Source of the DNA: Guptibacillus hwajinpoensis
Lineage (GTDB): Bacteria > Bacillota > Bacilli > Bacillales > Guptibacillaceae
DNA: 64,000 nucleotides
Direction: 5' to 3'
Assembly: GCF_001039475.1 (NCBI RefSeq)
Contig: NZ_LELK01000004.1
Coordinates: 1,022,330-1,086,329, forward strand
Shown: piece by piece, positions 1 through 64,000 of the stretch
Numbering within the stretch: the stretch's first letter is position 1
How the letters are laid out: each line of letters opens with the position of its first letter
Program-made: the position numbers and the translations under genes
The notes under the pieces: generated by a model
Database searches by the model: none
The model's input: the letters and a program-made list of their open reading frames with translations, nothing else
Told to the model about the DNA's origin: nothing

Positions 1-1
1 G

Positions 2-529
2 AAACAGGGGCGAGGTACGGTCGTGAAACCGCAACAGCTCGTTGGAAATCTCGGGCAGCTAAAAGGTTTCGCAGAGGAAGTGATGGAGCGCGGATCTGTT
101 CCACGATCGAAACTGATTCGAGCTGAATTCAAAACGAACCTTTATCACGAAAGGGAAATGCTTCAAGTGCCTGAAGATGCGCCTATACTATTAATAGAAA
201 GAATCCGTTTTTCAGATGATACGCCTGTTGCACTCGAGCGAAGCTGCTGGCCAGAAGAAATTGGGCAACTTTTAATGAAGCATGATTTAAATGAAGCGAA
301 GTATTATGAAATCTTGGAGAACGATCAAATCTACTTAAATCGCGCAAACGAACGCATCGCGGCTATGAATGCGACGATCGATGAAGCAGATTTGCTTGCG
401 ATTCGACCTGGGGAAGCGTTGCTCGAGATGACGCGTCTAAGCTACGGACTAAATGATCATCCGATGGAATACACAAGAACGAAATATAGAAGTGATCAGT
501 ACCACTATCATATTGAACTGAAACGATAA
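2..529 (+). CDS. GntR/HutC-family regulator, C-terminal part (5' end outside window)
   Basis: This is the last part of a GntR-type transcriptional regulator with a UTRA effector domain. The frame is open from base 2 and begins with KQGRGTVV, the typical end of a GntR winged helix (GRGT-V wing strand). An ATG/GTG start inside the window is therefore not needed, and the GTG at 23 is internal. The rest (about 150 residues) reads as a UTRA domain, with features such as ILLIERIRF, a central YYEILE segment and a C-terminal MEYTRTKYRSDQYHY strand, a common UTRA signature. UTRA domains usually bind a phosphorylated sugar or other small molecule. It is 16 bases upstream of the aldolase gene, so it probably regulates the aldolase/aldehyde dehydrogenase genes that follow. 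The effector is unknown. Confidence 0.88.
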   Translation, partial: KQGRGTVVKPQQLVGNLGQLKGFAEEVMERGSVPRSKLIRAEFKTNLYHEREMLQVPEDAPILLIERIRFSDDTPVALERSCWPEEIGQLLMKHDLNEAKYYEILENDQIYLNRANERIAAMNATIDEADLLAIRPGEALLEMTRLSYGLNDHPMEYTRTKYRSDQYHYHIELKR

Positions 530-545
530 GAAGGGAGCATATCAC

Positions 546-1439
546 ATGCCATTTATTGATGGAAAAACGATGCTTGACCACGCTTTTCAAAACGGATACG
601 GAGTAGGTGCGTTCAGCGCACATAACGCAGAGACGGTTGTTGCAATCTTGGAGGCGGCGCATGAAGAAAAAGCCCCTATCATGATTCAGGTGGGGCAAAA
701 GGTCATCCAAACACTTGGAATGGAAGCTTTGAAAGGACTTATCGATACGTACGAAAAAGACTACAACGTGCCGGTCGCAATCCACCTCGATCATAGTCGT
801 CAGTTCGAACAAACGATGCAAGCTGTTCAAATGGGCTTTCAGTCTGTTATGTTCGATGGCTCTGGTCTTTCATTCGAAGAGAATACCACTACAACGAAAA
901 AAGTTGTTGATATCGCACGAGCACTTGGCATTGGATCAGAAGGTGAAATTGGTAAGATCGGTGGTACTGAGGATGACATCACGGTCGATGAAAAAGATGC
1001 ACTAATCACGTCGACTGAAGAAGCGGTTTCATTCGTTGAGGCAACGGATGTTGATTATCTTGCTGTCTCGATCGGAACGGCACATGGCATCTATAAACAA
1101 ACGCCGAACCTTCGCTTTGATCGCTTAAAAGAAATCGTAGACGCGGTAAAACGCCCGGTTGTTCTTCACGGAGGCTCTGACGTACCAGATGCGCAAGTAC
1201 AACGTGCGATTTCACTTGGAATTGCGAAGATTAACGTGGATACAGAACTTCGTCAGGCATTTACAAGAGGCGTACAAGAAGCATTTGCTGAGAATCGTGA
1301 TGATATCGTACTTGCAAGCACACTGGGACGCGGTCGAGAGCGTATGAAGGAGAAAGTTCAGGAGAAGATTCGTGTATTTGGTAGCCAGAACAAGGCAGAA
1401 GAACTTTTAACAAACAAAAAGGTCATTACCATTTCCTAA
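546..1439 (+). CDS. class II ketose-bisphosphate aldolase
   Basis: A 297-residue zinc-dependent aldolase of the fructose-/tagatose-bisphosphate family (FbaA/GatY/KbaY type), which cleaves a ketose bisphosphate or ketose 1-phosphate to dihydroxyacetone phosphate plus an aldehyde. Visible signatures are HLDH at 80-83 (D82 catalytic acid, H83 zinc ligand), SEGEIG near 131-136, GTAHG with H180, and LHGGSD with H208 followed by a phosphate-binding loop. A GGGAG ribosome binding site sits upstream of the ATG. The gene lies between a GntR/UTRA regulator and an aldehyde dehydrogenase in the same direction with short gaps, which points to a dedicated catabolic operon rather than central glycolysis. 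The substrate cannot be told from the sequence; the adjacent dehydrogenase suggests an aldehyde product other than glyceraldehyde 3-phosphate. Confidence 0.88.
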   Translation: MPFIDGKTMLDHAFQNGYGVGAFSAHNAETVVAILEAAHEEKAPIMIQVGQKVIQTLGMEALKGLIDTYEKDYNVPVAIHLDHSRQFEQTMQAVQMGFQSVMFDGSGLSFEENTTTTKKVVDIARALGIGSEGEIGKIGGTEDDITVDEKDALITSTEEAVSFVEATDVDYLAVSIGTAHGIYKQTPNLRFDRLKEIVDAVKRPVVLHGGSDVPDAQVQRAISLGIAKINVDTELRQAFTRGVQEAFAENRDDIVLASTLGRGRERMKEKVQEKIRVFGSQNKAEELLTNKKVITIS

Positions 1440-1455
1440 GGAGGATGATGAATCG

Positions 1456-2889
1456 ATGAGTACACAAACTTCAGTACGTACATATGGCTTGTACATTAAT
1501 GGCGAATGGCGGGAGAAATCACAGACGGACGATGTATTGAATAAGTACACACAAGAAGTAAGTGCAAAAACAGCGGCAGCTGAAAAACAGGATGTAATTG
1601 ACGCAGTTGACTCGGCTAAAAAAGCATTAAAGATACCTTTCTCACCATATGATCGCTATAGTGTATTGATTAAGGCAGCGGCTACGCTTCGTGCACGTCA
1701 AGATGAGCTTGGTGAAGTACTCGCGAAAGAAGTTGGAAAACCACTTGCTGAGTGTAAGGGGGAAGTCGGACGTGCGGCCCTGACGCTTGAAGTATCTGCT
1801 GAGGAAGCAAAACGCATCCACGGTGAAGGCGTTCCTGTTGAAGCAGCACCAGGATCTGAGAAGCGTCAGGCATTTACAAGACGTTTTCCGATCGGTGTTG
1901 TAGCCGCAATCACACCATTTAATGTTCCACTAAATCTTGTTTGTCATAAGATTGGACCAGCAATCGCAGCTGGAAACAGTGTTGTATTGAAACCAGCAGA
2001 AGTGACACCGGTCAGCGCGATCATCTTAACGGAAATCATGGAAGAAGCAGGTCTTCCTGCTGGACGTTTAAACCTCGTGACAGGTGAAGGTGCTACAGTG
2101 GGCGAATGGTTGATTTCGAATCAAGACGTGAATATGTTTACCTTCACAGGAAGTCCACGTGTCGGACAGTACATTCGTGAAAAAGCAGGTCTTCGTAATG
2201 TTTCACTCGAGCTTGGAAACAACTCAGCAACGATCGTTCACAGTGATGCTGATGTTGAAACTGCAGCGACGCTTGCTGCTCAGAAAAGCTTTAACAATGC
2301 TGGTCAGGTATGTATCTCTGTTCAGCGTGTGTATGTACATGAAGATATTTACGAACGATTCCTTGCGAAAATGAAGGAAGTTACAGAGAGCTTGGTTCTC
2401 GGAGATCCGATGGATGAAGCTACGGACATTGGTCCTATGATCGCTGAGCGTGAAGCGATTCGTGTGGAGAACTGGGTGAACGAAGCGATCGAGCAGGGTG
2501 CTACAATTGAAAGTGGCGGAAAGCGTGACGGGGTATTCTATCAACCTACAATTCTCTCAAACGTGAACGACGATATGAAGGTATGCCGTCAGGAAGTCTT
2601 TGGTCCGGTCGTTGCGGTGAGTACCTATCGCTCAGAGGATGATGTGATCGCTCGAGTAAACGACTCGGAATACGGTCTTCAAGCAGGTTTGTTTACGAAC
2701 GATCTCGCATTTACGTTGAAAGCAATCAATGAAGTTCACGTAGGTGGCCTTATCATCAATGATACATCCGGTTACCGTGTGGATCACATGCCATATGGCG
2801 GAGTTAAGAAGAGCGGCACAGGAAAAGAAGGTCCCCGCTATGCGATTGAAGAAATGACAGAAGAGAAAATTGTCGTATTTAACGGTTAG
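1456..2889 (+). CDS. NAD(P)-dependent aldehyde dehydrogenase
   Basis: A 477-residue cytosolic aldehyde dehydrogenase of normal family length. Key residues are in place: the TPFN oxyanion Asn at N156, cofactor-binding K179 in VLKPAEVTP, the FTGSPRVG nucleotide loop, general base E252 in SLELG, and nucleophile C286 in NNAGQVC. The motif after E252 is ELGNN rather than the usual ELGGK; this variant occurs in subgroups acting on small or phosphorylated/anionic aldehydes, so the substrate may be a short hydroxyaldehyde. It starts 16 bases after the aldolase stop with an AGGAGG site. A stem-loop with a T-run follows directly, so it is likely the last gene of the strongly transcribed unit. Its role is inferred as oxidation of the aldehyde released by the aldolase. 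Confidence 0.85.
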   Translation: MSTQTSVRTYGLYINGEWREKSQTDDVLNKYTQEVSAKTAAAEKQDVIDAVDSAKKALKIPFSPYDRYSVLIKAAATLRARQDELGEVLAKEVGKPLAECKGEVGRAALTLEVSAEEAKRIHGEGVPVEAAPGSEKRQAFTRRFPIGVVAAITPFNVPLNLVCHKIGPAIAAGNSVVLKPAEVTPVSAIILTEIMEEAGLPAGRLNLVTGEGATVGEWLISNQDVNMFTFTGSPRVGQYIREKAGLRNVSLELGNNSATIVHSDADVETAATLAAQKSFNNAGQVCISVQRVYVHEDIYERFLAKMKEVTESLVLGDPMDEATDIGPMIAEREAIRVENWVNEAIEQGATIESGGKRDGVFYQPTILSNVNDDMKVCRQEVFGPVVAVSTYRSEDDVIARVNDSEYGLQAGLFTNDLAFTLKAINEVHVGGLIINDTSGYRVDHMPYGGVKKSGTGKEGPRYAIEEMTEEKIVVFNG

Positions 2890-2895
2890 AATGAG

Positions 2896-2926
2896 AAGGG
2901 ATCCAGATTATTGGATCCCTTTTTCT
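2896..2926 (+). terminator. rho-independent terminator after aldehyde dehydrogenase
   Basis: The stem AAGGGATCCA pairs with TGGATCCCTT around a 6-base loop and is followed by a T-run. It lies just after the aldehyde dehydrogenase stop codon. Confidence 0.85.
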
Positions 2927-2963
2927 AAGTAATAGCCGCGTTAAAAGGTAAAGGAGAATGAGT

Positions 2964-3872
2964 ATGTCGATCGTCACGATTTTGTTACCGATCTTTTTTG
3001 TATTTGGTGTGGGGTATATTGCACAGCGCTTTTTGAAGCTTGAAACAAAGGTTCTTTCTAATCTTGCGTTGTATGTTCTAGTGCCATTCCTTGTGTTTCG
3101 TACGTTCTATGAACAGGAAATCGATTCATCTTATGGCTACCTCTCGCTCTACATGCTGGGGCTCTGTTTCGCATTGATCGCGATCGTTAGCATTCTATCG
3201 AAAATCTATCGATTCACAGAGTCAGAACGATGCGGGCTTGTCCTATCGAGCGCATTTATGAATAATGGAAACTATGGAACACCGCTCATACTCTTTTTAT
3301 TTGGGACGGTAGGAATGGATACGGCAATCGTTCTGATGGTACTCCAGCAGCTGTTGATGAGTACGCTTGGCGTCTATTATGCTGCAAAAGGCAGTCCAGA
3401 TCACGATGGATTTAAGGCAGCACTTCGAGCAGTGAGGCGCATGCCGATGGTATATGGTGCTATTATTGGCTTGTTGTTTCAATGGTTACATATTCCTCTT
3501 GGCACGATAGCTGGAGGGGTTGATTTAATCGCAGACGCTGCAATACCGGTCATCATGGTAACGCTCGGGATGCAGCTTCGGAACATTACAGTGAAATCGA
3601 TTGACTGGAAAAAACTATCGACAGCTCTTTCTCTTAAACTAATGATTGCACCAATAATCGCAGCATGCATCGTGCTGGTAATGCCGGTTGATACCATGAC
3701 AAAGCAAATCATGATCATCATGGCAGCAACTCCAACGGCCGCAAATACAACGATGTATGCCATTCAGTTTCATACTGAACCACAGAATGTTTCGAGTGCA
3801 ACATTGGTTTCAACCTTATCTAGCCTAGTCACTATGCCAGTCGTAATTTATTTAACGACGACTTTTGTGTAG
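2964..3872 (+). CDS. AEC-family transporter (auxin efflux carrier-like)
   Basis: A roughly 302-residue polytopic membrane protein of the auxin efflux carrier / malonate-malate transporter family, with about ten hydrophobic segments in two five-helix halves. The family moves organic anions. Two in-frame ATG codons exist at 2958 and 2964; AAGGAG at 2951-2956 leaves only one base before the first but seven before the second, so 2964 is preferred. It lies downstream of the aldolase and aldehyde dehydrogenase but after a terminator, so it is either read through or has its own promoter in the short gap. Context suggests transport of an acid linked to that pathway; direction and substrate are unknown. 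Confidence 0.82.
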   Translation: MSIVTILLPIFFVFGVGYIAQRFLKLETKVLSNLALYVLVPFLVFRTFYEQEIDSSYGYLSLYMLGLCFALIAIVSILSKIYRFTESERCGLVLSSAFMNNGNYGTPLILFLFGTVGMDTAIVLMVLQQLLMSTLGVYYAAKGSPDHDGFKAALRAVRRMPMVYGAIIGLLFQWLHIPLGTIAGGVDLIADAAIPVIMVTLGMQLRNITVKSIDWKKLSTALSLKLMIAPIIAACIVLVMPVDTMTKQIMIIMAATPTAANTTMYAIQFHTEPQNVSSATLVSTLSSLVTMPVVIYLTTTFV

Positions 3873-3897
3873 ATTAGAGACGTGCTCATATCTAAAC

Positions 3898-3930
3898 AAA
3901 ACCGCCTGGAAAATCTCCAGGCGGTTTTCT
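3898..3930. terminator. bidirectional terminator between convergent genes
   Basis: A 13-bp perfect stem, AAAACCGCCTGGA pairing with TCCAGGCGGTTTT around a 5-base loop, is flanked by A/T tracts on both sides. It can end both the AEC gene (+) and the PIG-L gene (-). Confidence 0.92.
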
Positions 3931-3938
3931 TATCTACC

Positions 3939-6473
3939 TCACTCCTCATAATAAGGATAACTAATCAAGTTAGTGAAAATCCGATATCCACCAGGTACCT
4001 GATTCTGAATCTGACGGTACCATACTAAATTCGTATAAATGTACGTTCCTTCTCCGTAGTTTGCTTTCAGTAGTCCACCTTCAAATGCATCTTCACCTGG
4101 ATCAGCGACGCTTACATATGTTTCGAATTCATCTGACCAGTTCATTGGGAAGTAAAGTCCTCTTTCTTGTACCCAGCCTTCCCAGTCAGATTGCTTAATC
4201 GAGTTGGGATAATTGAAGATCGTCGCTTCTGGTTTTAATACGTTAATTGGAGCATCTTCATCGGTAACGCGCCACTTGATGGAAGGCTGTCCGATTTCGA
4301 GTTTATAAGGTGCCGTTGTGTTCGTGTCCCAGTTATCCCATGGTTTGTTGTATTGCACAACTAGGTGACCGCCATTGTTGACGTATTCTAATAAGCGCTC
4401 GTTATGCTGTAGCAGATCATCTCTTGATAGATAAGCTCTGATTCCTGTTACGATCGTATCGTATTTGGAAAGATCTCCTTGAGCTAAGTCCTGCTCGCTT
4501 AATTGGGTAATGTCCATACCAACGTTTGACAATTGATCTGCAACTTTATCAAAGCCGCTATCGACATAACCGATTTTAAGACCCTCAGGATATTCAAGTG
4601 GAAAAGCAACGCCATTAACAGCAGCATCAGATACATAATAGTTTGTTCCAATATGGTCATATTGAATGAGTTGAATGTTTTTGCTGATTGTCTCGTTTCC
4701 AATTTGAGCTTGTGGAACGATCTGAAATTCTCCTTCTTCTACATTTTGTGGAGGGGACAGTGTAAACGAAACGGTCTTCATCTTTTCATCTGACGCAAAT
4801 GAGACTTGCTGCAATTCTGGTTCAGATGTCCATCCTTCTGGGAGTTGAAGTGTTACGTCTGTATCCATAGCACCTTCCACAAACTTCTCTACGTTTACAT
4901 CCATCGCAACATGGTCTTCAACTTCTTTTGTGTTTATGACTAAGTTTTCAGGGGCGGGTTTCACTGATACCTCTGGAAGCAATGCTACTCGTTCTTCTGG
5001 TGTAAACGTTTTGGTTAAAGTTCCACCTTTTGTTTTAAAACTTATATCAGCTTCAATGGCGTTTGGCGTGTAGGCGTCATAATAGTTTCGTGAAGCAGCA
5101 GTTACGTTGAAATCGAATGTTTGATGATCGCCAGGTGCTAACGTTAACGTAAAGTGCTGTCCTTTAACGGTCCATTCTTTAGGTATGGAAAGCGTAGCTG
5201 ATAGATCCTTGATTTTAGAAGTACCATTATTCGTAATAGAGACGCTTACATTTGTAGAGTCATTAGGAGTTAATTGCGGATCGGCTACCTCTACATCTAC
5301 TTCCAACTGTGCAGCTGTAAAAATAGTGGTTGATAGCTGTTCTTCTTTTACTTGAAGCTTATGGGTTAGGGTGTTACGCAAATCATCAGAAAGTTTCTTA
5401 TCCTTATTCATATGTTTTTTGATTTTTTGCAGCTGTTTGTACGCATTTTCACCTTGCGATAGTACTTTTTGATGATTAGGATAGGCGCTTTTCACCTTTT
5501 CAAGATCTTGTTGAAGGTGGATCAGTTTCTGTTTGTACTTATTGCCCCCTTTTGAAAGGGTGTTAGCGTAATCCGCGAAATCGTAGGGAATGTTTTCATA
5601 GATGCTCTCTTCATGTTCTGGAATATCGCCAACCGTTGATTTAACTAGCTCTAGATTGACAGTTTCTGGACCATCTCCAACATCTCTTCCCATTCCTTGA
5701 GATTCGTGTAAGTAGCGGGCTTTTTCACCAAGTTGCGGGTAGGTCATGTCATAGTGTTCGTCATAGATTCCGATTTGAATGTAAGTTGTGGTTTGATCTT
5801 CTGTTTCAGCAGGGAGGTAAAGTTTCTTTACTTGCCATGTGGTTAAGCCATCTTCAAGCTGTTCAGGGAAAACAGAAGAGTCGGCTGCACCTTCATATGC
5901 TTTTAGGGTAAGTTCTGTCATAGCGCGGTGGTGACCATGCTGGGTGTCAACGTTTCGAAAAGAGGGCATCATGATGTCTGGTTTGAATGCACGAATGTTT
6001 TGAATGAGTCGTTCGTAGGTTTCCGTTTCACCCCACTTGTTCAGTGTTTCTTCAGGTGTTTTGGAGAAACCAAAGTCTTTAATACTGTCTTCAAAGTCTT
6101 CATTTAAGAAAAAGGTGTCAATTCCAAGTACTCTTGATGAAGCTTGTAATTCGTTTGTTCGAATGATCCCTAATCCATCGCCGAGTTCACTACCGATTTC
6201 ATTTTGACCACCCTGTCCACGAGTAGCAAGAAGAAAGGACGTATCCACTCCTTGTCCTCGAGATAAATAAGCAAGGAAATGACTACGCTCATCATCAGGA
6301 TGAGCACCCGTGTTCATAAAGCTTGCGGTTGTTGTAAGTGGAACAACAGATTCCCATAGTGCTAAGTTTGAATCTTGTGTAGATGACTCTTCTGCAAAAC
6401 TAAGGGTGGAGCTTGGACCAAAGGCAGAAAGGATCAAAACCAACGACAATAACATCTTCCCCAGGTTCTTCAA
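3939..6473 (-). CDS. secreted PIG-L (LmbE-like) deacetylase with C-terminal accessory domains
   Basis: An 844-residue exported protein. Residues 1-27 form a signal peptide (MKNLGKM, a hydrophobic core, cleavage near SFA/EES). Residues about 48-260 are a PIG-L/LmbE N-deacetylase domain with the metal motif AHPDDE at 57-62 and HGHH at 179-182. The middle (about 390-610) carries two Ig-like segments; the first, with VSVSITNNGTSKIKDL, resembles NEW3/CARDB adhesion or sugar-binding modules. The last about 220 residues resemble a ThuA/GATase-like fold (VNNGGHLVVQYNKPWDN). PIG-L enzymes remove N-acyl groups from amino sugars and related compounds. The start is TTG with a strong AAGGAGG site. It is divergent from the ROK gene and shares its operator region, so it is probably induced together with the ABC importer. 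The substrate is unknown. Confidence 0.85.
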   Translation of the reverse strand: MKNLGKMLLSLVLILSAFGPSSTLSFAEESSTQDSNLALWESVVPLTTTASFMNTGAHPDDERSHFLAYLSRGQGVDTSFLLATRGQGGQNEIGSELGDGLGIIRTNELQASSRVLGIDTFFLNEDFEDSIKDFGFSKTPEETLNKWGETETYERLIQNIRAFKPDIMMPSFRNVDTQHGHHRAMTELTLKAYEGAADSSVFPEQLEDGLTTWQVKKLYLPAETEDQTTTYIQIGIYDEHYDMTYPQLGEKARYLHESQGMGRDVGDGPETVNLELVKSTVGDIPEHEESIYENIPYDFADYANTLSKGGNKYKQKLIHLQQDLEKVKSAYPNHQKVLSQGENAYKQLQKIKKHMNKDKKLSDDLRNTLTHKLQVKEEQLSTTIFTAAQLEVDVEVADPQLTPNDSTNVSVSITNNGTSKIKDLSATLSIPKEWTVKGQHFTLTLAPGDHQTFDFNVTAASRNYYDAYTPNAIEADISFKTKGGTLTKTFTPEERVALLPEVSVKPAPENLVINTKEVEDHVAMDVNVEKFVEGAMDTDVTLQLPEGWTSEPELQQVSFASDEKMKTVSFTLSPPQNVEEGEFQIVPQAQIGNETISKNIQLIQYDHIGTNYYVSDAAVNGVAFPLEYPEGLKIGYVDSGFDKVADQLSNVGMDITQLSEQDLAQGDLSKYDTIVTGIRAYLSRDDLLQHNERLLEYVNNGGHLVVQYNKPWDNWDTNTTAPYKLEIGQPSIKWRVTDEDAPINVLKPEATIFNYPNSIKQSDWEGWVQERGLYFPMNWSDEFETYVSVADPGEDAFEGGLLKANYGEGTYIYTNLVWYRQIQNQVPGGYRIFTNLISYPYYEE

Positions 6474-6502
6474 CTAAATCCTCCTTAATCTCCTAATTCG
6501 AA

Positions 6503-6529
6503 TTAGTTAGTAAAGATTTATAACTAACT
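6503..6529. promoter_or_regulatory. candidate ROK operator 1 (upstream of PIG-L gene)
   Basis: An imperfect inverted repeat with AGTTAG (6505-6510) against CTAACT (6524-6529) around an A/T-rich spacer. It shares the 11-base string TTAGTTAGTAA with the second site at 6751 and resembles the general form of XylR/ROK operators (TTAGTTT...AAACTAA). A minus-strand TATAAA lies inside it (6517-6522), so binding could block transcription of the PIG-L gene. Confidence 0.6.
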
Positions 6530-6710
6530 TAAAACCATTGTAACCAGAATCATCCAATAAATGGAACCTACTTTCGTACTGTATGGATAGTCAATTAGTC
6601 ACAATTTAACAAAATATAAATAATTTTCTAAATTTATATTAAACAACAGCAATTTGAAGCATTATTGAGCATATTCAATCTAAGTTTGATAGAAGGATAA
6701 TAAACAGTAT

Positions 6711-6739
6711 TTTACATTTTTTATCTCACCCGTTATAAA
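6711..6739 (+). promoter_or_regulatory. promoter of ROK/ABC/lyase operon
   Basis: TTTACA (6711-6716) and TATAAA (6734-6739) are separated by exactly 17 bases, a good SigA-type promoter. The predicted transcription start falls just before the second operator. Confidence 0.6.
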
Positions 6740-6750
6740 TGAAAGTAATC

Positions 6751-6773
6751 GTTAGTTAGTAATCTTAACTAAC
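6751..6773. promoter_or_regulatory. candidate ROK operator 2 (downstream of promoter)
   Basis: GTTAGTT and AACTAAC form a 7-bp inverted repeat with a 9-base spacer, about 12 bases after the -10 box. It is the same motif as the site at 6503. This position suits autorepression of the ROK operon by roadblock or promoter occlusion. Confidence 0.65.
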
Positions 6774-6821
6774 CAAAGACACGGATATTATTTTTTATCA
6801 TCTATAAAGGAGCACACTTTT

Positions 6822-7985
6822 ATGCAAAAGAGCGATGCCGCATCTATCAAAAATATAAATAAACAACTTGTGTTGAGTTGCATACGTCATTTCGAACCCA
6901 TTTCTCGCTCGCAAATTTCCAAAAGGATTCAAATAAGTAAACCATCTGTTTCTCTTATGGTAGAGCAGTTGCTACAGGAGGGATGGATTGAGGAGAAAGG
7001 TCCTGGAGAGTCAACGATTAGTGGCGGAAGAAAGCCTGTTCAGCTGGTTTTTAATCCGAAAGCAGCTTATGTGATTGGAGTTGATATCGGGGGAACAAAA
7101 GTCGCTTCAGGAATAACGTGTCTAAATGGAAAGGTTCACGCCTATCGGGAATTTGCAACTAGCGATTACCTGTCAAAAGACTTGTTTAAGCGCTTACAGA
7201 AAGACGTGTCGAGTATGCTTGAAGATCTTTGGTTAAGCAATAGTGAGATTCTTGGCATGGGGATTGGCGTTCCAGGTGTAACAAATGTGGAGCAGGGCAT
7301 TGTGCTGGATGCTCCAAGTTTGAAGTGGAAGCGTTACCCCGTTCGCAAAATAGCGAGTGAGTATTTTTCGTTTCCAGTTTATGTAGAGAATGATGTGAAT
7401 ACGAGCGTTCTTGGTGAGCAATGGCTTGGTGCTGGCAAGTCGTTACGGAATATCATCTTTATTTCTGTTGGGACTGGAATTGGGAGCGGCATGATCATTA
7501 ACGGAAAGCTGTTCCGGGGTAGTAATTTCAGTGCAGGCGAGATGGGGTACCTTGTGACAGACTATGAAAATGCTAAAAGCTATCATCCTACTTATGAGGG
7601 GTATGGCTTTCTGGAAAGTGTAGCAAGTGGTTCATCCATTGGTCATAAGCTCTCTGCTGTAAAGAATCAAACGGTAACAGCAAAGGAAGCATTTACCCTT
7701 TGGAAAAAAGGTGATGAATCTGCGCAGAAAGTCATTGAAGAAGCGGTAGAGCAACTAGGTTATGGTATCGCAAATTACGTATCATTATTCGATCCTGATC
7801 TAGTCATTATAGGAGGTGGTGTAAGCGAGTCGTTCGATGATTATAAGGCATCATTGATTGAGATTGTTGAGCATTTCACACCTCAGAGTTGCAAAATTGT
7901 GCGGTCAACGTTTGGAAAAGAAGCAGGAATCGTGGGAGCAGTGGCACTATTTCTAGAGGAACATGATTCGATTATTCGATTATGA
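6822..7985 (+). CDS. ROK-family transcriptional repressor
   Basis: A 387-residue regulator of the ROK (NagC/XylR/Mlc) family. Residues about 10-65 form a winged helix-turn-helix (ISRSQISKRIQISKPSVSLMVEQLL), followed by a ROK sugar-kinase-like domain with GVDIGGTK near 86 and ENDVN near 190. The usual ROK zinc cluster (CxCGxxGCxE type) is absent; the corresponding region reads GEMGYLVTDYENAKSYH, so this member probably lacks the structural zinc. It is the first gene of an operon with an ABC importer and a lyase and is divergent from the PIG-L gene. Two related palindromic sites in the intergenic region are likely its operators. The ligand is presumably a sugar-like inducer, but is not known. 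Confidence 0.88.
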   Translation: MQKSDAASIKNINKQLVLSCIRHFEPISRSQISKRIQISKPSVSLMVEQLLQEGWIEEKGPGESTISGGRKPVQLVFNPKAAYVIGVDIGGTKVASGITCLNGKVHAYREFATSDYLSKDLFKRLQKDVSSMLEDLWLSNSEILGMGIGVPGVTNVEQGIVLDAPSLKWKRYPVRKIASEYFSFPVYVENDVNTSVLGEQWLGAGKSLRNIIFISVGTGIGSGMIINGKLFRGSNFSAGEMGYLVTDYENAKSYHPTYEGYGFLESVASGSSIGHKLSAVKNQTVTAKEAFTLWKKGDESAQKVIEEAVEQLGYGIANYVSLFDPDLVIIGGGVSESFDDYKASLIEIVEHFTPQSCKIVRSTFGKEAGIVGAVALFLEEHDSIIRL

Positions 7986-8003
7986 GAAAGGAGCAACTTG
8001 TTT

Positions 8004-9098
8004 ATGAAACGAAATCGTCGTTGGATGGGTTTACTGGTAGCTATGCTTGTGTTTGGAATAATCCTAACTGGATGTATGGCAGGAAATGAGGAAGCGAGTG
8101 GAGATGGTAATTCGGGGTCTGATAGTGAAGGGGATTTAGAAGATAAGGTTGTTGTTTATTCTCCTCATGGAAAAGATATCTTGAGTGAATTTGAGAAGCA
8201 ATTCGAAGCTGAATATGATGTTGATATGGAATTCCTTGATCTTGGTTCACAAGAAATTCTAGACAGAGTTCGATCAGAGAAGAATAACACGCAGGCAGAC
8301 ATCTGGTGGGGGGCTCCCCAAGTGATGTTTGACGAAGCGAAGGCGGATGAACTTCTTCAGAAATATGAGCCAACCTATGCTGATTCGTTAGATGATATGT
8401 ACCACGATGAAGAGTGGTATTGGACAGGTACTTCCCAAACACCTGAAGTGATCCTTTATAACAACAAAGAGATATCGGAAGAAGAAGCTCCTAAGGATTG
8501 GGATGATCTAATCGATCCTAAGTGGGAAGATGAATTAATTATTCGTTATCCGCTTGCATCAGGGACAATGCGAACAATCTATTCGTCTATCATTTACAAG
8601 GATTTTAAAGAGTCTGATAGCCCTGATGCTGGATATGAATGGCTACAGAAATTAGACGAGAATACGAAGGAATACGCGGCGAATCCAGAAATTATGTACA
8701 ACCAAGTAGCGAAAGGTGTAGGGAATCTATCCGTTTGGAATATGCCAGATACCGTAATGCTTGCTGAAGAAAAAGGCTACCCGTTTAGCTATGTGATTCC
8801 AGAGAGTGGGACGCCGGTGTTGACGGAAGGTATTGCGATTGTTGAAGATGCTCCACACCCAGAAGCAGCAAAAGCATTTTACGAGTTTGTTAATTCAGAG
8901 GAAGCTGCTAAGTTATTAGCTGAGAAATATTACAGAATTCCGACGCGTGACGATATTAGTGATCTTCCGAAGTGGATTGAAGAGACAGAAATTAATGCGA
9001 TGGAGATTGATTGGGAGGTTTTCCAAGAGAAATCTGATGAGTGGATGGAATACTGGGATAACAACATTAAGAACAGTGATAAGCAAAAAGAGGAATAG
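8004..9098 (+). CDS. ABC transporter substrate-binding lipoprotein (ferric/aminophosphonate type)
   Basis: A roughly 364-residue extracellular binding protein anchored by a lipobox (ILTG-C at about residue 24-25 of the mature start). The fold features match the AfuA/FbpA/PhnS class (periplasmic binding protein-like II): VVVYSPHGKD near the N-terminus, ADIWWGAP, TPEVILYNNK, PKDWDDLIDPKW and a C-terminal HPEAAKAFYEFVNSEEA block. An in-frame TTG at 7998 precedes ATG 8004; the ATG has better spacing from AAAGGAG (7987-7993) and is preferred. It follows the ROK gene by 18 bases and precedes the ATPase. Relatives bind Fe(III), phosphonates, thiamine or sugar phosphates, so the ligand cannot be assigned; an anionic or metal-bound compound is likely. 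Confidence 0.85.
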   Translation: MKRNRRWMGLLVAMLVFGIILTGCMAGNEEASGDGNSGSDSEGDLEDKVVVYSPHGKDILSEFEKQFEAEYDVDMEFLDLGSQEILDRVRSEKNNTQADIWWGAPQVMFDEAKADELLQKYEPTYADSLDDMYHDEEWYWTGTSQTPEVILYNNKEISEEEAPKDWDDLIDPKWEDELIIRYPLASGTMRTIYSSIIYKDFKESDSPDAGYEWLQKLDENTKEYAANPEIMYNQVAKGVGNLSVWNMPDTVMLAEEKGYPFSYVIPESGTPVLTEGIAIVEDAPHPEAAKAFYEFVNSEEAAKLLAEKYYRIPTRDDISDLPKWIEETEINAMEIDWEVFQEKSDEWMEYWDNNIKNSDKQKEE

Positions 9099-9124
9099 AC
9101 CTCCAGAAAGAGGAGTTGTTGGTT

Positions 9125-10210
9125 ATGACAGCAGTAACCTTATCAAATATAACAAAACAGTTTGGCGATGTAACGGCCGTTAAAGAGTTAGATATCACAA
9201 TCAAAGAAGGGGAGTTTTTTACTTTTCTTGGGCCAAGTGGATGCGGAAAAACAACAACCCTTAGGATGATTGCAGGATTCTATTATCCCTCTACAGGAAA
9301 AGTGAAGTTCAATGATCGGGATATGACGACAGTGTCGCCGGAAAAAAGAAATACGGGCATGGTTTTTCAAAACTATGCCCTTTTCCCTCATATGACAGTT
9401 TTTGAAAACGTGGCTTTTGGATTGAAAGTAAGGAAAGTGAATAAAGGTGAAGTGAAAAGAAGAGTAGAGGATGTATTAGAAAAAGTGCACTTAAAGCCTT
9501 TTATTGATCGCCAGGTGAGTCAGTTAAGTGGTGGACAGCAGCAACGGGTTGCTTTAGCAAGAGCACTGGTAATTGAGCCAGACATTCTCTTACTTGATGA
9601 GCCACTTAGTAACCTTGATGCGAGATTACGAGATGAAATGAGAAATGAAATTCTTCGTCTGCAGCGGGAGTATGGTATCACAACAATTTATGTGACGCAT
9701 GATCAGGTCGAAGCGCTTACGATGAGTGATCGCATCGCTGTATTTAATGTTGGAAACTGCCAGCAGATCGGTACTCCAACGGAGATTTACAATCAGCCGG
9801 TGAATGATTTTGTTGCTGAATTTATTGGGGAGACAAACCTCTTTGAGGTGAAAAGAAGTGAGGGGAGTCTTAACCTGTTTTGTGATGCATTAAATCTTCA
9901 AGTGGTTGCTGATAGCAGTATACAAGAAGAATTTGATGAGAACAAAAGATTCAAGATGTCTGTACGGCCTGAAGCAATAGCTATCTCTAAAACTCGGCTT
10001 GAAGGAGATAACGTTTTAGTAGGAGTAGTGGATCTTGTTCAATTCACAGGTGAATCAGTTCATAGTTTCATTAAAGTAAACAATGGTCGCACTACCTTAA
10101 AAGTAACAGATTTAAATCGCGGACCGAGTACATATTTGAAAGAGGGATTTGAACTATATGTTCAATTACCACCTGACCAGGTTCGTATTGTACCTGTGGC
10201 GAAGGAGTGA
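9125..10210 (+). CDS. ABC transporter ATP-binding protein (PotA/FbpC-like)
   Basis: A 361-residue ATPase subunit. Walker A GPSGCGKT lies at 36-43, signature LSGGQQQR at 134-141, Walker B ILLLDEP at 154-160, with the H-loop in TIYVTHDQ; the C-terminal third is a TOBE regulatory domain, as in importers for polyamines, iron, sulfate and aminoethylphosphonate. ATG 9125 is preferred over upstream in-frame TTG codons at 9116 and 9119 because AGAGGAG (9109-9115) then has a 9-base spacing. It lies between the binding protein and the fused permease in one operon. Confidence 0.9.
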   Translation: MTAVTLSNITKQFGDVTAVKELDITIKEGEFFTFLGPSGCGKTTTLRMIAGFYYPSTGKVKFNDRDMTTVSPEKRNTGMVFQNYALFPHMTVFENVAFGLKVRKVNKGEVKRRVEDVLEKVHLKPFIDRQVSQLSGGQQQRVALARALVIEPDILLLDEPLSNLDARLRDEMRNEILRLQREYGITTIYVTHDQVEALTMSDRIAVFNVGNCQQIGTPTEIYNQPVNDFVAEFIGETNLFEVKRSEGSLNLFCDALNLQVVADSSIQEEFDENKRFKMSVRPEAIAISKTRLEGDNVLVGVVDLVQFTGESVHSFIKVNNGRTTLKVTDLNRGPSTYLKEGFELYVQLPPDQVRIVPVAKE

Positions 10211-10216
10211 TCTAGG

Positions 10217-11902
10217 ATGTTAACTGCAGAGAAGAGAAAAACAATTCTGTTACTGATCCCGATCATCTTTGTATTGGTTGGCTATGTTCTATACCCAACA
10301 ATAGAAACGTTTATCGAGAGTTTTAAACAAAACGGAATAGTATCAATTCAAAATTATGTAGATTTTTTCGGACCTAAAGCGCAGGCAAATTTAGAAGCCC
10401 TATGGAATTCGGTATACATATCATTGTTATCGGTATTGTTAAGCGCATGTATCGGTATCCCTTTAGCTTTTATCTTTACTAGATATAACTTTCCGGGGCG
10501 ATCCTTTTTTTCGGGAATCGCAATTATGCCGATCGTTCTCCCGTCACTTGTCGGAGTTATGGCGTTTATGTGGTTGTATGGTGAAGTAGGGCTTGTTCCC
10601 CTTGCCATTCAAGATCTATTCAATCTAGAAGAAGTCCCATTTAGTATTGGTGGTGTTACAGGTATACTCCTGGTCCACGCCTATACGATGTACCCTTATT
10701 TCTACATGACGGTTTCATCCGCACTTAATAATGTTGATCCGTCGCTTGAAGAGTCTGCAGCAAATCTAGGATCAGGACGCTTTGGTGTGTTCTGGAAAGT
10801 TACGTTTCCTTTATTAACTCCTGCATTAGTTGCTGCATCCTTGCTTGTCTTTATGGTGTCGATGGCGTCCTTTAGTGCACCATTTCTTCTAGCGGGTGGC
10901 TATCGGGTTCTAAGCTTACAAATCTATTTCTCCAAAATTAATGGAGATCTAGAAATGGCAGCTACTCAATCTGTTATTCTTTCAGCTGTTTCTATTAGTT
11001 TTCTATTGTTTATGCGCTGGTTTCAGAATCGCAGAGACTATCGAATGGGATCAAAGGGGATCGGTGCTCATCGCAGTGAAGTAAACAATCCAATTTTGAA
11101 ATGGATTATGGTGACGATTGGAATCGTAGCTATGGTTGTCCTATTATTGCCACACGCTGTATTGGCGATTCTATCTTTTGTTCCAGAAGGAGCATGGACG
11201 TGGCAAAAGTACCCTTCAACTTTCAACTTAGAAAATTATCGTTTGTTGTTTGAAGATCCAAATATCTGGGACCCAGTTCGTAATAGTTTAATCATGGCAT
11301 TCGTAGCATGTTTAGGATGTTTTGTGTTTGGGATCATTACTTCCTATGCTCTTGTGAAAAGGAAGTTCTTCGGTAAGAACTTACTTGATATTCTGGTTAT
11401 GCTACCTTGGGCATTGCCAGCAACCGTTGTAGGGATGAACCTAATACTGGCTTTTAACAGCAAGTCTATCTTCTCCTTTGGACAGGTTCTTGTAGGGACA
11501 TTCTGGATCTTGCCACTTGCCTATTTTATTCGATTTATTCCACTGGTGGTTCGATCTACGAACGCTGTATTGGAGCAAATGGATGATTCGATTGAAGAAG
11601 CGGCTCAGAATCTAGGTGCGAGATGGTTATATACATTCAGAAGGGTTGTCTTGCCGATCATTATGCCAGGCGTTTTAAGTGGAACACTTCTTGCATTTGT
11701 GCAGGCAGTAGGAGAATTTCCAACATCTGTACTGCTGTATACGCTCGATAATCGACCGATCTCAATCGAAATTATGAACCAGTTGAGGATGTTCAACCTT
11801 GGACAAGCAGCAGCTTACGGCATGATTCAGGTTGGACTAATCGCGATCGTTATGATCATTTCGTATAAGTTCTTTGGTGTTAAATCAGAAAATACGCTTT
11901 AG
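10217..11902 (+). CDS. ABC transporter permease, two fused permease domains
   Basis: A 561-residue inner-membrane protein with about twelve hydrophobic helices. It contains two complete BPD_transp_1 units, each with an EAA coupling loop: SLEESAANLGSGRFGVF in the first half and SIEEAAQNLGARWLYTF in the second. The fusion is typical of FbpB/ThiP/PhnUV-type importers, which need only one permease polypeptide per transporter. It begins 6 bases after the ATPase stop and is followed 17 bases later by the lyase. With the binding protein and ATPase it forms a complete importer. Confidence 0.9.
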   Translation: MLTAEKRKTILLLIPIIFVLVGYVLYPTIETFIESFKQNGIVSIQNYVDFFGPKAQANLEALWNSVYISLLSVLLSACIGIPLAFIFTRYNFPGRSFFSGIAIMPIVLPSLVGVMAFMWLYGEVGLVPLAIQDLFNLEEVPFSIGGVTGILLVHAYTMYPYFYMTVSSALNNVDPSLEESAANLGSGRFGVFWKVTFPLLTPALVAASLLVFMVSMASFSAPFLLAGGYRVLSLQIYFSKINGDLEMAATQSVILSAVSISFLLFMRWFQNRRDYRMGSKGIGAHRSEVNNPILKWIMVTIGIVAMVVLLLPHAVLAILSFVPEGAWTWQKYPSTFNLENYRLLFEDPNIWDPVRNSLIMAFVACLGCFVFGIITSYALVKRKFFGKNLLDILVMLPWALPATVVGMNLILAFNSKSIFSFGQVLVGTFWILPLAYFIRFIPLVVRSTNAVLEQMDDSIEEAAQNLGARWLYTFRRVVLPIIMPGVLSGTLLAFVQAVGEFPTSVLLYTLDNRPISIEIMNQLRMFNLGQAAAYGMIQVGLIAIVMIISYKFFGVKSENTL

Positions 11903-11919
11903 TAAAGTGAGGTGGAAAC

Positions 11920-13398
11920 GTGAGTAAGAGGAAGGTAGATTTCGAGTTAGAAGACGGTGCAGCATTTCCAGGGAAAACATATGTAAACGAACTCCTTAAA
12001 CCGGTCTTTAAAGATCAGCGGGACTACTTGTTTGATGCCATGTTTATGATTCACCGCGCCCATACGACGATGCTGAAAGAGCAAGGAATTATTACGGAAG
12101 AAGATGCTAAGCAAATTCTAGACGGAGTGAATCAAGTTGCTAAGATGGAGAAGGATTTACTAAACTATATGCCTGAGTATGAAGATCTCTTCTTTCTTGT
12201 GGAGGCAGAGATTGCGAAACTCATTGGTAGCGATTTAGCTGGGAAGATGCATATTGCTCGGAGTCGAAATGATATGGGAGAAGCGATGTATCGCATTGTT
12301 ATCCGAGATCATATGATCGACCTTTTAGAACATTTACAGAAGCTAGGTCAATCACTTGTTACAGAAGCAGAGGATCATATCCATACTATTATGCCTGCAC
12401 ATACTCATACGCAACCGGCTCAGCCGACCACTTTTGGTCATTATTTGCTTGCGATTTCAGATAATCTATCAAGAGATGTGGAAAGAGTATGGCAAACCTA
12501 CCATACTGTAAACCAGTCACCGATGGGGGCAGCTGCCATTACGACAACTGGATTTCCAATTAGTCGAGAACGAATGGTAGAGTTACTAGGCTTCGATGAC
12601 ATGATGGAAAATTCATACGATGCGATAGGAACTGGAGATTACTTAATCGAAACAGCTCTTTCGTTAGTTAGCTTAATGACCAACATGGGCAGGTGGATTC
12701 AAGAGTTTCTTCGAATGGCGTCAAATGAGGTAGGGCTGTTGAAAGTTTCTGATGCTTACGTTCAAGTGAGTAGCATTATGCCGCAGAAAAGAAATCCTGT
12801 CTCATTAGAACATTCCAGAGCTCTAGCTAGCAGTGCAGTAGGTGAAGGATTAAGCGTCATCCAAATGATTCACAATACGCCGTATGGAGATATTGTAGAT
12901 ACAGAGGATGACTTACAGCCACATCTCTATAATGGGTTCCATAAAGCAAGTCGCGTGTCAAAGCTCTTAACAGCAGTTATTACAACAATGACCTTCAATA
13001 AGGAACGAGCACTCCAGCAAGCCAAAACAAATATGATTACGATCACTGAACTCGCGGACGTCTTAGCTAGAGACTATGATGTCCCATTTCGAAAAGCTCA
13101 CCATCTATCAAGTCTAGTAAGTAAAAAAGCAAATGAGTTAAAGAAAGAGTTAGACGAAGTAACCACGGCTCAAGTAAATGAGTGGATGGTAGACGTACAG
13201 ATTTCGGAGAAAGATTGGAAGAACATTATAGATCCGAAGAAATTCATCGAGCGAAGAAGCGTGACAGGTGGGCCTAATCCAAAGGTTGTAGAAGAAATGG
13301 TGAAGAAAAGGAAAGCGTATTGGAACGATTTAGGTGAGAAGGTTGCAGGCTATTCAACAAAAGTTGAATCTGTGAAAAATGAGTTGAGTAAGTTATGA
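11920..13398 (+). CDS. argininosuccinate lyase-family (fumarase/aspartase superfamily) lyase
   Basis: A 492-residue enzyme of the argininosuccinate lyase branch of the fumarase/aspartase superfamily, slightly longer than ordinary ArgH (about 460). Family motifs are HTHTQPAQPTTFGHY (about 160-174) and the flexible catalytic loop SSIMPQKRNP (about 285-295) with the catalytic Ser. The start is GTG. It lacks an argG neighbour and is the last gene of a ROK-controlled importer operon, so arginine synthesis is unlikely. The same branch includes EDDS lyase, which cleaves fumarate from aminopolycarboxylates. A role in cleaving an imported N-succinyl-type compound is an inference from family and context. 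A stem-loop follows the stop. Confidence 0.82.
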   Translation: MSKRKVDFELEDGAAFPGKTYVNELLKPVFKDQRDYLFDAMFMIHRAHTTMLKEQGIITEEDAKQILDGVNQVAKMEKDLLNYMPEYEDLFFLVEAEIAKLIGSDLAGKMHIARSRNDMGEAMYRIVIRDHMIDLLEHLQKLGQSLVTEAEDHIHTIMPAHTHTQPAQPTTFGHYLLAISDNLSRDVERVWQTYHTVNQSPMGAAAITTTGFPISRERMVELLGFDDMMENSYDAIGTGDYLIETALSLVSLMTNMGRWIQEFLRMASNEVGLLKVSDAYVQVSSIMPQKRNPVSLEHSRALASSAVGEGLSVIQMIHNTPYGDIVDTEDDLQPHLYNGFHKASRVSKLLTAVITTMTFNKERALQQAKTNMITITELADVLARDYDVPFRKAHHLSSLVSKKANELKKELDEVTTAQVNEWMVDVQISEKDWKNIIDPKKFIERRSVTGGPNPKVVEEMVKKRKAYWNDLGEKVAGYSTKVESVKNELSKL

Positions 13399-13403
13399 AA
13401 AAG

Positions 13404-13440
13404 AGCCAGTTCCGTGTACGTTACGTATGGGACTGGCTTT
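13404..13440 (+). terminator. probable terminator of ROK/ABC/lyase operon
   Basis: AGCCAGTTCC pairs with GGGACTGGCT around a 15-base loop, directly after the lyase stop. The T-tract is short and broken, so strength is uncertain. Confidence 0.6.
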
Positions 13441-13541
13441 GAATTTTCAGAAGAACTTCGATATCTTCATATCCGTTGGTAATCAGATGACGCAAATGAT
13501 ATAGTAGCCAGGCATTATTTTTAAATTTAAGGGGGGTTAAT

Positions 13542-14228
13542 ATGAGAAAGAGTCTCGTATTACTATTTATGGGGGCTATCCTAGTTTTAGGTGCGTGTGG
13601 TAGCAACGAGAGTCAAGGAAATACTAGTACTAATGCTAACTCCAGTGCCAATGATTCGAATGAGGAAGGTAAGCAGGAAGAGCCTAAAGACGAAGCAGCT
13701 GAAGATGATGGCAATGATACTCTCGATACAATTGGAGAAATAGAAGAAAATGAGGGTGTTAAGGCTAAACTTCTGGGTCTTTGGAATGAAGGACAACCAG
13801 TGCATGAAGGAGATTTCAGTGTAACTCTTAATTCAGTTAAATTGATTGAACTTCAAGAGATTGATGAAGAGTTTAAGCAAGGTATCATGATGATGACTAG
13901 CACTGATGAGTTAGAAACGCCTGCACAATATCTACAAGTAGAATACACTGTTCAGAATAACACTGACACTGCTGTATGGTGGAATGATATTGATCAAATT
14001 CTATTTGGAAAGAAACAGATTGATGTTATGATGAATGACTTCATCATGACTAATGATGAGCCCACTGATACTATTCTTAGTGGTACGGAATACAATGGAA
14101 CTGTTGGTGTTCTCGTTTCCAATCCTGATGCAGACAATGTGAAACTATCATTCTCAGATGTATATACTGAGGAAGGCATGGACACAGTAGCAAAAACAAA
14201 AGAAGTAGATCTTACACTGAATAAGTAA
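13542..14228 (+). CDS. DUF4352-type lipoprotein
   Basis: A 228-residue predicted lipoprotein: MRKSLVLLFMGAILVLGAC with the lipobox LGA-C at 16-19. A low-complexity Asn/Ser/Glu/Asp linker (about 20-75) is followed by a beta-rich domain with VHEGDFSVTLNSVKL, LQVEYTVQNNTD and a C-terminal VKLSFSDV strand, the pattern of DUF4352/telokin-like immunoglobulin folds common in Bacillus surface lipoproteins. The ribosome binding site is AAGGGGGG. It is monocistronic, with its own terminator. Function is unknown; it would sit on the outer face of the membrane. Confidence 0.8.
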   Translation: MRKSLVLLFMGAILVLGACGSNESQGNTSTNANSSANDSNEEGKQEEPKDEAAEDDGNDTLDTIGEIEENEGVKAKLLGLWNEGQPVHEGDFSVTLNSVKLIELQEIDEEFKQGIMMMTSTDELETPAQYLQVEYTVQNNTDTAVWWNDIDQILFGKKQIDVMMNDFIMTNDEPTDTILSGTEYNGTVGVLVSNPDADNVKLSFSDVYTEEGMDTVAKTKEVDLTLNK

Positions 14229-14237
14229 GATTAATAA

Positions 14238-14266
14238 AGAGAGCCTATTATTGGCTCTCTTTTTTT
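14238..14266 (+). terminator. rho-independent terminator after lipoprotein
   Basis: AGAGAGCC and GGCTCTCT form an 8-bp stem around a 7-base loop, followed by a T-run. Confidence 0.88.
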
Positions 14267-14453
14267 AGCAAAAGAATTATAGGTTTTCAAGGTATTTTCC
14301 TCAAAATTAATCGTTAACCTATTGGTAGATGAGATAATTTCATGTGTTCTTAATTGAATGAAACAGTACAAACAGAGTTTCACCCAATTGGTAAAGAAAA
14401 AGCATAACGTTCTACTGTACAGTTTGCCCTTTTTAACATAGAATTAAGATGAG

Positions 14454-14882
14454 GTGATTGATCTTGGGGTGTTGTTAAAAATAGGTGAATTAGCTGAACT
14501 ATGTGATGTATCAAAACGTACAGTTGATTATTATACAAAAATAGGTTTGTTGCAGTGTGAGCGATCTGATACGAATTATCGTTTTTATGGGAAAGATGCG
14601 ATTGAGGATATTAGATTCATTGAACAATGCAAAGAAATGCAAATGACTTTAAAGCAAATTGAACAACGGTTACTAGTAAAGAAGTCTAATCAGGTTGATA
14701 CAGAAATGATTAGTAATCAAGTGAGGGAAGTAATGGATAGAATGACATATCTGAGTGCTGAATTAGAGGATATTCACGAAAGCGTTGAAAAGTTAGATGC
14801 CTCTACCCAGATGAAGATTAAGAAGAGTCTTTCACCTCAGACTGTAGCACTTATTCAATCGCTACTTCTTTACTCAAATTGA
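14454..14882 (+). CDS. MerR-family transcriptional regulator (CueR/YhdQ-like)
   Basis: A roughly 140-residue MerR-type regulator. The N-terminal helix-turn-helix LLKIGELAELCDVSKRTVDYYTKIGLL is followed by NYRFYGKDAIEDIRFI and a C-terminal dimerisation coiled coil (about 75-125). There are no obvious metal-binding cysteine pairs at the C-terminus, unlike true CueR, so the signal is not predicted to be copper. The start is a GTG at 14454 or 14469 (MLLKIG...); the later one fits family length better. It lies 67 bases upstream of a CNNM/CorC-type protein, the same neighbour arrangement as yhdQ-yhdP in B. subtilis. Confidence 0.82.
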   Translation: MIDLGVLLKIGELAELCDVSKRTVDYYTKIGLLQCERSDTNYRFYGKDAIEDIRFIEQCKEMQMTLKQIEQRLLVKKSNQVDTEMISNQVREVMDRMTYLSAELEDIHESVEKLDASTQMKIKKSLSPQTVALIQSLLLYSN

Positions 14883-14949
14883 CGTTGCAATAATGAAAAT
14901 AGAAAATAGTAAATTAATAGAAACAATAAACTCAGGAGAGTGAAAATTT

Positions 14950-16230
14950 TTGAATGACATACCACTGGATTCGATTCTTTTATTAGGTTCCTTAATTCTT
15001 TTATCAGCTTTTTTCTCATCAGCTGAAACTGCTTATTCAAGCGTAAACAAGATTCGGCTAAGAAACTTTGCAGATGAAGGAAGACGTGGGAGTAAAAGGG
15101 CTTTAGCGATTGCCGAAAACTTCGATAAAGCTCTATCAACGATTCTGATTGGAAACAATATTGTCAATATTGCTGCTGCAAGTATTTCAGCTGCTGTAGC
15201 AACCGATTTATTTGGCGGAAACACGGGACTTGTTGTGAGTACGGTTGTTATGACTATCTTAATTCTAATCTTTGGCGAAATACTTCCTAAATCGTTAGCT
15301 AAGGAACACGCAGAATCTTATTCATTGTTGATTGCTACTGTGTTATACGTTTTAATCAAACTGCTTGCCCCAATTAACTTCTTTTTTGTTAAATTGAAAG
15401 TATGGGTATCAAGACTTTTTGCAAAAAGTAGCACAATGCCATCCGTTACAGAGGAAGAACTTAAAGTGATGTTGGACATTAGTCAAGAAGAGGGCGTTAT
15501 TGATAAGGAAGAAAGAGACCTTATCCATCGCTCGATGGACTTCGATGATACGCTTGCGGGTCAGGTATTAACGCCGAGAATTGACATTGTAGCGATTGAT
15601 ATCGATCAATCAATTGACGAAATGAAAGAGATCTTTTTTGAAGAGAGATTTTCAAGAATACCTGTTTACCAGGATAGTATTGATAATATTATTGGAATAC
15701 TAACCGAGAAAGAATTTCTTACACATTTGATAAAGTATCAAAACGTTGATGTTAAAGAGCTAATTCGAGAGCCACTGTTTGTAGTAGAATCTATGAAAAT
15801 TTCCACTTTGCTACCTAAGCTACAAAAGGAAAAAGTGCATATGGCCATTGTCCTAGATGAATTTGGTGGGACGTCAGGGTTAGTGACTTTAGAAGACGTT
15901 CTAGAAGAGATTGTCGGGGAAATCTGGGATGAGCAAGATGAGAAATTCACCACGATGCAACGAATCTCTGATAGCAACTATCACTTCGATGCGCAACATC
16001 AGCTAGATGATTTCTTTGAACTAATGAATGCGACCCCTCCTGAAAGTTCTTATCACACGATAGGCGGATGGGTCATTGAAAGCCTCGGTACAGTTCCTAA
16101 CAGCGGAGATTCTTTTTATTATGAGAATTTGAAGATCATAGTCGAACAGGTTGAAGAACGTCGCGTAAGAAAAATTCAAGTGGAAGTTCTGTCGAAGGAC
16201 CAAACTGAAGATGTGGCGTTAAACGCGTAG
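14950..16230 (+). CDS. mpfA: CNNM/CorC-family membrane protein, probable Mg2+ efflux (MpfA/YhdP-like)
   Basis: A 426-residue membrane protein with an N-terminal DUF21 (CNNM) transmembrane domain (about 1-185, starting SAFFSSAETAYSSVNK), a CBS-domain pair (about 205-330, with TPRIDIVAID and DEFGGTSGLVTLEDVLEEIVGE), and a C-terminal CorC_HlyC domain. Proteins of this build export or protect against Mg2+; B. subtilis YhdP (MpfA) is the likely equivalent, supported by the MerR gene in front. The start is TTG, with AGGAGAG nine bases before it. A terminator follows. The name is assigned from domain build plus neighbourhood; B. subtilis has several paralogues, so orthology is not certain. Confidence 0.82.
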   Translation: MNDIPLDSILLLGSLILLSAFFSSAETAYSSVNKIRLRNFADEGRRGSKRALAIAENFDKALSTILIGNNIVNIAAASISAAVATDLFGGNTGLVVSTVVMTILILIFGEILPKSLAKEHAESYSLLIATVLYVLIKLLAPINFFFVKLKVWVSRLFAKSSTMPSVTEEELKVMLDISQEEGVIDKEERDLIHRSMDFDDTLAGQVLTPRIDIVAIDIDQSIDEMKEIFFEERFSRIPVYQDSIDNIIGILTEKEFLTHLIKYQNVDVKELIREPLFVVESMKISTLLPKLQKEKVHMAIVLDEFGGTSGLVTLEDVLEEIVGEIWDEQDEKFTTMQRISDSNYHFDAQHQLDDFFELMNATPPESSYHTIGGWVIESLGTVPNSGDSFYYENLKIIVEQVEERRVRKIQVEVLSKDQTEDVALNA

Positions 16231-16270
16231 AAACTATGAGGTTCCATAAGGTATATAGTTAAGCAAAACG

Positions 16271-16309
16271 AAGAGTCCAAAACCACGAATGGTTGGACTC
16301 TTTTTTTTG
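16271..16309 (+). terminator. rho-independent terminator after mpfA-like gene
   Basis: AAGAGTCCAA and TTGGACTCTT, extended by CC/GG, form a strong stem followed by eight T residues. Confidence 0.9.
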
Positions 16310-16356
16310 TTTCAAGAAACAGCAGCTCCCAATTAAGAAGTGCTATAAATTTCTGA

Positions 16357-16977
16357 TTAATTTTGTCCCATAAAGTGCAAGAAAAATGCGAGATCCGCTT
16401 CAAGGTGTTTCTTCATTAGTTCTTCTGCTTCTTCTGGATTCCGGTTTCTGATTGCCTGGCAAATCTGATCATGCTCATCAATCAAATGTGGCCGCTTATG
16501 ATAGACAACGGTTTTACGAAAAAGGTAAATGATCGATTGCATTCGGTCCATTATTTTAATCATTACTTTGTTGTTGTTCGTGTCTAAAATAATTTCATGA
16601 AATGCTTTGTTAGCTTTCATAATTTCTTCGGTTGTTCCATTTCGTCCGATGTCTACACATTTTTGTAACTCTTCAATCGCTTCCTCACTCATATACGTAG
16701 CTGAAGCGCGTGCAGCAAATCCTTCTAAAAGAATACGAACTTGAAAAATTTCTCTCATATCTTTTTCAGTTGGCAGGACGACTCGTTTATCTTGAATTAG
16801 ATCTTCTTGCTCAAGCTTACGAATCGCTTCTCTAATCGGCGTCCGACTTACTCCAAGTTCTTTAGCAAGCTTTTCTTCTACCAACTTTGTACCGCCTGCA
16901 ATCTCTCCGTTTAAAACTTTATCTCGAATACTTTCATAGGCATGCTGATAAGCAGATTGTGAAGCATTTTTTTTCAT
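16357..16977 (-). CDS. GntR-family (FCD) transcriptional repressor
   Basis: A 206-residue regulator: winged helix at about 10-75 (LVEEKLAKELGVSRTPIREAIRKLEQEDLI) and an FCD effector domain at about 80-200, with the metal-binding residues expected in NKAFHEIIL, DEHDQICQAI and KKHLEADL. FCD domains usually bind carboxylic acids through a metal ion. It is divergent from the dehydrogenase/kinase/permease operon, and the intergenic region holds a 37-bp palindromic site containing two TTGTATACAA boxes, the type of sequence FCD-GntR proteins bind. It is therefore the probable local repressor, with the acid-sugar substrate or an intermediate as inducer. Confidence 0.88.
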   Translation of the reverse strand: MKKNASQSAYQHAYESIRDKVLNGEIAGGTKLVEEKLAKELGVSRTPIREAIRKLEQEDLIQDKRVVLPTEKDMREIFQVRILLEGFAARASATYMSEEAIEELQKCVDIGRNGTTEEIMKANKAFHEIILDTNNNKVMIKIMDRMQSIIYLFRKTVVYHKRPHLIDEHDQICQAIRNRNPEEAEELMKKHLEADLAFFLHFMGQN

Positions 16978-17083
16978 AATGAACTCCTGTTAGTAACAAT
17001 TTAGTTTCTAAATAAACTATTCACTTACCAATTCTATCACTTAAATTATAGAGCGAAACATCCCTAATGAAAAGCGATCAGTA

Positions 17084-17120
17084 ATTTTGTATACAATTTA
17101 ATTAAAATTGTATACAAAAT
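17084..17120. promoter_or_regulatory. 37-bp palindromic operator for the FCD-GntR repressor
   Basis: Two perfect 16-base arms, ATTTTGTATACAATTT and its reverse complement, are separated by five bases (AATTA). Each arm contains the palindrome TTGTATACAA. A possible promoter, TTGTAT (17087-17092) with TATACA (17111-17116), lies inside the arms, so binding would block it. A further GTGTACAC palindrome lies at 17131-17138. Confidence 0.8.
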
Positions 17121-17150
17121 ACAAAATATCGTGTACACTCAAAACAAGAA

Positions 17151-17165
17151 ATGAAAGCGCTATTA
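17151..17165. promoter_or_regulatory. candidate CcpA cre site
   Basis: ATGAAAGCGCTATTA matches the cre consensus WTGNAANCGNWWNCW at 14 of 15 positions. It lies between the operator/promoter and the dehydrogenase start, a typical repressing position for carbon catabolite control. Confidence 0.5.
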
Positions 17166-17179
17166 AAAAAGGAGAGGTT

Positions 17180-18091
17180 ATGATGAATGAAAATATAGGA
17201 TTTATTGGTTTAGGAATTATGGGTAAGCCGATGGTAAAAAATTTAGTGAAGTCCGGCATGAAAGTAACCGTCTTTGATATTAATCAAAAAGCTGTGCAAG
17301 AATGTGTTGAATTTGGAGCAAGTGGTGCTCACTCCCCAAAAGAAGTTGCAGCAGAGAGTTCAATCATTTTGACGATGCTTCCTAATTCCAATCACGTGAA
17401 AAGTGTTATTACAAATGAAAGCGGAATCATTCAAGGAGCTAAGGAAGGAACGGTAGTTGTGGATATGAGTTCTATATCTCCCGTTGTTTCAGAAGAGCTA
17501 GCTAATGAATTACGCAACAATGGCATTCATATGCTCGATGCACCTGTAAGCGGTGGGGAGCCAAAAGCAATCGATGGAACATTAGCAATTATGGTAGGTG
17601 GAGAAGAGAAAGTGTATGTGAGAGTGCTTCCTGTTCTGCAACATCTTGGTAAAGACATTACCTTAGTTGGAGGAAATGGGTGTGGTGCTACAGCAAAGTT
17701 AGCTAATCAGATTATGGTTAATGTGAATATAGCAGCAATGTCTGAAGCGCTTGTTCTAGCTTCAAAAGCGGGAATTGATATTGAGAAAATGTATCAAGCG
17801 ATTCGTGGAGGCCTTGCAGGAAGTGCCGTATTGGATGCGAAGGTTCCGCTCATTCTTGAAAGAAACTTCGTAGCTGGAGGAAGAATAGATATTAATATGA
17901 AGGACCTAACAAACGTGATGGAAACAGCTCATGAAATGGGTGTTCCACTTCCTCTTTCAAGTCAAGTTCTTGAGATGTTTAGTGCTCTTAAAGTAGATGG
18001 CAAAGCTGGTGATGACCACGGTGGTCTTGTGCAGTATTATGAGAGTTTGGCAAATACAGTCGTAAAAAAGGAAGTGAAAGAGCATGTCTAA
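17180..18091 (+). CDS. beta-hydroxyacid dehydrogenase (GarR/LtnD-like)
   Basis: A 303-residue NAD(P)-dependent 3-hydroxyacid dehydrogenase (tartronate semialdehyde reductase / L-threonate dehydrogenase / 3-hydroxyisobutyrate dehydrogenase family). Seen are the Rossmann motif IGFIGLGIMGKPM near the N-terminus, the substrate loop DAPVSGGEPKAIDGTLAIMVGG, and NGCGATAKLANQIMV with the catalytic Lys. Translation could also be read from 17108, but AAAGGAGAGG directly precedes the ATGATG at 17180/17183, which also fits the family N-terminus. It overlaps the kinase start by 8 bases. Next to a DUF1537 kinase it is most likely a 2-dehydrogenase for a four-carbon acid sugar such as threonate or erythronate. 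Confidence 0.87.
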   Translation: MMNENIGFIGLGIMGKPMVKNLVKSGMKVTVFDINQKAVQECVEFGASGAHSPKEVAAESSIILTMLPNSNHVKSVITNESGIIQGAKEGTVVVDMSSISPVVSEELANELRNNGIHMLDAPVSGGEPKAIDGTLAIMVGGEEKVYVRVLPVLQHLGKDITLVGGNGCGATAKLANQIMVNVNIAAMSEALVLASKAGIDIEKMYQAIRGGLAGSAVLDAKVPLILERNFVAGGRIDINMKDLTNVMETAHEMGVPLPLSSQVLEMFSALKVDGKAGDDHGGLVQYYESLANTVVKKEVKEHV

Positions 18092-19511
18092 CCAGTTAGT
18101 AATCGAAGAGATTCCGAAATTAAAATCGATAGATTACGAGGCAATTTCTAATCTGTGGAAAAAAGAGCGATCTGATTTTAACCATCAGATCGTGGTGTTA
18201 GATGATGATCCTACTGGAGTACAGACTGTTCATGGGGTATCCGTTTATACAGATTGGACAGAAAAAACAATTAACCTGGGGTTTGAAGAAGAGACTAGTA
18301 TATTTTTCATTCTTACGAATTCACGGGCATTGTCTGAGCAAGACACTAGAAATCTTCATCATACGATTGCAGAACGTGTTGGCCGCGTTGCACGTGACCT
18401 AAATAAACCTTATCTCATTATTAGTAGAGGGGATTCAACTTTACGAGGGCACTATCCTCTCGAAACAGAAGTTATGAAAGACCGTATCGAAGAGAGCGAT
18501 GAACCGATAGATGGTGAAGTGATTATCCCATTTTTTAAAGAAGGCGGCCGCTTGACGATCGATAACATTCACTATGTTCAAAATGAGAGCGTTCTAATTC
18601 CGGCAGGTGAAACGGAATTTGCTAAAGATCGAACGTTTGGATTTAAATCAAGCGACTTAACTGAGTGGGTTGAGGAAAAAACGGCTGGAGAATTTACAAA
18701 AGAAGAGGTTACTTCGATATCTCTTGAGGATATTCGTGAACTGCGAATTGATAAAATAGTAGACCAATTAGCCGATGTATCTGATTTTGGAAAGGTTATT
18801 GTCAATGCGGTTGAAGAAGAAGATATTAAAGTATTTACAATTGCATTAATGAAAGCTATGAAAAATGGAAAACGCTTTATTTTTAGAACAGCAGCAACGT
18901 TCACAAAGATCATTGGTGATATTTCATCTAAGCCTCTTCTGACAAGTGAACAATTAATTGCGAAAGACGCCACCAGTGGAGGACTTATTGTTGTTGGTTC
19001 TCACGTACAGAAATCAACTGATCAACTAAATGCATTAAAAGAACTCTCTCAAGTGCATGCGATTGAATTTGACTGTCACCTAGTTTTGGAAGCTGAAGCG
19101 TTCAAATCCGAAGTAAAGCGCGTTAGGGAAGAAGCAGAAGCGAAGGTTGCAGAAGGAACAACCGTTGTCATCTATACGAGAAGAGAGCGATTAGATCTCG
19201 GTGAAGGAATGAAGGAAGAGGAGCTTAAACTTTCAGTTGAGATATCGAATGCTGTAACGAGTATTGTAAGAGACTTCTCCGTTGCACCTAAATATGTTAT
19301 TGCGAAAGGCGGCATTACGTCTAGTGATGTTGGAACGAATGGTCTTCAAGTGAAGAGAGCGACTGTTCTCGGACAGGCGGCGCCTGGCATTCCCGTTTGG
19401 GAAACGGATGAAAATAGTAAATTTCCACACCTTCCTTATATCATTTTCCCCGGAAATGTTGGGGCAGTCACAACGCTTAGAGATATTGTTCAAAATATAG
19501 AGAGGGTATAA
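18084..19511 (+). CDS. four-carbon acid sugar kinase (DUF1537, OtnK/DtnK-like)
   Basis: A 475-residue kinase of the DUF1537 family, known to phosphorylate 3-oxo four-carbon acid sugars (3-oxo-tetronates) or D-threonate. The N-terminal domain has the signature VLDDDPTGVQTVHG near 39-52 and RGDSTLRGHYPLE; the C-terminal nucleotide-binding domain has KGGITSSDVG and PGIPVW. Its ATG lies inside the end of the dehydrogenase gene, so translation is coupled. Known pathways then use a decarboxylase (OtnC) or PdxA2-type dehydrogenase; neither is adjacent here, so the next step must be encoded elsewhere or the pathway differs. Confidence 0.88.
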   Translation: MSNQLVIEEIPKLKSIDYEAISNLWKKERSDFNHQIVVLDDDPTGVQTVHGVSVYTDWTEKTINLGFEEETSIFFILTNSRALSEQDTRNLHHTIAERVGRVARDLNKPYLIISRGDSTLRGHYPLETEVMKDRIEESDEPIDGEVIIPFFKEGGRLTIDNIHYVQNESVLIPAGETEFAKDRTFGFKSSDLTEWVEEKTAGEFTKEEVTSISLEDIRELRIDKIVDQLADVSDFGKVIVNAVEEEDIKVFTIALMKAMKNGKRFIFRTAATFTKIIGDISSKPLLTSEQLIAKDATSGGLIVVGSHVQKSTDQLNALKELSQVHAIEFDCHLVLEAEAFKSEVKRVREEAEAKVAEGTTVVIYTRRERLDLGEGMKEEELKLSVEISNAVTSIVRDFSVAPKYVIAKGGITSSDVGTNGLQVKRATVLGQAAPGIPVWETDENSKFPHLPYIIFPGNVGAVTTLRDIVQNIERV

Positions 19512-19536
19512 CCTTTCAAACGGAGGAGTTGACAGT

Positions 19537-20883
19537 ATGGTAACTGGTAACATGCTTATCTTAATCTTTTTGCTTTCGCTCGTCGCCTTGTTTGTTCTAA
19601 TATTAAAATTCAAGCTTGAGCCTTTTCTGGCATTGATTGGCGTTGCGTTTGGGACAGCACTTATCATTGGAATTCCAATTATTGAAATACCAGGCATTAT
19701 CACGACCGGCTTCGGTAATACTCTTGCTGGAGTTGGAATTCTAATTGGACTTGGTGTGATTTTTGGACAGTTTCTAGCTTCTTCAGGAGCTGTTGAGAAA
19801 ATTGCCCAATCGGTACTGAAAGTTTTCGGAGCTAAGAAATCAGCAGCTGGACTTGCACTTACCGGAACAGCCGTATCAATTCCTGTTTATTTTGACGCTG
19901 CATTCGTTATATTAACAGGTTTAATCAAGAGTCTTTCAAGAAAAACGGGCATTTCAATTGTCACGTTTGTAACTGCTCTCGGTGTAGGTTTAATCGTGTC
20001 ACATAGCATGATTGCTCCAACGCCAGGACCGCTAGTTGTCGCTGAGAATACTGGTTCAGATTTAGGACTGTTCATAATCTACGGACTCGTTTGCGCGATC
20101 CCTGCGACATTAGTAGGTGGATATTTCTATGGAATGTTTATCGGAAAGCGCGTTCAGTCTAAACCTGATGAAGCAGAACAAGAAGTAGCGGTAGCGAGTG
20201 AAACACCGTCGAAGGAAATTAGTACGGGATTAGCTTATGCGATGCTAGTGCTACCAATCGCCCTTATTTTAGCAAATACCGTTTCACAGCTTCTTGTTCC
20301 TGGCACTACTTTTGCATCAACACTCGCTTTTATTGGGGATAAAAACATGGCGCTGTTCATAAGTGTAATCGTTGCCATTCTAGTGCTAACTCCTTATATC
20401 AATGCACCAAAGCAAACACTGTATACAGATGCCGTTAACTCAGCTGGTGTTATTCTACTTATCACTGGTGCAGGTGGTGCATTTGGAGCAGTAATCAATC
20501 AGAGCGGTATTGGTGATCATTTAATCCAAACGATGCAGAACTGGAGTATTCCTGCTCTACTGCTAGCCTTTATTTTCTCTCAAATTCTGCGTGCTTCATT
20601 AGGATCAACAACTGTTGCGCTTGTAACGACATCAAGCATACTTGGTCCACTTGCTCTTGATCTTGGTGTATCACCTGTCTTATTGGGTCTTGCTATTTGT
20701 GCCGGTGGTGTTGGACTTTCGCTACCGAACGATTCTGGATTCTGGGTGGTTAGTCGTTTTGGTAAATTAACAGTACCTGAGACAATTAAAGCTTGGACCA
20801 TTGGAGGCTTTATCGCAGGATTAAGTGCACTAGGTATGGTATATCTCCTTAGTGTTTTCTCTGGAATTTTACCAGGTATTTAA
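19537..20883 (+). CDS. GntP-family gluconate/acid-sugar permease
   Basis: A 448-residue integral membrane permease with about twelve hydrophobic segments. Family features include LEPFLALIGVAFGTAL near the N-terminus, the loop HSMIAPTPGPLVVAE, GAGGAFGAVINQSGIGD and LCxGGxGLSxPNDSGFW-like residues near the C-terminus. GntP permeases take up gluconate-like acids by proton symport. It starts 25 bases after the kinase stop with a CGGAGGAG site and ends the operon at a terminator. With the kinase and dehydrogenase it defines a small acid-sugar utilisation unit. Confidence 0.9.
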   Translation: MVTGNMLILIFLLSLVALFVLILKFKLEPFLALIGVAFGTALIIGIPIIEIPGIITTGFGNTLAGVGILIGLGVIFGQFLASSGAVEKIAQSVLKVFGAKKSAAGLALTGTAVSIPVYFDAAFVILTGLIKSLSRKTGISIVTFVTALGVGLIVSHSMIAPTPGPLVVAENTGSDLGLFIIYGLVCAIPATLVGGYFYGMFIGKRVQSKPDEAEQEVAVASETPSKEISTGLAYAMLVLPIALILANTVSQLLVPGTTFASTLAFIGDKNMALFISVIVAILVLTPYINAPKQTLYTDAVNSAGVILLITGAGGAFGAVINQSGIGDHLIQTMQNWSIPALLLAFIFSQILRASLGSTTVALVTTSSILGPLALDLGVSPVLLGLAICAGGVGLSLPNDSGFWVVSRFGKLTVPETIKAWTIGGFIAGLSALGMVYLLSVFSGILPGI

Positions 20884-20907
20884 GCAGGGCATTTGCCCTG
20901 CTTTTTG
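20882..20907 (+). terminator. rho-independent terminator after GntP permease
   Basis: AAGCAGGGC and GCCCTGCTT form a 9-bp stem with a short loop, overlapping the stop codon, followed by a T-run. Confidence 0.9.
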
Positions 20908-21140
20908 TGTTTTTCTAGACTAGCATGACTTTTGTAGGGGTTAATAGATCGTTATATCCGACATTTAAGGTGGGGAAGAAAACATTCATTTATTACGATT
21001 CTTCAGATTCAGTATAAATAAATACTTTGCAAATATACTCAAAGAAAACTCGGGTGAATCAACCATATTGATTCGATCATCTAGATCTCTCCTTAATTTA
21101 TGTGAACGAATTAGTAGAACCATCAAATCATTCCATAACG
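20908..21140. other. intergenic region, no gene seen
   Basis: About 230 bases between a terminator on the plus strand and one serving the minus strand. It is A/T-rich with no supported reading frame, tRNA or clear promoter. Confidence 0.6.
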
Positions 21141-21179
21141 AAAAAAGCTGGCCACCCTAAAATAACGAGTGACCAACTT
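21141..21179 (-). terminator. terminator of the OpuAC-like gene
   Basis: Read on the minus strand, AAGTTGGTCACT pairs over about 12 bp (with G-U pairs) with AGGGTGGCCAGCTT and is followed by a run of six U residues. Confidence 0.8.
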
Positions 21180-21202
21180 CTCTTTTTCTTACGTCTATGC
21201 CT

Positions 21203-22075
21203 TTATTTTACCCATTCATTAATCAAATCTTGGTTCTCTTTAACCCATTTCCGAGCCCCATCAACAGGCTCATCGCTACTTTCTACATAGTGAATAAGTT
21301 CGGCGACTTGTTGATCATTCATCTTCCAATTTTTGAACCACTTGCTTACTTCTGGGTAGTCTTTTTCAAATCCTTGTCTTGTAGCATGGTGGATTTTTTC
21401 CACACCTCCGTATGTATTTTGTGAATCTTCCAGAAATTTTAAGTCATATTTGGAAAATACCCAGTGTGGGCTCCAAAGTGGCGCTACAATTGGTTCTTCA
21501 TCTTTTACTGCTTTTTTAATTTCAGCTAACATGGCGGATTCAGAGCTTGGTACTAATTCAAAATCAAGATTATAGTCCTTAATTAATTGTTCCGTCACTT
21601 CCATCGTACCTGCTCCTGGATCAAAACCAACAATTTCACTATTGAACATTTCTTTATGTTCTTTTAAGTCTTTTACGCTATTAATGTCTTCTAAATAGGT
21701 AGGAACAACAAGGCCTACTTTTGCATTGTCAAACCAAGTCGCATCTGAGAAATTAACCGTATCTTGATATTTCTCCAAATAGTTAGCATCCTGGACGGGT
21801 AACCATACTTCTAAACTAGCATCTAAATCGCCACTGTCTAAGGCCGTCATTGTTGAACCCATGTTCAAATAGTTAAACTCCACATCGTACCCTTTATCTT
21901 CTAGAATAACTTTCCACATATTTGTGACGGCAATATTTTCAGCCCAACTAATTTGACCAATTGATAATGTTTTATCCTTTTCCTCTGATGCTGTACCTGC
22001 TTGGTCATTGTTTCCGCATGCTGTCAGTACAGCAACCATTATAATGGCTAAAATAAAACTAAGTCCTTTTTTCAT
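21203..22075 (-). CDS. glycine betaine/choline ABC-type substrate-binding lipoprotein (OpuAC-like)
   Basis: A roughly 290-residue lipoprotein with signal MKKGLSFILAIIMVAVLTAC (lipobox LTA-C) and an OpuAC-type domain: IGQISWAENIAVTNMW, MDSGDLD-like DALEVWLP region, and PLWSPHWVF. The tryptophans in these blocks are candidates for the aromatic cage that holds the trimethylammonium group. The start at 22075 is chosen because AGGGGAG precedes this ATG and the upstream extension lacks signal-peptide character. There is no ATPase or permease gene beside it, so it is an orphan binding protein that must use a transporter encoded elsewhere, or act as a solitary component. It lies downstream of gbsR on the same strand. 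Confidence 0.85.
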   Translation of the reverse strand: MKKGLSFILAIIMVAVLTACGNNDQAGTASEEKDKTLSIGQISWAENIAVTNMWKVILEDKGYDVEFNYLNMGSTMTALDSGDLDASLEVWLPVQDANYLEKYQDTVNFSDATWFDNAKVGLVVPTYLEDINSVKDLKEHKEMFNSEIVGFDPGAGTMEVTEQLIKDYNLDFELVPSSESAMLAEIKKAVKDEEPIVAPLWSPHWVFSKYDLKFLEDSQNTYGGVEKIHHATRQGFEKDYPEVSKWFKNWKMNDQQVAELIHYVESSDEPVDGARKWVKENQDLINEWVK

Positions 22076-22207
22076 GTTGATTAACTCCCCTGTTGTATTT
22101 AGTATTATTTCCAAAACATCCAAATAATTTAATTCATTAAGAATTTATTTAACGAAAATACAAAACAAATCTACCTTTCTTATGTAATAGTGGAACATTG
22201 TTATAAC

Positions 22208-22243
22208 TAGGTAGTCTATAGCAGAGTTTGATTAGACTACCTA
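22208..22243. repeat. strong inverted repeat between gbsR and the OpuAC-like gene
   Basis: TAGGTAGTCT (22208-22217) and AGACTACCTA (22234-22243) are a perfect 10-bp inverted repeat with a 16-base loop. No T-run follows on either strand, so it may be an attenuator, processing hairpin, weak terminator or protein-binding site rather than a standard terminator. Confidence 0.6.
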
Positions 22244-22259
22244 ATCACATCTTATTAAT

Positions 22260-22811
22260 TTAATCTTGTTGATCCTTCGGTAAGAATTCGAATATCTTGC
22301 CGCTTCTTATACTTTCAACTAAGTCATCCAACCAGTAATAGTATTTTTTAGACTCTTCTAATTGATCATAGTGTTTCTTTGCGGTTGCAACAATTTCTGG
22401 TGTACTAGTGGAATCTTTTATGATATCTATGAAATCTTCTTGTGACTCCTCAATTGCTTCCAAATTCATTTTTACTTCGCGTTCCCACATTTGACAATAG
22501 AACGCCATAAAGGAACGGAAGAAATTTTTCTCCGCTACGTAAGTATGTTTCCTAGAACCGCGTGTGAATGTTTTTTTTACCATTTCTATTTCTTGAAGCT
22601 TTCGGACGCTAGTACTCATACTTGGTTTGCTCATTTCGAGTTCTGTACGCATTTCATCAAGTGTCATCTGATCTTTAAAGTACATCGTTGCGTATAAATT
22701 TGCAGCAGCTGGTGTTACACCATATAAATCCATAGTCTCTGCAATGGCGCCAATAACTTTATCTTTGGCTTCTTCTATTTTAATTTCGTGTCTTTCAATA
22801 GATTCACTCAT
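22260..22811 (-). CDS. gbsR: GbsR-family choline-responsive transcriptional repressor
   Basis: A 183-residue MarR-like regulator matching GbsR in length and build. Seen are a winged helix-turn-helix in the middle (VTPAAANLYATMYFKDQMTLDEMRTELEMSKPSMSTSVRKL, split here only by reading order) and a C-terminal alpha-helical region. B. subtilis GbsR represses the choline-to-betaine genes gbsAB and the choline importer and is released by choline. The start at 22811 is preferred because GAAGGAGCG precedes that ATG; an upstream extension would have no ribosome binding site. It is divergent from gbsA, as in B. subtilis, which supports the name. Confidence 0.9.
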   Translation of the reverse strand: MSESIERHEIKIEEAKDKVIGAIAETMDLYGVTPAAANLYATMYFKDQMTLDEMRTELEMSKPSMSTSVRKLQEIEMVKKTFTRGSRKHTYVAEKNFFRSFMAFYCQMWEREVKMNLEAIEESQEDFIDIIKDSTSTPEIVATAKKHYDQLEESKKYYYWLDDLVESIRSGKIFEFLPKDQQD

Positions 22812-22872
22812 TAGGTCGCTCCTTCGGTATAAAGTAAACCACATTAAATATTTAAAAAATATTCTTTACAAA

Positions 22873-22884
22873 GTTAATGTTAAC
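22873..22884. promoter_or_regulatory. candidate GbsR operator, distal
   Basis: GTTAATGTTAAC contains two GTTAA-type half-sites in an imperfect palindrome, near the gbsR start. A similar sequence lies at 23029. Assignment to GbsR is an inference from repetition and position. Confidence 0.4.
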
Positions 22885-23007
22885 GTGTTCAGATAAAATG
22901 TCAAATGCAAGGTTTTCATTTCGCGAATTGAAAACACCTATGACATCACTAGTTATAATCATTCTAGTTAATTTTAATTCTTACTATACCTCATCTCTGA
23001 ATAAATT

Positions 23008-23039
23008 TTGACAGCCTTAACATAGCATGTTAACGTTAA
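23008..23039 (+). promoter_or_regulatory. candidate gbsA promoter with overlapping operator
   Basis: A perfect TTGACA (23008-23013) is followed 17 bases later by a weak -10 (TAACGT, 23031-23036), which lies inside the palindrome GTTAACGTTAA (23029-23039). A repressor bound there would cover the -10 region. Confidence 0.5.
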
Positions 23040-23096
23040 GTGTGTTAAATAAATTTTTAATAAACTTAACTTAATTCAAAATTGGAGTTGATAGAT

Positions 23097-24569
23097 ATGA
23101 ATCTAAAACTACAACAATACATAAATGGCAAATGGGTAGAAGCGAACTCTGGGAATACACGTACTATTATTAATCCATTTAACCAGGAGGTTATTGCTAC
23201 TGTTCCAGAAGGTGATGAATCAGATGCAAAAGCAGCGATTGCTGCAGCAAGAGAAGCATTTGATAACGGAGAATGGGCTACTACACCAGCAACTGAGCGA
23301 GGAGCTATCGTAAGAAAAATTGCTGAATTCATTGAAAGAGACAGTGAAGAACTAGCTCACTTAGAATCGTTGGATACAGGTAAAACAGTTGAAGAAAGCC
23401 GTGGAGACATGGATGATATCGCTGGAGTATTTCGTTATTTTGCTGAACTAGCAGATAAAGATGGTGGAGAACTAATCGATTCCCCAGTACCTAACTCGAT
23501 CAGCAAAGTGGTCCGTGAACCAGTTGGTGTATGTGGCCAAATTACTCCTTGGAATTATCCTCTTCTTCAAGCGTCCTGGAAACTAGCTCCTGCGCTTGCG
23601 ACAGGAAATACGTTGATTATAAAGCCAAGTGAAATTACACCGCTCACTCATATAAAAGTCTTTGAACTGATGGAAGAAGCAGGAGTGCCTGCCGGTGTTG
23701 CAAACCTAGTTCTTGGAGCTGGCGATACAATTGGCAGCGAGCTGTCTAGTAATGAGGATGTAGATCTGATTTCTTTCACAGGTGGGATTGCAACCGGAAA
23801 GAAAATTATGCAAGCTGCAAGCATGAATGTGAAGAAACTTGCACTTGAGCTTGGCGGGAAAAACCCGAATATTATTTTCGCTGATGCTGATTTTGATATT
23901 GCAGTGGATCAAGCGTTAAACGGAGTATTCTTCCACGCAGGACAAATTTGTTCAGCTGGTACTAGATTGATTGTAGAAGAAAGCATTCACGATGAGTTCG
24001 TTAACGCGCTTGTTGAGCGAGTGAAGAAATTCAAACTAGGAAGCGGATTTAATGAAGATACTCAAATGGGTCCTCTAATTTCGGCAGAACATCTTGAGAA
24101 AGTAGAAAAGTATGTAGAAGCAGGGATTCAAGAAGGTGCTACAGTAGCAGTAGGCGGTAAACGCCCAGAAGATCCTGAATTGCAAAAAGGCTTTTTCTAC
24201 TTGCCTACGATCTTCACAGATTGCACCACAGACATGAGTGTTGTACAAGAAGAAGGGTTTGGTCCAATTATTACGGTTGAGAAATTCAGTACAGAAGAAG
24301 AAGCGGTCAAACTATCGAATGACTCGATCTACGGACTTGCTGGCGGCGTCTTTACAAACGATATTGCAAAAGCGGAACGCTGTGCAGCGAAAATGCGCAT
24401 GGGTACTGTTTGGATCAATGAATTCAACCTTTATTTCCCACACGCACCGTGGGGTGGATATAAGCAATCTGGTATCGGGCGCGAACTAGGTAAATTAGGT
24501 ATGGAAGAATATACAGAAACAAAGCATATCTTCCAAAACCTTAAGCCTGAAACGATCAACTGGTTCTAA
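23097..24569 (+). CDS. gbsA: betaine aldehyde dehydrogenase
   Basis: A 490-residue NAD-dependent aldehyde dehydrogenase, the same length as B. subtilis GbsA. It oxidises glycine betaine aldehyde to the osmoprotectant glycine betaine in the cytoplasm. Catalytic residues are E251 in LELGGKNPN and C285 in AGQICSAG, with TPWNYPL and FTGGIATGK in the cofactor site. An upstream in-frame TTG exists at 23082, but ATG 23097 has GGAG at good spacing and begins with the expected MNLKLQQYINGKW. It is divergent from gbsR and 170 bases upstream of a BetA-type choline dehydrogenase, which supports the choline pathway role. Confidence 0.92.
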   Translation: MNLKLQQYINGKWVEANSGNTRTIINPFNQEVIATVPEGDESDAKAAIAAAREAFDNGEWATTPATERGAIVRKIAEFIERDSEELAHLESLDTGKTVEESRGDMDDIAGVFRYFAELADKDGGELIDSPVPNSISKVVREPVGVCGQITPWNYPLLQASWKLAPALATGNTLIIKPSEITPLTHIKVFELMEEAGVPAGVANLVLGAGDTIGSELSSNEDVDLISFTGGIATGKKIMQAASMNVKKLALELGGKNPNIIFADADFDIAVDQALNGVFFHAGQICSAGTRLIVEESIHDEFVNALVERVKKFKLGSGFNEDTQMGPLISAEHLEKVEKYVEAGIQEGATVAVGGKRPEDPELQKGFFYLPTIFTDCTTDMSVVQEEGFGPIITVEKFSTEEEAVKLSNDSIYGLAGGVFTNDIAKAERCAAKMRMGTVWINEFNLYFPHAPWGGYKQSGIGRELGKLGMEEYTETKHIFQNLKPETINWF

Positions 24570-24739
24570 GAGAACGATCTCTTCTTACTATTCTATAGGA
24601 TGAAATCAAGCTGATAAATCGTCTAAACATAAAATATAGCAAACTAGAAACTACATGTAATAGGGATGAAGGAATACCTGGCAATGCGTTTATTGTCTGA
24701 ATACCTTTTTCCTATTTCAACATCAAGGAGGAACAGTGT

Positions 24740-26422
24740 ATGACTGAATCATATGATTATGTAATTGTTGGTGGTGGTAGTGCGGGTTCTGTACTCGGCA
24801 ACCGCCTAAGTGAAGATGGAAAGAAAAGTGTGCTTGTATTAGAGGCTGGACGAAGTGATTATTCATGGGATCTCCTGATCCAAATGCCAGCAGCTCTACC
24901 TTTTCCATCAGGAAAAGATCTCTACGATTGGCAATACGAGACGGACCCTGAGCCATACATGAAGGGAAGGAATATCCCGCATGCTAGAGGGAAGGTGCTC
25001 GGCGGTTCTAGTTCTATTAACGGCATGATCTATCAACGCGGAAATCCGATGGACTATGAGCGATGGGGAGCAGACACAGGTATGGAAAGTTGGAATTTTG
25101 CTCACTGTCTTCCTTATTTCAAACGATTGGAAAATGCTCTGGCATCACCGGATGATGATCTTCGCGGTCACGACGGTCCGATCAAATTAGAACGCGGACC
25201 TGCCAAGAATCCATTATTCCAGGCATTCTTCAATGCGGGTGTAGAAGCTGGTTATTCACGTACTCCGGATGTGAACGGCTTTCGTCAGGAAGGTTTCGGA
25301 CCGTTTGATAAGCATGTGTACAAAGGTCAGCGTCTGTCCGCTTCACGTGCCTACCTACATCCATTTATGGATCGTGAGAACTTAACGGTGAAAACACGTG
25401 CTTTTGTTTCGAGCATCGACTTCGATGGTAAACGTGCCAAAGGATTGACGTATCGCCGAAACGGAAAAACTCATCAAGTTGAAGCAGGTGAAGTAATTCT
25501 TTCAGGCGGTGCGATCGCCACGCCGCAAATGCTTCAACTAGCAGGAATCGGGGATGCTAAACATCTTCGCTCCCTTGACATCGAACCGATCGTAGACCTT
25601 CCTGGAGTAGGCGAAAACCTTCAGGATCACCTGGAAGTCTATGTGCAACATACATGTCCAGAGCCTGTTTCTGAACAGCCTAATCTAAGTAAAGCGCGTA
25701 TGCCTTGGATTGGCTTGCAGTGGATGCTTGGACGAACTGGACCAGCAGCAACCAATCACTTCGAAGGTGGAGGGTTCGTACGTTCAAACGAGGATGTTGA
25801 TTACCCGAACTTAATGTTCCACTTCCTTCCTGTCGCGGTACGATACGATGGTCAAAAAGCGGCTACAAAACACGGATTCCAAGTACATATCGGACCGATG
25901 TACTCTGATGCCCGCGGCTCATTGAAAATTCGCTCGAAAGATCCGAAAGAACATCCGAGCATGGTGTACAACTACCTTTCTACAGAACAGGACAAGCGTG
26001 AGTGGGTAGAAGCGATTAAAGTTACTCGTGACATTATGTCTCAACCAGCCATGAAAAAATATAATGGCGGCGAAATCTCACCTGGTCCTTCTGTGCAAAC
26101 AGAGGAAGAAATCCTTGAGTGGGTGAAAGAAGATGCTGAGACGGCACTTCATCCATCATGTACTTGTAAAATGGGACCTAAGTCAGATCCTATGGCTGTC
26201 CTAGATCCGGAAACGATGAAGGTGCACGGAGTGGAAAACCTACGAGTGGTCGATGCATCTGCTATGCCTTACGTTACGAACGGCAATATCCACGCACCAG
26301 TATTGATGTTAGCGGAAAAGGCAGCGGATCTCATCCTTGGACGTAAACCGCTGGATCCAATTGATGCGGACTTCTATCGTCATGGTGTACATCCGGCCGA
26401 TGCAGGAACAGTAACAGAATAA
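24740..26422 (+). CDS. betA: choline dehydrogenase, GMC oxidoreductase (BetA-like)
   Basis: A 560-residue FAD-dependent GMC oxidoreductase. The dinucleotide motif [16 protein letters not shown] is at 8-23; the GMC signatures [18 protein letters not shown] and [11 protein letters not shown] are present; active-site histidines are H471 in [10 protein letters not shown] and H518 in [10 protein letters not shown]. BetA oxidises choline to betaine aldehyde (and can continue to betaine). The ribosome binding site is AAGGAGG. Bacillus subtilis uses the NAD-dependent type III alcohol dehydrogenase GbsB for this step, so a GMC enzyme directly after gbsA, under apparent GbsR control, is an unusual mix of Gbs and Bet systems. 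Substrate is inferred from neighbours; other alcohols are possible. Confidence 0.86.
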
Positions 26423-26432
26423 CGCTTTTCAT

Positions 26433-26501
26433 GAGAAGGACTCTTTCAACATGTATTTGTTTATGCAGCGTACATGGATGATCGAGTGCCTTCTCTTTTT
26501 T
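26433..26501 (+). terminator. terminator after choline dehydrogenase
   Basis: GAGAAGGACTC pairs with GAGTGCCTTCTC (one bulge) across a long loop and is followed by six T residues. Confidence 0.7.
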
Positions 26502-26548
26502 ATCGGGGTGCCATAAATCCACCCTTCTGCTAGAAGGAAGCAAATCGA

Positions 26549-26586
26549 AAGCCAAGAGTGTTAAGTAAAAGCATTCTTGGCTTTTA
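26549..26586. terminator. second stem-loop, probable backup terminator
   Basis: AAGCCAAGAGTG and CATTCTTGGCTTTT form a stem of about 11 bp with a T-tract on the plus strand and a weaker A/T tract on the other side. Confidence 0.7.
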
Positions 26587-26694
26587 CTATTTATAGGGTT
26601 TCATCTGGAAGGAATTGATTATACTGAAGGTTATCCACAAGTCAGATGTACTTATAAGAGTAGTTAAAAAGGAAAGAGTGTTCTTATTGGATAG

Positions 26695-26814
26695 ATGAAC
26701 TTTAAACCCTTTGATAGTTCTAGAGATCATCGTCGCCTAGAAACTGTTAAGATGCAACAAAGCTTAGGCTTTCTCTCAAAGAATGATATCTCAAGAAAAG
26801 GAATATCCCTCTAA
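26695..26814 (+). CDS. possible small ORF, 39 residues
   Basis: A short open frame from ATG to TAA, starting MNFKPFDSSR and ending SRKGISL. It has only a poor ribosome binding site and no recognised family. It lies in the 500-base gap between two terminators and may be chance or the remnant of a larger gene. Confidence 0.2.
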   Translation: MNFKPFDSSRDHRRLETVKMQQSLGFLSKNDISRKGISL

Positions 26815-26914
26815 GCAATGATGAAGTGCCTTGTATGGCGCTCTTGTTAATTTTGAGAGGGTGCAGTTATGATGTCTCTGGAATCTATGTAAGGTTGATA
26901 GAACGTAAACATAT

Positions 26915-26957
26915 AAAAAAAGCTTACTTCATAAAAATTAATGAAGTAAGCTTTTTT
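26915..26957 (-). terminator. terminator of the choline symporter gene
   Basis: A perfect 12-bp stem, AGCTTACTTCAT with ATGAAGTAAGCT, is flanked by A6 and T6 tracts. It lies directly after the minus-strand symporter stop and could also stop plus-strand transcription. Confidence 0.92.
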
Positions 26958-26978
26958 ATTTTATCACCCATTTAAAAA

Positions 26979-28607
26979 TTATGAGGCAATCTTTTCATTA
27001 CCGTTCTCTCTCTCTTTTGGCATTAATAAAGGCATAGGTGGACACATTTTTTTAGTCATTTTAGAAACAACGATAATCGTAACTAAGCCTGCAACCATTG
27101 CGAGCGTACGAAATGGAAACAGTACTATGCCGTCTTCAATCATGGGATATGGTAGGAAGACTGGAAGTCCAATGATTGGTTCTCCGCCACCAATTCGAAG
27201 GATGAAAGAAACGATTAATCCTGCAATTGAACCGTATTTATTTGCATCTTTAAAGAACAAAGCGGTAGTTAACTGAGGAAATAGAATAACATATACAAGG
27301 TCTGCAGCAAGATACCATAAAGCATAAACACTTTGAACATTTAGTGCAATGATGGTGGCTGCAATACCAACAAGGATGATCGAGCGCTTAATCATTTTCT
27401 TAAGTTGATCGCTTGATGCATTGGGTTTGAAAAGTGGTCGATACACATTCCACGCAGCCATGGAAGATGCTGATAGAATGGAAGAGTCCATTGAAGACAT
27501 CACGGCTGCAGCGAGAGCTCCCAATCCAATTGCACCAATAATATCAGGCGTTAAATATTGCAAAACATAAGGAAGAATCATAGATGGGTTTTCGGGAGCC
27601 TCTAAACCGAGACTTGCCCAATCTGTATCTAATCCGATAGCACCTATGATAACGGCTGGTATGGCTGCAATAATACAGATAAATCCTGCTATGATTGAAA
27701 GCCACATTGCAGTGTTCTCCGTTTTAGCAGAAAGAACACGCTGGAAATATACCTGCCAGGGAATTCCTCCGAATATTAGTAATAATGCAAAGTCCCACCA
27801 GTTCCAATAATAGTTTCCCCACTCAGGATCTTTCCACCCATCTAGTGGTGGAAACAGACTTGCATAGCTCCCCATATCTGATTGATAGTGACCCCAAACC
27901 GAACTTAAGCCACCTACCTCTGATAGGGCAAAAGGAAGTACTAAGAACAGACCGATCATGACTGCGAGCATTTGAAAAACATCAGTAAAGGCAACTGACC
28001 ACATACCTCCAACGACAGTGTACGCAACGGCAATTATCGCTGATAGAATAATAGATGTTTGAAAGTCTAAACCCAGAATCGTTCCAAAAGTTGTTCCTAA
28101 AGCTGTTAAAATCGCACCACTCCAAAAGACTTCACCTAATAGAGCGGGGATATATAAGACACCAGCAACTTTCTTACCGAAGCGCTGTTCAAGTGGATCA
28201 ATCATTGTCATAAATTCGTATCGACGCATTTTTCTAGCATAGAAGATACCGCCAATAATTAAACTTAGTGCATAACCCCATGGCGCCTGGGCCCATGCTA
28301 ATCCAAGTGAATACGTTGATTCTGCAGTACCAGATATGTAACCCCCGCCGACCCAGGTGGCAGCCATTGTAAACATCGAGATCCATAATGGTAAGGACCG
28401 TTTCGCTACCATCATATCTGATGCAGATTCAGATTTGCCACTGGCCATAAAAGCACCGATATAATAGATTATTCCATAGAATACTAACATGGCAATAAAT
28501 GAGCCCCAGTTAATATTTGAATTTGACGTTCCTAAATAAATAAACATTATTAAAACAGCTGCTACAAATGTACCTATTTTTAAAAGATTTCCTTTTCGTT
28601 CACTCAA
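26979..28607 (-). CDS. sodium:solute symporter, CHT1-like probable choline transporter
   Basis: A 542-residue SSF-family (SLC5-type) membrane protein with about thirteen hydrophobic segments. It carries long blocks that I recognise from the animal high-affinity choline transporter CHT1 (SLC5A7): ATWVGGGYISGTAE near 83-96, GLAWAQAP just after, SVAFTDVFQ, and GGIPWQVYFQRVLS near 279-292. Human CHT1 has nearly the same residues in each block. This, plus the adjacent choline oxidation genes, supports sodium-driven choline (or related trimethylammonium) uptake. The start is TTG with a GAGGTGAAGG site. It is transcribed toward betA and ends at its own strong terminator. It has no close Bacillus counterpart among the usual OpuB/OpuC/OpuD choline systems. 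Confidence 0.8.
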   Translation of the reverse strand: MSERKGNLLKIGTFVAAVLIMFIYLGTSNSNINWGSFIAMLVFYGIIYYIGAFMASGKSESASDMMVAKRSLPLWISMFTMAATWVGGGYISGTAESTYSLGLAWAQAPWGYALSLIIGGIFYARKMRRYEFMTMIDPLEQRFGKKVAGVLYIPALLGEVFWSGAILTALGTTFGTILGLDFQTSIILSAIIAVAYTVVGGMWSVAFTDVFQMLAVMIGLFLVLPFALSEVGGLSSVWGHYQSDMGSYASLFPPLDGWKDPEWGNYYWNWWDFALLLIFGGIPWQVYFQRVLSAKTENTAMWLSIIAGFICIIAAIPAVIIGAIGLDTDWASLGLEAPENPSMILPYVLQYLTPDIIGAIGLGALAAAVMSSMDSSILSASSMAAWNVYRPLFKPNASSDQLKKMIKRSIILVGIAATIIALNVQSVYALWYLAADLVYVILFPQLTTALFFKDANKYGSIAGLIVSFILRIGGGEPIIGLPVFLPYPMIEDGIVLFPFRTLAMVAGLVTIIVVSKMTKKMCPPMPLLMPKERENGNEKIAS

Positions 28608-28841
28608 ATACCTTCACCTCTAGTAATTTTAAATTAAAATCATTTCTAGTCGTATCCCTGTTTGGGAAGCTTAGGTTTGATTTTTCTTTAATCGATAAAT
28701 TTCATTTTTTACTGATTGGAAGCTGTAAACAAATCGTTTTAGTCTCTATAAAATTTTGTGAGGTTTTGCGCCAAGTCAATTATATTGGAATCACATTTCC
28801 TATTCATTTTATTCAACTTCTTAAAGCTCCTTTCATTCAGA

Positions 28842-29081
28842 AAGTTAATTTTGTTAAATATTTTCTTAACGTATTTAATAAATATTACATGATTAGATTT
28901 TGTTGTCAAATACACTATCGATATATAAATAGTCATAGATCACTATTTTAAGGTTGGGCAAGAAGTATACAAATATCTAATTTCGGTGGTAGATTGCTTA
29001 AACTTTTTGACAGATAAAAGCATAGATGATAGCATTTAAGTTCGTTGAAAACGTTTAAAAAACATTTAACAAAATTAACTT
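28842..29081. repeat. 18-base motif in inverted orientation, upstream of symporter and TetR
   Basis: ATTTAACAAAATTAACTT is found on the minus strand at 28842-28859 and identically on the plus strand at 29064-29081. Each copy faces the gene it precedes. It also resembles the GTTAA repeats in the gbsR-gbsA region (TTAACATTAACTTTG on the minus strand there). It may be an operator for TetR or GbsR. Confidence 0.5.
29045..29059. promoter_or_regulatory. candidate CcpA cre site
   Basis: TTGAAAACGTTTAAA fits the cre consensus at 14 of 15 positions. It is immediately next to the plus-strand copy of the 18-base motif, in the symporter-TetR intergenic region. Confidence 0.4.
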
Positions 29082-29333
29082 CTTTAGGCATGTTCCTGTA
29101 TTTAATAACGTCGAAAGCTCAATGGATACTATAAATGGAATTGGCATTAGTTCTTGATTATGAAACAAATGAAGAAAAGAAGAAGTCGTTAGAAGGTATA
29201 TAGATTAATTGTATACGGAACGGTTCAAGGCGTTTCGGAGATTGTTGAAAATAGAGCCTTTTTAAGATAGTGATGAAATCTAGTAGGTAACAAATGAGCT
29301 CATTAGTCTGAGGTACGTAAGGAGTGATCATAC

Positions 29334-29927
29334 ATGTCATCTACAACATTTCCTATGATTGAACGAATCGAACGAGCAGCTCTACCATTGTTTGCGAGAA
29401 AAGGTTTTGAAGGGACATCATTAAGTAAAATTGCTAAAAGTGTCGGAATTAAAAAACCCTCCTTATATGCCCATTTTGATAGTAAAGAAGATCTCTTTCT
29501 CTCTATTCTTCAAAAAGTGAATCGAGATTATCGGGATTTTCTAGAAAGGCAAGCACATAAGTATCGCAATATGAGAACGGAGCAGAAGTTATATTGCTTG
29601 TTAAAAGATCATACAACTTATCTTGAAAATGAAGATCTAGGTCTTCTATTCAAGAGATTTATGCTTTTCCCACCGCTAGTATTGAAAGATACACTTAATG
29701 AACAGTTTATTAAATCAGAGAAAGCATTAACGGATGTATTGATTGAGATTGTAAAAGAAGGAAAGCGAAGAGGAGATATCCAGGCAGATCAAAGTGAGGC
29801 AATTGATGCTTATATATGCTTACTAGATGGCACATTTGAACAGCTTTTTTATTATTCTGAAGTGGTACATGAGGAGCGACTTCAAAACGCCTGGCGTATT
29901 TTCTGGAGAGGCATTCAGGGGTGTTAG
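29334..29927 (+). CDS. TetR/AcrR-family transcriptional regulator
   Basis: A 197-residue regulator. The N-terminal helix-turn-helix (about 8-55) reads AALPLFARKGFEGTSLSKIAKSVGIKKPSLYAHFDSKEDLF split over the usual TetR helices; the rest is an alpha-helical ligand domain with no recognised motif. An AAGGAG site precedes the ATG by nine bases. It is divergent from the CHT1-like symporter, and its control region carries the same 18-base motif, so it may regulate that gene, itself, or both. No ligand can be proposed. Confidence 0.85.
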   Translation: MSSTTFPMIERIERAALPLFARKGFEGTSLSKIAKSVGIKKPSLYAHFDSKEDLFLSILQKVNRDYRDFLERQAHKYRNMRTEQKLYCLLKDHTTYLENEDLGLLFKRFMLFPPLVLKDTLNEQFIKSEKALTDVLIEIVKEGKRRGDIQADQSEAIDAYICLLDGTFEQLFYYSEVVHEERLQNAWRIFWRGIQGC

Positions 29928-30072
29928 AAATGTATTCATGTGGGGGACGGTTCTACTGATTACATATTAGTATAGAAAGAAAATGAATCTGGATTATTGA
30001 CCGGGTTAAGTCATTGTTAAATGAACAGTAAAATAATGGGTTATGAATCGCGTGAACGTCCCAATCCTTACA

Positions 30073-30115
30073 AAAGCCGCCGTTTTATCCAGTAATGGAG
30101 AACGGTGGTTTTTTA
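30073..30115 (+). terminator. rho-independent terminator after TetR gene
   Basis: GCCGCCGTT and AACGGTGGT form the stem, followed by a T-run. It lies about 145 bases after the stop. Confidence 0.8.
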
Positions 30116-30128
30116 TATGAAAAAATGT

Positions 30129-30159
30129 TTGCACTTAACGTTAACGTCAATGGTATGCT
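30129..30159 (+). promoter_or_regulatory. MerR-type promoter with 19-base spacer and central palindrome
   Basis: TTGCAC (30129-30134) and TATGCT (30154-30159) are separated by 19 bases, the long spacer typical of MerR-controlled promoters. The spacer holds TTAACGTTAACGTCAA (30135-30150), a near-perfect palindrome. This fits autoregulation by the MerR protein encoded just downstream. Confidence 0.7.
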
Positions 30160-30197
30160 TGAAACATCAGAAAATTCAGTCATAAGAGGTGATTCCA

Positions 30198-30575
30198 TTG
30201 GAGGAATACACAATATCTGAAATCGCTAGCCTCTTTAAGGTAAGTACGCGGACGATTCGCTATTATGAAGAACTTGGATTACTTTCGCCTGTACGAAAAG
30301 AAAATGGACAGAGAGAATATGCAAGAAAAGAAAGAACGCGACTTGAGCTTATTTTTAGAGGGAAGAACTTTGGCTTCCAGCTTGAAGAAATCAAAGAGAT
30401 GATTCAACTGTTCGATCAAGATCGAACAGGGGAGCGACAGCTGAAGAGAACGATTGAATACGGGAAAGAGAAGCTTCTTGAGGTAGAAAATAAGATTAAG
30501 GAGCTGAACCAACTTCGAGAAGACATGAAGTGGTATCTTGAGAGTTTTGAGGCGAAATTAAAAGAGGGGAAGTGA
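30198..30575 (+). CDS. MerR-family regulator of fatty-acid/branched-chain type (LiuR-like)
   Basis: A roughly 125-residue MerR protein: helix-turn-helix YTISEIASLFKVSTRTIRYYEELGLL, then NGQREYARKERTRLELIFRGKNFGFQLEEIKEMI and a long C-terminal coiled coil. A GTG at 30189 could also start it, but AGAGGTG then overlaps that codon; TTG at 30198 has suitable spacing. It lies four bases upstream of an acyl-CoA dehydrogenase gene. MerR proteins of this subgroup control acyl-CoA degradation genes (LiuR type). The 19-base-spacer promoter in front supports autoregulation of this two-gene operon. Confidence 0.82.
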   Translation: MEEYTISEIASLFKVSTRTIRYYEELGLLSPVRKENGQREYARKERTRLELIFRGKNFGFQLEEIKEMIQLFDQDRTGERQLKRTIEYGKEKLLEVENKIKELNQLREDMKWYLESFEAKLKEGK

Positions 30576-30579
30576 AACA

Positions 30580-32259
30580 ATGAGAAACTTTTATACCGAG
30601 GATCCGAATTTAGCTACTCTATTAAAAGCTTATCTTGAGCCCGGCTTCTTTCAATGGGCTGAGGAAGAACTGGTGGAATACGGAGCGTTATGTGCAAATG
30701 AGATAGATGATCGCGCTCGTCATACCGATCGAGAGGGACAGCCGAAACTGTTGAAGTATGACAAGATGGGCAATGATATTTCGTTCGTCTGGAAAAATGA
30801 AGGCTATCTTAAAACGGTTAAACAGACATACGATCGAGGAATTGTTGGCTATGTTCATAAAGAGATACCAGCTTTGGGGCATAAGGGAAACTACATTTAC
30901 TCGTTTGCACAAGGGTATCTTCTTTCGCAATCAGAACCTGGCTTCTATTGCCCAGTAACCTTGACGATGGCAACAGCTTACTTAATTGATCACTATGCTG
31001 ATGAAAAGTTGAAGGAGAAATTTCTCCCTCATGTGCTTGCAACTGGAGATGTCGAGCTTTATGAAGGAGCGACCTTCTTAACCGAACGCCAGGGAGGCTC
31101 TGATGTAGGTGCGAATGAAACACGTGCTGTGAAAGAAGGAGAGAACTACCTTTTAACTGGTGAGAAATATTTTGCGAGTAATGCAGGGGCATGTGGTGTT
31201 GCGATGGTCCTCGCTCGAATTGATGATCAAAAGCAAGGTACTAAGGGGCTTAGCTTGTTCTTAGTGCCATGGAAAAAGGATGATGGATCTAACAACAATC
31301 TTTCCATTAGAAGGTTAAAAGACAAATTAGGCGTAAAGGCTGTTCCTTCCGCTGAGGTTTTGCTTGAAGGTTCGAAAGCATACCTTGTTGGAGATGCATC
31401 AAAAGGTTTCTCTTACATGGCAGAAGCGTTAAATCTATCTCGCCTTTGCAATGCTGTTGCTTCAGTCGGTATTATGCAGCGAGCGTACCTGGAAGCGAAA
31501 AGCTATGCTTATGAACGTGGCGCTTTTAAGCAAAAGCTAAAAGACTTCCCGATGATACGAGAATCGCTCGTGAATATGAAAGTAAAGCATGAAGTTGAAA
31601 TGAGCGCCCTGTTCTCAAGCATTGCCCTTTTTGAAAAAGTAGCAAGCGGTCAAAGTAGCGAAGAAGAGCAGGCGTTAAATCGACTACTTATTGCATTAGT
31701 GAAAAAAGAAACGGCAGAACAGGCTGTTCACTTTTCACATGAGGCAATTGAAATGCATGGGGGAAATGGCTATATAGAAGATTTTGTAACACCACGCTTA
31801 CTTCGGGATGCTCAAGTATTAACCGTGTGGGAAGGAACAGCAAATATACTAGGACTTGAAGTGCTTCGTTTAATTCATAAGTATGAAGTGCACCATTTAT
31901 TTTTCGCAAGAATGAAAAGGGAATTAGACAATCTACCTGAAAACCTAGCTCTAGAGAAAACAAAAGTAATGAAAGCCATCGATTCAGCTCATGCCCGTAT
32001 CAATCAGATTTCTCAGATGAATCAGTCGATGCAAACCTATCATTCGAAGCGGATGACAAAATGGTTAACGAATATCTTTGAGTCTACGATTGCGCTAAAG
32101 GATGCGGCTCAGTATGGTGAAAGGAAACAAGCTATCTCTCGTATCTTTATTGAACATACCTTGCAAAGTGACCCTTACTTGCTTAGTGAGCTTGCCTTAA
32201 AACACTATGAACTTATCGTAGAGAAAACGCCAGTGTCTTCAGAATTACAAAGGAATTAA
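30580..32259 (+). CDS. acyl-CoA dehydrogenase, large AidB-like type
   Basis: A 559-residue FAD enzyme, longer than classical acyl-CoA dehydrogenases (about 380), with the extra N-terminal and C-terminal helices of the AidB-like class. Visible signatures are TERQGGSDVGANET (FAD/substrate loop), GEKYFASNAG, and MHGGNGYIEDFVTPRLLRDAQ followed by VWEGTANI, where the catalytic base region lies. The substrate acyl-CoA is unknown; E. coli AidB acts in alkylation stress, but many relatives are catabolic. It is four bases after the MerR gene stop and probably co-transcribed with it. A strong hairpin follows. Confidence 0.86.
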   Translation: MRNFYTEDPNLATLLKAYLEPGFFQWAEEELVEYGALCANEIDDRARHTDREGQPKLLKYDKMGNDISFVWKNEGYLKTVKQTYDRGIVGYVHKEIPALGHKGNYIYSFAQGYLLSQSEPGFYCPVTLTMATAYLIDHYADEKLKEKFLPHVLATGDVELYEGATFLTERQGGSDVGANETRAVKEGENYLLTGEKYFASNAGACGVAMVLARIDDQKQGTKGLSLFLVPWKKDDGSNNNLSIRRLKDKLGVKAVPSAEVLLEGSKAYLVGDASKGFSYMAEALNLSRLCNAVASVGIMQRAYLEAKSYAYERGAFKQKLKDFPMIRESLVNMKVKHEVEMSALFSSIALFEKVASGQSSEEEQALNRLLIALVKKETAEQAVHFSHEAIEMHGGNGYIEDFVTPRLLRDAQVLTVWEGTANILGLEVLRLIHKYEVHHLFFARMKRELDNLPENLALEKTKVMKAIDSAHARINQISQMNQSMQTYHSKRMTKWLTNIFESTIALKDAAQYGERKQAISRIFIEHTLQSDPYLLSELALKHYELIVEKTPVSSELQRN

Positions 32260-32265
32260 CAATAA

Positions 32266-32300
32266 GGCTATGTTAATCAACAATATGAGCTAACATAGCC
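32266..32300 (+). terminator. stem-loop after acyl-CoA dehydrogenase
   Basis: GGCTATGTTA and TAACATAGCC form a perfect 10-bp stem. The following tract is A-rich rather than T-rich, so it may need the second hairpin or act as a processing site. Confidence 0.6.
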
Positions 32301-32304
32301 AACA

Positions 32305-32344
32305 ATAAAGAACCTCACCTTATTACTACGAAGGGTGAAGTTTT
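32305..32344 (-). terminator. probable terminator of the membrane protease gene
   Basis: Read on the minus strand, AACTTCACCCTT pairs with AAGGTGAGGTT (one bulge) and is followed by CTTTATT. Confidence 0.55.
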
Positions 32345-32372
32345 GTGATTTCAAAGGATCGAGAGCCAGATT

Positions 32373-33764
32373 TTATTGGTAGATCTCTATATTCGTAATC
32401 TTATAATAGCCATCTTCATCAATCACGATAACATAATCTTTAATCCGTTCGTACACGCTCCATTCACCTGCAGCGTTCATAAAGTCAAAAACCTCGAAGG
32501 TGCTGACAATGGCATAATCTGCTTGGATGTCAATATTCGTTACTTCATTTGAGGTGAAGTCGAAGACCATTCCCTGACCGGTTATTTCATCAATGTAGTC
32601 AGCCATTTCATAATAGACCTGGCTGTCATCTAGCAGCATATCTTCAATATAACTAAAGTCCTCATTTTGCAATGCGACTTCATAGTCTCCTCGGAAATTG
32701 AGGATAAAGTCAGATAAACTCGCTTCATCATACGCAATATCATAAGCTTCTTCTTCGGAATAGTCACCTTCTAAACCATCATCGTAGTCATATTCATCAT
32801 AAAAATCAAATGTGCTAGCTACTTCATTCTCAGTCATCGGTGACGTCGACCAACTAGTTAAGAGATCAGCCATCGTGTACATTGGTATTGAGAATGCAAT
32901 CGAGTCATCGCTAATTAACAAGGCTGAATTGATACCGATCACTTTTCCTGTTTTCCCATCCAACAACGGTCCTCCACTGCTTCCAGGTGAGACTTGGGCA
33001 TCAATTTGATACACATTTTCGTATTGGAATTCTGAAACAACTGATCGATCGAGACCCGTTAGGTATCCAATGGATGCTGTATTCTCCAACCCTTGGGGGC
33101 TTCCGAGTGCTATAACTTCTGTACCAATGTCTGATACATTCATTTCCAGTGCTAAAGGAGTTGTTCCCGCTAGATCCTTGATTTCAATTAGCGCAACATC
33201 ATATTGATTTGATATGCCAATAACCTTCCCGTTCATTTCTTGGCCGTTTTGGTCTTTCACAAGAACATCAATGTAGCCTGCCACAACATGGGCATTCGTC
33301 ACAACAGTACCATTTTTCTGAAACAAAAACCCAGAACCTTGACCATCTGTTGTTCGGATTGTATACACTTTGGATTGTGCATCTTGTATAATTTCTTTCT
33401 TATCTTTTTGAGTGAATGTAGAAGCGGGAGGTGCTTTCTGGTCGGTTGTATTCTTTTTCTGTTCAGCATTTGCAGAAGTGTTTGTTTTCCTATCTTTTTC
33501 AACTTTTGATTGTTCTTCCGATTTAGTAGAGTCAGCGTCACTTTCAACTTGAATAGGAAGTGTTTCTGTAACGGCAGTTTCACCAATTTGTTCTTTATCA
33601 AGAACGATAAAATAAAATAATCCTCCGCTCATCAGGAGAAAGGTAAAAATGATACCGGCCAACCACCATCGGTTGTTCTTCTGTTTACTTGTATAAGAGT
33701 GACCACATTGGATGCAGAACAGTGCATTTTCTATGTTTTTTGTCCCGCAATTTGGACAGAACAT
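32373..33764 (-). CDS. zinc-ribbon, membrane-anchored trypsin-like serine protease (HtrA-like)
   Basis: A 463-residue protein with four parts. Residues 1-22 are a cytoplasmic zinc ribbon (CPNCG...CIQCG); about 33-55 is one transmembrane helix; 57-120 is a charged, low-complexity linker; about 125-310 is a trypsin-like protease domain with H159 (TNAHV), D189 (YDVALIEI) and S263 (SPGSSGGPLL). No PDZ domain is seen after it. Residues about 340-463 look like an NTF2/SnoaL-type fold as found in TcaA-like proteins. The protease therefore faces outside. It is a monocistronic gene on the minus strand. The zinc ribbon plus single helix plus extracellular domain is a common Bacillota design for envelope stress proteins, but the target is unknown. 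Confidence 0.85.
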   Translation of the reverse strand: MFCPNCGTKNIENALFCIQCGHSYTSKQKNNRWWLAGIIFTFLLMSGGLFYFIVLDKEQIGETAVTETLPIQVESDADSTKSEEQSKVEKDRKTNTSANAEQKKNTTDQKAPPASTFTQKDKKEIIQDAQSKVYTIRTTDGQGSGFLFQKNGTVVTNAHVVAGYIDVLVKDQNGQEMNGKVIGISNQYDVALIEIKDLAGTTPLALEMNVSDIGTEVIALGSPQGLENTASIGYLTGLDRSVVSEFQYENVYQIDAQVSPGSSGGPLLDGKTGKVIGINSALLISDDSIAFSIPMYTMADLLTSWSTSPMTENEVASTFDFYDEYDYDDGLEGDYSEEEAYDIAYDEASLSDFILNFRGDYEVALQNEDFSYIEDMLLDDSQVYYEMADYIDEITGQGMVFDFTSNEVTNIDIQADYAIVSTFEVFDFMNAAGEWSVYERIKDYVIVIDEDGYYKITNIEIYQ

Positions 33765-33874
33765 ATGAAACCCTCCTCTTATAATCCTTTAGGTCATTAT
33801 ACCTCATTCCTAAGTGTGAAGGGCATCTAAAAAAGAATAATATGGAAAATAACTTTGTTGAGAATCAAAATAAG

Positions 33875-33905
33875 AGCATGACTCCAATCTCTTGGATGTC
33901 ATGCT
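33875..33905 (-). terminator. probable terminator of the small oxidase-like gene
   Basis: On the minus strand AGCATGACATCC pairs with GGAGTCATGCT and is followed by CTTATTTTG. Confidence 0.55.
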
Positions 33906-33916
33906 ATTTTACGTTT

Positions 33917-34333
33917 TTATACAGATGTATTCTGCCCTTGCTTTAAGAAGGGACTTACATCTTCTCCTTTTACATTCAAGAAGATATTGATCACGAACAG
34001 AATGACACTCAATACGAGTATGTTAGGGAATATAATTAGAAGAAACATTAGCGAAGTATTGCCTACTAGAAAGAAAGATAACCCAATCATAAATAAGGGT
34101 AGTGAAATGTTATAAAGCCAAAAATGAAGTTTTGCTAACAGCGTTTCGGAAGCTTTTGGGAATAGAAGATATATGATTCCGAACATGCCCATGGATGCCC
34201 ATCCTAACAGGTTAATATGAGCGTGTGCACCAGACAAACTGTGGTCTTTTATAATTTCCATCAATAACCCCATACTAACTCCGATTAGAAAATAAAGAGC
34301 TGCCAATTTTAGAAATAGAATCCCAACTTTCAT
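33917..34333 (-). CDS. small four-helix membrane protein, haem-copper oxidase subunit I-like
   Basis: A 138-residue integral membrane protein with four hydrophobic helices. The second region, GAHAHINLLGWASMGMFGIIYLLFP, is the pattern seen in NnrS and cbb3-type oxidase subunit I homologues (HxHxNxLGW). It is much shorter than a real oxidase subunit (about 450 or more residues), so it is not a working oxidase by itself. Short proteins of this type are common in Bacillaceae as single genes; they may bind haem through the conserved histidines. Function is unknown. It is transcribed alone on the minus strand. Confidence 0.72.
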   Translation of the reverse strand: MKVGILFLKLAALYFLIGVSMGLLMEIIKDHSLSGAHAHINLLGWASMGMFGIIYLLFPKASETLLAKLHFWLYNISLPLFMIGLSFFLVGNTSLMFLLIIFPNILVLSVILFVINIFLNVKGEDVSPFLKQGQNTSV

Positions 34334-34433
34334 AGTGTATCCCCCTCTTTATATTTTTTCTAGAACGTTTAAGTATATTGAGCAATATCAATGAATATGA
34401 CGGTCTTAGCAGGTGTTTTTGTTATTAAGCATA

Positions 34434-34461
34434 AAAAAAGACCTGGCAGTCATCCCAAGTC
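34434..34461 (-). terminator. terminator of the short hypothetical gene
   Basis: On the minus strand GACTTGG pairs with CCAGGTC (one G-U) and is followed by a run of seven U residues. Confidence 0.7.
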
Positions 34462-34509
34462 CATCTTGTGAGAGTTGTTATTGAATCAGCCTGGAAATGT
34501 CCGGTGATT

Positions 34510-34656
34510 CTATCTAGCTGCAACTTTAATCGTAAACGAGGGAAACTGAGCTTTTTCAGCATACGATGCAGCTTCATCAAACGTGCTGAAGCAAACATCT
34601 AACGTGGTACGAACACCGTTGTCTCCAATTACCGTGATCACCCACACAACGATCAT
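34510..34656 (-). CDS. short hypothetical protein, 45-48 residues
   Basis: A compact frame of 48 codons from ATG (34656) or 45 from GTG (34647). The GTG start is better placed relative to GGAG upstream. The product contains VITVIGDNGVRTTLD, FDEAASYAEKAQFPS and ends TIKVAAR. Coding character is supported by balanced composition, a plausible ribosome binding site and a terminator about 50 bases after the stop. No family is recognised. It lies alone between the oxidase-like gene and the SNF2 helicase. Confidence 0.5.
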   Translation of the reverse strand: MIVVWVITVIGDNGVRTTLDVCFSTFDEAASYAEKAQFPSFTIKVAAR

Positions 34657-34877
34657 CTCCAATTTCATTATTACTTATTCTATGCTCCAAGTACTTTAAT
34701 GTTTGGTGATTTTCGCTAAAATTATACGTGGACTGATAAAAAATTTACGCTCCGTATTCTTATAGCATTAACCCAGTGTTTTTCGATTGACCAGAGCAAC
34801 ATATGGTAAAATGTGAAAAGACTAGTGCGAAAAGATGAATACGCTCGCCTTAATACGGAATAGAAGGAACGGAGTAC

Positions 34878-37800
34878 ATGGATATAAAAGTAAACAACAA
34901 AATCATTAAAGAAATGTGCGGTACCCTTTCCTTCAAAAGAGGGGAAGCTTATTATCGTTCGGATAAAGTGAAATTTGATGAATACAATGAGAACTCTTGT
35001 GACGCTACAGTTTTTGGAACGGAAGAGTTTCACGTATCTATTGTGAAAGATAGAAATGGGGGTTTTCGGGGGGAATGTAGCTGTCCTTCATTAGCTAATT
35101 TTCAAAAGGATTGTCAGCATATTGCTGCTGTTCTATTAGCGATTTATGATCATGAACAAAAAGGAACGAATAGTCGATTGCAGCAAACGAATGGCGGAGA
35201 TCTTACAAAAGGGTTCATGACGATTTTCAATGACAAACCGACTCAAGCGAGTGGCCATCATCGCTATTTCGAAAAACGAGCTGTACTGGATATTTCGTTT
35301 ACATGTAAAGCATTATCTGTAGGAAACGGACAGTATATGCTTGGACTTGAAGTAGCACTTAAAAGCACCAATGTACTTCATATTCGAGACTTTCTTCTTG
35401 GTGTTAATGAAGGAGAACCGATTAGACTATCTTCTGAATTTACATATGATCCTGATCTTCATTGCTTTTCAACGAAGACAGATGCGATCATTCAGCATCT
35501 CATTCGTGTGGTACATGATGAAGAATCATTACTAGAATCGATGTCGCATACAACCGGTTATAAAGGCACGAATCAAACTCTAATTATTCCCCCATCCTCT
35601 TGGAAGAGGCTTGTTCCTTTGCTTATAGATTCATCTGCGAAGCTAGAGTATAATGAACGCCTTTTCGATCACTTACGAGTTGTGGAGGGGGCACCGCCTA
35701 TCCAGTTTCTATTGGATGAGACGAGTCAGGATAACTTCCAATTAACGGTCAAAGGCTTTGAGGGTATGCTTGTTTTGAACTCATATCGTTCGGTTCTATG
35801 CGACGGTCAAGTCTTCCAATTGGATGGAGAAGACTGTGATCGATTATTCGAACTCAAGCAAATGCTTCCATTTCTTGATACGAATCACATACCGATTCCT
35901 AGTAAGGATATTACTTATTTTCTCCAAAAAATTGTTCCTGATCTGAAAAAGATTGGACATGTTGAACTATCGAGGGCGGTAAATCAGCGATTCTTCAAAA
36001 CACCTCTTAAGGCAAGGTTGTATCTCGATCGCTTACGAAACCGTCTCCTTGCTGGACTTGAGTTTCATTATGAAGGAGTCGTGATTCAACCGCTTGAAAG
36101 CAGAGATGTTCCCACCGGTCCAATGATAATAAGAGATATTGCAAAAGAACAGGAGATCCTGGAGCTTTTGGATGAAAGTGGGTTCTCGAAGACGGATGGC
36201 GGATATTATATGCAGAATGAAGCACTTGAGTATGAATTTCTCTATCATGTTGTTCCAAAGCTTCAGAAATTGGTTCAACTGTATGCGACGACAGCTATTC
36301 GAAATCGCCTTGTGAGAAAAGAGACTCACCCCGCTATAAGGGTCAAACATAAGAAAAGAGAACGAACAAATTGGTTGGAATTCAAATTTGAAATGGACGG
36401 TATTTCTGACAATCAAATTCGTGACATTTTAGTGGCATTGGAAGAGAAAAGGAAATATTATCGTCTTCGAAACGGGTCTCTCCTGTCGCTCGAGACGACG
36501 GAAATGGAAGAAATTCACCGATTTTTAACTACTGTACCGATTCAAGATGAGAATTTTGAAGCAAAGTGGAATTTACCAGTTTCAAAAAGTCTCCATCTTC
36601 TTAGTTCCATTGATGATAGCGAGGTGTTCACGGCTGAGAAGTCGTTTCGACAGTTTCTTGATCATCTACTTCATCCAGGTAAGTTAGATTTTGAAGTGCC
36701 AGCGGAATTAGACCCTATCCTGCGTGATTATCAAAAACAAGGATACAAGTGGATGAAAACCCTCGCTAGTTATGGATTTGGTGGTGTACTAGCAGATGAT
36801 ATGGGGCTTGGTAAAACACTGCAAAGCATCACGTATATTGTTTCAGAACTTTCATCTATTCGAGAGCAGAAGAAACCAGTTCTCATCGTCTGCCCGTCAT
36901 CTCTTACGTATAACTGGCTAAATGAAATGAAAAAGTTTGCTCCGAATTTGAAAGCGATTGTCATAGATGGAAATCAATCGAAACGAGAAAATCTAATACA
37001 GAATAGCGAAGCAATGGATGTGATGATTACGTCGTATCCACTGCTTCGTCGAGATAGTAAATGGTATGAGAATCAATCGTTCCACACAGTGTTTTTTGAT
37101 GAAGCTCAAGCCTTCAAAAATCCTGCGACCCAAACAGCTCGTACTGTTAAAAAGATTCAAGCTGATCATCGGTTTGGACTTACAGGGACACCAGTTGAGA
37201 ATGCCATTGAAGAACTCTGGTCCATTTTTCATGTTGTTTTCCCGCAGCTCTTCCAGGGCTTAAGAGAATACAGCCACCTTACAAGGAAAACGATTGCCAG
37301 AAGAGTTCGACCTTTCTTGCTTCGTCGAATGAAAGAGGATGTACTTGCTGAGCTTCCTAAAAAAATGGAGTCGCTTGAGTTAACCGAGCTTTTACCTGAA
37401 CAAAAGAAGCTCTATGCAGCTTATTTAGCGAAGTTACGAACGGATACGTTAAAGCACCTCGACAGAAACACCATTCGAAAGAATCGTATTAAAATCCTAG
37501 CTGGAATAACACGATTAAGACAAATTTGTTGTCATCCTTCATTGTTTGTAGATGGTTATCAAGGAAGCTCAGCGAAATTCCAACAGCTGCTACACATTCT
37601 AGATGAATCAAGACGTACGGGTAGAAGAGTCTTGATCTTCTCCCAATTCACAAAAATGCTTAAGCTGATCGGAAAAGAGTTAGCAATGCAAGGTCAACCG
37701 TATTTCTACCTTGACGGTGAAACGGCCGCAGAGAAGCGAGTGGAAATCTGCAATCGATTCAATGAAGGTGAGAGAGAGTTGTTTCTCATTTCTTTAAAAG

Positions 37801-38081
37801 CTGGAGGGACTGGACTTAACTTAACAGGTGCAGATACGGTCATTCTGTATGATCTTTGGTGGAATCCGGCAGTTGAAGAGCAAGCAGCGGATCGCACGCA
37901 TCGAATTGGACAGGAGAAGGTTGTGAACGTGATTAAGCTCGTTGCGCGTGGAACCATTGAGGAAAAAATGAATGAGCTCCAAGACAAAAAAAGAGAGCTG
38001 ATTGCAGACATTATTGATTCAGAAGAACAAGCATCAACAACCCTAACAGAAGAGGATATCCGTGAGATATTGATGGAATGA
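34878..38081 (+). CDS. SNF2-family helicase/ATPase with SWIM zinc finger
   Basis: A 1067-residue bacterial SWI/SNF-type DNA translocase. The N-terminal SWIM zinc finger is visible as C67-x-C69...C79-x-H81. A long helicase-associated region (about 130-600) follows. The SNF2 ATPase has Walker A ADDMGLGKT near 639-647, the DEAQ box (FFDEAQAF) near 740, GLTGTPVEN, and the C-terminal helicase half with FSQFTKMLKLI and RTHRIGQ near 1005-1011. Bacterial homologues act on DNA or on DNA-bound RNA polymerase; the exact role is not known. The start ATG has a GGAACGGAG-type site. It is monocistronic, with a terminator shortly after. Confidence 0.9.
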   Translation: MDIKVNNKIIKEMCGTLSFKRGEAYYRSDKVKFDEYNENSCDATVFGTEEFHVSIVKDRNGGFRGECSCPSLANFQKDCQHIAAVLLAIYDHEQKGTNSRLQQTNGGDLTKGFMTIFNDKPTQASGHHRYFEKRAVLDISFTCKALSVGNGQYMLGLEVALKSTNVLHIRDFLLGVNEGEPIRLSSEFTYDPDLHCFSTKTDAIIQHLIRVVHDEESLLESMSHTTGYKGTNQTLIIPPSSWKRLVPLLIDSSAKLEYNERLFDHLRVVEGAPPIQFLLDETSQDNFQLTVKGFEGMLVLNSYRSVLCDGQVFQLDGEDCDRLFELKQMLPFLDTNHIPIPSKDITYFLQKIVPDLKKIGHVELSRAVNQRFFKTPLKARLYLDRLRNRLLAGLEFHYEGVVIQPLESRDVPTGPMIIRDIAKEQEILELLDESGFSKTDGGYYMQNEALEYEFLYHVVPKLQKLVQLYATTAIRNRLVRKETHPAIRVKHKKRERTNWLEFKFEMDGISDNQIRDILVALEEKRKYYRLRNGSLLSLETTEMEEIHRFLTTVPIQDENFEAKWNLPVSKSLHLLSSIDDSEVFTAEKSFRQFLDHLLHPGKLDFEVPAELDPILRDYQKQGYKWMKTLASYGFGGVLADDMGLGKTLQSITYIVSELSSIREQKKPVLIVCPSSLTYNWLNEMKKFAPNLKAIVIDGNQSKRENLIQNSEAMDVMITSYPLLRRDSKWYENQSFHTVFFDEAQAFKNPATQTARTVKKIQADHRFGLTGTPVENAIEELWSIFHVVFPQLFQGLREYSHLTRKTIARRVRPFLLRRMKEDVLAELPKKMESLELTELLPEQKKLYAAYLAKLRTDTLKHLDRNTIRKNRIKILAGITRLRQICCHPSLFVDGYQGSSAKFQQLLHILDESRRTGRRVLIFSQFTKMLKLIGKELAMQGQPYFYLDGETAAEKRVEICNRFNEGERELFLISLKAGGTGLNLTGADTVILYDLWWNPAVEEQAADRTHRIGQEKVVNVIKLVARGTIEEKMNELQDKKRELIADIIDSEEQASTTLTEEDIREILME

Positions 38082-38140
38082 ATATAAAGATTTTAAGGGA
38101 CTATTTTGGGTTGTAGTAGTGACTGGTTGGTTATGTAAAA

Positions 38141-38173
38141 GACCTGTCCGCAGTGAGGACAGGTACTTTTTTT
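38141..38173. terminator. terminator between SNF2 gene and HxlR gene
   Basis: ACCTGTCC and GGACAGGT form an 8-bp stem followed by a T-run on the plus strand; a shorter U-tract occurs on the minus strand, so it may serve both convergent genes. Confidence 0.85.
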
Positions 38174-38502
38174 CATATTTGATTTTCTGTTCCCCATAAA
38201 TGCATCTGCTCGAGTATAGGCATCAAGGTTTTCCCTCTTTCGGTCATACTGTATTCTACCTTTGGTGGAATGGTGTCGTATTGGGTGCGATTAATGAAAC
38301 CATCCTCTTCCATTTCTTTTAGCTGTTGAGTCATTACTTTGTGAGTTACGCCGGGAAGTAATTTGCGCAATTCACTATATCTAAGCGTTCCTTCAACTCC
38401 TAAATGCCATAAAATAACCGTCTTCCATTTACCTCCGATTTTCTTCAGCGTATATTCGATTGAACATTTCAGTTTACCGTTCTCATCTACAGGAGAATTC
38501 AT
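38173..38502 (-). CDS. HxlR-family transcriptional regulator
   Basis: A 109-residue winged-helix regulator of the HxlR/YodB/HypR type. The pattern CSIEYTLKKIGGKWKTVILWHL, RYSELRKLLPGVTHKVMTQQLKEMEEDGFINR and PKVEYSMTERGKTLMPIL is typical. One Cys (C13) sits at the start of helix 1, as in thiol-sensing members such as YodB and HypR, which respond to quinones or aldehydes. It is divergent from a VOC-family gene 130 bases away, so that gene is its probable target. Redox sensing is an inference from the Cys position. Confidence 0.86.
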   Translation of the reverse strand: MNSPVDENGKLKCSIEYTLKKIGGKWKTVILWHLGVEGTLRYSELRKLLPGVTHKVMTQQLKEMEEDGFINRTQYDTIPPKVEYSMTERGKTLMPILEQMHLWGTENQI

Positions 38503-38632
38503 ATTGGTTCGACTCCTTACTTACCTTTTGGATAGTATCGCACAAAAAAGTGCGTTCTTACATGGTCTAATAATTCTAAGTATAATGAAGCTGTGTTAGA
38601 AGATAGTAATAATCAAGGAGGAGTTCAAAACT

Positions 38633-39127
38633 ATGTTAACATATCCAAGAAGTTTTTCTCATATTGGACTGTCCGTTCCAAATTTAGAAGAAGCGGTTAA
38701 ATTCTATACGGATGTATTTGGTTGGTATGTTTTGATGGAGCCATCTGAAGTTAAAAATGATGATACTCCGATTGGTCAAATGTGCCGTGACGTCTTTGGG
38801 AACGATTGGGATTCATTTAGAATTGCCCACATATCAACAGGAGATAAAATTGGGGTAGAATTGTTTGAGTTCCCTGAAAACGAAAAGCCAGAAAACAACT
38901 TTGAATACTGGAAAACTGGAATCTTCCACTTCTGTATCCAGGACCCTGATATTGAAGGCATCGTAGAGAAAATCAAGCAGCATGGCGGAAAGCAGCGTAT
39001 GCCAATCCGTGAATACTATCCTGATGAAAAGCCATTTAAAATGGTTTATGTAGAGGATCCATTTGGTAACATTTTTGAGATCTATACGCATAGCTACGAG
39101 TTAACTTATTCTGAAGGTGCTTATTAA
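38633..39127 (+). CDS. VOC-family (glyoxalase/dioxygenase-like) protein
   Basis: A 164-residue protein of the vicinal oxygen chelate superfamily, with two beta-alpha-beta-beta-beta units: FSHIGLSVPNLEEAVKFYTDVFGW and, later, GIFHFCIQDPDIEGIVEKI followed by FKMVYVEDPFGNIFEIYTHS. Likely metal ligands are the His of SHIG, Glu of GVELFEF, His of FHFC and Glu of FEIYT. The family includes glyoxalases, extradiol dioxygenases and resistance proteins. It is divergent from the HxlR gene and probably induced by a reactive electrophile. The exact reaction is unknown. Confidence 0.82.
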   Translation: MLTYPRSFSHIGLSVPNLEEAVKFYTDVFGWYVLMEPSEVKNDDTPIGQMCRDVFGNDWDSFRIAHISTGDKIGVELFEFPENEKPENNFEYWKTGIFHFCIQDPDIEGIVEKIKQHGGKQRMPIREYYPDEKPFKMVYVEDPFGNIFEIYTHSYELTYSEGAY

Positions 39128-39168
39128 AAATATTAGGTTTTAAAAGTTTAATCAAACCAACCATATGA

Positions 39169-39203
39169 TAAAACGCTTAGTTTTTAAACTAAGCGTTTTT
39201 TTT
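39169..39203 (+). terminator. rho-independent terminator after VOC gene
   Basis: AAAACGCTTAGTTT and AAACTAAGCGTTTT form a long perfect stem with a very short loop and a T-run. Confidence 0.92.
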
Positions 39204-39342
39204 CGTTGAAATCAATATATTACGAATAAAATTCTTCAATCTTTGGAAAAAAGTTTTTTCTAGAATACTGTAAAACACCTGAGTTGTAGTACAGGTTTTT
39301 TAAAACAAAATAAATATGTATTAAAATTTCCTTTAAAAAGGA

Positions 39343-39357
39343 TTGAAAACGCTTTAA
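39343..39357. promoter_or_regulatory. candidate CcpA cre site upstream of TRAP operon
   Basis: TTGAAAACGCTTTAA fits the cre consensus at 14 of 15 positions. It lies about 85 bases before the GntR gene of the sugar-acid operon, consistent with glucose repression. Confidence 0.5.
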
Positions 39358-39387
39358 TAGGGTGTTAGTATGTTGTTAAACATAACA

Positions 39388-39402
39388 ATTTGTAATACAA
39401 AT
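39388..39402. promoter_or_regulatory. GntR operator 1 of TRAP operon
   Basis: ATTTGTAATACAAAT is a perfect odd-length palindrome (ATTTGTA-N-TACAAAT). It recurs 30 bases downstream. Confidence 0.7.
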
Positions 39403-39417
39403 AATATTCAGAAATTA

Positions 39418-39432
39418 ATTTGTAGTACAAGG
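39418..39432. promoter_or_regulatory. GntR operator 2, overlapping the ribosome binding site
   Basis: ATTTGTAGTACAAGG repeats the site at 39388 with two mismatches at its end, where it merges with the AAGGAGG ribosome binding site of the GntR gene. The centres are 30 bases apart, close to three helical turns. A looser TTGTAGTACA copy is at 39294-39303, inside a weak hairpin. Confidence 0.65.
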
Positions 39433-39440
39433 AGGACCGT

Positions 39441-40112
39441 ATGAGTCAAGAAAATAGTGCAACTGAAAAAGTATATGAATACATCATGGAGAAAATTGTT
39501 TCAAATGAATGGAAATCAAAAACGAGGATTACATCCGAAATCCAGTTAGCTTCTGATCTTAATGTTAGCAGGATTTCAGTACGCCATGCATTGGAAAAAC
39601 TAGTAGCTTTGGGAATTCTAGAAAAGAAACGTGGTTCAGGAACGGTAGTCAACGAAATCAAGCCCTCTATGTTACTGAAAAATTTAGTGCCAATTATTAC
39701 GCTAAGTGAGAACGATGTGAAAGATATTCTCGAATTTAGAATTCAGTTTGAATATGGCAATATAAAGATGTTTATGAAGAATTGTGGTCAAGAAGAAATT
39801 AACAAGTTAAAAAATCACTATGAAGACATGAAACTTAATTATGACAATCCCGAAAAATACTATCTATATGATTTTTATTTTCATCAAGAGATTGCGATTG
39901 GAACGAAAAATCCAATTGTGATAAGTATCAATGAAATTCTACAGAGCATTTTAAAATACAACATGAAGCAACTTTATCATGATGTTGGTCCAGATATCGC
40001 ACTTCATTATCACGAGCAAATACTAAAGGCTATTGAGAAAGGAGATACGGAAATGGCTTCCTTGCTCATGGTGAGACATTTGGAAGAAGCTCTAGAAAAC
40101 CTTGTTGAGTGA
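39441..40112 (+). CDS. GntR-family (FCD) regulator of the sugar-acid operon
   Basis: A 223-residue regulator: winged helix (about 8-72, ITSEIQLASDLNVSRISVRHALEKLVALGILEKKRGSGT across its helices and wing) and an FCD effector domain (about 90-215) with YDFYFHQEIA, HYHEQILKAI and MVRHLEEAL supplying the expected Asp/His metal ligands. The FCD domain indicates a carboxylate ligand. It is the first gene of an operon with a TRAP transporter and sugar-acid enzymes. Two palindromes of the form ATTTGTA-N-TACAAAT just before it suggest autoregulation and operon control. Confidence 0.88.
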   Translation: MSQENSATEKVYEYIMEKIVSNEWKSKTRITSEIQLASDLNVSRISVRHALEKLVALGILEKKRGSGTVVNEIKPSMLLKNLVPIITLSENDVKDILEFRIQFEYGNIKMFMKNCGQEEINKLKNHYEDMKLNYDNPEKYYLYDFYFHQEIAIGTKNPIVISINEILQSILKYNMKQLYHDVGPDIALHYHEQILKAIEKGDTEMASLLMVRHLEEALENLVE

Positions 40113-40173
40113 GAAAAGTGAAATGAAAGTATTTACTACTTATTAAATAAAAAATAATACGTGGAGGGTTAAA

Positions 40174-41196
40174 ATGAAAAATTATCTTAGCTCATTATTT
40201 TTATTACTGGTAGCATTTTCTTTAACTGCTTGTGGAAGCGAAGGGTCATCTTCATCAGCAGATGAAGTAAAAACAATCAAAGTTGGTCATGGAGCAAGCG
40301 AATCATATCACATGAATCGAGCTTGGTTGAAATTTGAGGAAGTCTTAGAAGAAGAAGGAGACTTTGAAGTTGAAATTTATCCATCATCTCAGTTTGGAAA
40401 TGATGCTGAGATGATTGAAAACGTAAAGACAGGTGATTTAACGATTGCTACTCCACCTTCATCTTTCTTAACAGATGAGGCGCCTAGTATGGCTTTAATT
40501 GAACTACCATATGTGTTTCCTACTAGAGAAGCTGCATTGAGTACGCTTTCGGGTGAATGGGGACAGGCGCAATTAACTGAACTAGAAGATGATGGTTTGT
40601 ATGGTATGGGATATCTTGAAAATGGATTAAGACATATTACAAATAGTAAGTTACCAATTAGAAAACCAGAAGATTTAAATGGACTAAAACTAAGAACTAT
40701 GGAAGTTCCGGCACATGTATATTTGTGGAATGATCTTGGAGCAACAGCAGAAGGAGCACCTTTTGCAGAATTGTATAACAATCTCAGCACAGGACGTTTT
40801 GATGGTCAGGAAAATCCAGTTGCTCATATTTATTCTCAAAAATTCTACGAAGTTCAATCTTACTTAAGTTTGACTGGTCATGTATACACAACATATGTTC
40901 CAGTTATGAATATTGATTTTTGGAACAGTTTAGACGAAGAGGAACAGCAAAAAATTGATTCAGCGTATCAAGCTGCACAGGAGTACCAGTTGCAATTGAT
41001 TGCGGATGAAGAAAGTGAACAGCTGAAAGAAATTAAAAATAATACCGAGTTTCCTACAGAGGTTATTGAATTGAATGATTCAGAGAAGCAAGCGTTTATA
41101 AAGGCTGCTCAACCTACACTTGATCATTATCGGGATGAATTGGGATCTGAGGAATTCGATAAATTTATTGAAAGCATAAAAAACAGTACAAAATAA
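40174..41196 (+). CDS. TRAP transporter substrate-binding lipoprotein (DctP-type)
   Basis: A 340-residue binding protein anchored by the lipobox LTA-C (about 17-20), followed by a Ser/Asp-rich linker. The DctP fold shows in TIKVGHGASESYHMNRAWLKFEEVL, PSSQFGNDAEMIENVKTGDL, LNGLKLRTMEVPAH (with the conserved Arg that binds the substrate carboxylate) and FDGQENPVAHIYSQKFYEVQ. It captures an organic acid outside the cell for the DctQM membrane pair encoded next. The GGAGGG ribosome binding site is clear. Substrate is likely a sugar acid, given the downstream enzymes. Confidence 0.9.
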   Translation: MKNYLSSLFLLLVAFSLTACGSEGSSSSADEVKTIKVGHGASESYHMNRAWLKFEEVLEEEGDFEVEIYPSSQFGNDAEMIENVKTGDLTIATPPSSFLTDEAPSMALIELPYVFPTREAALSTLSGEWGQAQLTELEDDGLYGMGYLENGLRHITNSKLPIRKPEDLNGLKLRTMEVPAHVYLWNDLGATAEGAPFAELYNNLSTGRFDGQENPVAHIYSQKFYEVQSYLSLTGHVYTTYVPVMNIDFWNSLDEEEQQKIDSAYQAAQEYQLQLIADEESEQLKEIKNNTEFPTEVIELNDSEKQAFIKAAQPTLDHYRDELGSEEFDKFIESIKNSTK

Positions 41197-41265
41197 AACA
41201 CTTAAGCTATTTATATAGCAGGTAAATAAATTTATTTGTTATATAGAGAGAGGTGAAGAAAAGAC

Positions 41266-41745
41266 GTGGCAACGCTTAACTGGCTTAATGAGAATATAGA
41301 ACGGTTTTTGTCCATTGTTCTCTTCATGTTGTTTAGTTTTCTGATGATATTAAATGTTTTAATGTTGTACATTACTCAAAGTGCAATAGCCTGGGCTTCA
41401 GAAGCTGTTTTAACTATTTTTGTATTCTTCGTTTGGATTGGGATTAGTTACGCTTTTAAAGAAAGAAAACATATTAGAGTAACTGCACTTACAGAGTTCT
41501 TGCCAGTAAAGTGGCGAAAAATCTTAGAAGTAATCGTAAGCATTATGATTATTTTATTCTTTTGCCTATTGATTAAGGTTGGAATCGATTGGATGAGTGA
41601 ACCTTCTGTACAAAACAAGACTTCTTTGCTGCTCAAATACCCAATGTGGCTATTCTATTTTTCTGCTCCATTAGGAGCTGCGCTATCTACAGTTAGAATT
41701 GTTCAAAATACATTCGAAGACATACGATCATTGAGAAGTGAGTAG
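41266..41745 (+). CDS. TRAP transporter small permease (DctQ-type)
   Basis: A 159-residue membrane protein with four helices. The DctQ pattern includes RFLSIVLFMLFSFLMILNVL in the first helix, AWASEAVLTIFVFFVWIGISYAFKERKHIRVTAL (split across helix 2 and the following loop) and YPMWLFYFSAPLGA. The start is GTG at 41266 with an AGAGGTGAAG site. It lies between DctP and DctM, as in standard TRAP operons. Confidence 0.88.
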   Translation: MATLNWLNENIERFLSIVLFMLFSFLMILNVLMLYITQSAIAWASEAVLTIFVFFVWIGISYAFKERKHIRVTALTEFLPVKWRKILEVIVSIMIILFFCLLIKVGIDWMSEPSVQNKTSLLLKYPMWLFYFSAPLGAALSTVRIVQNTFEDIRSLRSE

Positions 41746-41760
41746 TAGAGGAGGGGAAAG

Positions 41761-43047
41761 ATGGAAGCGCTTTTATTATTTGGTTTATTGTTCTTTCTAA
41801 TTGCGATTGGTGTACCTATAGCGATTTCGTTAGGTATGAGCTCCGTTATCGTTATTATGTTGTTCGATACAACGACGCTAATGTTTCAAGCACGATCTAT
41901 TGTAACATCCATAAACTCTTATCCTTTACTTGCGGTACCTCTATTCATTTTAGCTGGAGATTTAATGTATTCTGGAGGGCTTTCGAAAAGAATAATAGCT
42001 TTTGTTGATTCATTGGTAGGTCATTTCAGGGGAGGGTTAGCTTATGTGAATGTCCTAGCTTCTACATTTTTTGCTGCTATTTCAGGGTCTTCACCTGCTA
42101 CTGTTGCAGCTATAGGCTCGAACATGATTCCAGAAATGGAAAAACGAGAATATTCGAAGGAGTATAGCACATCTTTAACGGCTGCTTCAGGGATGATCGG
42201 CGTTATGATACCACCAAGTATTCCATTTATTATGTATGGAATATCAGCGGAGCAATCCGTTAGTGCGTTATTTATTGCTGGAGTGATACCTGGACTATTG
42301 TTTGCGGTTGGTTTCATGATGACAGCTTATATTCTATATATCAAATCAGGATTCGTTACCGTATCAGGAGCCCTATCGTTAACAACTACTGTTCACACGT
42401 TCAAAAAAGCTTTTTGGGCATTGTTGGCACCAGTGATTATCCTTGGCGGGATATATGGAGGAATATTTTCACCTACAGAAGCTGCTGCGGTAGCTGTATT
42501 CTATTCACTTATTGTTGGAATTTTTATTTATCGAGACTTGAAAATTAGAGATATTCCTAATGTGTTTGCAAAGTCCGCTTTAACGACTGGGACAGTTCTT
42601 TCGTTAGTCGTGTTTGCATCAACTTTTGGTCGTATTCTAGCGTTAGAACAAGTACCTACTAATCTAGCAAACTTCTTAACAAACATATCAGATAACCCGA
42701 TCATAATCCTATTGTTAATTAACATATTCTTGTTATTTGTCGGTATGTTTATGGAAACAATTGCTTCCATTATTATCTTAACTCCTATTTTGTTACCAGT
42801 AGTTATGCAATTAGGTATAGATCCAGTTCTATTTGGTGTCATCTTAACGGTTAATTTGGCCATCGGATTTTGTACTCCTCCACTGGGGGTTAACCTATTT
42901 GTGGCCAGTGGTATTAGCGGTCTCTCGATTGAAAAATTATCGAGAGCGATACTACCATATTTTGTGATAATGATTGTTCTGTTATTACTTATTTCCTATG
43001 TACCTTCAATATCACTTTATTTGCCAGATCTATTGATAGGAAAGTAA
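41761..43047 (+). CDS. TRAP transporter large permease (DctM-type)
   Basis: A 428-residue membrane protein with about twelve helices, the ion-coupled transport subunit. Family motifs are FILAGDLMYSGGLSKRII, FFAAISGSSPATVAAIGS, MIPPSIPFIMYG, SPTEAAAVAVFYSL and GFCTPPLGVNLFVASGIS. It starts 16 bases after DctQ with a GGAGGGG site. Together DctPQM form a complete sodium-coupled TRAP importer. Confidence 0.92.
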   Translation: MEALLLFGLLFFLIAIGVPIAISLGMSSVIVIMLFDTTTLMFQARSIVTSINSYPLLAVPLFILAGDLMYSGGLSKRIIAFVDSLVGHFRGGLAYVNVLASTFFAAISGSSPATVAAIGSNMIPEMEKREYSKEYSTSLTAASGMIGVMIPPSIPFIMYGISAEQSVSALFIAGVIPGLLFAVGFMMTAYILYIKSGFVTVSGALSLTTTVHTFKKAFWALLAPVIILGGIYGGIFSPTEAAAVAVFYSLIVGIFIYRDLKIRDIPNVFAKSALTTGTVLSLVVFASTFGRILALEQVPTNLANFLTNISDNPIIILLLINIFLLFVGMFMETIASIIILTPILLPVVMQLGIDPVLFGVILTVNLAIGFCTPPLGVNLFVASGISGLSIEKLSRAILPYFVIMIVLLLLISYVPSISLYLPDLLIGK

Positions 43048-43069
43048 AAAAAGAATTGGAGAGAAAAAG

Positions 43070-44077
43070 ATGCCAAATTACAAAGTATATGTAAGCGATT
43101 ATGACTATTCAGACCTTAGTATTGAAAAAGAAGTATTAGAACCAATTGGAGCTGAGGTAATTGGACTGCAATGCAAAACCGGTATTAATCTGGCTGAAAT
43201 GGCTAAGGATGCGGATGCCATTATTCAACAATACGCCAAAATTTCTAGGGAGACGATTGAACAGTTGAATAAATGTAAAGTGATCGCTCGCTATGGAATA
43301 GGAGTAGATATTCTAGATGTGGAAGCTGCATATGAAAATGGAATGATTGTCACAAACGTATCAGATTATTGTATTGATGAAGTAGCAGATCATTCAATTT
43401 CAATGGCATTTACTTTAATACGGTCTATCCCTGCTTATAATAAGGCAACCCACGAGGGGAAATGGCATTGGAATGATTGGAACTCGCCAGTTCATCGAAT
43501 GAGAGAAATGTCATTTGGTTTAATTGGATTTGGTCGGATTGCTCAAAACATTGCTAGAAAACTTTTGCCTTTTGGATTTGAAATACTCGTTTACGATCCA
43601 TATGTTTCTGAAAGTTATATGGCTACGTTTGGGGTCCAAAAAGTAACGTTAGAGGAACTACTTAAACGTTCACATGTAGTAGATGTTATGTGCCCGTATA
43701 CTCCTCAAACCCATCACTTAATTAATGAAGAAGCTTTGGAAATAATGAAAAATGACGCCATTCTAATTAATTGTGCACGAGGTAAAGTAGTAGATAACAA
43801 GGCTTTGTATAAAGCATTAAAAGAAGGAAAGATAGCTGCAGCTGGTTTAGATGATACAGAAGAAGAGCCAGCCAAGGTAGATGGATGGAGTCCGGAAATG
43901 AACCCGTTGTTTAAACTTGAAAATTGCATTATAACGCCACACTCTGCTTATATATCTCAGTCTTCATTAAATGAAGCAAGGCGAACGGCAGCAGAGAATG
44001 TTAAAGCAGTTTTACTCGGTCAGAGTCCACCCAACATCGTCATGCCTAAAAAAAAGGCGAATTTGCAAAATGCGTAA
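43070..44077 (+). CDS. D-2-hydroxyacid dehydrogenase family protein
   Basis: A 335-residue NAD-dependent dehydrogenase of the phosphoglycerate/glyoxylate reductase family. The Rossmann motif LIGFGRIAQNIARKL lies near 146-160; the catalytic Arg is in INCARGKVVD, the Glu in DDTEEEP and the His in ITPHSAY. It interconverts a 2-hydroxy acid and a 2-oxo acid. Its position between the TRAP transporter and a 2-keto-3-deoxy acid aldolase suggests it acts on the imported acid or a pathway side product. The next gene starts within its last codons. Confidence 0.87.
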   Translation: MPNYKVYVSDYDYSDLSIEKEVLEPIGAEVIGLQCKTGINLAEMAKDADAIIQQYAKISRETIEQLNKCKVIARYGIGVDILDVEAAYENGMIVTNVSDYCIDEVADHSISMAFTLIRSIPAYNKATHEGKWHWNDWNSPVHRMREMSFGLIGFGRIAQNIARKLLPFGFEILVYDPYVSESYMATFGVQKVTLEELLKRSHVVDVMCPYTPQTHHLINEEALEIMKNDAILINCARGKVVDNKALYKALKEGKIAAAGLDDTEEEPAKVDGWSPEMNPLFKLENCIITPHSAYISQSSLNEARRTAAENVKAVLLGQSPPNIVMPKKKANLQNA

Positions 44078-44753
44078 AGAGGATATAAAATCGCTTATTT
44101 CAGAAAAGAAAATGATTGCTATCTTGAGAAATGTTTCTGAAGACAAAATCATTCCTACAGTAGAGGCGCTTATTGAAGGGGGAGTTTCTCTTCTAGAAGT
44201 TACATTTGACCATAATCATTCCAACTATATAACAAATACATCGGATAAGATTAGGGGAATTAAGGAAGCGTTTGGTGAGGATGTTCAAGTAGGTGCGGGT
44301 ACTGTACTGACACCTGAAGAAGTAGTAGAAGCCGTCAAAGCTGGTGCTGAATTTATCATCTCTCCGAATGTTGATGAAAAAGTTATTGAAAAAACGATTG
44401 AACTTGGAAAGATATCGATACCTGGAGCTTTAACACCGACAGAAGCTGTGATTGCAGATCGTCATGGTGCTGATTACATTAAGCTGTTTCCGGCTGGAGA
44501 ATTAGGTCACGATTTTATAAAGGCTTTTATGGGTCCACTAAATCATCTCGCTTTTCTTGCGGTTGGTGGAATTTCACCAACTAACATTCAAAGGTATTTA
44601 AATACTGGTATAACTGGGGTGGGCGTTGGTGGAAGTTTAGTACTAGCACACGCAATTGAAAAAAATGATTATAGGAAAATTACAGAAGTAGCAAAATTAT
44701 TCAATTCTAATATTTATCAATTTGGAGGGAACACATATGAAAAAAGTAATTAA
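44070..44753 (+). CDS. 2-keto-3-deoxy-6-phosphogluconate/galactonate-type aldolase
   Basis: A 227-residue class I aldolase of the Eda/DgoA family. It cleaves 2-keto-3-deoxy-6-phospho sugar acids to pyruvate and glyceraldehyde 3-phosphate. Expected residues are present: R20 in ILRNVSED, E43 in LLEVTF, T78 in GAGTVLT, and Schiff-base K138 in DYIKLFPAGE; FLAVGGISPTN forms the phosphate loop. The start is taken at 44070, overlapping the dehydrogenase by 8 bases; a longer upstream reading would only duplicate that gene in another frame. With the DgoK-type kinase encoded two genes later it forms the lower half of a De Ley-Doudoroff-like route. Confidence 0.86.
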   Translation: MRKEDIKSLISEKKMIAILRNVSEDKIIPTVEALIEGGVSLLEVTFDHNHSNYITNTSDKIRGIKEAFGEDVQVGAGTVLTPEEVVEAVKAGAEFIISPNVDEKVIEKTIELGKISIPGALTPTEAVIADRHGADYIKLFPAGELGHDFIKAFMGPLNHLAFLAVGGISPTNIQRYLNTGITGVGVGGSLVLAHAIEKNDYRKITEVAKLFNSNIYQFGGNTYEKSN

Positions 44754-45414
44754 TACTAGACCAGCAATTGATGAGAAACGTATCGCACCTTTTCGTGAAA
44801 TGGAAGATGTTTTATCTTTATCTTGTGTCGTTGGAGATGCAATGGAGCGAAGTAACGTAATGCGTCATGATATGAAACCAAAAGCAGCAAATAAAAAAAT
44901 TATTGGGCCAGCTATTACAGTTAAATTAACAGCAGGCGATATAGTAGATTGCCTGGAGGTATTTGAACTTGCCCAGCCTGGAGATGTAATTGTTATTGAT
45001 GCTTTTGGAGAAACTGAGACGTCGATCTGGGGAGGTTTGATGTCTGGACTGGCTAGGAATGCGGGTGTTGTTGGAGCAGTTATTGATGGAAGTTGTCGAG
45101 ATACTGATGAATCTACTATGTTAGGATTTCCAATAACTGCGAAAGTATCAGGACCACGAGCAGCCCATACCGCATACTCAGGGCGCAAAGAACCAATTTC
45201 TATTAATGTTCCAGTTTCATGCGGAGGAATTATTGTGAATCCAGGAGATCTTATTGTTGCAGATGAGATTGGTGTCTCAGTTGTTCCTTATGAAGAGTTA
45301 GAAGAAGTTTATCCTATTGCTCGTGAACAAGCTGATAAAGAAATTGCTACACGTGAAGAGATATTGAATGGAGCAACTGTAGAAGAATTGTTAAATAAAT
45401 TTGGACGTATTTAA
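44737..45414 (+). CDS. RraA-like protein (HMG/CHA-type pyruvate aldolase fold)
   Basis: A 225-residue protein of the RraA / 4-hydroxy-4-methyl-2-oxoglutarate aldolase fold. Residues typical of the catalytic (not only RNase-inhibitor) members are kept: the WGGLMSGLARNAGVVG loop and VIDGSCRDTDE with the Arg-Asp pair that binds pyruvate and the divalent metal. The start at 44737 follows GGAGGG and overlaps the aldolase gene by 17 bases. Members occur often in sugar-acid operons with poorly known roles; it could be a second aldolase, an isomerase or a decarboxylase in this pathway. Function is not assigned. Confidence 0.75.
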   Translation: MKKVINTRPAIDEKRIAPFREMEDVLSLSCVVGDAMERSNVMRHDMKPKAANKKIIGPAITVKLTAGDIVDCLEVFELAQPGDVIVIDAFGETETSIWGGLMSGLARNAGVVGAVIDGSCRDTDESTMLGFPITAKVSGPRAAHTAYSGRKEPISINVPVSCGGIIVNPGDLIVADEIGVSVVPYEELEEVYPIAREQADKEIATREEILNGATVEELLNKFGRI

Positions 45415-45419
45415 GAACT

Positions 45420-46421
45420 ATGTATACCATTACATTAGATTCTGGAACCACTAACACCAGAGCAACCTTATGGCAAAGTGGAAAGGTTATTAATACTAGA
45501 AAAAGAGAAATTGGTGTGAAGAATACTGCTGTTGATGGGAATAATAGTCGATTAAAAGCAGCCGTTAAAGAAGTAATACAGGAAGTCATGCAAGAAACAG
45601 GCGTACTGTTGGAAGAGATAGACTATATTTTGGCTTCAGGTATGATTACATCTAATTTAGGGATTGTTGAAGTTCCTCACTTAATTACTCCCGTCACGAG
45701 CGAAGATCTTACTCAAGGTATTATGAGAAAGAGAGTCTCTGAAATTATAGAAAAAGATATATGGTTTATTCCTGGTATTAAAAATAATGTGAAAGACATA
45801 TCGATTGAAAATTGTGAAGAAATGGATGTTATGCGAGGAGAAGAAGTTGAAACGGTTGGTTTAATTAATCGAATAAACCTTCAAGGACCGGCGTTGATTA
45901 TACTTCCAGGCTCGCATTCCAAATTCGTCTCTATTAATGAAGAAAATGAAATTACTGGTTGTTGTACTTCTCTAGCTGGTGAAATGATCTCAGTAATTAC
46001 TCATAATACAATTATAGCAAATTCTGTACGAAAGTCTTTTGTAGAGCAATTTAATAAGAGGTTTGCTGTCAAAGGCTTTGAGCAATGTATGCGAACGGGA
46101 CTGAATCGAACATTATTTACTATTAGAATATTAGACCAATCTACAGATTCTACCACGAATGAAATGGCAAATTTTTTATTGGGTGCAGTTCTCGCAACTG
46201 ATCTAGTTGCTATTAAAAATAGTAGTACACTATCTGTCAATAGGAATACAAAAGTTGTTGTTGCGGGGAAAGAAATCCTGCGTGATGCTTTTACAACATT
46301 ACTTTATCATGATGATTATTTCACTGAAATAGAGAAAGTGGAAAATGATGATTTAAAGGATCTTGCAGGATATGGCTCCATTTGTTTGGTGAACAGAGAA
46401 GACTTTAATATCAGGGATTAA
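45420..46421 (+). CDS. dgoK: 2-dehydro-3-deoxygalactonokinase-like sugar-acid kinase (DgoK)
   Basis: A 333-residue kinase of the DgoK family (ASKHA fold). The N-terminal phosphate motif LDSGTTNTRATLW, the loop LPGSHSKFVSI, and a C-terminal VVVAGKEILRDAF segment are typical. DgoK phosphorylates 2-keto-3-deoxy-galactonate at C6, producing the substrate for the DgoA-type aldolase encoded upstream. The gap to the preceding gene is five bases and there is only a weak ribosome binding site, which suggests translational coupling. The true hexonate stereochemistry is not determined by sequence. Confidence 0.85.
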   Translation: MYTITLDSGTTNTRATLWQSGKVINTRKREIGVKNTAVDGNNSRLKAAVKEVIQEVMQETGVLLEEIDYILASGMITSNLGIVEVPHLITPVTSEDLTQGIMRKRVSEIIEKDIWFIPGIKNNVKDISIENCEEMDVMRGEEVETVGLINRINLQGPALIILPGSHSKFVSINEENEITGCCTSLAGEMISVITHNTIIANSVRKSFVEQFNKRFAVKGFEQCMRTGLNRTLFTIRILDQSTDSTTNEMANFLLGAVLATDLVAIKNSSTLSVNRNTKVVVAGKEILRDAFTTLLYHDDYFTEIEKVENDDLKDLAGYGSICLVNREDFNIRD

Positions 46422-46494
46422 TATTTTCGTTTTGTTATTTGAATTGAGTGAATCTACTAGAGTGAAAATACCTAATTGAAAAGGATGTAGTATT

Positions 46495-47649
46495 TTGAAA
46501 ATCATTGATATTAAAACCTATATTCTTAGTAATCAACTTCAACAACCTTTTGCCTATTCTCAAGGGTGGGTTACCCACCGTTCAACGACAGTAGTGGAAG
46601 TTGTGACAGATTTAGGATTAAGTGGATGGGGAGAGACGTTTTCGGTTGGATTGCAGACCCCTGAAATTGCAGCCTCTATTATTGAATCAACTTTCAAACC
46701 ATTGCTGATGGGAGAGGATCCAACTAATACAGAGGTTCTATGGCATAAAATGTATCATCATACACGTGACTATGGAAGAAAGGGAGTAGTCATTGGAGCG
46801 ATTAGTGCTATTGATATCGCACTATGGGACATCCATGGTAAGGTAACAAATCAGCCTATATATAAATTGTTAGGTGGTGCATTTCGAGAGAAGATACAAG
46901 CTTATGCAACTGGGTTTTTCCGAACCAAAGGACAAGGTGAAGCGAAGGAAATGGCAAATGAAGCAATGAAACATGCTTCAGACGGCTTTGATCTTATGAA
47001 AGTTAAGATTGGATTTGGCATACAAGATGATTTAGATGTAATCAATGGAGTGAGAAACGCAATTGGTGATAAAATTACTTTAATGATCGATGCAAATCAT
47101 GCCTATAGTGCAGTTGATGCAGTGAGATTAGGTTTATCACTAGAAAAAATGGACCTAAGATGGTTTGAAGAACCTGTGGTTCCTGAGAGTATTCGAGCAT
47201 ATCAAGAAGTAAAGAGAAAACTGTCAATTCCTATAGCTGGTGGTGAAGCTGAATATACAGTTTTCGGATTTAAAAATTTATTAGAGAATAATGCAATTGA
47301 TATAGCTCAACCTGATGTTTGTCTAGTTGGTGGGTTTACAGCTTGTAAACATATAATGGCTCTGGCGTATGCATATGGAGTAGAAGTGAATCCACATGTT
47401 TGGGGAACTGCTATTGGGCAATATGCGTCATTACATCTTCTTGCAGCCACTCCTGTTTCCAACCATTCTCTATTTGCTCAACAACCAGTTTTTGAATATG
47501 ATACTTCTATGCATCCATTTCGCACTGAATTAGTTGAACAACCGATTGAGCATAAAAATGGTTGGGTAGATGTACCTCAAGGTTCAGGACTAGGAATAAA
47601 AATCAATAGAAGTTTTGTTGAGAATAAAGGAAAGCTTGTGACGATATAG
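46495..47649 (+). CDS. enolase-superfamily sugar-acid dehydratase or cycloisomerase (MR subgroup)
   Basis: A 384-residue mandelate racemase/muconate lactonizing enzyme-type protein. The catalytic set is that of the mandelate racemase subgroup: KVK at 169-171, metal ligands D199, E225 and E251, and a D274-H301 dyad in QPDV and NPHVWG. It should abstract a proton next to a carboxylate, making a 2-keto-3-deoxy acid from a sugar acid or lactone. The NPHVWGTAI block recalls galactarolactone/3,6-anhydro-galactonate cycloisomerases as well as dehydratases, so either is possible. The start is TTG with AAAGGATG. It is the last gene of the operon, ending in a strong terminator; it supplies the substrate for DgoK. 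Confidence 0.82.
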   Translation: MKIIDIKTYILSNQLQQPFAYSQGWVTHRSTTVVEVVTDLGLSGWGETFSVGLQTPEIAASIIESTFKPLLMGEDPTNTEVLWHKMYHHTRDYGRKGVVIGAISAIDIALWDIHGKVTNQPIYKLLGGAFREKIQAYATGFFRTKGQGEAKEMANEAMKHASDGFDLMKVKIGFGIQDDLDVINGVRNAIGDKITLMIDANHAYSAVDAVRLGLSLEKMDLRWFEEPVVPESIRAYQEVKRKLSIPIAGGEAEYTVFGFKNLLENNAIDIAQPDVCLVGGFTACKHIMALAYAYGVEVNPHVWGTAIGQYASLHLLAATPVSNHSLFAQQPVFEYDTSMHPFRTELVEQPIEHKNGWVDVPQGSGLGIKINRSFVENKGKLVTI

Positions 47650-47697
47650 AATGGCTGTAGGTGCTTATTAAGATACGAGAGTATTTCTATATCGTAA

Positions 47698-47739
47698 TAA
47701 AGCCCCTTCTTGCTCCGTGAGAGCAGAAGGGGCTTTTTT
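47698..47739 (+). terminator. rho-independent terminator of the TRAP/sugar-acid operon
   Basis: AAGCCCCTTCTTGCTC and GAGCAGAAGGGGCTT form a long stem with a CGTGA-type loop, followed by six T residues. Confidence 0.93.
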
Positions 47740-47827
47740 GATTGATATTCTTGTTGAAAAGCAAGCAAGAAGAGCTGCTGCAACACCTCTTCTCAAGGGA
47801 CGATCAACGATGAGACACGCGACAATT

Positions 47828-47879
47828 ACGGACACACCAGCTCATTACAGTTACTTTATCATGAGCTGAGAATGTCCGT
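47828..47879. repeat. two-part inverted repeat (hairpin with internal loop)
   Basis: ACGGACA (47828-47834) pairs with TGTCCGT (47873-47879), and inside it AGCTCAT (47839-47845) pairs with ATGAGCT (47861-47867). No T-run follows. It lies just before the monooxygenase remnant and may be a remnant of a regulatory RNA structure or mobile element edge. Confidence 0.5.
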
Positions 47880-47905
47880 CTACTTACGAAGGGGGACGGT
47901 TTCGT

Positions 47906-48130
47906 ATGTGGAAGAGTTTGGAATTTGTTTATTGGGTACCTAATGTTAGCAGTGGAATTGTTGTTTCGTAGCATCCACAGAAAACAGATTGGACCTTTGA
48001 AGCTAACAAGCGATACGCTAAGTATGCAAAAAAAGCGGGTTATGATCTCGAATTATTACAAACACGTTTTTTTGCAAGTTATGGGGATGAGAATCAGCTT
48101 CTTGCGTCTACTTTAGCCGCGGTAACATAA
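47906..48130 (+). pseudogene. N-terminal fragment of an LLM-class flavin monooxygenase (SfnG-like), disrupted
   Basis: The frame starts with ATG after AAGGGGG and gives MWKSLEFVYWVPNVSSGIVV, then an in-frame TAG at 47969-47971, then KTDWTFEANKRYAKYAKKAG and TRFFASYGDENQ before TAA at 48128-48130. This is the recognisable start of a dimethylsulfone monooxygenase-like LLM flavoprotein (FAYWVPNVSGG..., then ...SYGAENQ in the family). A full protein has about 360 residues; only about 74 codons remain, and one is a stop. It is a decayed gene, not a functional small protein. Confidence 0.72.
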
Positions 48131-48170
48131 ACATTTTAGATCAGTCAGTAGTACACCTGGACTATGTTAA

Positions 48171-48419
48171 CGGCCTGATTATGCCATAGCGATTGATACT
48201 ACACCAACAAGTGATACAAATGATGTACTAATGACTGGAGAAGGTGTAGCAACAGGGGCTCTGTCTATTCCGTCACGATACACTCATACGCCACATGAAG
48301 TCGTCGATTTAAACGATTTGAAGAATTCTAGCGATTTATTGCTTCAATTTATTTCGACACTAGATCAATTAAAAGGATACTTAATAGGGGGTGGAGGTTG
48401 TTCTAATGCTTTAGCGTAG
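48171..48419 (+). pseudogene. C-terminal fragment of an M42-family aminopeptidase
   Basis: An open frame without a start codon reads PDYAIAIDTTP, then MTGEGVATGALSIPSRYTHT and HEVVDLNDLKNS. This matches the C-terminal end of M42 metallopeptidases (FrvX/YsdC/PepA type), where the motif IPTRYIHS with its metal-binding His and the DLNDV helix close the domain. The N-terminal two thirds, including the main metal ligands, are missing. The fragment directly follows the monooxygenase remnant, so a deletion has joined two unrelated dead genes. Confidence 0.68.
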
Positions 48420-48596
48420 CAGTAGGCAGTCTCCTTTTCTTTAATAAATCGAAAGGATAGGTAAATACCCAATCATTCCATCCCATCAGTAATATATATG
48501 ATATAAGCAATTCACTTGGTAATGAAGAAGACTATGGTTTTCTTCATTTTTTCTTTTATCAGACAAATGATTGGATATTCTAAAGAGGGTGTGGAG

Positions 48597-50621
48597 ATGG
48601 CATATTCAGGTTTAAAGCAACTTTTTGAAAAGTGGAATAGCATCATTAAAGCTTACCATTCAGATTTGGTTTCTATTACGAATAGGAATGAGGCAGTAGA
48701 ACGGGAGGAAGAAATCACCAAGAAAAGCGTTTACCATGTACCTAGAGATTTTCCAACGATCGGAGAAGCAGTAGGTAAAGCAGCCGCTGGTGACACGATT
48801 TTACTAGCTAATGGTATGTATCATGAGAGTATTTCTATTCCTTCTACCAAATCATCTCTCCGTATTATTGCGAACGGTAAGAGTGTTATTTTGAATGGAC
48901 AAGGAAAGCTAGATACAGGATTTACGTTAATGGCAAATAATATCGAGTTAAACGGAATTCAAATCAGAGACTATGTAGAATCGGGTATTGAAGTGACAGG
49001 GGTATATGGAGTGAAACTTATTCAGAATACCATTCATGTTACAAAGGGGCACGGAATTCAACTTGATCAGGGAACATTCTCTAATTTAATTTGGAAGAAT
49101 AACGTCTCTCATGCTTATAAGGACGGAATACATCTTCAATCTAAAAACGTCTGGGTGGTTGGTAATGAATTTAGTCACAATGGACAAAATGGCATACGTA
49201 TAGAGACATCTGGAAATCACATTGTTGAGAATAAAATTCATAGTAATCAAGAGAGCGGCGTATTAGAAGATGAAGGTTTTAATCTCGTATATAAGAATGA
49301 GATTGTTCAGAATGGCAATGAAGGTATTAACTTACCAACTAAGCTAGGAGGTTCAATGTCTTTAACTAACACGATTGAAAAGAACAATGGAAATGGCGTT
49401 TTCGTTAAAACCCCCGGAAACTTAGTAATAGATAACCAAATTTCAAGTAACTACTTATCGGGTGTTCTTGTAGAGAGTAAGCTTAATGTGGTCGAGCTAA
49501 ATAAACTCATTCAAAACAAGAACGGTCTCGTGATGAAGAAAAAAGCGACTAGAAATCTCGTTTTACGTAACTTGTTTCATGGGAATAAAGACAATCATTT
49601 AGTGATTACGAATCCGAACAATACAATTCTTCAGAACGCGAAGGATCATTCTTCTCAAAATGCTCGTGTGATCGTAGTTCCAGATGATTTTCCAACCATT
49701 TCTGAAGCTGTGAATGCGGCATCTCCTGGAGATACGGTCCTAGTAAACAACGGACTTTACCAAGAAGAAGTTTCTATTCCACTTACTAAATCTGGAATTC
49801 GTCTCGTTGCAAATGGAGATAAAGTTATTCTTGATGGAAAAGGGAAGCTTAATACTGCTTTTGAGCTTTCTGCGAATATCTTACTTATACAAGGGTTTAT
49901 TATTAGAAATTATGTTCAAACAGGGATCTTTGTAAAAGGCATTGGTATATCTATGGTTGAAAATAGAATAAGGAATATTACTGATGGCAATGGAATTGAG
50001 TTGTCATTAGCATTCTCAACCTTAATGTGGAGAAATAAAATCATCGATGCACGTGAAGATGGAATCAGAGTAAAAGCAATGAATAACTGGATTATTGACA
50101 ATGATATTTTCTCGAGCGGAGGTAATGGAATTCAATTTGAAGGAAACACAACGGTTGGGAGTACCGTTACACGAAATCGTATCAAATCGAATGCGGTAAA
50201 TGGCATCGAAGACCATGCTGGCTTTAACTTTATTTACAATAATGAGTTGAGTCAGAATGGTAATAATGGTATGTACGAGGTAGAGGGTATTGGTTCTGGT
50301 GCTGTTATTAACAATCGAGTTTCTTCAAACATAAGAGGAGTAACCTTAAATAGTGTAGGAAATCAAGTCGCTGGTAATCAAATACAATCCCATTCACAGG
50401 GTGGGATCTTTATTCATACTGAATACAACAATGTCCAGAATAACAAGATTTTAATTAACCAAGGTAACGGTATTTACTTAACAGATAAAGCAAGTAATAA
50501 TCTACTACTCAGAAATAAGCTATTTCAGAACGCACCTTATGATATGAAAGCAGACAATAAGGAGAATAGTTTTATCCAAAATGATTGTTATAAAAGTGAT
50601 CCTCCAGAAATTTGCAGGTGA
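48597..50621 (+). CDS. right-handed parallel beta-helix protein with tandem duplication
   Basis: A roughly 674-residue protein made of two similar halves of about 300-330 residues. Each half opens with the same block, VP(R/D)DFPTI(G/S)EAV...AA(A/S)PGDT(I/V)L(L/V), continues with SIP-TKS and VIL(N/D)G(Q/K)GKL(D/N)T, and runs through NosD/pectate-lyase-like beta-helix coils rich in NGI, GN and NNI turns. No signal peptide or anchor is seen. ATG 48597 is preferred (AGAGGG seven bases upstream) over an in-frame start 81 bases earlier, which lacks a site. Such folds bind or cut polysaccharides or form surface structures. Function is unknown. Confidence 0.82.
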   Translation: MAYSGLKQLFEKWNSIIKAYHSDLVSITNRNEAVEREEEITKKSVYHVPRDFPTIGEAVGKAAAGDTILLANGMYHESISIPSTKSSLRIIANGKSVILNGQGKLDTGFTLMANNIELNGIQIRDYVESGIEVTGVYGVKLIQNTIHVTKGHGIQLDQGTFSNLIWKNNVSHAYKDGIHLQSKNVWVVGNEFSHNGQNGIRIETSGNHIVENKIHSNQESGVLEDEGFNLVYKNEIVQNGNEGINLPTKLGGSMSLTNTIEKNNGNGVFVKTPGNLVIDNQISSNYLSGVLVESKLNVVELNKLIQNKNGLVMKKKATRNLVLRNLFHGNKDNHLVITNPNNTILQNAKDHSSQNARVIVVPDDFPTISEAVNAASPGDTVLVNNGLYQEEVSIPLTKSGIRLVANGDKVILDGKGKLNTAFELSANILLIQGFIIRNYVQTGIFVKGIGISMVENRIRNITDGNGIELSLAFSTLMWRNKIIDAREDGIRVKAMNNWIIDNDIFSSGGNGIQFEGNTTVGSTVTRNRIKSNAVNGIEDHAGFNFIYNNELSQNGNNGMYEVEGIGSGAVINNRVSSNIRGVTLNSVGNQVAGNQIQSHSQGGIFIHTEYNNVQNNKILINQGNGIYLTDKASNNLLLRNKLFQNAPYDMKADNKENSFIQNDCYKSDPPEICR

Positions 50622-50634
50622 GCAAATTGACAAT

Positions 50635-50675
50635 GAAAGAAAGCATGAAGACACTATGTCTTCATGCTTTCTTTC
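50635..50675. terminator. bidirectional terminator between beta-helix and protease genes
   Basis: GAAAGAAAGCATGAAGACA pairs over 17 bp with TCTTCATGCTTTCTTTC around a small loop. It separates two convergent genes. Confidence 0.88.
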
Positions 50676-50687
50676 ATATAAAGTGAT

Positions 50688-52343
50688 TTATTCAGTGATA
50701 CCTACAGAATCAAGGCCACCTGTAGCGGCTTCAACTTCTGAACTTCCTTCACCATAAAGATCAACAGCAGACTGAATGATCGCTTGGCGCGCATCACTAA
50801 AGTCAGACGTTGGTGTTAAATAGTGTGTTAGCGCACGGTAATAGATATCCCCAAGCTTCTCACGTCCAATGTCCTGAGCTGTTAGATAAGCAGCATGATT
50901 AATGATAGACGAGTTAATATGAACGCCTCCGTTATCTAGATCACCAGGCAAATCATAGAATTCATCCATATGAGAAGGATACATCCCTTCACCATTACCA
51001 TATGGAGCATATTTAGATCCAACAGGATATTTACTAGGATCACTTAAGCTTCTTAATGATGTTCTACCATCCGCAACAGCAGCAGGAGCCATAATATCTT
51101 CTCCAATTTCCCAGTCAGAATCGTCGATGAGAGCACCGAAAATATCCGAGAATGCTTCATTCAGTGCGCCGGATTGGAATTTATAAATCAGATTGGCTGA
51201 ATTAGATGTTACTCCATGTGTCATTTCATGTGCGGCTACATCTAAGCTAGCTGATAGTGGAATGAAGAATTCTCCATCACCGTCGCCATAAACCATATAT
51301 GTTCCGTTCCAGAAAGCGTTGTTGTAGTTATCGCCGTAATGTACGACCGATTGAATAGGCATCCCGTTATTATCAAGAGAATTACGACCATGCTCGTTTA
51401 AATAATAGTCATAGACCTGTTCTGAATTATAGTGAGCATCTACGGCAGGTCGGTCGAATTCGGACTTAAATGATGCACTCTTATTTGAGAACAATTCCAG
51501 CTTATTATTGGAATAGTCGTATGTTAAGATTCCATCCAAACCTTCATGACTATAGTCAGCTAACTGGAAAGTCGTTCCTTCATTCTCAGCTTTGCTTTTT
51601 GAGATATGAAGAAGGCGATGATCGCCTAATACACCTGTACCAGATCCGTTTTGTGTCTTGTATTGATCGACGTCCATAATAGCGTTGTGCTTATCGATGA
51701 CTTTACCTGTCTCTGCGTCTACAAATACGAACCAGTTACCAGGCTCATTTCCTATAAAGTTTACATTTACTTTGTAGGCAAGGTGATTTTGTCCTTCGAA
51801 AGGATAAATAACAAGCTTAGAAGTTGGAAGCTGATCTAACTCGTTAGGTGCCTTTACGGAAGATTTTGCTGCTTCCATCGCTTTTTCTGATGTTACAGCT
51901 GGAGTGGTATCTAAATCGCTTTCCTCTAGTTGATTGTTGTATGCACCATTTACAACTGTGATTTCATCGTTTGCATTGTAATGAACAATGATTTCTGCAC
52001 CTTCAACAGGTACATCATTTTTAGTTTGATTAAAGCGAACGTGGGTCATTCCAAGCTCATCTTTATCGGATTTTTCCACTTTAAGTTCAGCTTTCGGGTT
52101 CTTTATTTTGATCTTAGCTTTATTCTCTTCAAGATAGTTAAGTGCATCATTTGAAGTAGCAGATTGACGCTTGGCATGCTTTTCCTTAACAAAGAGTGGA
52201 ACGTTAGCGTTCTCGTTCCATTTCTTCACAGCATGATTTTCAATTTGATGATCAGGCTGTACGGCTAGTACATTGTTGTATGGAAGTGATGCAGATAGTA
52301 GTGCAGTAGTTAAAACAAGTGGTGCAAAGACTTTTCTTCTCAA
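50688..52343 (-). CDS. npr: secreted neutral metalloprotease, thermolysin/bacillolysin type (M4)
   Basis: A 551-residue secreted preproprotein. Signal peptide at 1-28 (MRRKVFAPLVLTTALLSA...); propeptide with FTP and PepSY-like parts (about 50-215); mature M4 domain (about 225-551). The zinc motif HEMTH is at 371-375 with the third ligand Glu in LNEAFSDIFG near 395, and the active-site His is in GGVHINSSIINHAAYL. The start is TTG with a GGAGGGG site. A TATAAT-like -10 lies at 52375-52380 on the minus strand. The gene is single; the enzyme degrades extracellular protein. Gene symbol is by family, since several npr-type paralogues occur in bacilli. Confidence 0.9.
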   Translation of the reverse strand: MRRKVFAPLVLTTALLSASLPYNNVLAVQPDHQIENHAVKKWNENANVPLFVKEKHAKRQSATSNDALNYLEENKAKIKIKNPKAELKVEKSDKDELGMTHVRFNQTKNDVPVEGAEIIVHYNANDEITVVNGAYNNQLEESDLDTTPAVTSEKAMEAAKSSVKAPNELDQLPTSKLVIYPFEGQNHLAYKVNVNFIGNEPGNWFVFVDAETGKVIDKHNAIMDVDQYKTQNGSGTGVLGDHRLLHISKSKAENEGTTFQLADYSHEGLDGILTYDYSNNKLELFSNKSASFKSEFDRPAVDAHYNSEQVYDYYLNEHGRNSLDNNGMPIQSVVHYGDNYNNAFWNGTYMVYGDGDGEFFIPLSASLDVAAHEMTHGVTSNSANLIYKFQSGALNEAFSDIFGALIDDSDWEIGEDIMAPAAVADGRTSLRSLSDPSKYPVGSKYAPYGNGEGMYPSHMDEFYDLPGDLDNGGVHINSSIINHAAYLTAQDIGREKLGDIYYRALTHYLTPTSDFSDARQAIIQSAVDLYGEGSSEVEAATGGLDSVGITE

Positions 52344-52562
52344 CTAAACCCCTCCTAAATGTAATCTATTTACAATTATAGCGGGGATATAGTCGTAGTT
52401 CATGAGTATTTGTAATTATCTTAAAATATAAAATAATGGAAAAATAAGCCTATAGTACTGCGTTGATGGATCTAATAGACGTTATAGAAGGGAATTGATA
52501 GATTAGCTAGAAGAGAAGAAGTACTAAGCTTTATTATTCATCTAATAGAATGGAGATTTTAT

Positions 52563-53603
52563 ATGTCTGATCATAATCTTAAGAAATCAATCGAGGAATT
52601 CATGAAGAAATCTACATTTTCGGGAGCGGCGTTTGTAAAAAAAGAAGATAAACTTCTCATTGAAGCGGCATCTGGGTATGCCAATCGAGCAGAACAGATC
52701 GTTAATAGTGTGGACACCCGATTTGGAATCGCTTCAGGTTGCAAAATCTTTACCGCTATAGCAATCGCTCAATTAGTTGAGAGAAATGTTCTTTCCTATA
52801 CGACTAAACTAAGTGATTGCTTGGATGTTTCTTTTCCAAACTTTCATGAAGCTATTACCGTCCATCACCTTTTAACACATACGTCAGGTATACCGGATTA
52901 TTTCGATGAAGATGTGATGGATGATTTTGAAGATCTATGGAAAGAAACGCCGATGTACCTTTTAAAACGGCTTAAAGACTTCCTACCACTTTTTCAAGAG
53001 AACAAAATGCTTGATACCCCAGGAGAAACGTTTCATTACAATAATGCGGGCTACATATTATTAGGGTTAATCGTTGAGCAGCAGTCTGGAATGACATTTC
53101 AAAAATATGTAGAAAAGCATATATTTGAGCGTTGTGGAATGACTGATTCTGGTTACTTTTCATTAGATTGCCTTCCACGTCGTACAGCTATTGGCTATAT
53201 AGATGAAGAGGATGGATCTTTTCGAACAAATACGTACTCTATCCCAATTATTGGGGGGGCAGACGGCGGTGCGTATGTGACTGCTCCTGAAATGGTTAGA
53301 TTTTGGAATGGATTATTTTCGTATCATCTATTAAATAAAGAGAATACCAGGTTGTTCTTACACCCACACGTTAGTGTGAAAGAGGGTGTAGAGTACGGCT
53401 ACGGGGTCTGGATCAACCGTAGGAATGATCGTATTGTGAAGTTCCATGTAATGGGATATGATCCTGGTGTTTGTTTCCACTCAGCTTATTACCCTCAGTC
53501 AAATGTTACGGTTGCGATTCCTTCTAATTGTAGTGAAGGGGCATTTGATGTGATGAAAGAAGTAGAATCACAATTGGAATTATTATCTGATAAGGTAAAG
53601 TAA
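52563..53603 (+). CDS. class C beta-lactamase-like serine hydrolase
   Basis: A 346-residue hydrolase of the beta-lactamase/penicillin-binding protein class C (AmpC/esterase EstB) family. The active-site SxxK is S58-G-C-K61, the YxN motif lies in FHYNNAGY near 158-160, and HHLLTHTSGIPDY is typical of the family. No signal peptide is seen, so it may act in the cytoplasm as an esterase or peptidase rather than as a resistance enzyme. It is a single gene with its own terminator. Substrate is unknown. Confidence 0.85.
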   Translation: MSDHNLKKSIEEFMKKSTFSGAAFVKKEDKLLIEAASGYANRAEQIVNSVDTRFGIASGCKIFTAIAIAQLVERNVLSYTTKLSDCLDVSFPNFHEAITVHHLLTHTSGIPDYFDEDVMDDFEDLWKETPMYLLKRLKDFLPLFQENKMLDTPGETFHYNNAGYILLGLIVEQQSGMTFQKYVEKHIFERCGMTDSGYFSLDCLPRRTAIGYIDEEDGSFRTNTYSIPIIGGADGGAYVTAPEMVRFWNGLFSYHLLNKENTRLFLHPHVSVKEGVEYGYGVWINRRNDRIVKFHVMGYDPGVCFHSAYYPQSNVTVAIPSNCSEGAFDVMKEVESQLELLSDKVK

Positions 53604-53608
53604 TGCAG

Positions 53609-53643
53609 GAGCATCTATTCAGAATCTTGAATAGGTGCTTTTA
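53609..53643 (+). terminator. rho-independent terminator after serine hydrolase
   Basis: AGCATCTATTCA and TGAATAGGTGCT form a 12-bp stem (one G-U pair) followed by a T-rich tract. Confidence 0.85.
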
Positions 53644-53753
53644 TATTGCAAATCCATATCCTTCTACTGTTTCATGAAGCTTTCTATGCTAAACTTTGAT
53701 AAGATGTATCACAATAAAATCTAATTGATAGTTTAGGTGGGATAACGAACAAC

Positions 53754-54797
53754 ATGAACATACTTTTAACAGGTGCGACAGGTTTTGTAGGGAAGCAACT
53801 GACGATCAGGTTACTAAATGAGGGACATACAGTCTATGCATTAGCCCGAAATGAGCGAAAAGCTGATACCTTAATCGAATCATTGCCAGCTGAACTACAA
53901 AATAAGTTATTCATTATAGAAGGTAATATTACGAATGATCGTGCTGGCGTTTCAGCTGAGAATATTGATCGATTAAAAGATACGGTTGATACGGTCTATC
54001 ATATCGCCGCGTATCTCTCGTTTGATGATAGTGAAAAGGAAAAAACCTTTGATATAAATGTGAATGGTACACGAAATATATTAGAATTCTCTAAGGTCAT
54101 CCAAGCGAAGAACTTCTACCATGTTAGTACAGCTTATACACTCGGCGATCAGCTGTATGCTAGTGAAAGTCTTCATTCTGTCGATAATGGTTTCGTTAAT
54201 TATTATGAGCAAAGCAAATGTTATGCAGAACATCTTGTATTTGAATATGAGGATCATTTCAATGTCTCGATCTTCAGACCTTCTATTATAATAGGCGACT
54301 CCAAAACAGGAGAAGCTGAGACTACATTTGCTTTATATGGCGTTATTAGAAGCTTTGAAATCATGAAGAAGAGAATAGAACGCAAGAAGGAAATGCCTTC
54401 TGATCGAATCAAATTCCTATGTGCCCAAGATACAGCGCAAAACTTGGTCCCAGTTGATTATGTTGTAGATGTACTAGTAGCGGGTCTAGAGAATTCTAAG
54501 AATAAGGAAATTTATCATATTACGAATTCTCAACCACCTACGAATCTACTCGTATTTGAGACTTTGAAATCAGTGCTTGATTTCAATCAAGTGGAATTGG
54601 TGTCAACCAGTTATGATGGGGAATTAACAGAGCAAGAAATGAAATTCAATGAACCTATGAAAGTTTTCCATCAATACCTGGATAAAACCTTAACATTTGA
54701 TGATACGAATACTAGAAAGCTATTATCTGAAAGCAATGTCCAAACACTCGATCTTAACAAAGATATGCTGAGAACGATCATTGCCGGTGGTAGATAA
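53754..54797 (+). CDS. extended SDR / thioester-reductase-like NAD(P)-binding protein
   Basis: A 347-residue atypical short-chain dehydrogenase with an N-terminal Rossmann fold (LLTGATGFVGKQL, 4-16) and the active-site pair in YYEQSKCYAEHL (Tyr-x-x-x-Lys, about 150-155); Ser/Thr of VSTAYTLGD completes the triad. The C-terminal part (about 230-347) is a substrate domain like that in thioester-reductase (male sterility/NAD_binding_4) proteins. Function is unknown; it could reduce or epimerise a lipid or polyketide intermediate. It is a single gene with a strong terminator after it. Confidence 0.82.
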   Translation: MNILLTGATGFVGKQLTIRLLNEGHTVYALARNERKADTLIESLPAELQNKLFIIEGNITNDRAGVSAENIDRLKDTVDTVYHIAAYLSFDDSEKEKTFDINVNGTRNILEFSKVIQAKNFYHVSTAYTLGDQLYASESLHSVDNGFVNYYEQSKCYAEHLVFEYEDHFNVSIFRPSIIIGDSKTGEAETTFALYGVIRSFEIMKKRIERKKEMPSDRIKFLCAQDTAQNLVPVDYVVDVLVAGLENSKNKEIYHITNSQPPTNLLVFETLKSVLDFNQVELVSTSYDGELTEQEMKFNEPMKVFHQYLDKTLTFDDTNTRKLLSESNVQTLDLNKDMLRTIIAGGR

Positions 54798-54855
54798 CAG
54801 TGCCTGTCACCACCCGATATATGTTGGATTATGTCGAATGTCACATGAAATTACG

Positions 54856-54890
54856 ATAAAAGCCACGGACCCTTGGTCCGTGGCTTTTAT
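54856..54890. terminator. bidirectional terminator between SDR gene and the T7SS operon
   Basis: ATAAAAGCCACGGACC and GGTCCGTGGCTTTTAT form a 16-bp perfect stem around three bases. It can end both the SDR gene and the minus-strand type VII secretion operon. Confidence 0.94.
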
Positions 54891-54905
54891 CTCTTTTGTC
54901 TCTTT

Positions 54906-55385
54906 TTACTTTGTTGTTGGAGAAAGTCGATTATAAATCACTAATACAATGACAAGCCCAAGCAGAAATATACCAATTAATACGCCAATCAATAATTGAA
55001 AGGAAGATGAGCTTGTTTGAGTATCCTCGTTTATCTTAGATTGGAAGCCGGTCGTCTCAGTGTTTGAGAATAGCTTCAGGTTTTCTGCTTTATCTTTAAT
55101 CGTACTGTTTTCTGTACTCATCGAGAGAAACAATTGATTGATCGTAGGCTCAGGATTAAAAGATTTATCACCGTTAAATACAATGGTTTTCTGCTCTTCC
55201 GTAATCTCTCCCATTTCTTTGGTGTTCGAAGAGTCATGAATGAAGTCAGTATTTTTCTTGAACTTGTTCTTCTGGTATTCATTCGGTAAAAGCTCGTTAA
55301 TGTCCGTGTTCGCTCCAACTGCTACAGGAACAAGATGGCCGCAGAGGAAAATCAGGGTGATGAGGCTGATAAGCTTACGCTTCAT
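54906..55385 (-). CDS. essA: type VII secretion protein EssA (YueC-like)
   Basis: A roughly 159-residue membrane protein: an N-terminal hydrophobic segment (MKRKLISLITLIFLCGHLV) acting as signal or anchor, an extracytoplasmic charged region, and a C-terminal transmembrane helix (LLIGVLIGIFLLGLVIVLVI near residues 131-150). This matches EssA/YueC of Firmicutes type VII secretion in size and topology. Start 55385 is chosen since AAGAGG then has a 9-base spacing; an ATG three codons upstream is also possible. It overlaps the end of esaA and is the last gene of the operon, before the bidirectional terminator. A yueD-like gene does not follow. Confidence 0.85.
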   Translation of the reverse strand: MKRKLISLITLIFLCGHLVPVAVGANTDINELLPNEYQKNKFKKNTDFIHDSSNTKEMGEITEEQKTIVFNGDKSFNPEPTINQLFLSMSTENSTIKDKAENLKLFSNTETTGFQSKINEDTQTSSSSFQLLIGVLIGIFLLGLVIVLVIYNRLSPTTK

Positions 55386-58300
55386 GAGCCTCATCCTCTT
55401 TATTTTGAGTCCATGATAATCGTTTGCTTAACGCATATTGAAGAATAATCAGGACGATCAACACGGCTGTTAGAATCATTGCGCCCTCTGTAAAGAGTGT
55501 TTGTGTACTGTTCTGGATCGACATATACACTCTAGACATTGGATCAGTAAAGCTAAAGTTTGGCGTTGATAGTGCTAGTAATGGAGTCACAAACAAGGCA
55601 ACAAGCCCAACTGTAACAAACCATCCTATTAAATGATGCCCCATGAAGGCGACTCGTATTAAGCCGGAACAGCTTAGTAAGAGTAAAATAGTGAAAATTG
55701 TCCATTCTAGCGAGCGATCGTTTCCTAATGGATAAATTGATAAGCTGTATAAGCTTATAACAAGACCTACGATACTCGTAAGCATTAAGAAAAGAATGGT
55801 TTGTAACCACCATGGCCCGTGTTGGAAATAGTAGCTAGCATAACCAATTAACAAGCTGCTTAAGAGAATAACGAACAAGATCACAACCGGTGGAAGATTG
55901 GTGTCTTTCTTATCTGTGAACACGCTACCCGTCACGTCGATAGGAGTAGCAAGGAAATCGTAGACGTAATCATTCGATTGTCCATCTACGAATGCATTGC
56001 CCATCACATTGAAGACATCATCACGAATCATAAGTGTAGATGCTACGTTGTTATCCCACTTGTTGTTAAGCGTGTTCGCATCAGTTTGAACTTCTGCTAC
56101 TCGAGATTGGAGTTCATCCGTATACGTTAGAATTTCTGACTGACTATTTTCTACGGAATCCATCCAATCATACAGGGAACTCATCTGACTTTTGATCTGA
56201 TCGTGATTACTGATGATCTGTGTTCCACCTTGTGTTGTTTCATTAGGTGCCTGCTGTTCTGACTGCTGCATTTGAGTAAGAACATTACCTGCTTCTTCTT
56301 CAATGCCATTTAAGCTTTCTAGTAACTTCGCTTGCTGCGTGTCTAAGACGTTCTTATAGTCAGCTAGAAATACAGTGAAATCATCTTGTAAAGTAGTTAG
56401 GGCATCGCTCGTCTTTGGCACCTGTGTGCCAACAGCATCCCACTGACCTTTTTCTTCACTTGTAAGTTCTAACATGCTATTCACTTCTTCGCGTAGTTCG
56501 TTGTCTTGAAGAACAGTTTCTTTCACGTCATTTTTAGAAAGCATGCCATTCAGCGTAGCTTCGTAACGATCAAGATAAGCATAGTACTGCAGGACATCCG
56601 TTAAGTTAGTTCCTTTGATTGGACGCTGGAAATAGACGGATAGCTTATCTTTTCTTGCTTGAGATAAGGCAGGAGATGCTAGAATTGCATTTTCTTTCTC
56701 ATTAATTCCTGATGAGATACGGTAGATTTTATCGGATACCATCACTAGTAAATCTTTCAGTTCAGTATTTGAGTCTTTTAGAACATCTACTTGTTCACTT
56801 AGTGTCTCTTTCTGAGTCGTGAGCTTATCATTTTCTTTTGTTAGCTCATCAACTTCTTTAGTGAGTTCACCAATTTGTACAAGAAGGCTTTTCTTTTCTT
56901 CTGTCAGCGTTTCAAGTAGCTTGTTCAGTTCTTCTAGTTCACCGTCAAGTGGATTGTCGCCATCTTCTTTTGCTAGAAGTTGCTTTTCTGTTTGTTGAAT
57001 TCGATCTTTGAGGGTTACTAAATTAGTAGAAGCCTTCTCAAGATCTTCAACTTTTGGTTCTTCAAGTGCGATTAATGTTTCTTGTATTGCTAGAATCTCC
57101 TGTGCAATGGCTAATAACTCATTCCGTTCAACACTTAAATCCACTGGAGTAGAGCCTTCTTGCGTATTATCTTCTTCTATAACTGGTGGTTCCTCATCCT
57201 GTAGGCTTTCAAGAAGTTGATTCAATTCATTCAATGGATCCTCATCTTCGGATGGTTCTTCAGGATTAACAGGTTCTTCTGGATCAGAAGGGACCTCTGG
57301 AAGTTCAGGATCATCAGGGATAACGATATCGTCCCCATTTCCCAATCTGTTGCTTAGCGTTGCGATTTCACTTTCAAGATCGTTCAGAACCATTGAGTCT
57401 TTTAACTGTTGATAATAGTTAATAATCCGATCTTGTAGGGTGTAAAAATCGTCAACTTGGCGTTCGACCTGGTTATAACGTAGTTCCTTAAGTCCTGAAA
57501 ACATCTCTTGTTGTTCAACTAACTGGTTTTCCATTTGAGACATATTTTGAAGTACGCTCTCAGATTCACCTTCAAATAACTCTTTATTGTTCATGAACAT
57601 AGGCTGAGGCATTTCAGTAGCTTGTGAAATGGAATCTACTGAATCAGCTTGAACTTGCTCTAGGACTTCTTGTTGCTTCTGTTGATACTCGCGGTAGTCA
57701 TTTGTAGAGGTTACAAAGGTAGCGAGTTTTTCTTGGAAACCTTCCATTGTGTCAGCTTGATCTGCTGCACGCTCCTCAGCATTTTCTGAAGAGGATTGAA
57801 GAGTAGCGAGCATGGAGACTTGCTGCTCCATTTGATCTGCAAGGTCTTTAGAACTTGGCGTGTAGAAAGAGAGCATCGTCTGCTGGAATGCTTTCTCTTT
57901 CTCTACGATTTGATCAAATTCTTCCTGAATATTGGCAAGGTCATTTGAAACATAGTTCCAATAGAGAGATGACATCTTCGTATTTACTCGGTTCGTCGCC
58001 TGCTCAATTTCAAGTAATACTTTCTCTTTGTTAATGGCATTTAGCTGGTTCTGAACAGTAAATTCAAGCTTTGTTTGTTCAGGTTGGTTTTCGTCATACG
58101 TTAATATTTTCTGAGAGAAAGTAGATGGAATGTAGACGATCGCATCATACTTCTGGTTCGTTAATCCATTTTCTCCTGCACTGCGTCCAACGACCTCCCA
58201 GTTGTAGGTAGAATCAGATTTAAGTATAGGAGGGACGTCATTTCCGAATTTGACTAATTCTTCGTCTTCTTCTGTTCCAGTATCTTCGTTAACGACTGCG

Positions 58301-58428
58301 ATTGTTTTCGTGGCGTTTTCTTTCGTCTTCATTGGATTTTCACCAATTGAAGTGAAGTACACAAGAGGAAGAACAAGAATTATCGCTGTCACAAGAATTA
58401 ATTTAAGAATGCTTTTCTTTTCATTCAC
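55375..58428 (-). CDS. esaA: type VII secretion protein EsaA (YueB-like)
   Basis: A 1017-residue membrane protein with a single N-terminal helix (ILKLILVTAIILVLPLVYF), a large extracellular region of coiled coils (about 160-360 and 450-760, with heptad-rich stretches such as ELTKEVDELTKENDKL), and about five to six helices at the C-terminus. YueB of B. subtilis is also the receptor for phage SPP1. An acidic Pro/Glu-rich linker (PDDPELPEVPSDPEEP-like, about 370-400) splits the extracellular part and is unusual. The start is GTG, overlapping the essC stop by four bases (GTGA). It is part of the essB-essC-esaA-essA operon. Confidence 0.88.
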   Translation of the reverse strand: MNEKKSILKLILVTAIILVLPLVYFTSIGENPMKTKENATKTIAVVNEDTGTEEDEELVKFGNDVPPILKSDSTYNWEVVGRSAGENGLTNQKYDAIVYIPSTFSQKILTYDENQPEQTKLEFTVQNQLNAINKEKVLLEIEQATNRVNTKMSSLYWNYVSNDLANIQEEFDQIVEKEKAFQQTMLSFYTPSSKDLADQMEQQVSMLATLQSSSENAEERAADQADTMEGFQEKLATFVTSTNDYREYQQKQQEVLEQVQADSVDSISQATEMPQPMFMNNKELFEGESESVLQNMSQMENQLVEQQEMFSGLKELRYNQVERQVDDFYTLQDRIINYYQQLKDSMVLNDLESEIATLSNRLGNGDDIVIPDDPELPEVPSDPEEPVNPEEPSEDEDPLNELNQLLESLQDEEPPVIEEDNTQEGSTPVDLSVERNELLAIAQEILAIQETLIALEEPKVEDLEKASTNLVTLKDRIQQTEKQLLAKEDGDNPLDGELEELNKLLETLTEEKKSLLVQIGELTKEVDELTKENDKLTTQKETLSEQVDVLKDSNTELKDLLVMVSDKIYRISSGINEKENAILASPALSQARKDKLSVYFQRPIKGTNLTDVLQYYAYLDRYEATLNGMLSKNDVKETVLQDNELREEVNSMLELTSEEKGQWDAVGTQVPKTSDALTTLQDDFTVFLADYKNVLDTQQAKLLESLNGIEEEAGNVLTQMQQSEQQAPNETTQGGTQIISNHDQIKSQMSSLYDWMDSVENSQSEILTYTDELQSRVAEVQTDANTLNNKWDNNVASTLMIRDDVFNVMGNAFVDGQSNDYVYDFLATPIDVTGSVFTDKKDTNLPPVVILFVILLSSLLIGYASYYFQHGPWWLQTILFLMLTSIVGLVISLYSLSIYPLGNDRSLEWTIFTILLLLSCSGLIRVAFMGHHLIGWFVTVGLVALFVTPLLALSTPNFSFTDPMSRVYMSIQNSTQTLFTEGAMILTAVLIVLIILQYALSKRLSWTQNKEDEAHEA

Positions 58429-61400
58429 GCATGTACCTTCCTTTCTGTCTGTACAAGTGGAACCTGAATTTTTTGTGCGCTATCGCTTTTTACATAGTAA
58501 GCAAATCCAGGTTTAATATCAGGTTCTTTTCGGTCAAATGGCAAACTTATTAGTGTTTGATCTGATTTCTTCATTAATAGAATAATTTGACGAATTTGTT
58601 TCAATTCAACCGTTAGTGGATCGTAACCTTTTGTTAGTTCGTTGCTATTTCCTGAAGCGACAATACTTAAGCCGAGATGGCTATAGTTTTTAATTAGAGC
58701 GGTCATCCGATCCTGATTGAGAGTTCCTACCGTTTGTGAAAATCGACCATATCCGTCAATGAAGAGGAAGATTTTCGAGAATTCAGGAGTGGGTTGTCCA
58801 CTATTAATACTCTCATGATAAGTGATTTCTCTAGCCTTAAATTCGGTCGTCACTTGTTCAAGCCATTGTTCGATTTGTTCCTTCGTCTCTAGATAAGTCG
58901 TATTATCCTCTTCTTTTAAATGGAAAAGACCTCGATCAATCGAATCAAATACGGCAATATGATCGACTTCTTCTTGTAACGCTTGATGAGTAAGAAGACG
59001 CATAATATTTGTTTTACCTTTCTGAGCCTGTCCAAGCACTAGGCAGTGGGAAGTCTGCGCAAAGGATAGGTAGACGGGCTTAACATTTTCTTCATGCAAT
59101 CCAATCGCGTAATCATTAACTGATTGCGATGCTTTCATATACGTATCGAATGTTTCTAATGTAAGATCTGTCGGTAGCATAGGAATAGGCACTGGTTTAG
59201 TAGCATCTCGGTATTTCTCTTGGAGCATTTGAACTTCTTCTTTCATGGAAGCAAGCTGCTCGTAGTCGTCTTCGCCTTCAGCAGGCAAAACAACTTGTCC
59301 AAAGTGTGTTTTCTCCTTCTTCATAATTGCCCTGCCAGGAATCGCTTCTGGAGCAAACGGTAGTCTTCCGAGTGCGGTGTATGCTTCAGAACTATCAAGT
59401 AAATAATGCACAATCTTTGTTTTGAGATTATTCATGAGTGCCTGACGAACTGAGTTCATCCGCGTAGCGCTTAGGATTAGGTAGATACCAAGTGATTGAC
59501 CGTCTCTTGCGAATTGAGTAAAGATTGGATCGAGATCCATTAGTTCCTCTTTGACGAGATCATAGTTATCAATCGTAATGAATAGCAGAGGAAGAGGGTG
59601 CTCATTCATTCGATTGTACATTGTAATCGAACTCACTTCCTGGTGTTGAAAGAGTTGTTTCCTCTTCGTAAATTCCTCTTGAATATACTTCAGTAATTTA
59701 TTTAGCTTCCGCTCTTCATCAATTAAGAAATAATCTGCCGTATGAGGTAAATTCTTTATCGATAATAAGCCACCGTTACCGAAATCGAGTACATAGAATT
59801 GTGCTTCTTCAGGTGTGTTCGTTGATGCGATACCCATTAATAAAGTTAGGAGCGTTTGCGTTTTTCCAAACCCTGACGACCCAAATACACCAACGTTTCC
59901 ATCCTTTATTAGTTCATATTCATAAGGAGACTGTGCTTGCTTTTCGGGTTCATCGAGTAAGGCAAAAGTGATTTTCATATGATCTGAATCGAATTGATGA
60001 CGATACAATCGTTTTTCTAAGGGTGGTAACCATGGACTTGGTAATCGATTCAAGCCAAGCTCTTGCTGAACATTAACAATTTTATCGACAATCACTTCAA
60101 TTTCACTTTGTTTCTTTTTCTTGCTTTCTTTAGATGAAGATAGTTCTGATAGTGGAACAAGACCAAGATCAGTAACAAGAGCCACTTCATCCTCCATATC
60201 TGACGTATCTTCCATATAGGTTGCTCTGCTATAAGCAGATTGGAATAAATCGTACACCTCGTTATTTCCAACTTGTAAATAAGCGCGACCTGTAACTGTT
60301 AGCGAGGCAGCATCGCCATTCTTTAGAATCTCACGACTATCCTCTATGTTTTGTACCTTAAGAGCGACGCGGAAACGAGCGTTACTCCAGATCTGATTGT
60401 CGATGACGCCACCTGGTTTTTGTGTAGCCAGAATAAGGTGGACACCAAGACTTCGACCAATTCGAGCTGCACTGACTAGCTCTTTAATAAATTCTGGTTC
60501 CTCTGTTTTTAATTCAGCAAATTCATCTGAAATCAAAAAAAGGTGAGGCATTGGTTCGGCAGCTACGCCACTTTTAAATAGCTTTGTGTAGTCATTAATA
60601 TGACTGACTTCGTACTGATCAAAAATCGTTTGTCGTTTCTTTAATTCACTTTTAATGGAGGCGAGTGCCCGCGCACTGAAATTTTCGCTACCTTCAATAT
60701 TCGTTATCGTTCCTAAAAGGTGTGGAATTTGTTTAAACGGTTGCGCCATTCCTCCGCCTTTATAGTCAATTAACAGAAAAGCCACTTCATGTGGGTGGTA
60801 GTGGACAGCTAGTGAAAGGATATAGGTTTGTAGAAATTCACTCTTACCTGACCCCGTTGTACCTGCAAGTAAACCGTGTGGACCGTGAGCTTTCTCATGA
60901 AGGTTCAACTCTACAACATCCTGCCGTCCCTTAAGTCCAACTGGTGCTGCAAGTGACTTCGACGATTGATTCGTTACCCAGTTATGTGAGATTGGTAATT
61001 CATTAATATCCTCTATATTCAGCATTTGTAGAAACGATACTTTATCAGGAATGGAATTCGTCATACCTCTCTGATGATTAAGCGTGCGAAGCATTCGAGA
61101 GAATTGTTCATTTCCATTTTGCTTATGCTCATCAAGTTCGAATGAGATTTGTGTAGCTTTCTTGTCCTGTATCAGAATATCGCCTTCGTTCTTGTTAATA
61201 AAGCGAATCAGTGTATGGATATTATCTGATAAGCTCTCTTTTGCTTCTGCAACGAAGATCGTTGATAAACCAAGATGAGTATGTTCACTTTCTAAGTATT
61301 CTAGAATCACATGATCTGAGATCAAGTTATGATTTGATATAACAAAGACATAATGTGGGGCAAATCGTATCTTTTCTTTATCTTCTTCAAGATCACGTTC

Positions 61401-62876
61401 CCGGATCATTTCATAGAGTGAAGAGAGTAGCTGATCTCTCGTTTGTTCATTATAAATAAATCCTTTTGAAAACGAATTCGGCATTTGGAAGTGTGGTAGC
61501 CATTTCATCCATTCCCAATCTGCGTATTCATCTTCATGAAAAATATAAACAAACCTGACGTCATGATAGCTATGAAAGAAGGCCAATTGCCCAATGATTT
61601 GATGAAGTTCATTTTTCACTACCGCTTCTTTACCGATGAAGCCAACCGCTCCCTGGAATAGATTGGCAGTGATAGGTAGTGAATGGAGTTCATTATAGAC
61701 TTGTTTCAGATTCTGAGATTCTTCTAAAAGTTCATCCATTTCTCGCGTTGACATATCTGCTGAATTGACCGATATATTATAGCTTGCTGGGACCGTCCCA
61801 GTACCTAAGCGAAATTGAAGAAAGTCAGGACTCTCAAAACTTCGCTCCCATAAGCGGTCAGAAACTTGTTCCGTTAAATATTTCATTCGTTCAAAAGAAG
61901 GGAAGTGGAACGTTAGTACTTTCCGCTGCTTTTGAGCTAATTCGTGTAGTTCTTGGCGTTTATCCTCGAGGTACCTTTTGTATATTCTTTTCTTCCGTGC
62001 TTTGGATTTCTTCTGATGACTTTTATCTTTAAAATATTGCACAGTAGATGTAACAAGAGTCGTTGTAAACATCACAACAGAAATAAGAATGAAAATACCT
62101 CTTGGAATAAGGATTGCAACTAACCCCATGACAATTAACATCATTAGCGGAGGGAGGATAATAATCCATAAACTCCGATTGTTTCTCTCTGATTCTTGCG
62201 TTGGAAATGATAAATCAATCTTATCCTCTGGTAGTTCATACATCATTCTTGGCGTTCGACGATAATTAGGGTATTTCTTCTTCATTTCAGATGTCGGAAT
62301 GATCGCTTCTGGTAAAGATGTTTCAAATTCTACCGGACAGGTTATTTCTATCATATCGTCTGCCATTAGAGTAAACGTCAACATAGGAAGGAAAATGATA
62401 TCGCCAATCATCAATTCCGTGCTTCTAGTTAGTAGTGATCCATTTACATAAACAGGTGAATGACCTGAAGGTTTAAGTGTCCAGTGTTTACTCTTGCGGA
62501 TGATCGCTAATCCGGTGTTCTCTTCCAGAGCTTTGAGTACAACATGACTTTCAGTTAACGTTCTGCCAACCTTAATCTCCTCATGGTCACCAATATAATA
62601 GGATTGTTTCTGTGATTGAGATGTTACCATTACAACAATTTCTTCAGATCCAAGTTGGAAGGACGTACGTTCATTTGGCAACAATGCAACGATCTTTTCC
62701 TCTTGACCGGTTAGATAATAGCCGTCGTTAACAAATTCAATCGTTACATGTTCCATCTGTTCTGTGGGAATTGTTATGGCATCATTCGTACTTGATCCGA
62801 TTCTAATAGGGTTTGAACTCTCGTCTAAATCAACTCGTTGATATGTATCTCGAAAGAAAGTCCACAGTTGATCCAT
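58425..62876 (-). CDS. essC: type VII secretion ATPase EssC (YukBA-like)
   Basis: A 1483-residue motor of the Firmicutes type VII secretion system. The N-terminal 200 residues resemble two FHA domains (cytoplasmic, phospho-independent in EssC). Two transmembrane helices lie near 230-275. Three FtsK/SpoIIIE ATPase domains follow, with Walker A motifs at about 668-676 (GTTGSGKSE), 1000-1006 (GSSGFGKT) and 1284-1290 (GQAQKGKT). The first domain is the best conserved and is likely the essential one. The start ATG follows GGAGGTGGAG. The last residues in EssC select secreted effectors. It lies between essB and esaA. Confidence 0.93.
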   Translation of the reverse strand: MDQLWTFFRDTYQRVDLDESSNPIRIGSSTNDAITIPTEQMEHVTIEFVNDGYYLTGQEEKIVALLPNERTSFQLGSEEIVVMVTSQSQKQSYYIGDHEEIKVGRTLTESHVVLKALEENTGLAIIRKSKHWTLKPSGHSPVYVNGSLLTRSTELMIGDIIFLPMLTFTLMADDMIEITCPVEFETSLPEAIIPTSEMKKKYPNYRRTPRMMYELPEDKIDLSFPTQESERNNRSLWIIILPPLMMLIVMGLVAILIPRGIFILISVVMFTTTLVTSTVQYFKDKSHQKKSKARKKRIYKRYLEDKRQELHELAQKQRKVLTFHFPSFERMKYLTEQVSDRLWERSFESPDFLQFRLGTGTVPASYNISVNSADMSTREMDELLEESQNLKQVYNELHSLPITANLFQGAVGFIGKEAVVKNELHQIIGQLAFFHSYHDVRFVYIFHEDEYADWEWMKWLPHFQMPNSFSKGFIYNEQTRDQLLSSLYEMIRERDLEEDKEKIRFAPHYVFVISNHNLISDHVILEYLESEHTHLGLSTIFVAEAKESLSDNIHTLIRFINKNEGDILIQDKKATQISFELDEHKQNGNEQFSRMLRTLNHQRGMTNSIPDKVSFLQMLNIEDINELPISHNWVTNQSSKSLAAPVGLKGRQDVVELNLHEKAHGPHGLLAGTTGSGKSEFLQTYILSLAVHYHPHEVAFLLIDYKGGGMAQPFKQIPHLLGTITNIEGSENFSARALASIKSELKKRQTIFDQYEVSHINDYTKLFKSGVAAEPMPHLFLISDEFAELKTEEPEFIKELVSAARIGRSLGVHLILATQKPGGVIDNQIWSNARFRVALKVQNIEDSREILKNGDAASLTVTGRAYLQVGNNEVYDLFQSAYSRATYMEDTSDMEDEVALVTDLGLVPLSELSSSKESKKKKQSEIEVIVDKIVNVQQELGLNRLPSPWLPPLEKRLYRHQFDSDHMKITFALLDEPEKQAQSPYEYELIKDGNVGVFGSSGFGKTQTLLTLLMGIASTNTPEEAQFYVLDFGNGGLLSIKNLPHTADYFLIDEERKLNKLLKYIQEEFTKRKQLFQHQEVSSITMYNRMNEHPLPLLFITIDNYDLVKEELMDLDPIFTQFARDGQSLGIYLILSATRMNSVRQALMNNLKTKIVHYLLDSSEAYTALGRLPFAPEAIPGRAIMKKEKTHFGQVVLPAEGEDDYEQLASMKEEVQMLQEKYRDATKPVPIPMLPTDLTLETFDTYMKASQSVNDYAIGLHEENVKPVYLSFAQTSHCLVLGQAQKGKTNIMRLLTHQALQEEVDHIAVFDSIDRGLFHLKEEDNTTYLETKEQIEQWLEQVTTEFKAREITYHESINSGQPTPEFSKIFLFIDGYGRFSQTVGTLNQDRMTALIKNYSHLGLSIVASGNSNELTKGYDPLTVELKQIRQIILLMKKSDQTLISLPFDRKEPDIKPGFAYYVKSDSAQKIQVPLVQTERKVHA

Positions 62877-62891
62877 TTCTCCACCTCCAAT

Positions 62892-64000
62892 CTATTTGTC
62901 ATCTTTCTTCTGGTCGTTTTCATCTTCTTTTTGATTTTCCTCTGTCGTATCCTCTTGTGGCTGTTCTTCTGCCTGCTGTTCGTTAAGTTCTCTTTCATAT
63001 TCTTCGAACTCTTGCTCTAAATCGTTAATCATCTGCTGTTTCTTCTCACTATCAAGATCTGAATCTGCTTTAACTTGTTCCTTACGTTTCAGAATGCCAT
63101 ACATTAATAAGTCGCGATCTTCTAAATAACGTGCAACTTCGAGTGCTTGTTCCGCTTCACCCCTACCAATATAAATCCAATATTCATAGTATCTTGGATC
63201 AGATTGAAGTGAGATTGTGTTTCGCACACTTTCTTTTTGCTCATCGGTGAGTGACTCGTTAATGATGTAGGAGAGAGCAAGCTGATACTGCGTCACCTTT
63301 GGTATATCCTCAATGTCATAAGATTGTAGAGAATTGACAACTTCACTGTACTCATTTGTTAAGAAATTCTCCTGTGCCTGTACAATGCTCTCTTGCTTCG
63401 GTTGAAGAAGGAACAGCGAGTACAGAGAGTAAAGTAAAGTTGGGAGTAAGAAAATGGATATGCCAAGCAGCACATAACGGCTCGTTTTCCATTTATTTTT
63501 CTTAACCTTCACAAACTCTGAATCTTTCTTATGTAACTCTTCTATTCTGGAATGAATAATAGGCTGTAGCTCATCTAGTGTTTTGACTTGTAGAACCTGT
63601 TTAAGCTCCGGGGAGAGTGTGAGTGTTTCAGAATAATAGAGATATTGTTCGAATGATTGCTCAGGATTCATCATAGTCGCAACGGTAGCCCGTGTTTCTT
63701 CCAGAATACGTTCTGGCTCATCTTCGTAAGGAGGAAGGCTTTCCTTCACCCCAAAATGCATGAAATATGGGGTCATTCCCTGATCTATGACAATGTTATC
63801 AGGGCAAACAATTAAGTGAAGACGTGTGTAGCGGTGATCTTTTACTTTCTGCACAAGTTGATAGGCACTTGCAAGGCGATCGCTTTCATTCATCTTCTTC
63901 AGTTTAATTGGAAAAGGTGCTATCGAGGGTAAAAGCTCGTGCTGAATACTTACCTCATCTTCATTCATCTCAATCGTTTTATGAATTCCTGTATTGATCT
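62892..64000 (-). CDS. essB: type VII secretion protein EssB (YukC-like), 5' end outside window
   Basis: The frame is open to the window edge, so the N-terminus lies beyond it; about 369 codons are present of an expected 440-450. A pseudokinase-like cytoplasmic domain reads RLHLIVCPDNIVIDQGMTPYFMHFGVKESLPPYE split over its strands, then a transmembrane helix (YVLLGISIFLLPTLLYSLYSLF near its middle), then an extracellular helical part with an acidic, low-complexity tail ending in DDK. I recognise close matches to B. subtilis YukC in each block. EssB is the bridge between EssC and the membrane complex. YukD and YukE/EsxA-like genes are expected just upstream. Confidence 0.92.
   Translation of the reverse strand, partial: INTGIHKTIEMNEDEVSIQHELLPSIAPFPIKLKKMNESDRLASAYQLVQKVKDHRYTRLHLIVCPDNIVIDQGMTPYFMHFGVKESLPPYEDEPERILEETRATVATMMNPEQSFEQYLYYSETLTLSPELKQVLQVKTLDELQPIIHSRIEELHKKDSEFVKVKKNKWKTSRYVLLGISIFLLPTLLYSLYSLFLLQPKQESIVQAQENFLTNEYSEVVNSLQSYDIEDIPKVTQYQLALSYIINESLTDEQKESVRNTISLQSDPRYYEYWIYIGRGEAEQALEVARYLEDRDLLMYGILKRKEQVKADSDLDSEKKQQMINDLEQEFEEYERELNEQQAEEQPQEDTTEENQKEDENDQKKDDK

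Follow-up and report, generated by a model that had tools for sequence, protein, structure and literature searches.

A bacterial counterpart of the neuronal choline transporter CHT1, predicted to supply betaine synthesis in Guptibacillus hwajinpoensis

The salt-loving Bacillus relative Guptibacillus hwajinpoensis appears to carry a bacterial version of the choline pump of human nerve cells, a statement well supported by sequence comparison. The gene, here called cht, lies within a 64,000-nucleotide stretch of contig NZ_LELK01000004.1 (the window), close to gbsR, gbsA and betA. We propose that its product, a CHT-type symporter, brings in choline for oxidation by BetA and GbsA to glycine betaine, and that cht belongs to the choline-responsive GbsR/CudC regulon. 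To this statement as a whole we assign a probability of roughly 0.78. Its basis is computed and consists of family membership, the residues of the choline and Na+ sites, recurrent linkage to choline genes and a shared operator-like site. The features concerned are the following:

21203 to 22123, minus strand: gene for a gbsU-like, orphan OpuAC-type substrate-binding lipoprotein (PF04069, 232 bits)
22124 to 22161, minus strand: operator-like site upstream of the gbsU-like gene (22.8 bits; pattern match with 3 mismatches)
22260 to 22844, minus strand: gbsR/cudC, predicted choline-responsive MarR-type repressor (NF047500, 280.3 bits, cut-off 218)
22844 to 22881, plus strand: operator-like site upstream of gbsR (19.6 bits)
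23036 to 23073, plus strand: operator-like palindrome before gbsA, one of the sites from which the matrix was built (52.1 bits)
23082 to 24569, plus strand: gbsA/betB, betaine-aldehyde dehydrogenase (TIGR01804, 724 bits, cut-off 669)
24740 to 26422, plus strand: betA, choline dehydrogenase (TIGR01810, 895 bits, cut-off 732)
26916 to 26957, no strand assigned: terminator-like hairpin that can be read on either strand, separating the convergent genes betA and cht
26979 to 28607, minus strand: cht, CHT/SLC5A7-type Na+/choline symporter (542 aa, TTG start)
28841 to 28878, minus strand: operator-like palindrome directly after the −10 box of cht, predicted to be a GbsR site (24.4 bits)
28882 to 28909, minus strand: promoter-like TTGACA-16-TAATAT of cht, in a block conserved in 8 aligned sequences of the genus
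29045 to 29082, plus strand: second, weaker operator-like site upstream of cht (17.1 bits)
29334 to 29927, plus strand: TetR-type regulator gene, divergent from cht

The cht reading frame is open over 26979-28607 on the minus strand, and the plus strand has many stops there. Its TTG start is preceded by a GAGGTG ribosome-binding site that is identical in eight aligned upstream regions of the genus. The only Pfam family found in the protein at E 0.001 is the sodium:solute symporter (SSF) family PF00474 (137.5 bits, cut-off 22.8); the BCCT domain PF02028, the hallmark of BetT, CudT and OpuD, is absent at the same threshold. The NCBIfam model of the SSF superfamily scores 177 bits against a cut-off of 184. 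In a phmmer search of the PDB, the cht protein retrieved the CHT homolog of Salimicrobium flavidum (sfCHT, 9RWS) with 830 bits and human CHT1 with 428, followed by vSGLT with 82, a gap far beyond the similarity of a generic SSF protein, as the first-pass annotation had anticipated. The reciprocal search, started from the corresponding stretch of human CHT1, gave 394 bits for 9RWS and 51 for the next hit, SGLT1. The sequence blocks on which that annotation had relied are all there: ATWVGGGY (residues 83-90), GLAWAQAP and GGIPWQVYFQRVLS, the last differing from human CHT1 at one position (V/A). Identity is 69.9% with sfCHT (362/518) and 49.6% with human CHT1 (234 of 472 aligned pairs), or about 40% (40.3%) over the 580-residue chain. 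PMC13220886, as far as its text was available to us, gives 34 to 38% for bacterial homologs against CHT1, a lower figure that probably reflects a longer denominator.

sfCHT is the closest described counterpart of the protein. In the available text of the Science Advances article of May 2026 (PMC13220886; structures 9RWS/9RWT), it is described as mediating Na+-dependent choline uptake in proteoliposomes and as inhibited by hemicholinium-3, and cryo-EM structures are reported. Using the residue positions given there for the choline cage, the Na+ site and the exit path, we found all 14 functional residues named for sfCHT both in the cht protein and in human CHT1. The cage residues W99, Y126, W176, W298 and W445 of sfCHT correspond to W85, Y112, W162, W284 and W431 of the cht protein, and the Na+ site (A97, T98, V100 and Q226) and the exit path (R84, A220, Q303, R304 and S307; both in sfCHT numbers) are conserved as well. 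Replacement by alanine of the sfCHT residues that match W85, W162, W284 or W431 is reported to abolish uptake. Among the best 80 of 99 confirmed relatives, R84, T98, W99, Q226, W298, Q303, R304 and W445 are invariant (80/80), W176 is kept in 79 and Y126 in 77, the other three having F. By contrast, of 11 other SSF proteins of the genus, not one has the complete five-residue cage. By analogy with sfCHT at 70% identity, the cht protein would adopt the LeuT fold with 14 transmembrane helices and would carry out Na+-coupled choline uptake. The two proteins come from different genera, and it is sfCHT whose transport has been assayed.

Phylogenetic analysis was consistent with these similarities. 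In both a quick tree (62 rows, including 48 of the 80 CHT loci after thinning) and a careful one (49 rows, with six CHT rows and seven outgroup rows removed), the cht protein, sfCHT, other bacterial CHTs and human CHT1 are grouped together, apart from PutP, PanF and other SSF proteins, these being represented by proteins of the window's own genus (99 and 100/99). This placement bore out the claim of homology to CHT1, for which grouping with PutP or PanF had been named in advance as the refuting outcome. Identity as PutP or PanF was rejected also on scores of 88.3 bits against the TIGR02121 cut-off of 515.5 and 75.5 bits against the TIGR02119 cut-off of 328, and the residues are likewise contrary to both. 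One might still suppose that a generic SSF symporter (PutP, PanF or a carrier of another substrate) stands beside choline genes by chance, given that Pfam shows just the SSF domain, that no NCBIfam equivalog cut-off is reached and that the one plasmid record found carries only the annotation 'sodium:solute symporter family protein'. Against this speak the scores far below the PutP and PanF cut-offs, the position in the trees, the cage that is complete in 0 of 11 other SSF proteins of the genus, and the linkage to choline genes and the operator-like site described below; as far as sequence allows, the generic reading is already refuted, and we regard it as exceedingly improbable. The cht protein is, on its sequence, a member of the CHT (SLC5A7-type) branch of the sodium:solute symporters, and the narrower claim that it is a CHT-type choline symporter seems to us very probable.

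The genes around cht fit a choline importer. Along the window, the lipoprotein gene and gbsR on the minus strand are followed by gbsA and betA on the plus strand, the hairpin, cht on the minus strand and the TetR gene on the plus strand; the naming of gbsR, gbsA and a BetA-type enzyme as neighbors had been part of the first-pass annotation, and all three exceed the cut-offs of their curated models (280 against 218, 724 against 669 and 895 against 732 bits). Translation of gbsR probably starts at the internal ATG of MSESIERHE, before which a ribosome-binding site is conserved, and that of gbsA probably at the ATG at 23097, judging from the conserved spacing to GGAG. No ABC ATPase or permease was recognised among the ORFs neighboring the gbsU-like gene, and in having no adjoining ABC partner the lipoprotein is like GbsU as described for Halobacillus halophilus (PMC6207618, in the parts available). 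There, as in the window, an orphan lipoprotein gene adjoins gbsR, and the two point away from gbsA and a BetA-type gene (gbsR-gbsU/gbsA-gbsB), whereas no SSF gene is mentioned for these operons in the accessible text of the same article. The cudTCAB genes of Staphylococcus xylosus likewise bring together CudC/GbsR, a betaine-aldehyde dehydrogenase (BADH), a BetA-type dehydrogenase and a choline transporter (PMC6207618, same parts), but CudT is a BCCT carrier and the transporter of the window an SSF protein. An SSS gene also stands beside gbsR-gbsA-type genes in B. licheniformis and B. megaterium, and in 2018 it was speculated to encode a choline importer; the clusters there use GbsB whereas that of the window uses BetA, and the SSS genes are not termed CHT-type in the available text (PMC6207618). 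Human CHT1 (SLC5A7; PDB 8J74, 9BFI) has the five cage residues and the Na+-site residues in common with the cht protein, but is neuronal and feeds acetylcholine synthesis, whereas cht is predicted to feed betaine synthesis. Elsewhere in the window, at 16357-20883, we noted by eye genes for a GntR-type regulator, a 3-hydroxyisobutyrate-dehydrogenase-like protein and an OtnK-like protein, followed by a GntP permease (GntP by Pfam); this looks like a sugar-acid utilisation cluster.

The association of CHT with choline oxidation recurs in other genomes. One genome per species was scanned, and the best 80 of 99 confirmed relatives, which come from seven phyla, were kept, more distant ones being missing from the set; up to 10 kb on each side of CHT was then searched for BADH, BetA and GbsR. 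For comparison, 34 control loci were treated in the same way, namely 14 from the genome of the window (other SSF, BCCT and OpuAC-type genes) and 20 places with other SSF genes from eight further genomes of the genus, hand-picked from a list and not random. At strict thresholds, at least one of the three genes was found near 59 of the 80 CHT loci (best 80 of 99) against 1 of the 34 controls, and an enzyme gene near 48 of 80 against 0 of 34, figures to be read with the reservation that the controls all come from the window's genus and the CHT loci from seven phyla, and that contig ends cut several loci (e.g. L032, L067, L068, L071), an effect that could make linkage look rarer but not commoner. 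At loose thresholds the counts for the same best 80 of 99 loci became 60/80 against 5/34 for any gene and 49/80 against 4/34 for an enzyme, the four controls being aldehyde dehydrogenases, 43-46% identical, beside another SSF gene. In 40 of the 80 loci (best 80 of 99), GbsR, BADH or BetA is encoded on the same strand as CHT within 400 bp. Sorted at loose thresholds, the best 80 of 99 loci comprise 49 with an enzyme gene, 11 with GbsR only, 6 with only a gene resembling phosphatidylcholine synthase (Pcs) and 14 with none of these. Related loci are not independent, and we therefore also thinned the set to 48 representatives, of which, again at loose thresholds, 31 have an enzyme, 3 the regulator only, 5 Pcs only and 9 none.

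Several individual loci deserve mention. That of sfCHT itself (L062, whose protein is identical to the PDB sequence in 511/511 compared residues) encodes BetA, BADH and CudC above the curated cut-offs. It resembles the window in these genes, in the 14 functional residues and in the 69.9% identity of the transporter, but cht is divergent from BADH-BetA-gbsR there and convergent with betA in the window. In members of Cyclobacteriaceae (L093), Spirochaetota (L084) and Pirellulaceae (L089), the neighbors best match models of choline dehydrogenase and betaine-aldehyde dehydrogenase; every one of the choline dehydrogenases scores above the cut-off of its best model, and so do the aldehyde dehydrogenases of L084 and L089, that of L093 missing it narrowly (653 against 669). 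The neighborhood of choline-oxidation genes pointed out in the first-pass annotation thus recurs across phyla, and these genes have an operator-like element in common with cht. Nine of the 14 loci that lack the tested choline genes belong to Actinomycetota, mostly Actinopolyspora (L052, L070-L072, L074-L077, L080). Gene order varies within one genus: in one arrangement cht and betA converge, in the other gbsR and cht share a strand while gbsA-betA point away from gbsR (L022, L023 and L082 against L024-L027). Relatives of the gbsU-like gene above the threshold (40% identity, 200 aa) were seen at three of the 80 loci (best 80 of 99), namely L022, L023 and L082. Ten of the 11 loci with GbsR only (best 80 of 99) are from Halobacillus and the other from Fictibacillus. 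Short BADH-like matches lie beside gbsR-cht in Halobacillus (L040:8709-8861, 47 aa; L045:8602-8850, 85 aa), and decay of a BADH gene at this site is possible.

A second kind of neighbor was first spotted by eye near 15 loci and then searched for in all 80 loci and the 34 controls. A Pcs-like gene lies beside CHT at seven of the best 80 of 99 loci (L067, L073, L078, L086, L090, L092, L098), in Bacteroidota, Acidobacteriota and Planctomycetota; at L067 it occurs together with a BetA-like gene. All seven, when scanned, had phosphatidylcholine synthase models as their best matches, with 129 to 215 bits, all below the equivalog cut-offs. Used as queries over the 80 loci, the seven produced one extra weak match (L049, 28% over 121 aa), which we did not count as Pcs, and they had no match in the 34 control loci. 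Pcs joins free choline to CDP-diacylglycerol, so that two unrelated choline-using pathways accompany the CHT family; this second linkage, found in other phyla, points independently to choline as the family's substrate.

Aromatic cages bind many trimethylammonium compounds, and a cluster that also encodes an orphan OpuAC-type binding protein could in principle handle a related quaternary amine (glycine betaine, carnitine, acetylcholine or choline-O-sulfate) instead of, or besides, choline. We consider such a substrate for the cht protein very unlikely, as the neighbors of CHT use choline by two routes in different phyla (betaine synthesis at 49/80 loci and Pcs-like genes at 7/80, in the best 80 of 99) and as choline uptake and its block by HC-3 are reported for sfCHT, which has the functional residues in common with it (PMC13220886, available parts).

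Both trees place human CHT1 among the bacterial rows; the row nearest to it by path is a Phycisphaerae protein (L092). However, human CHT1 and the outgroups are on long branches, and an AU test, with a single animal sequence, did not reject a position of human CHT1 outside the bacterial clade (p 0.235). A joint reading of the trees and neighborhoods would be that CHT is an old, dedicated bacterial choline importer, coupled to one choline-using pathway or another depending on the phylum (to betaine synthesis in Bacillota, Bacteroidota and Spirochaetota, and to phosphatidylcholine synthase in Acidobacteriota, Saprospiraceae and a member of Planctomycetota), and that animal CHT1 arose within it, for instance by transfer from a Bacteroidota- or Planctomycetota-like donor. 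We put this forward tentatively, as a possibility that is rather doubtful at present.

The regulatory part of our proposal starts from the sequence upstream of cht. In eight such sequences of the genus, a TTGACA and a −10-like box are followed by a palindrome that resembles the one preceding gbsA. The promoter-like match is weak when taken alone, 13 promoter-like sites having been observed against 10.5 expected in the region scanned. The palindrome was modeled with a matrix built solely from eight gbsA-upstream sites, the window's own among them. In the window, the gbsA training site ranks first (52.1 bits) and the cht site next (24.4 bits, and 24.0 on the other strand), compared with a control maximum of 15.1 bits over 1,309,214 positions; that best control site (L120) sits inside a coding ORF and looks like chance. 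Fourteen genomes of the genus were searched, and in each of the 13 that have cht a site of at least 21 bits precedes it. A pattern fitted with knowledge of both the gbsA and the cht site matches the 4.26 Mb genome three times when up to 3 mismatches are allowed, each time within this cluster, and the same pattern read backwards has one match in that genome. Thirty-two of the CHT loci (best 80 of 99) contain an operator-like site of at least 13 bits; those of the Bacteroidota loci L093 and L100 are away from cht and BADH and look like chance.

The GbsR of B. subtilis represses gbsAB and opuB in a choline-responsive manner, acting as a roadblock from a binding site downstream of the promoter (PMC7396694, as far as available). 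The cluster of the window has the regulator gene and, common to cht and gbsA, a palindrome downstream of the promoter, which leads us to predict that cht belongs to the choline-responsive GbsR/CudC regulon; its choline induction and roadblock repression would follow from the analogy with B. subtilis GbsR (PMC7396694, same parts). The palindrome might instead be the site of another regulator, leaving cht outside the GbsR regulon: it was found by comparison, its binding being a prediction, and a TetR-type gene (29334-29927) is divergent from cht. We judge this unlikely, because such sites precede gbsR, gbsA, the gbsU-like gene and cht, among which gbsR is the sole regulator gene, and because a position just downstream of the promoter suits the roadblock mode of GbsR (PMC7396694, available text).

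With cht placed in the GbsR regulon, the system could work as follows. High external Na+ would drive choline inward through CHT. As long as choline is lacking, the promoters of cht, gbsA and the gbsU-like gene would be held in check by GbsR bound to the palindrome directly behind each; choline entering the cell would release the repressor, and importer and enzymes would rise together. BetA and GbsA would then oxidise the choline to glycine betaine, an osmoprotectant. Such betaine can also be degraded further, and CHT stands beside a Pcs-like gene in other phyla, both of which would suit an importer that serves mainly catabolism (carbon, nitrogen) or lipid headgroups rather than osmoprotection. 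This emphasis seems improbable to us for the window, where none of the eight neighboring proteins scanned with NCBIfam models is a betaine-degrading enzyme and where the GbsR/CudC-gbsA-betA layout is that of osmoprotectant clusters (PMC6207618, in its available parts).

As an importer of choline, cht is not the sole candidate in this genome. Six BCCT carriers are encoded as well, together with additional binding-protein genes of the OpuAC type; the main uptake of choline may therefore run through another system, and the idea that CHT replaces the usual choline systems was rejected on these grounds. None of the six BCCT genes is among the genome-wide matches of the operator pattern. The first-pass annotation had spoken of a different route of choline uptake: as an additional route this stands, as an exclusive one it does not. 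It had also suggested a possible bacterial model for CHT1, which is apt but already realised, since a bacterial model exists in the characterised sfCHT (PMC13220886, parts available).

CHT is sparsely distributed in the phylum, where 1 of 398 sampled genomes, that of the window itself, has a match at E 1e-80. A search of 41 genomes as relatives found it in 13 of the 14 of the genus, the remaining one having no match at E 1e-80, and in 1 of the 27 others. The nearest named CHT loci (best 80 of 99) are those of Pseudalkalibacillus, and several host names are ones that we take to be names of halophiles. Among IMG/VR viral contigs, 25 stretches matched the search pattern and none was confirmed as a CHT relative. 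A single match at E 1e-80 was obtained among 72,556 plasmid records, on Priestia megaterium plasmid NZ_CP140268.1; this CHT (L148) is 63.2% identical, adjoins betB and an iron-containing alcohol dehydrogenase gene, and bears no annotation beyond 'sodium:solute symporter family protein'. The CHT-gbs cluster lies between flagellar genes on this 410 kb plasmid.

Two elements of this account are already known from the available parts of the respective articles, namely the bacterial CHT type (PMC13220886, 2026) and the speculation about an SSS choline importer in gbs clusters (PMC6207618, 2018). The words 'operon' and 'phylogen' are absent from the main text of PMC13220886; a 2021 review of prokaryotic SSS transporters (PMC7918813) does not contain 'CHT' in its accessible text, where three mentions of choline do not concern an SSS choline carrier; and the accessible parts of two papers on halophiles (PMC2412884, PMC5027565) have nothing on a CHT. 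Among the matches listed from the open-licence literature, no paper joins CHT identity to the gbs regulon or to Pcs. New here, at the level of sequence, are the operator-like palindrome before cht, modeled from gbsA-upstream sites only, and the linkage of CHT to betaine-synthesis genes in a set of loci from seven phyla (49 of the best 80 of 99 relatives).

According to the available text of PMC13220886, the physiological roles of prokaryotic CHT homologs 'remain unclear'. Linkage and operator-like site together suggest a specific answer for Bacillota, where CHT is predicted to be a choline-inducible importer of the betaine pathway; the CHT gene of S. flavidum likewise lies beside that pathway. 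Genes annotated only as 'sodium:solute symporter family protein', as in the one annotated record, may accordingly receive a better name.
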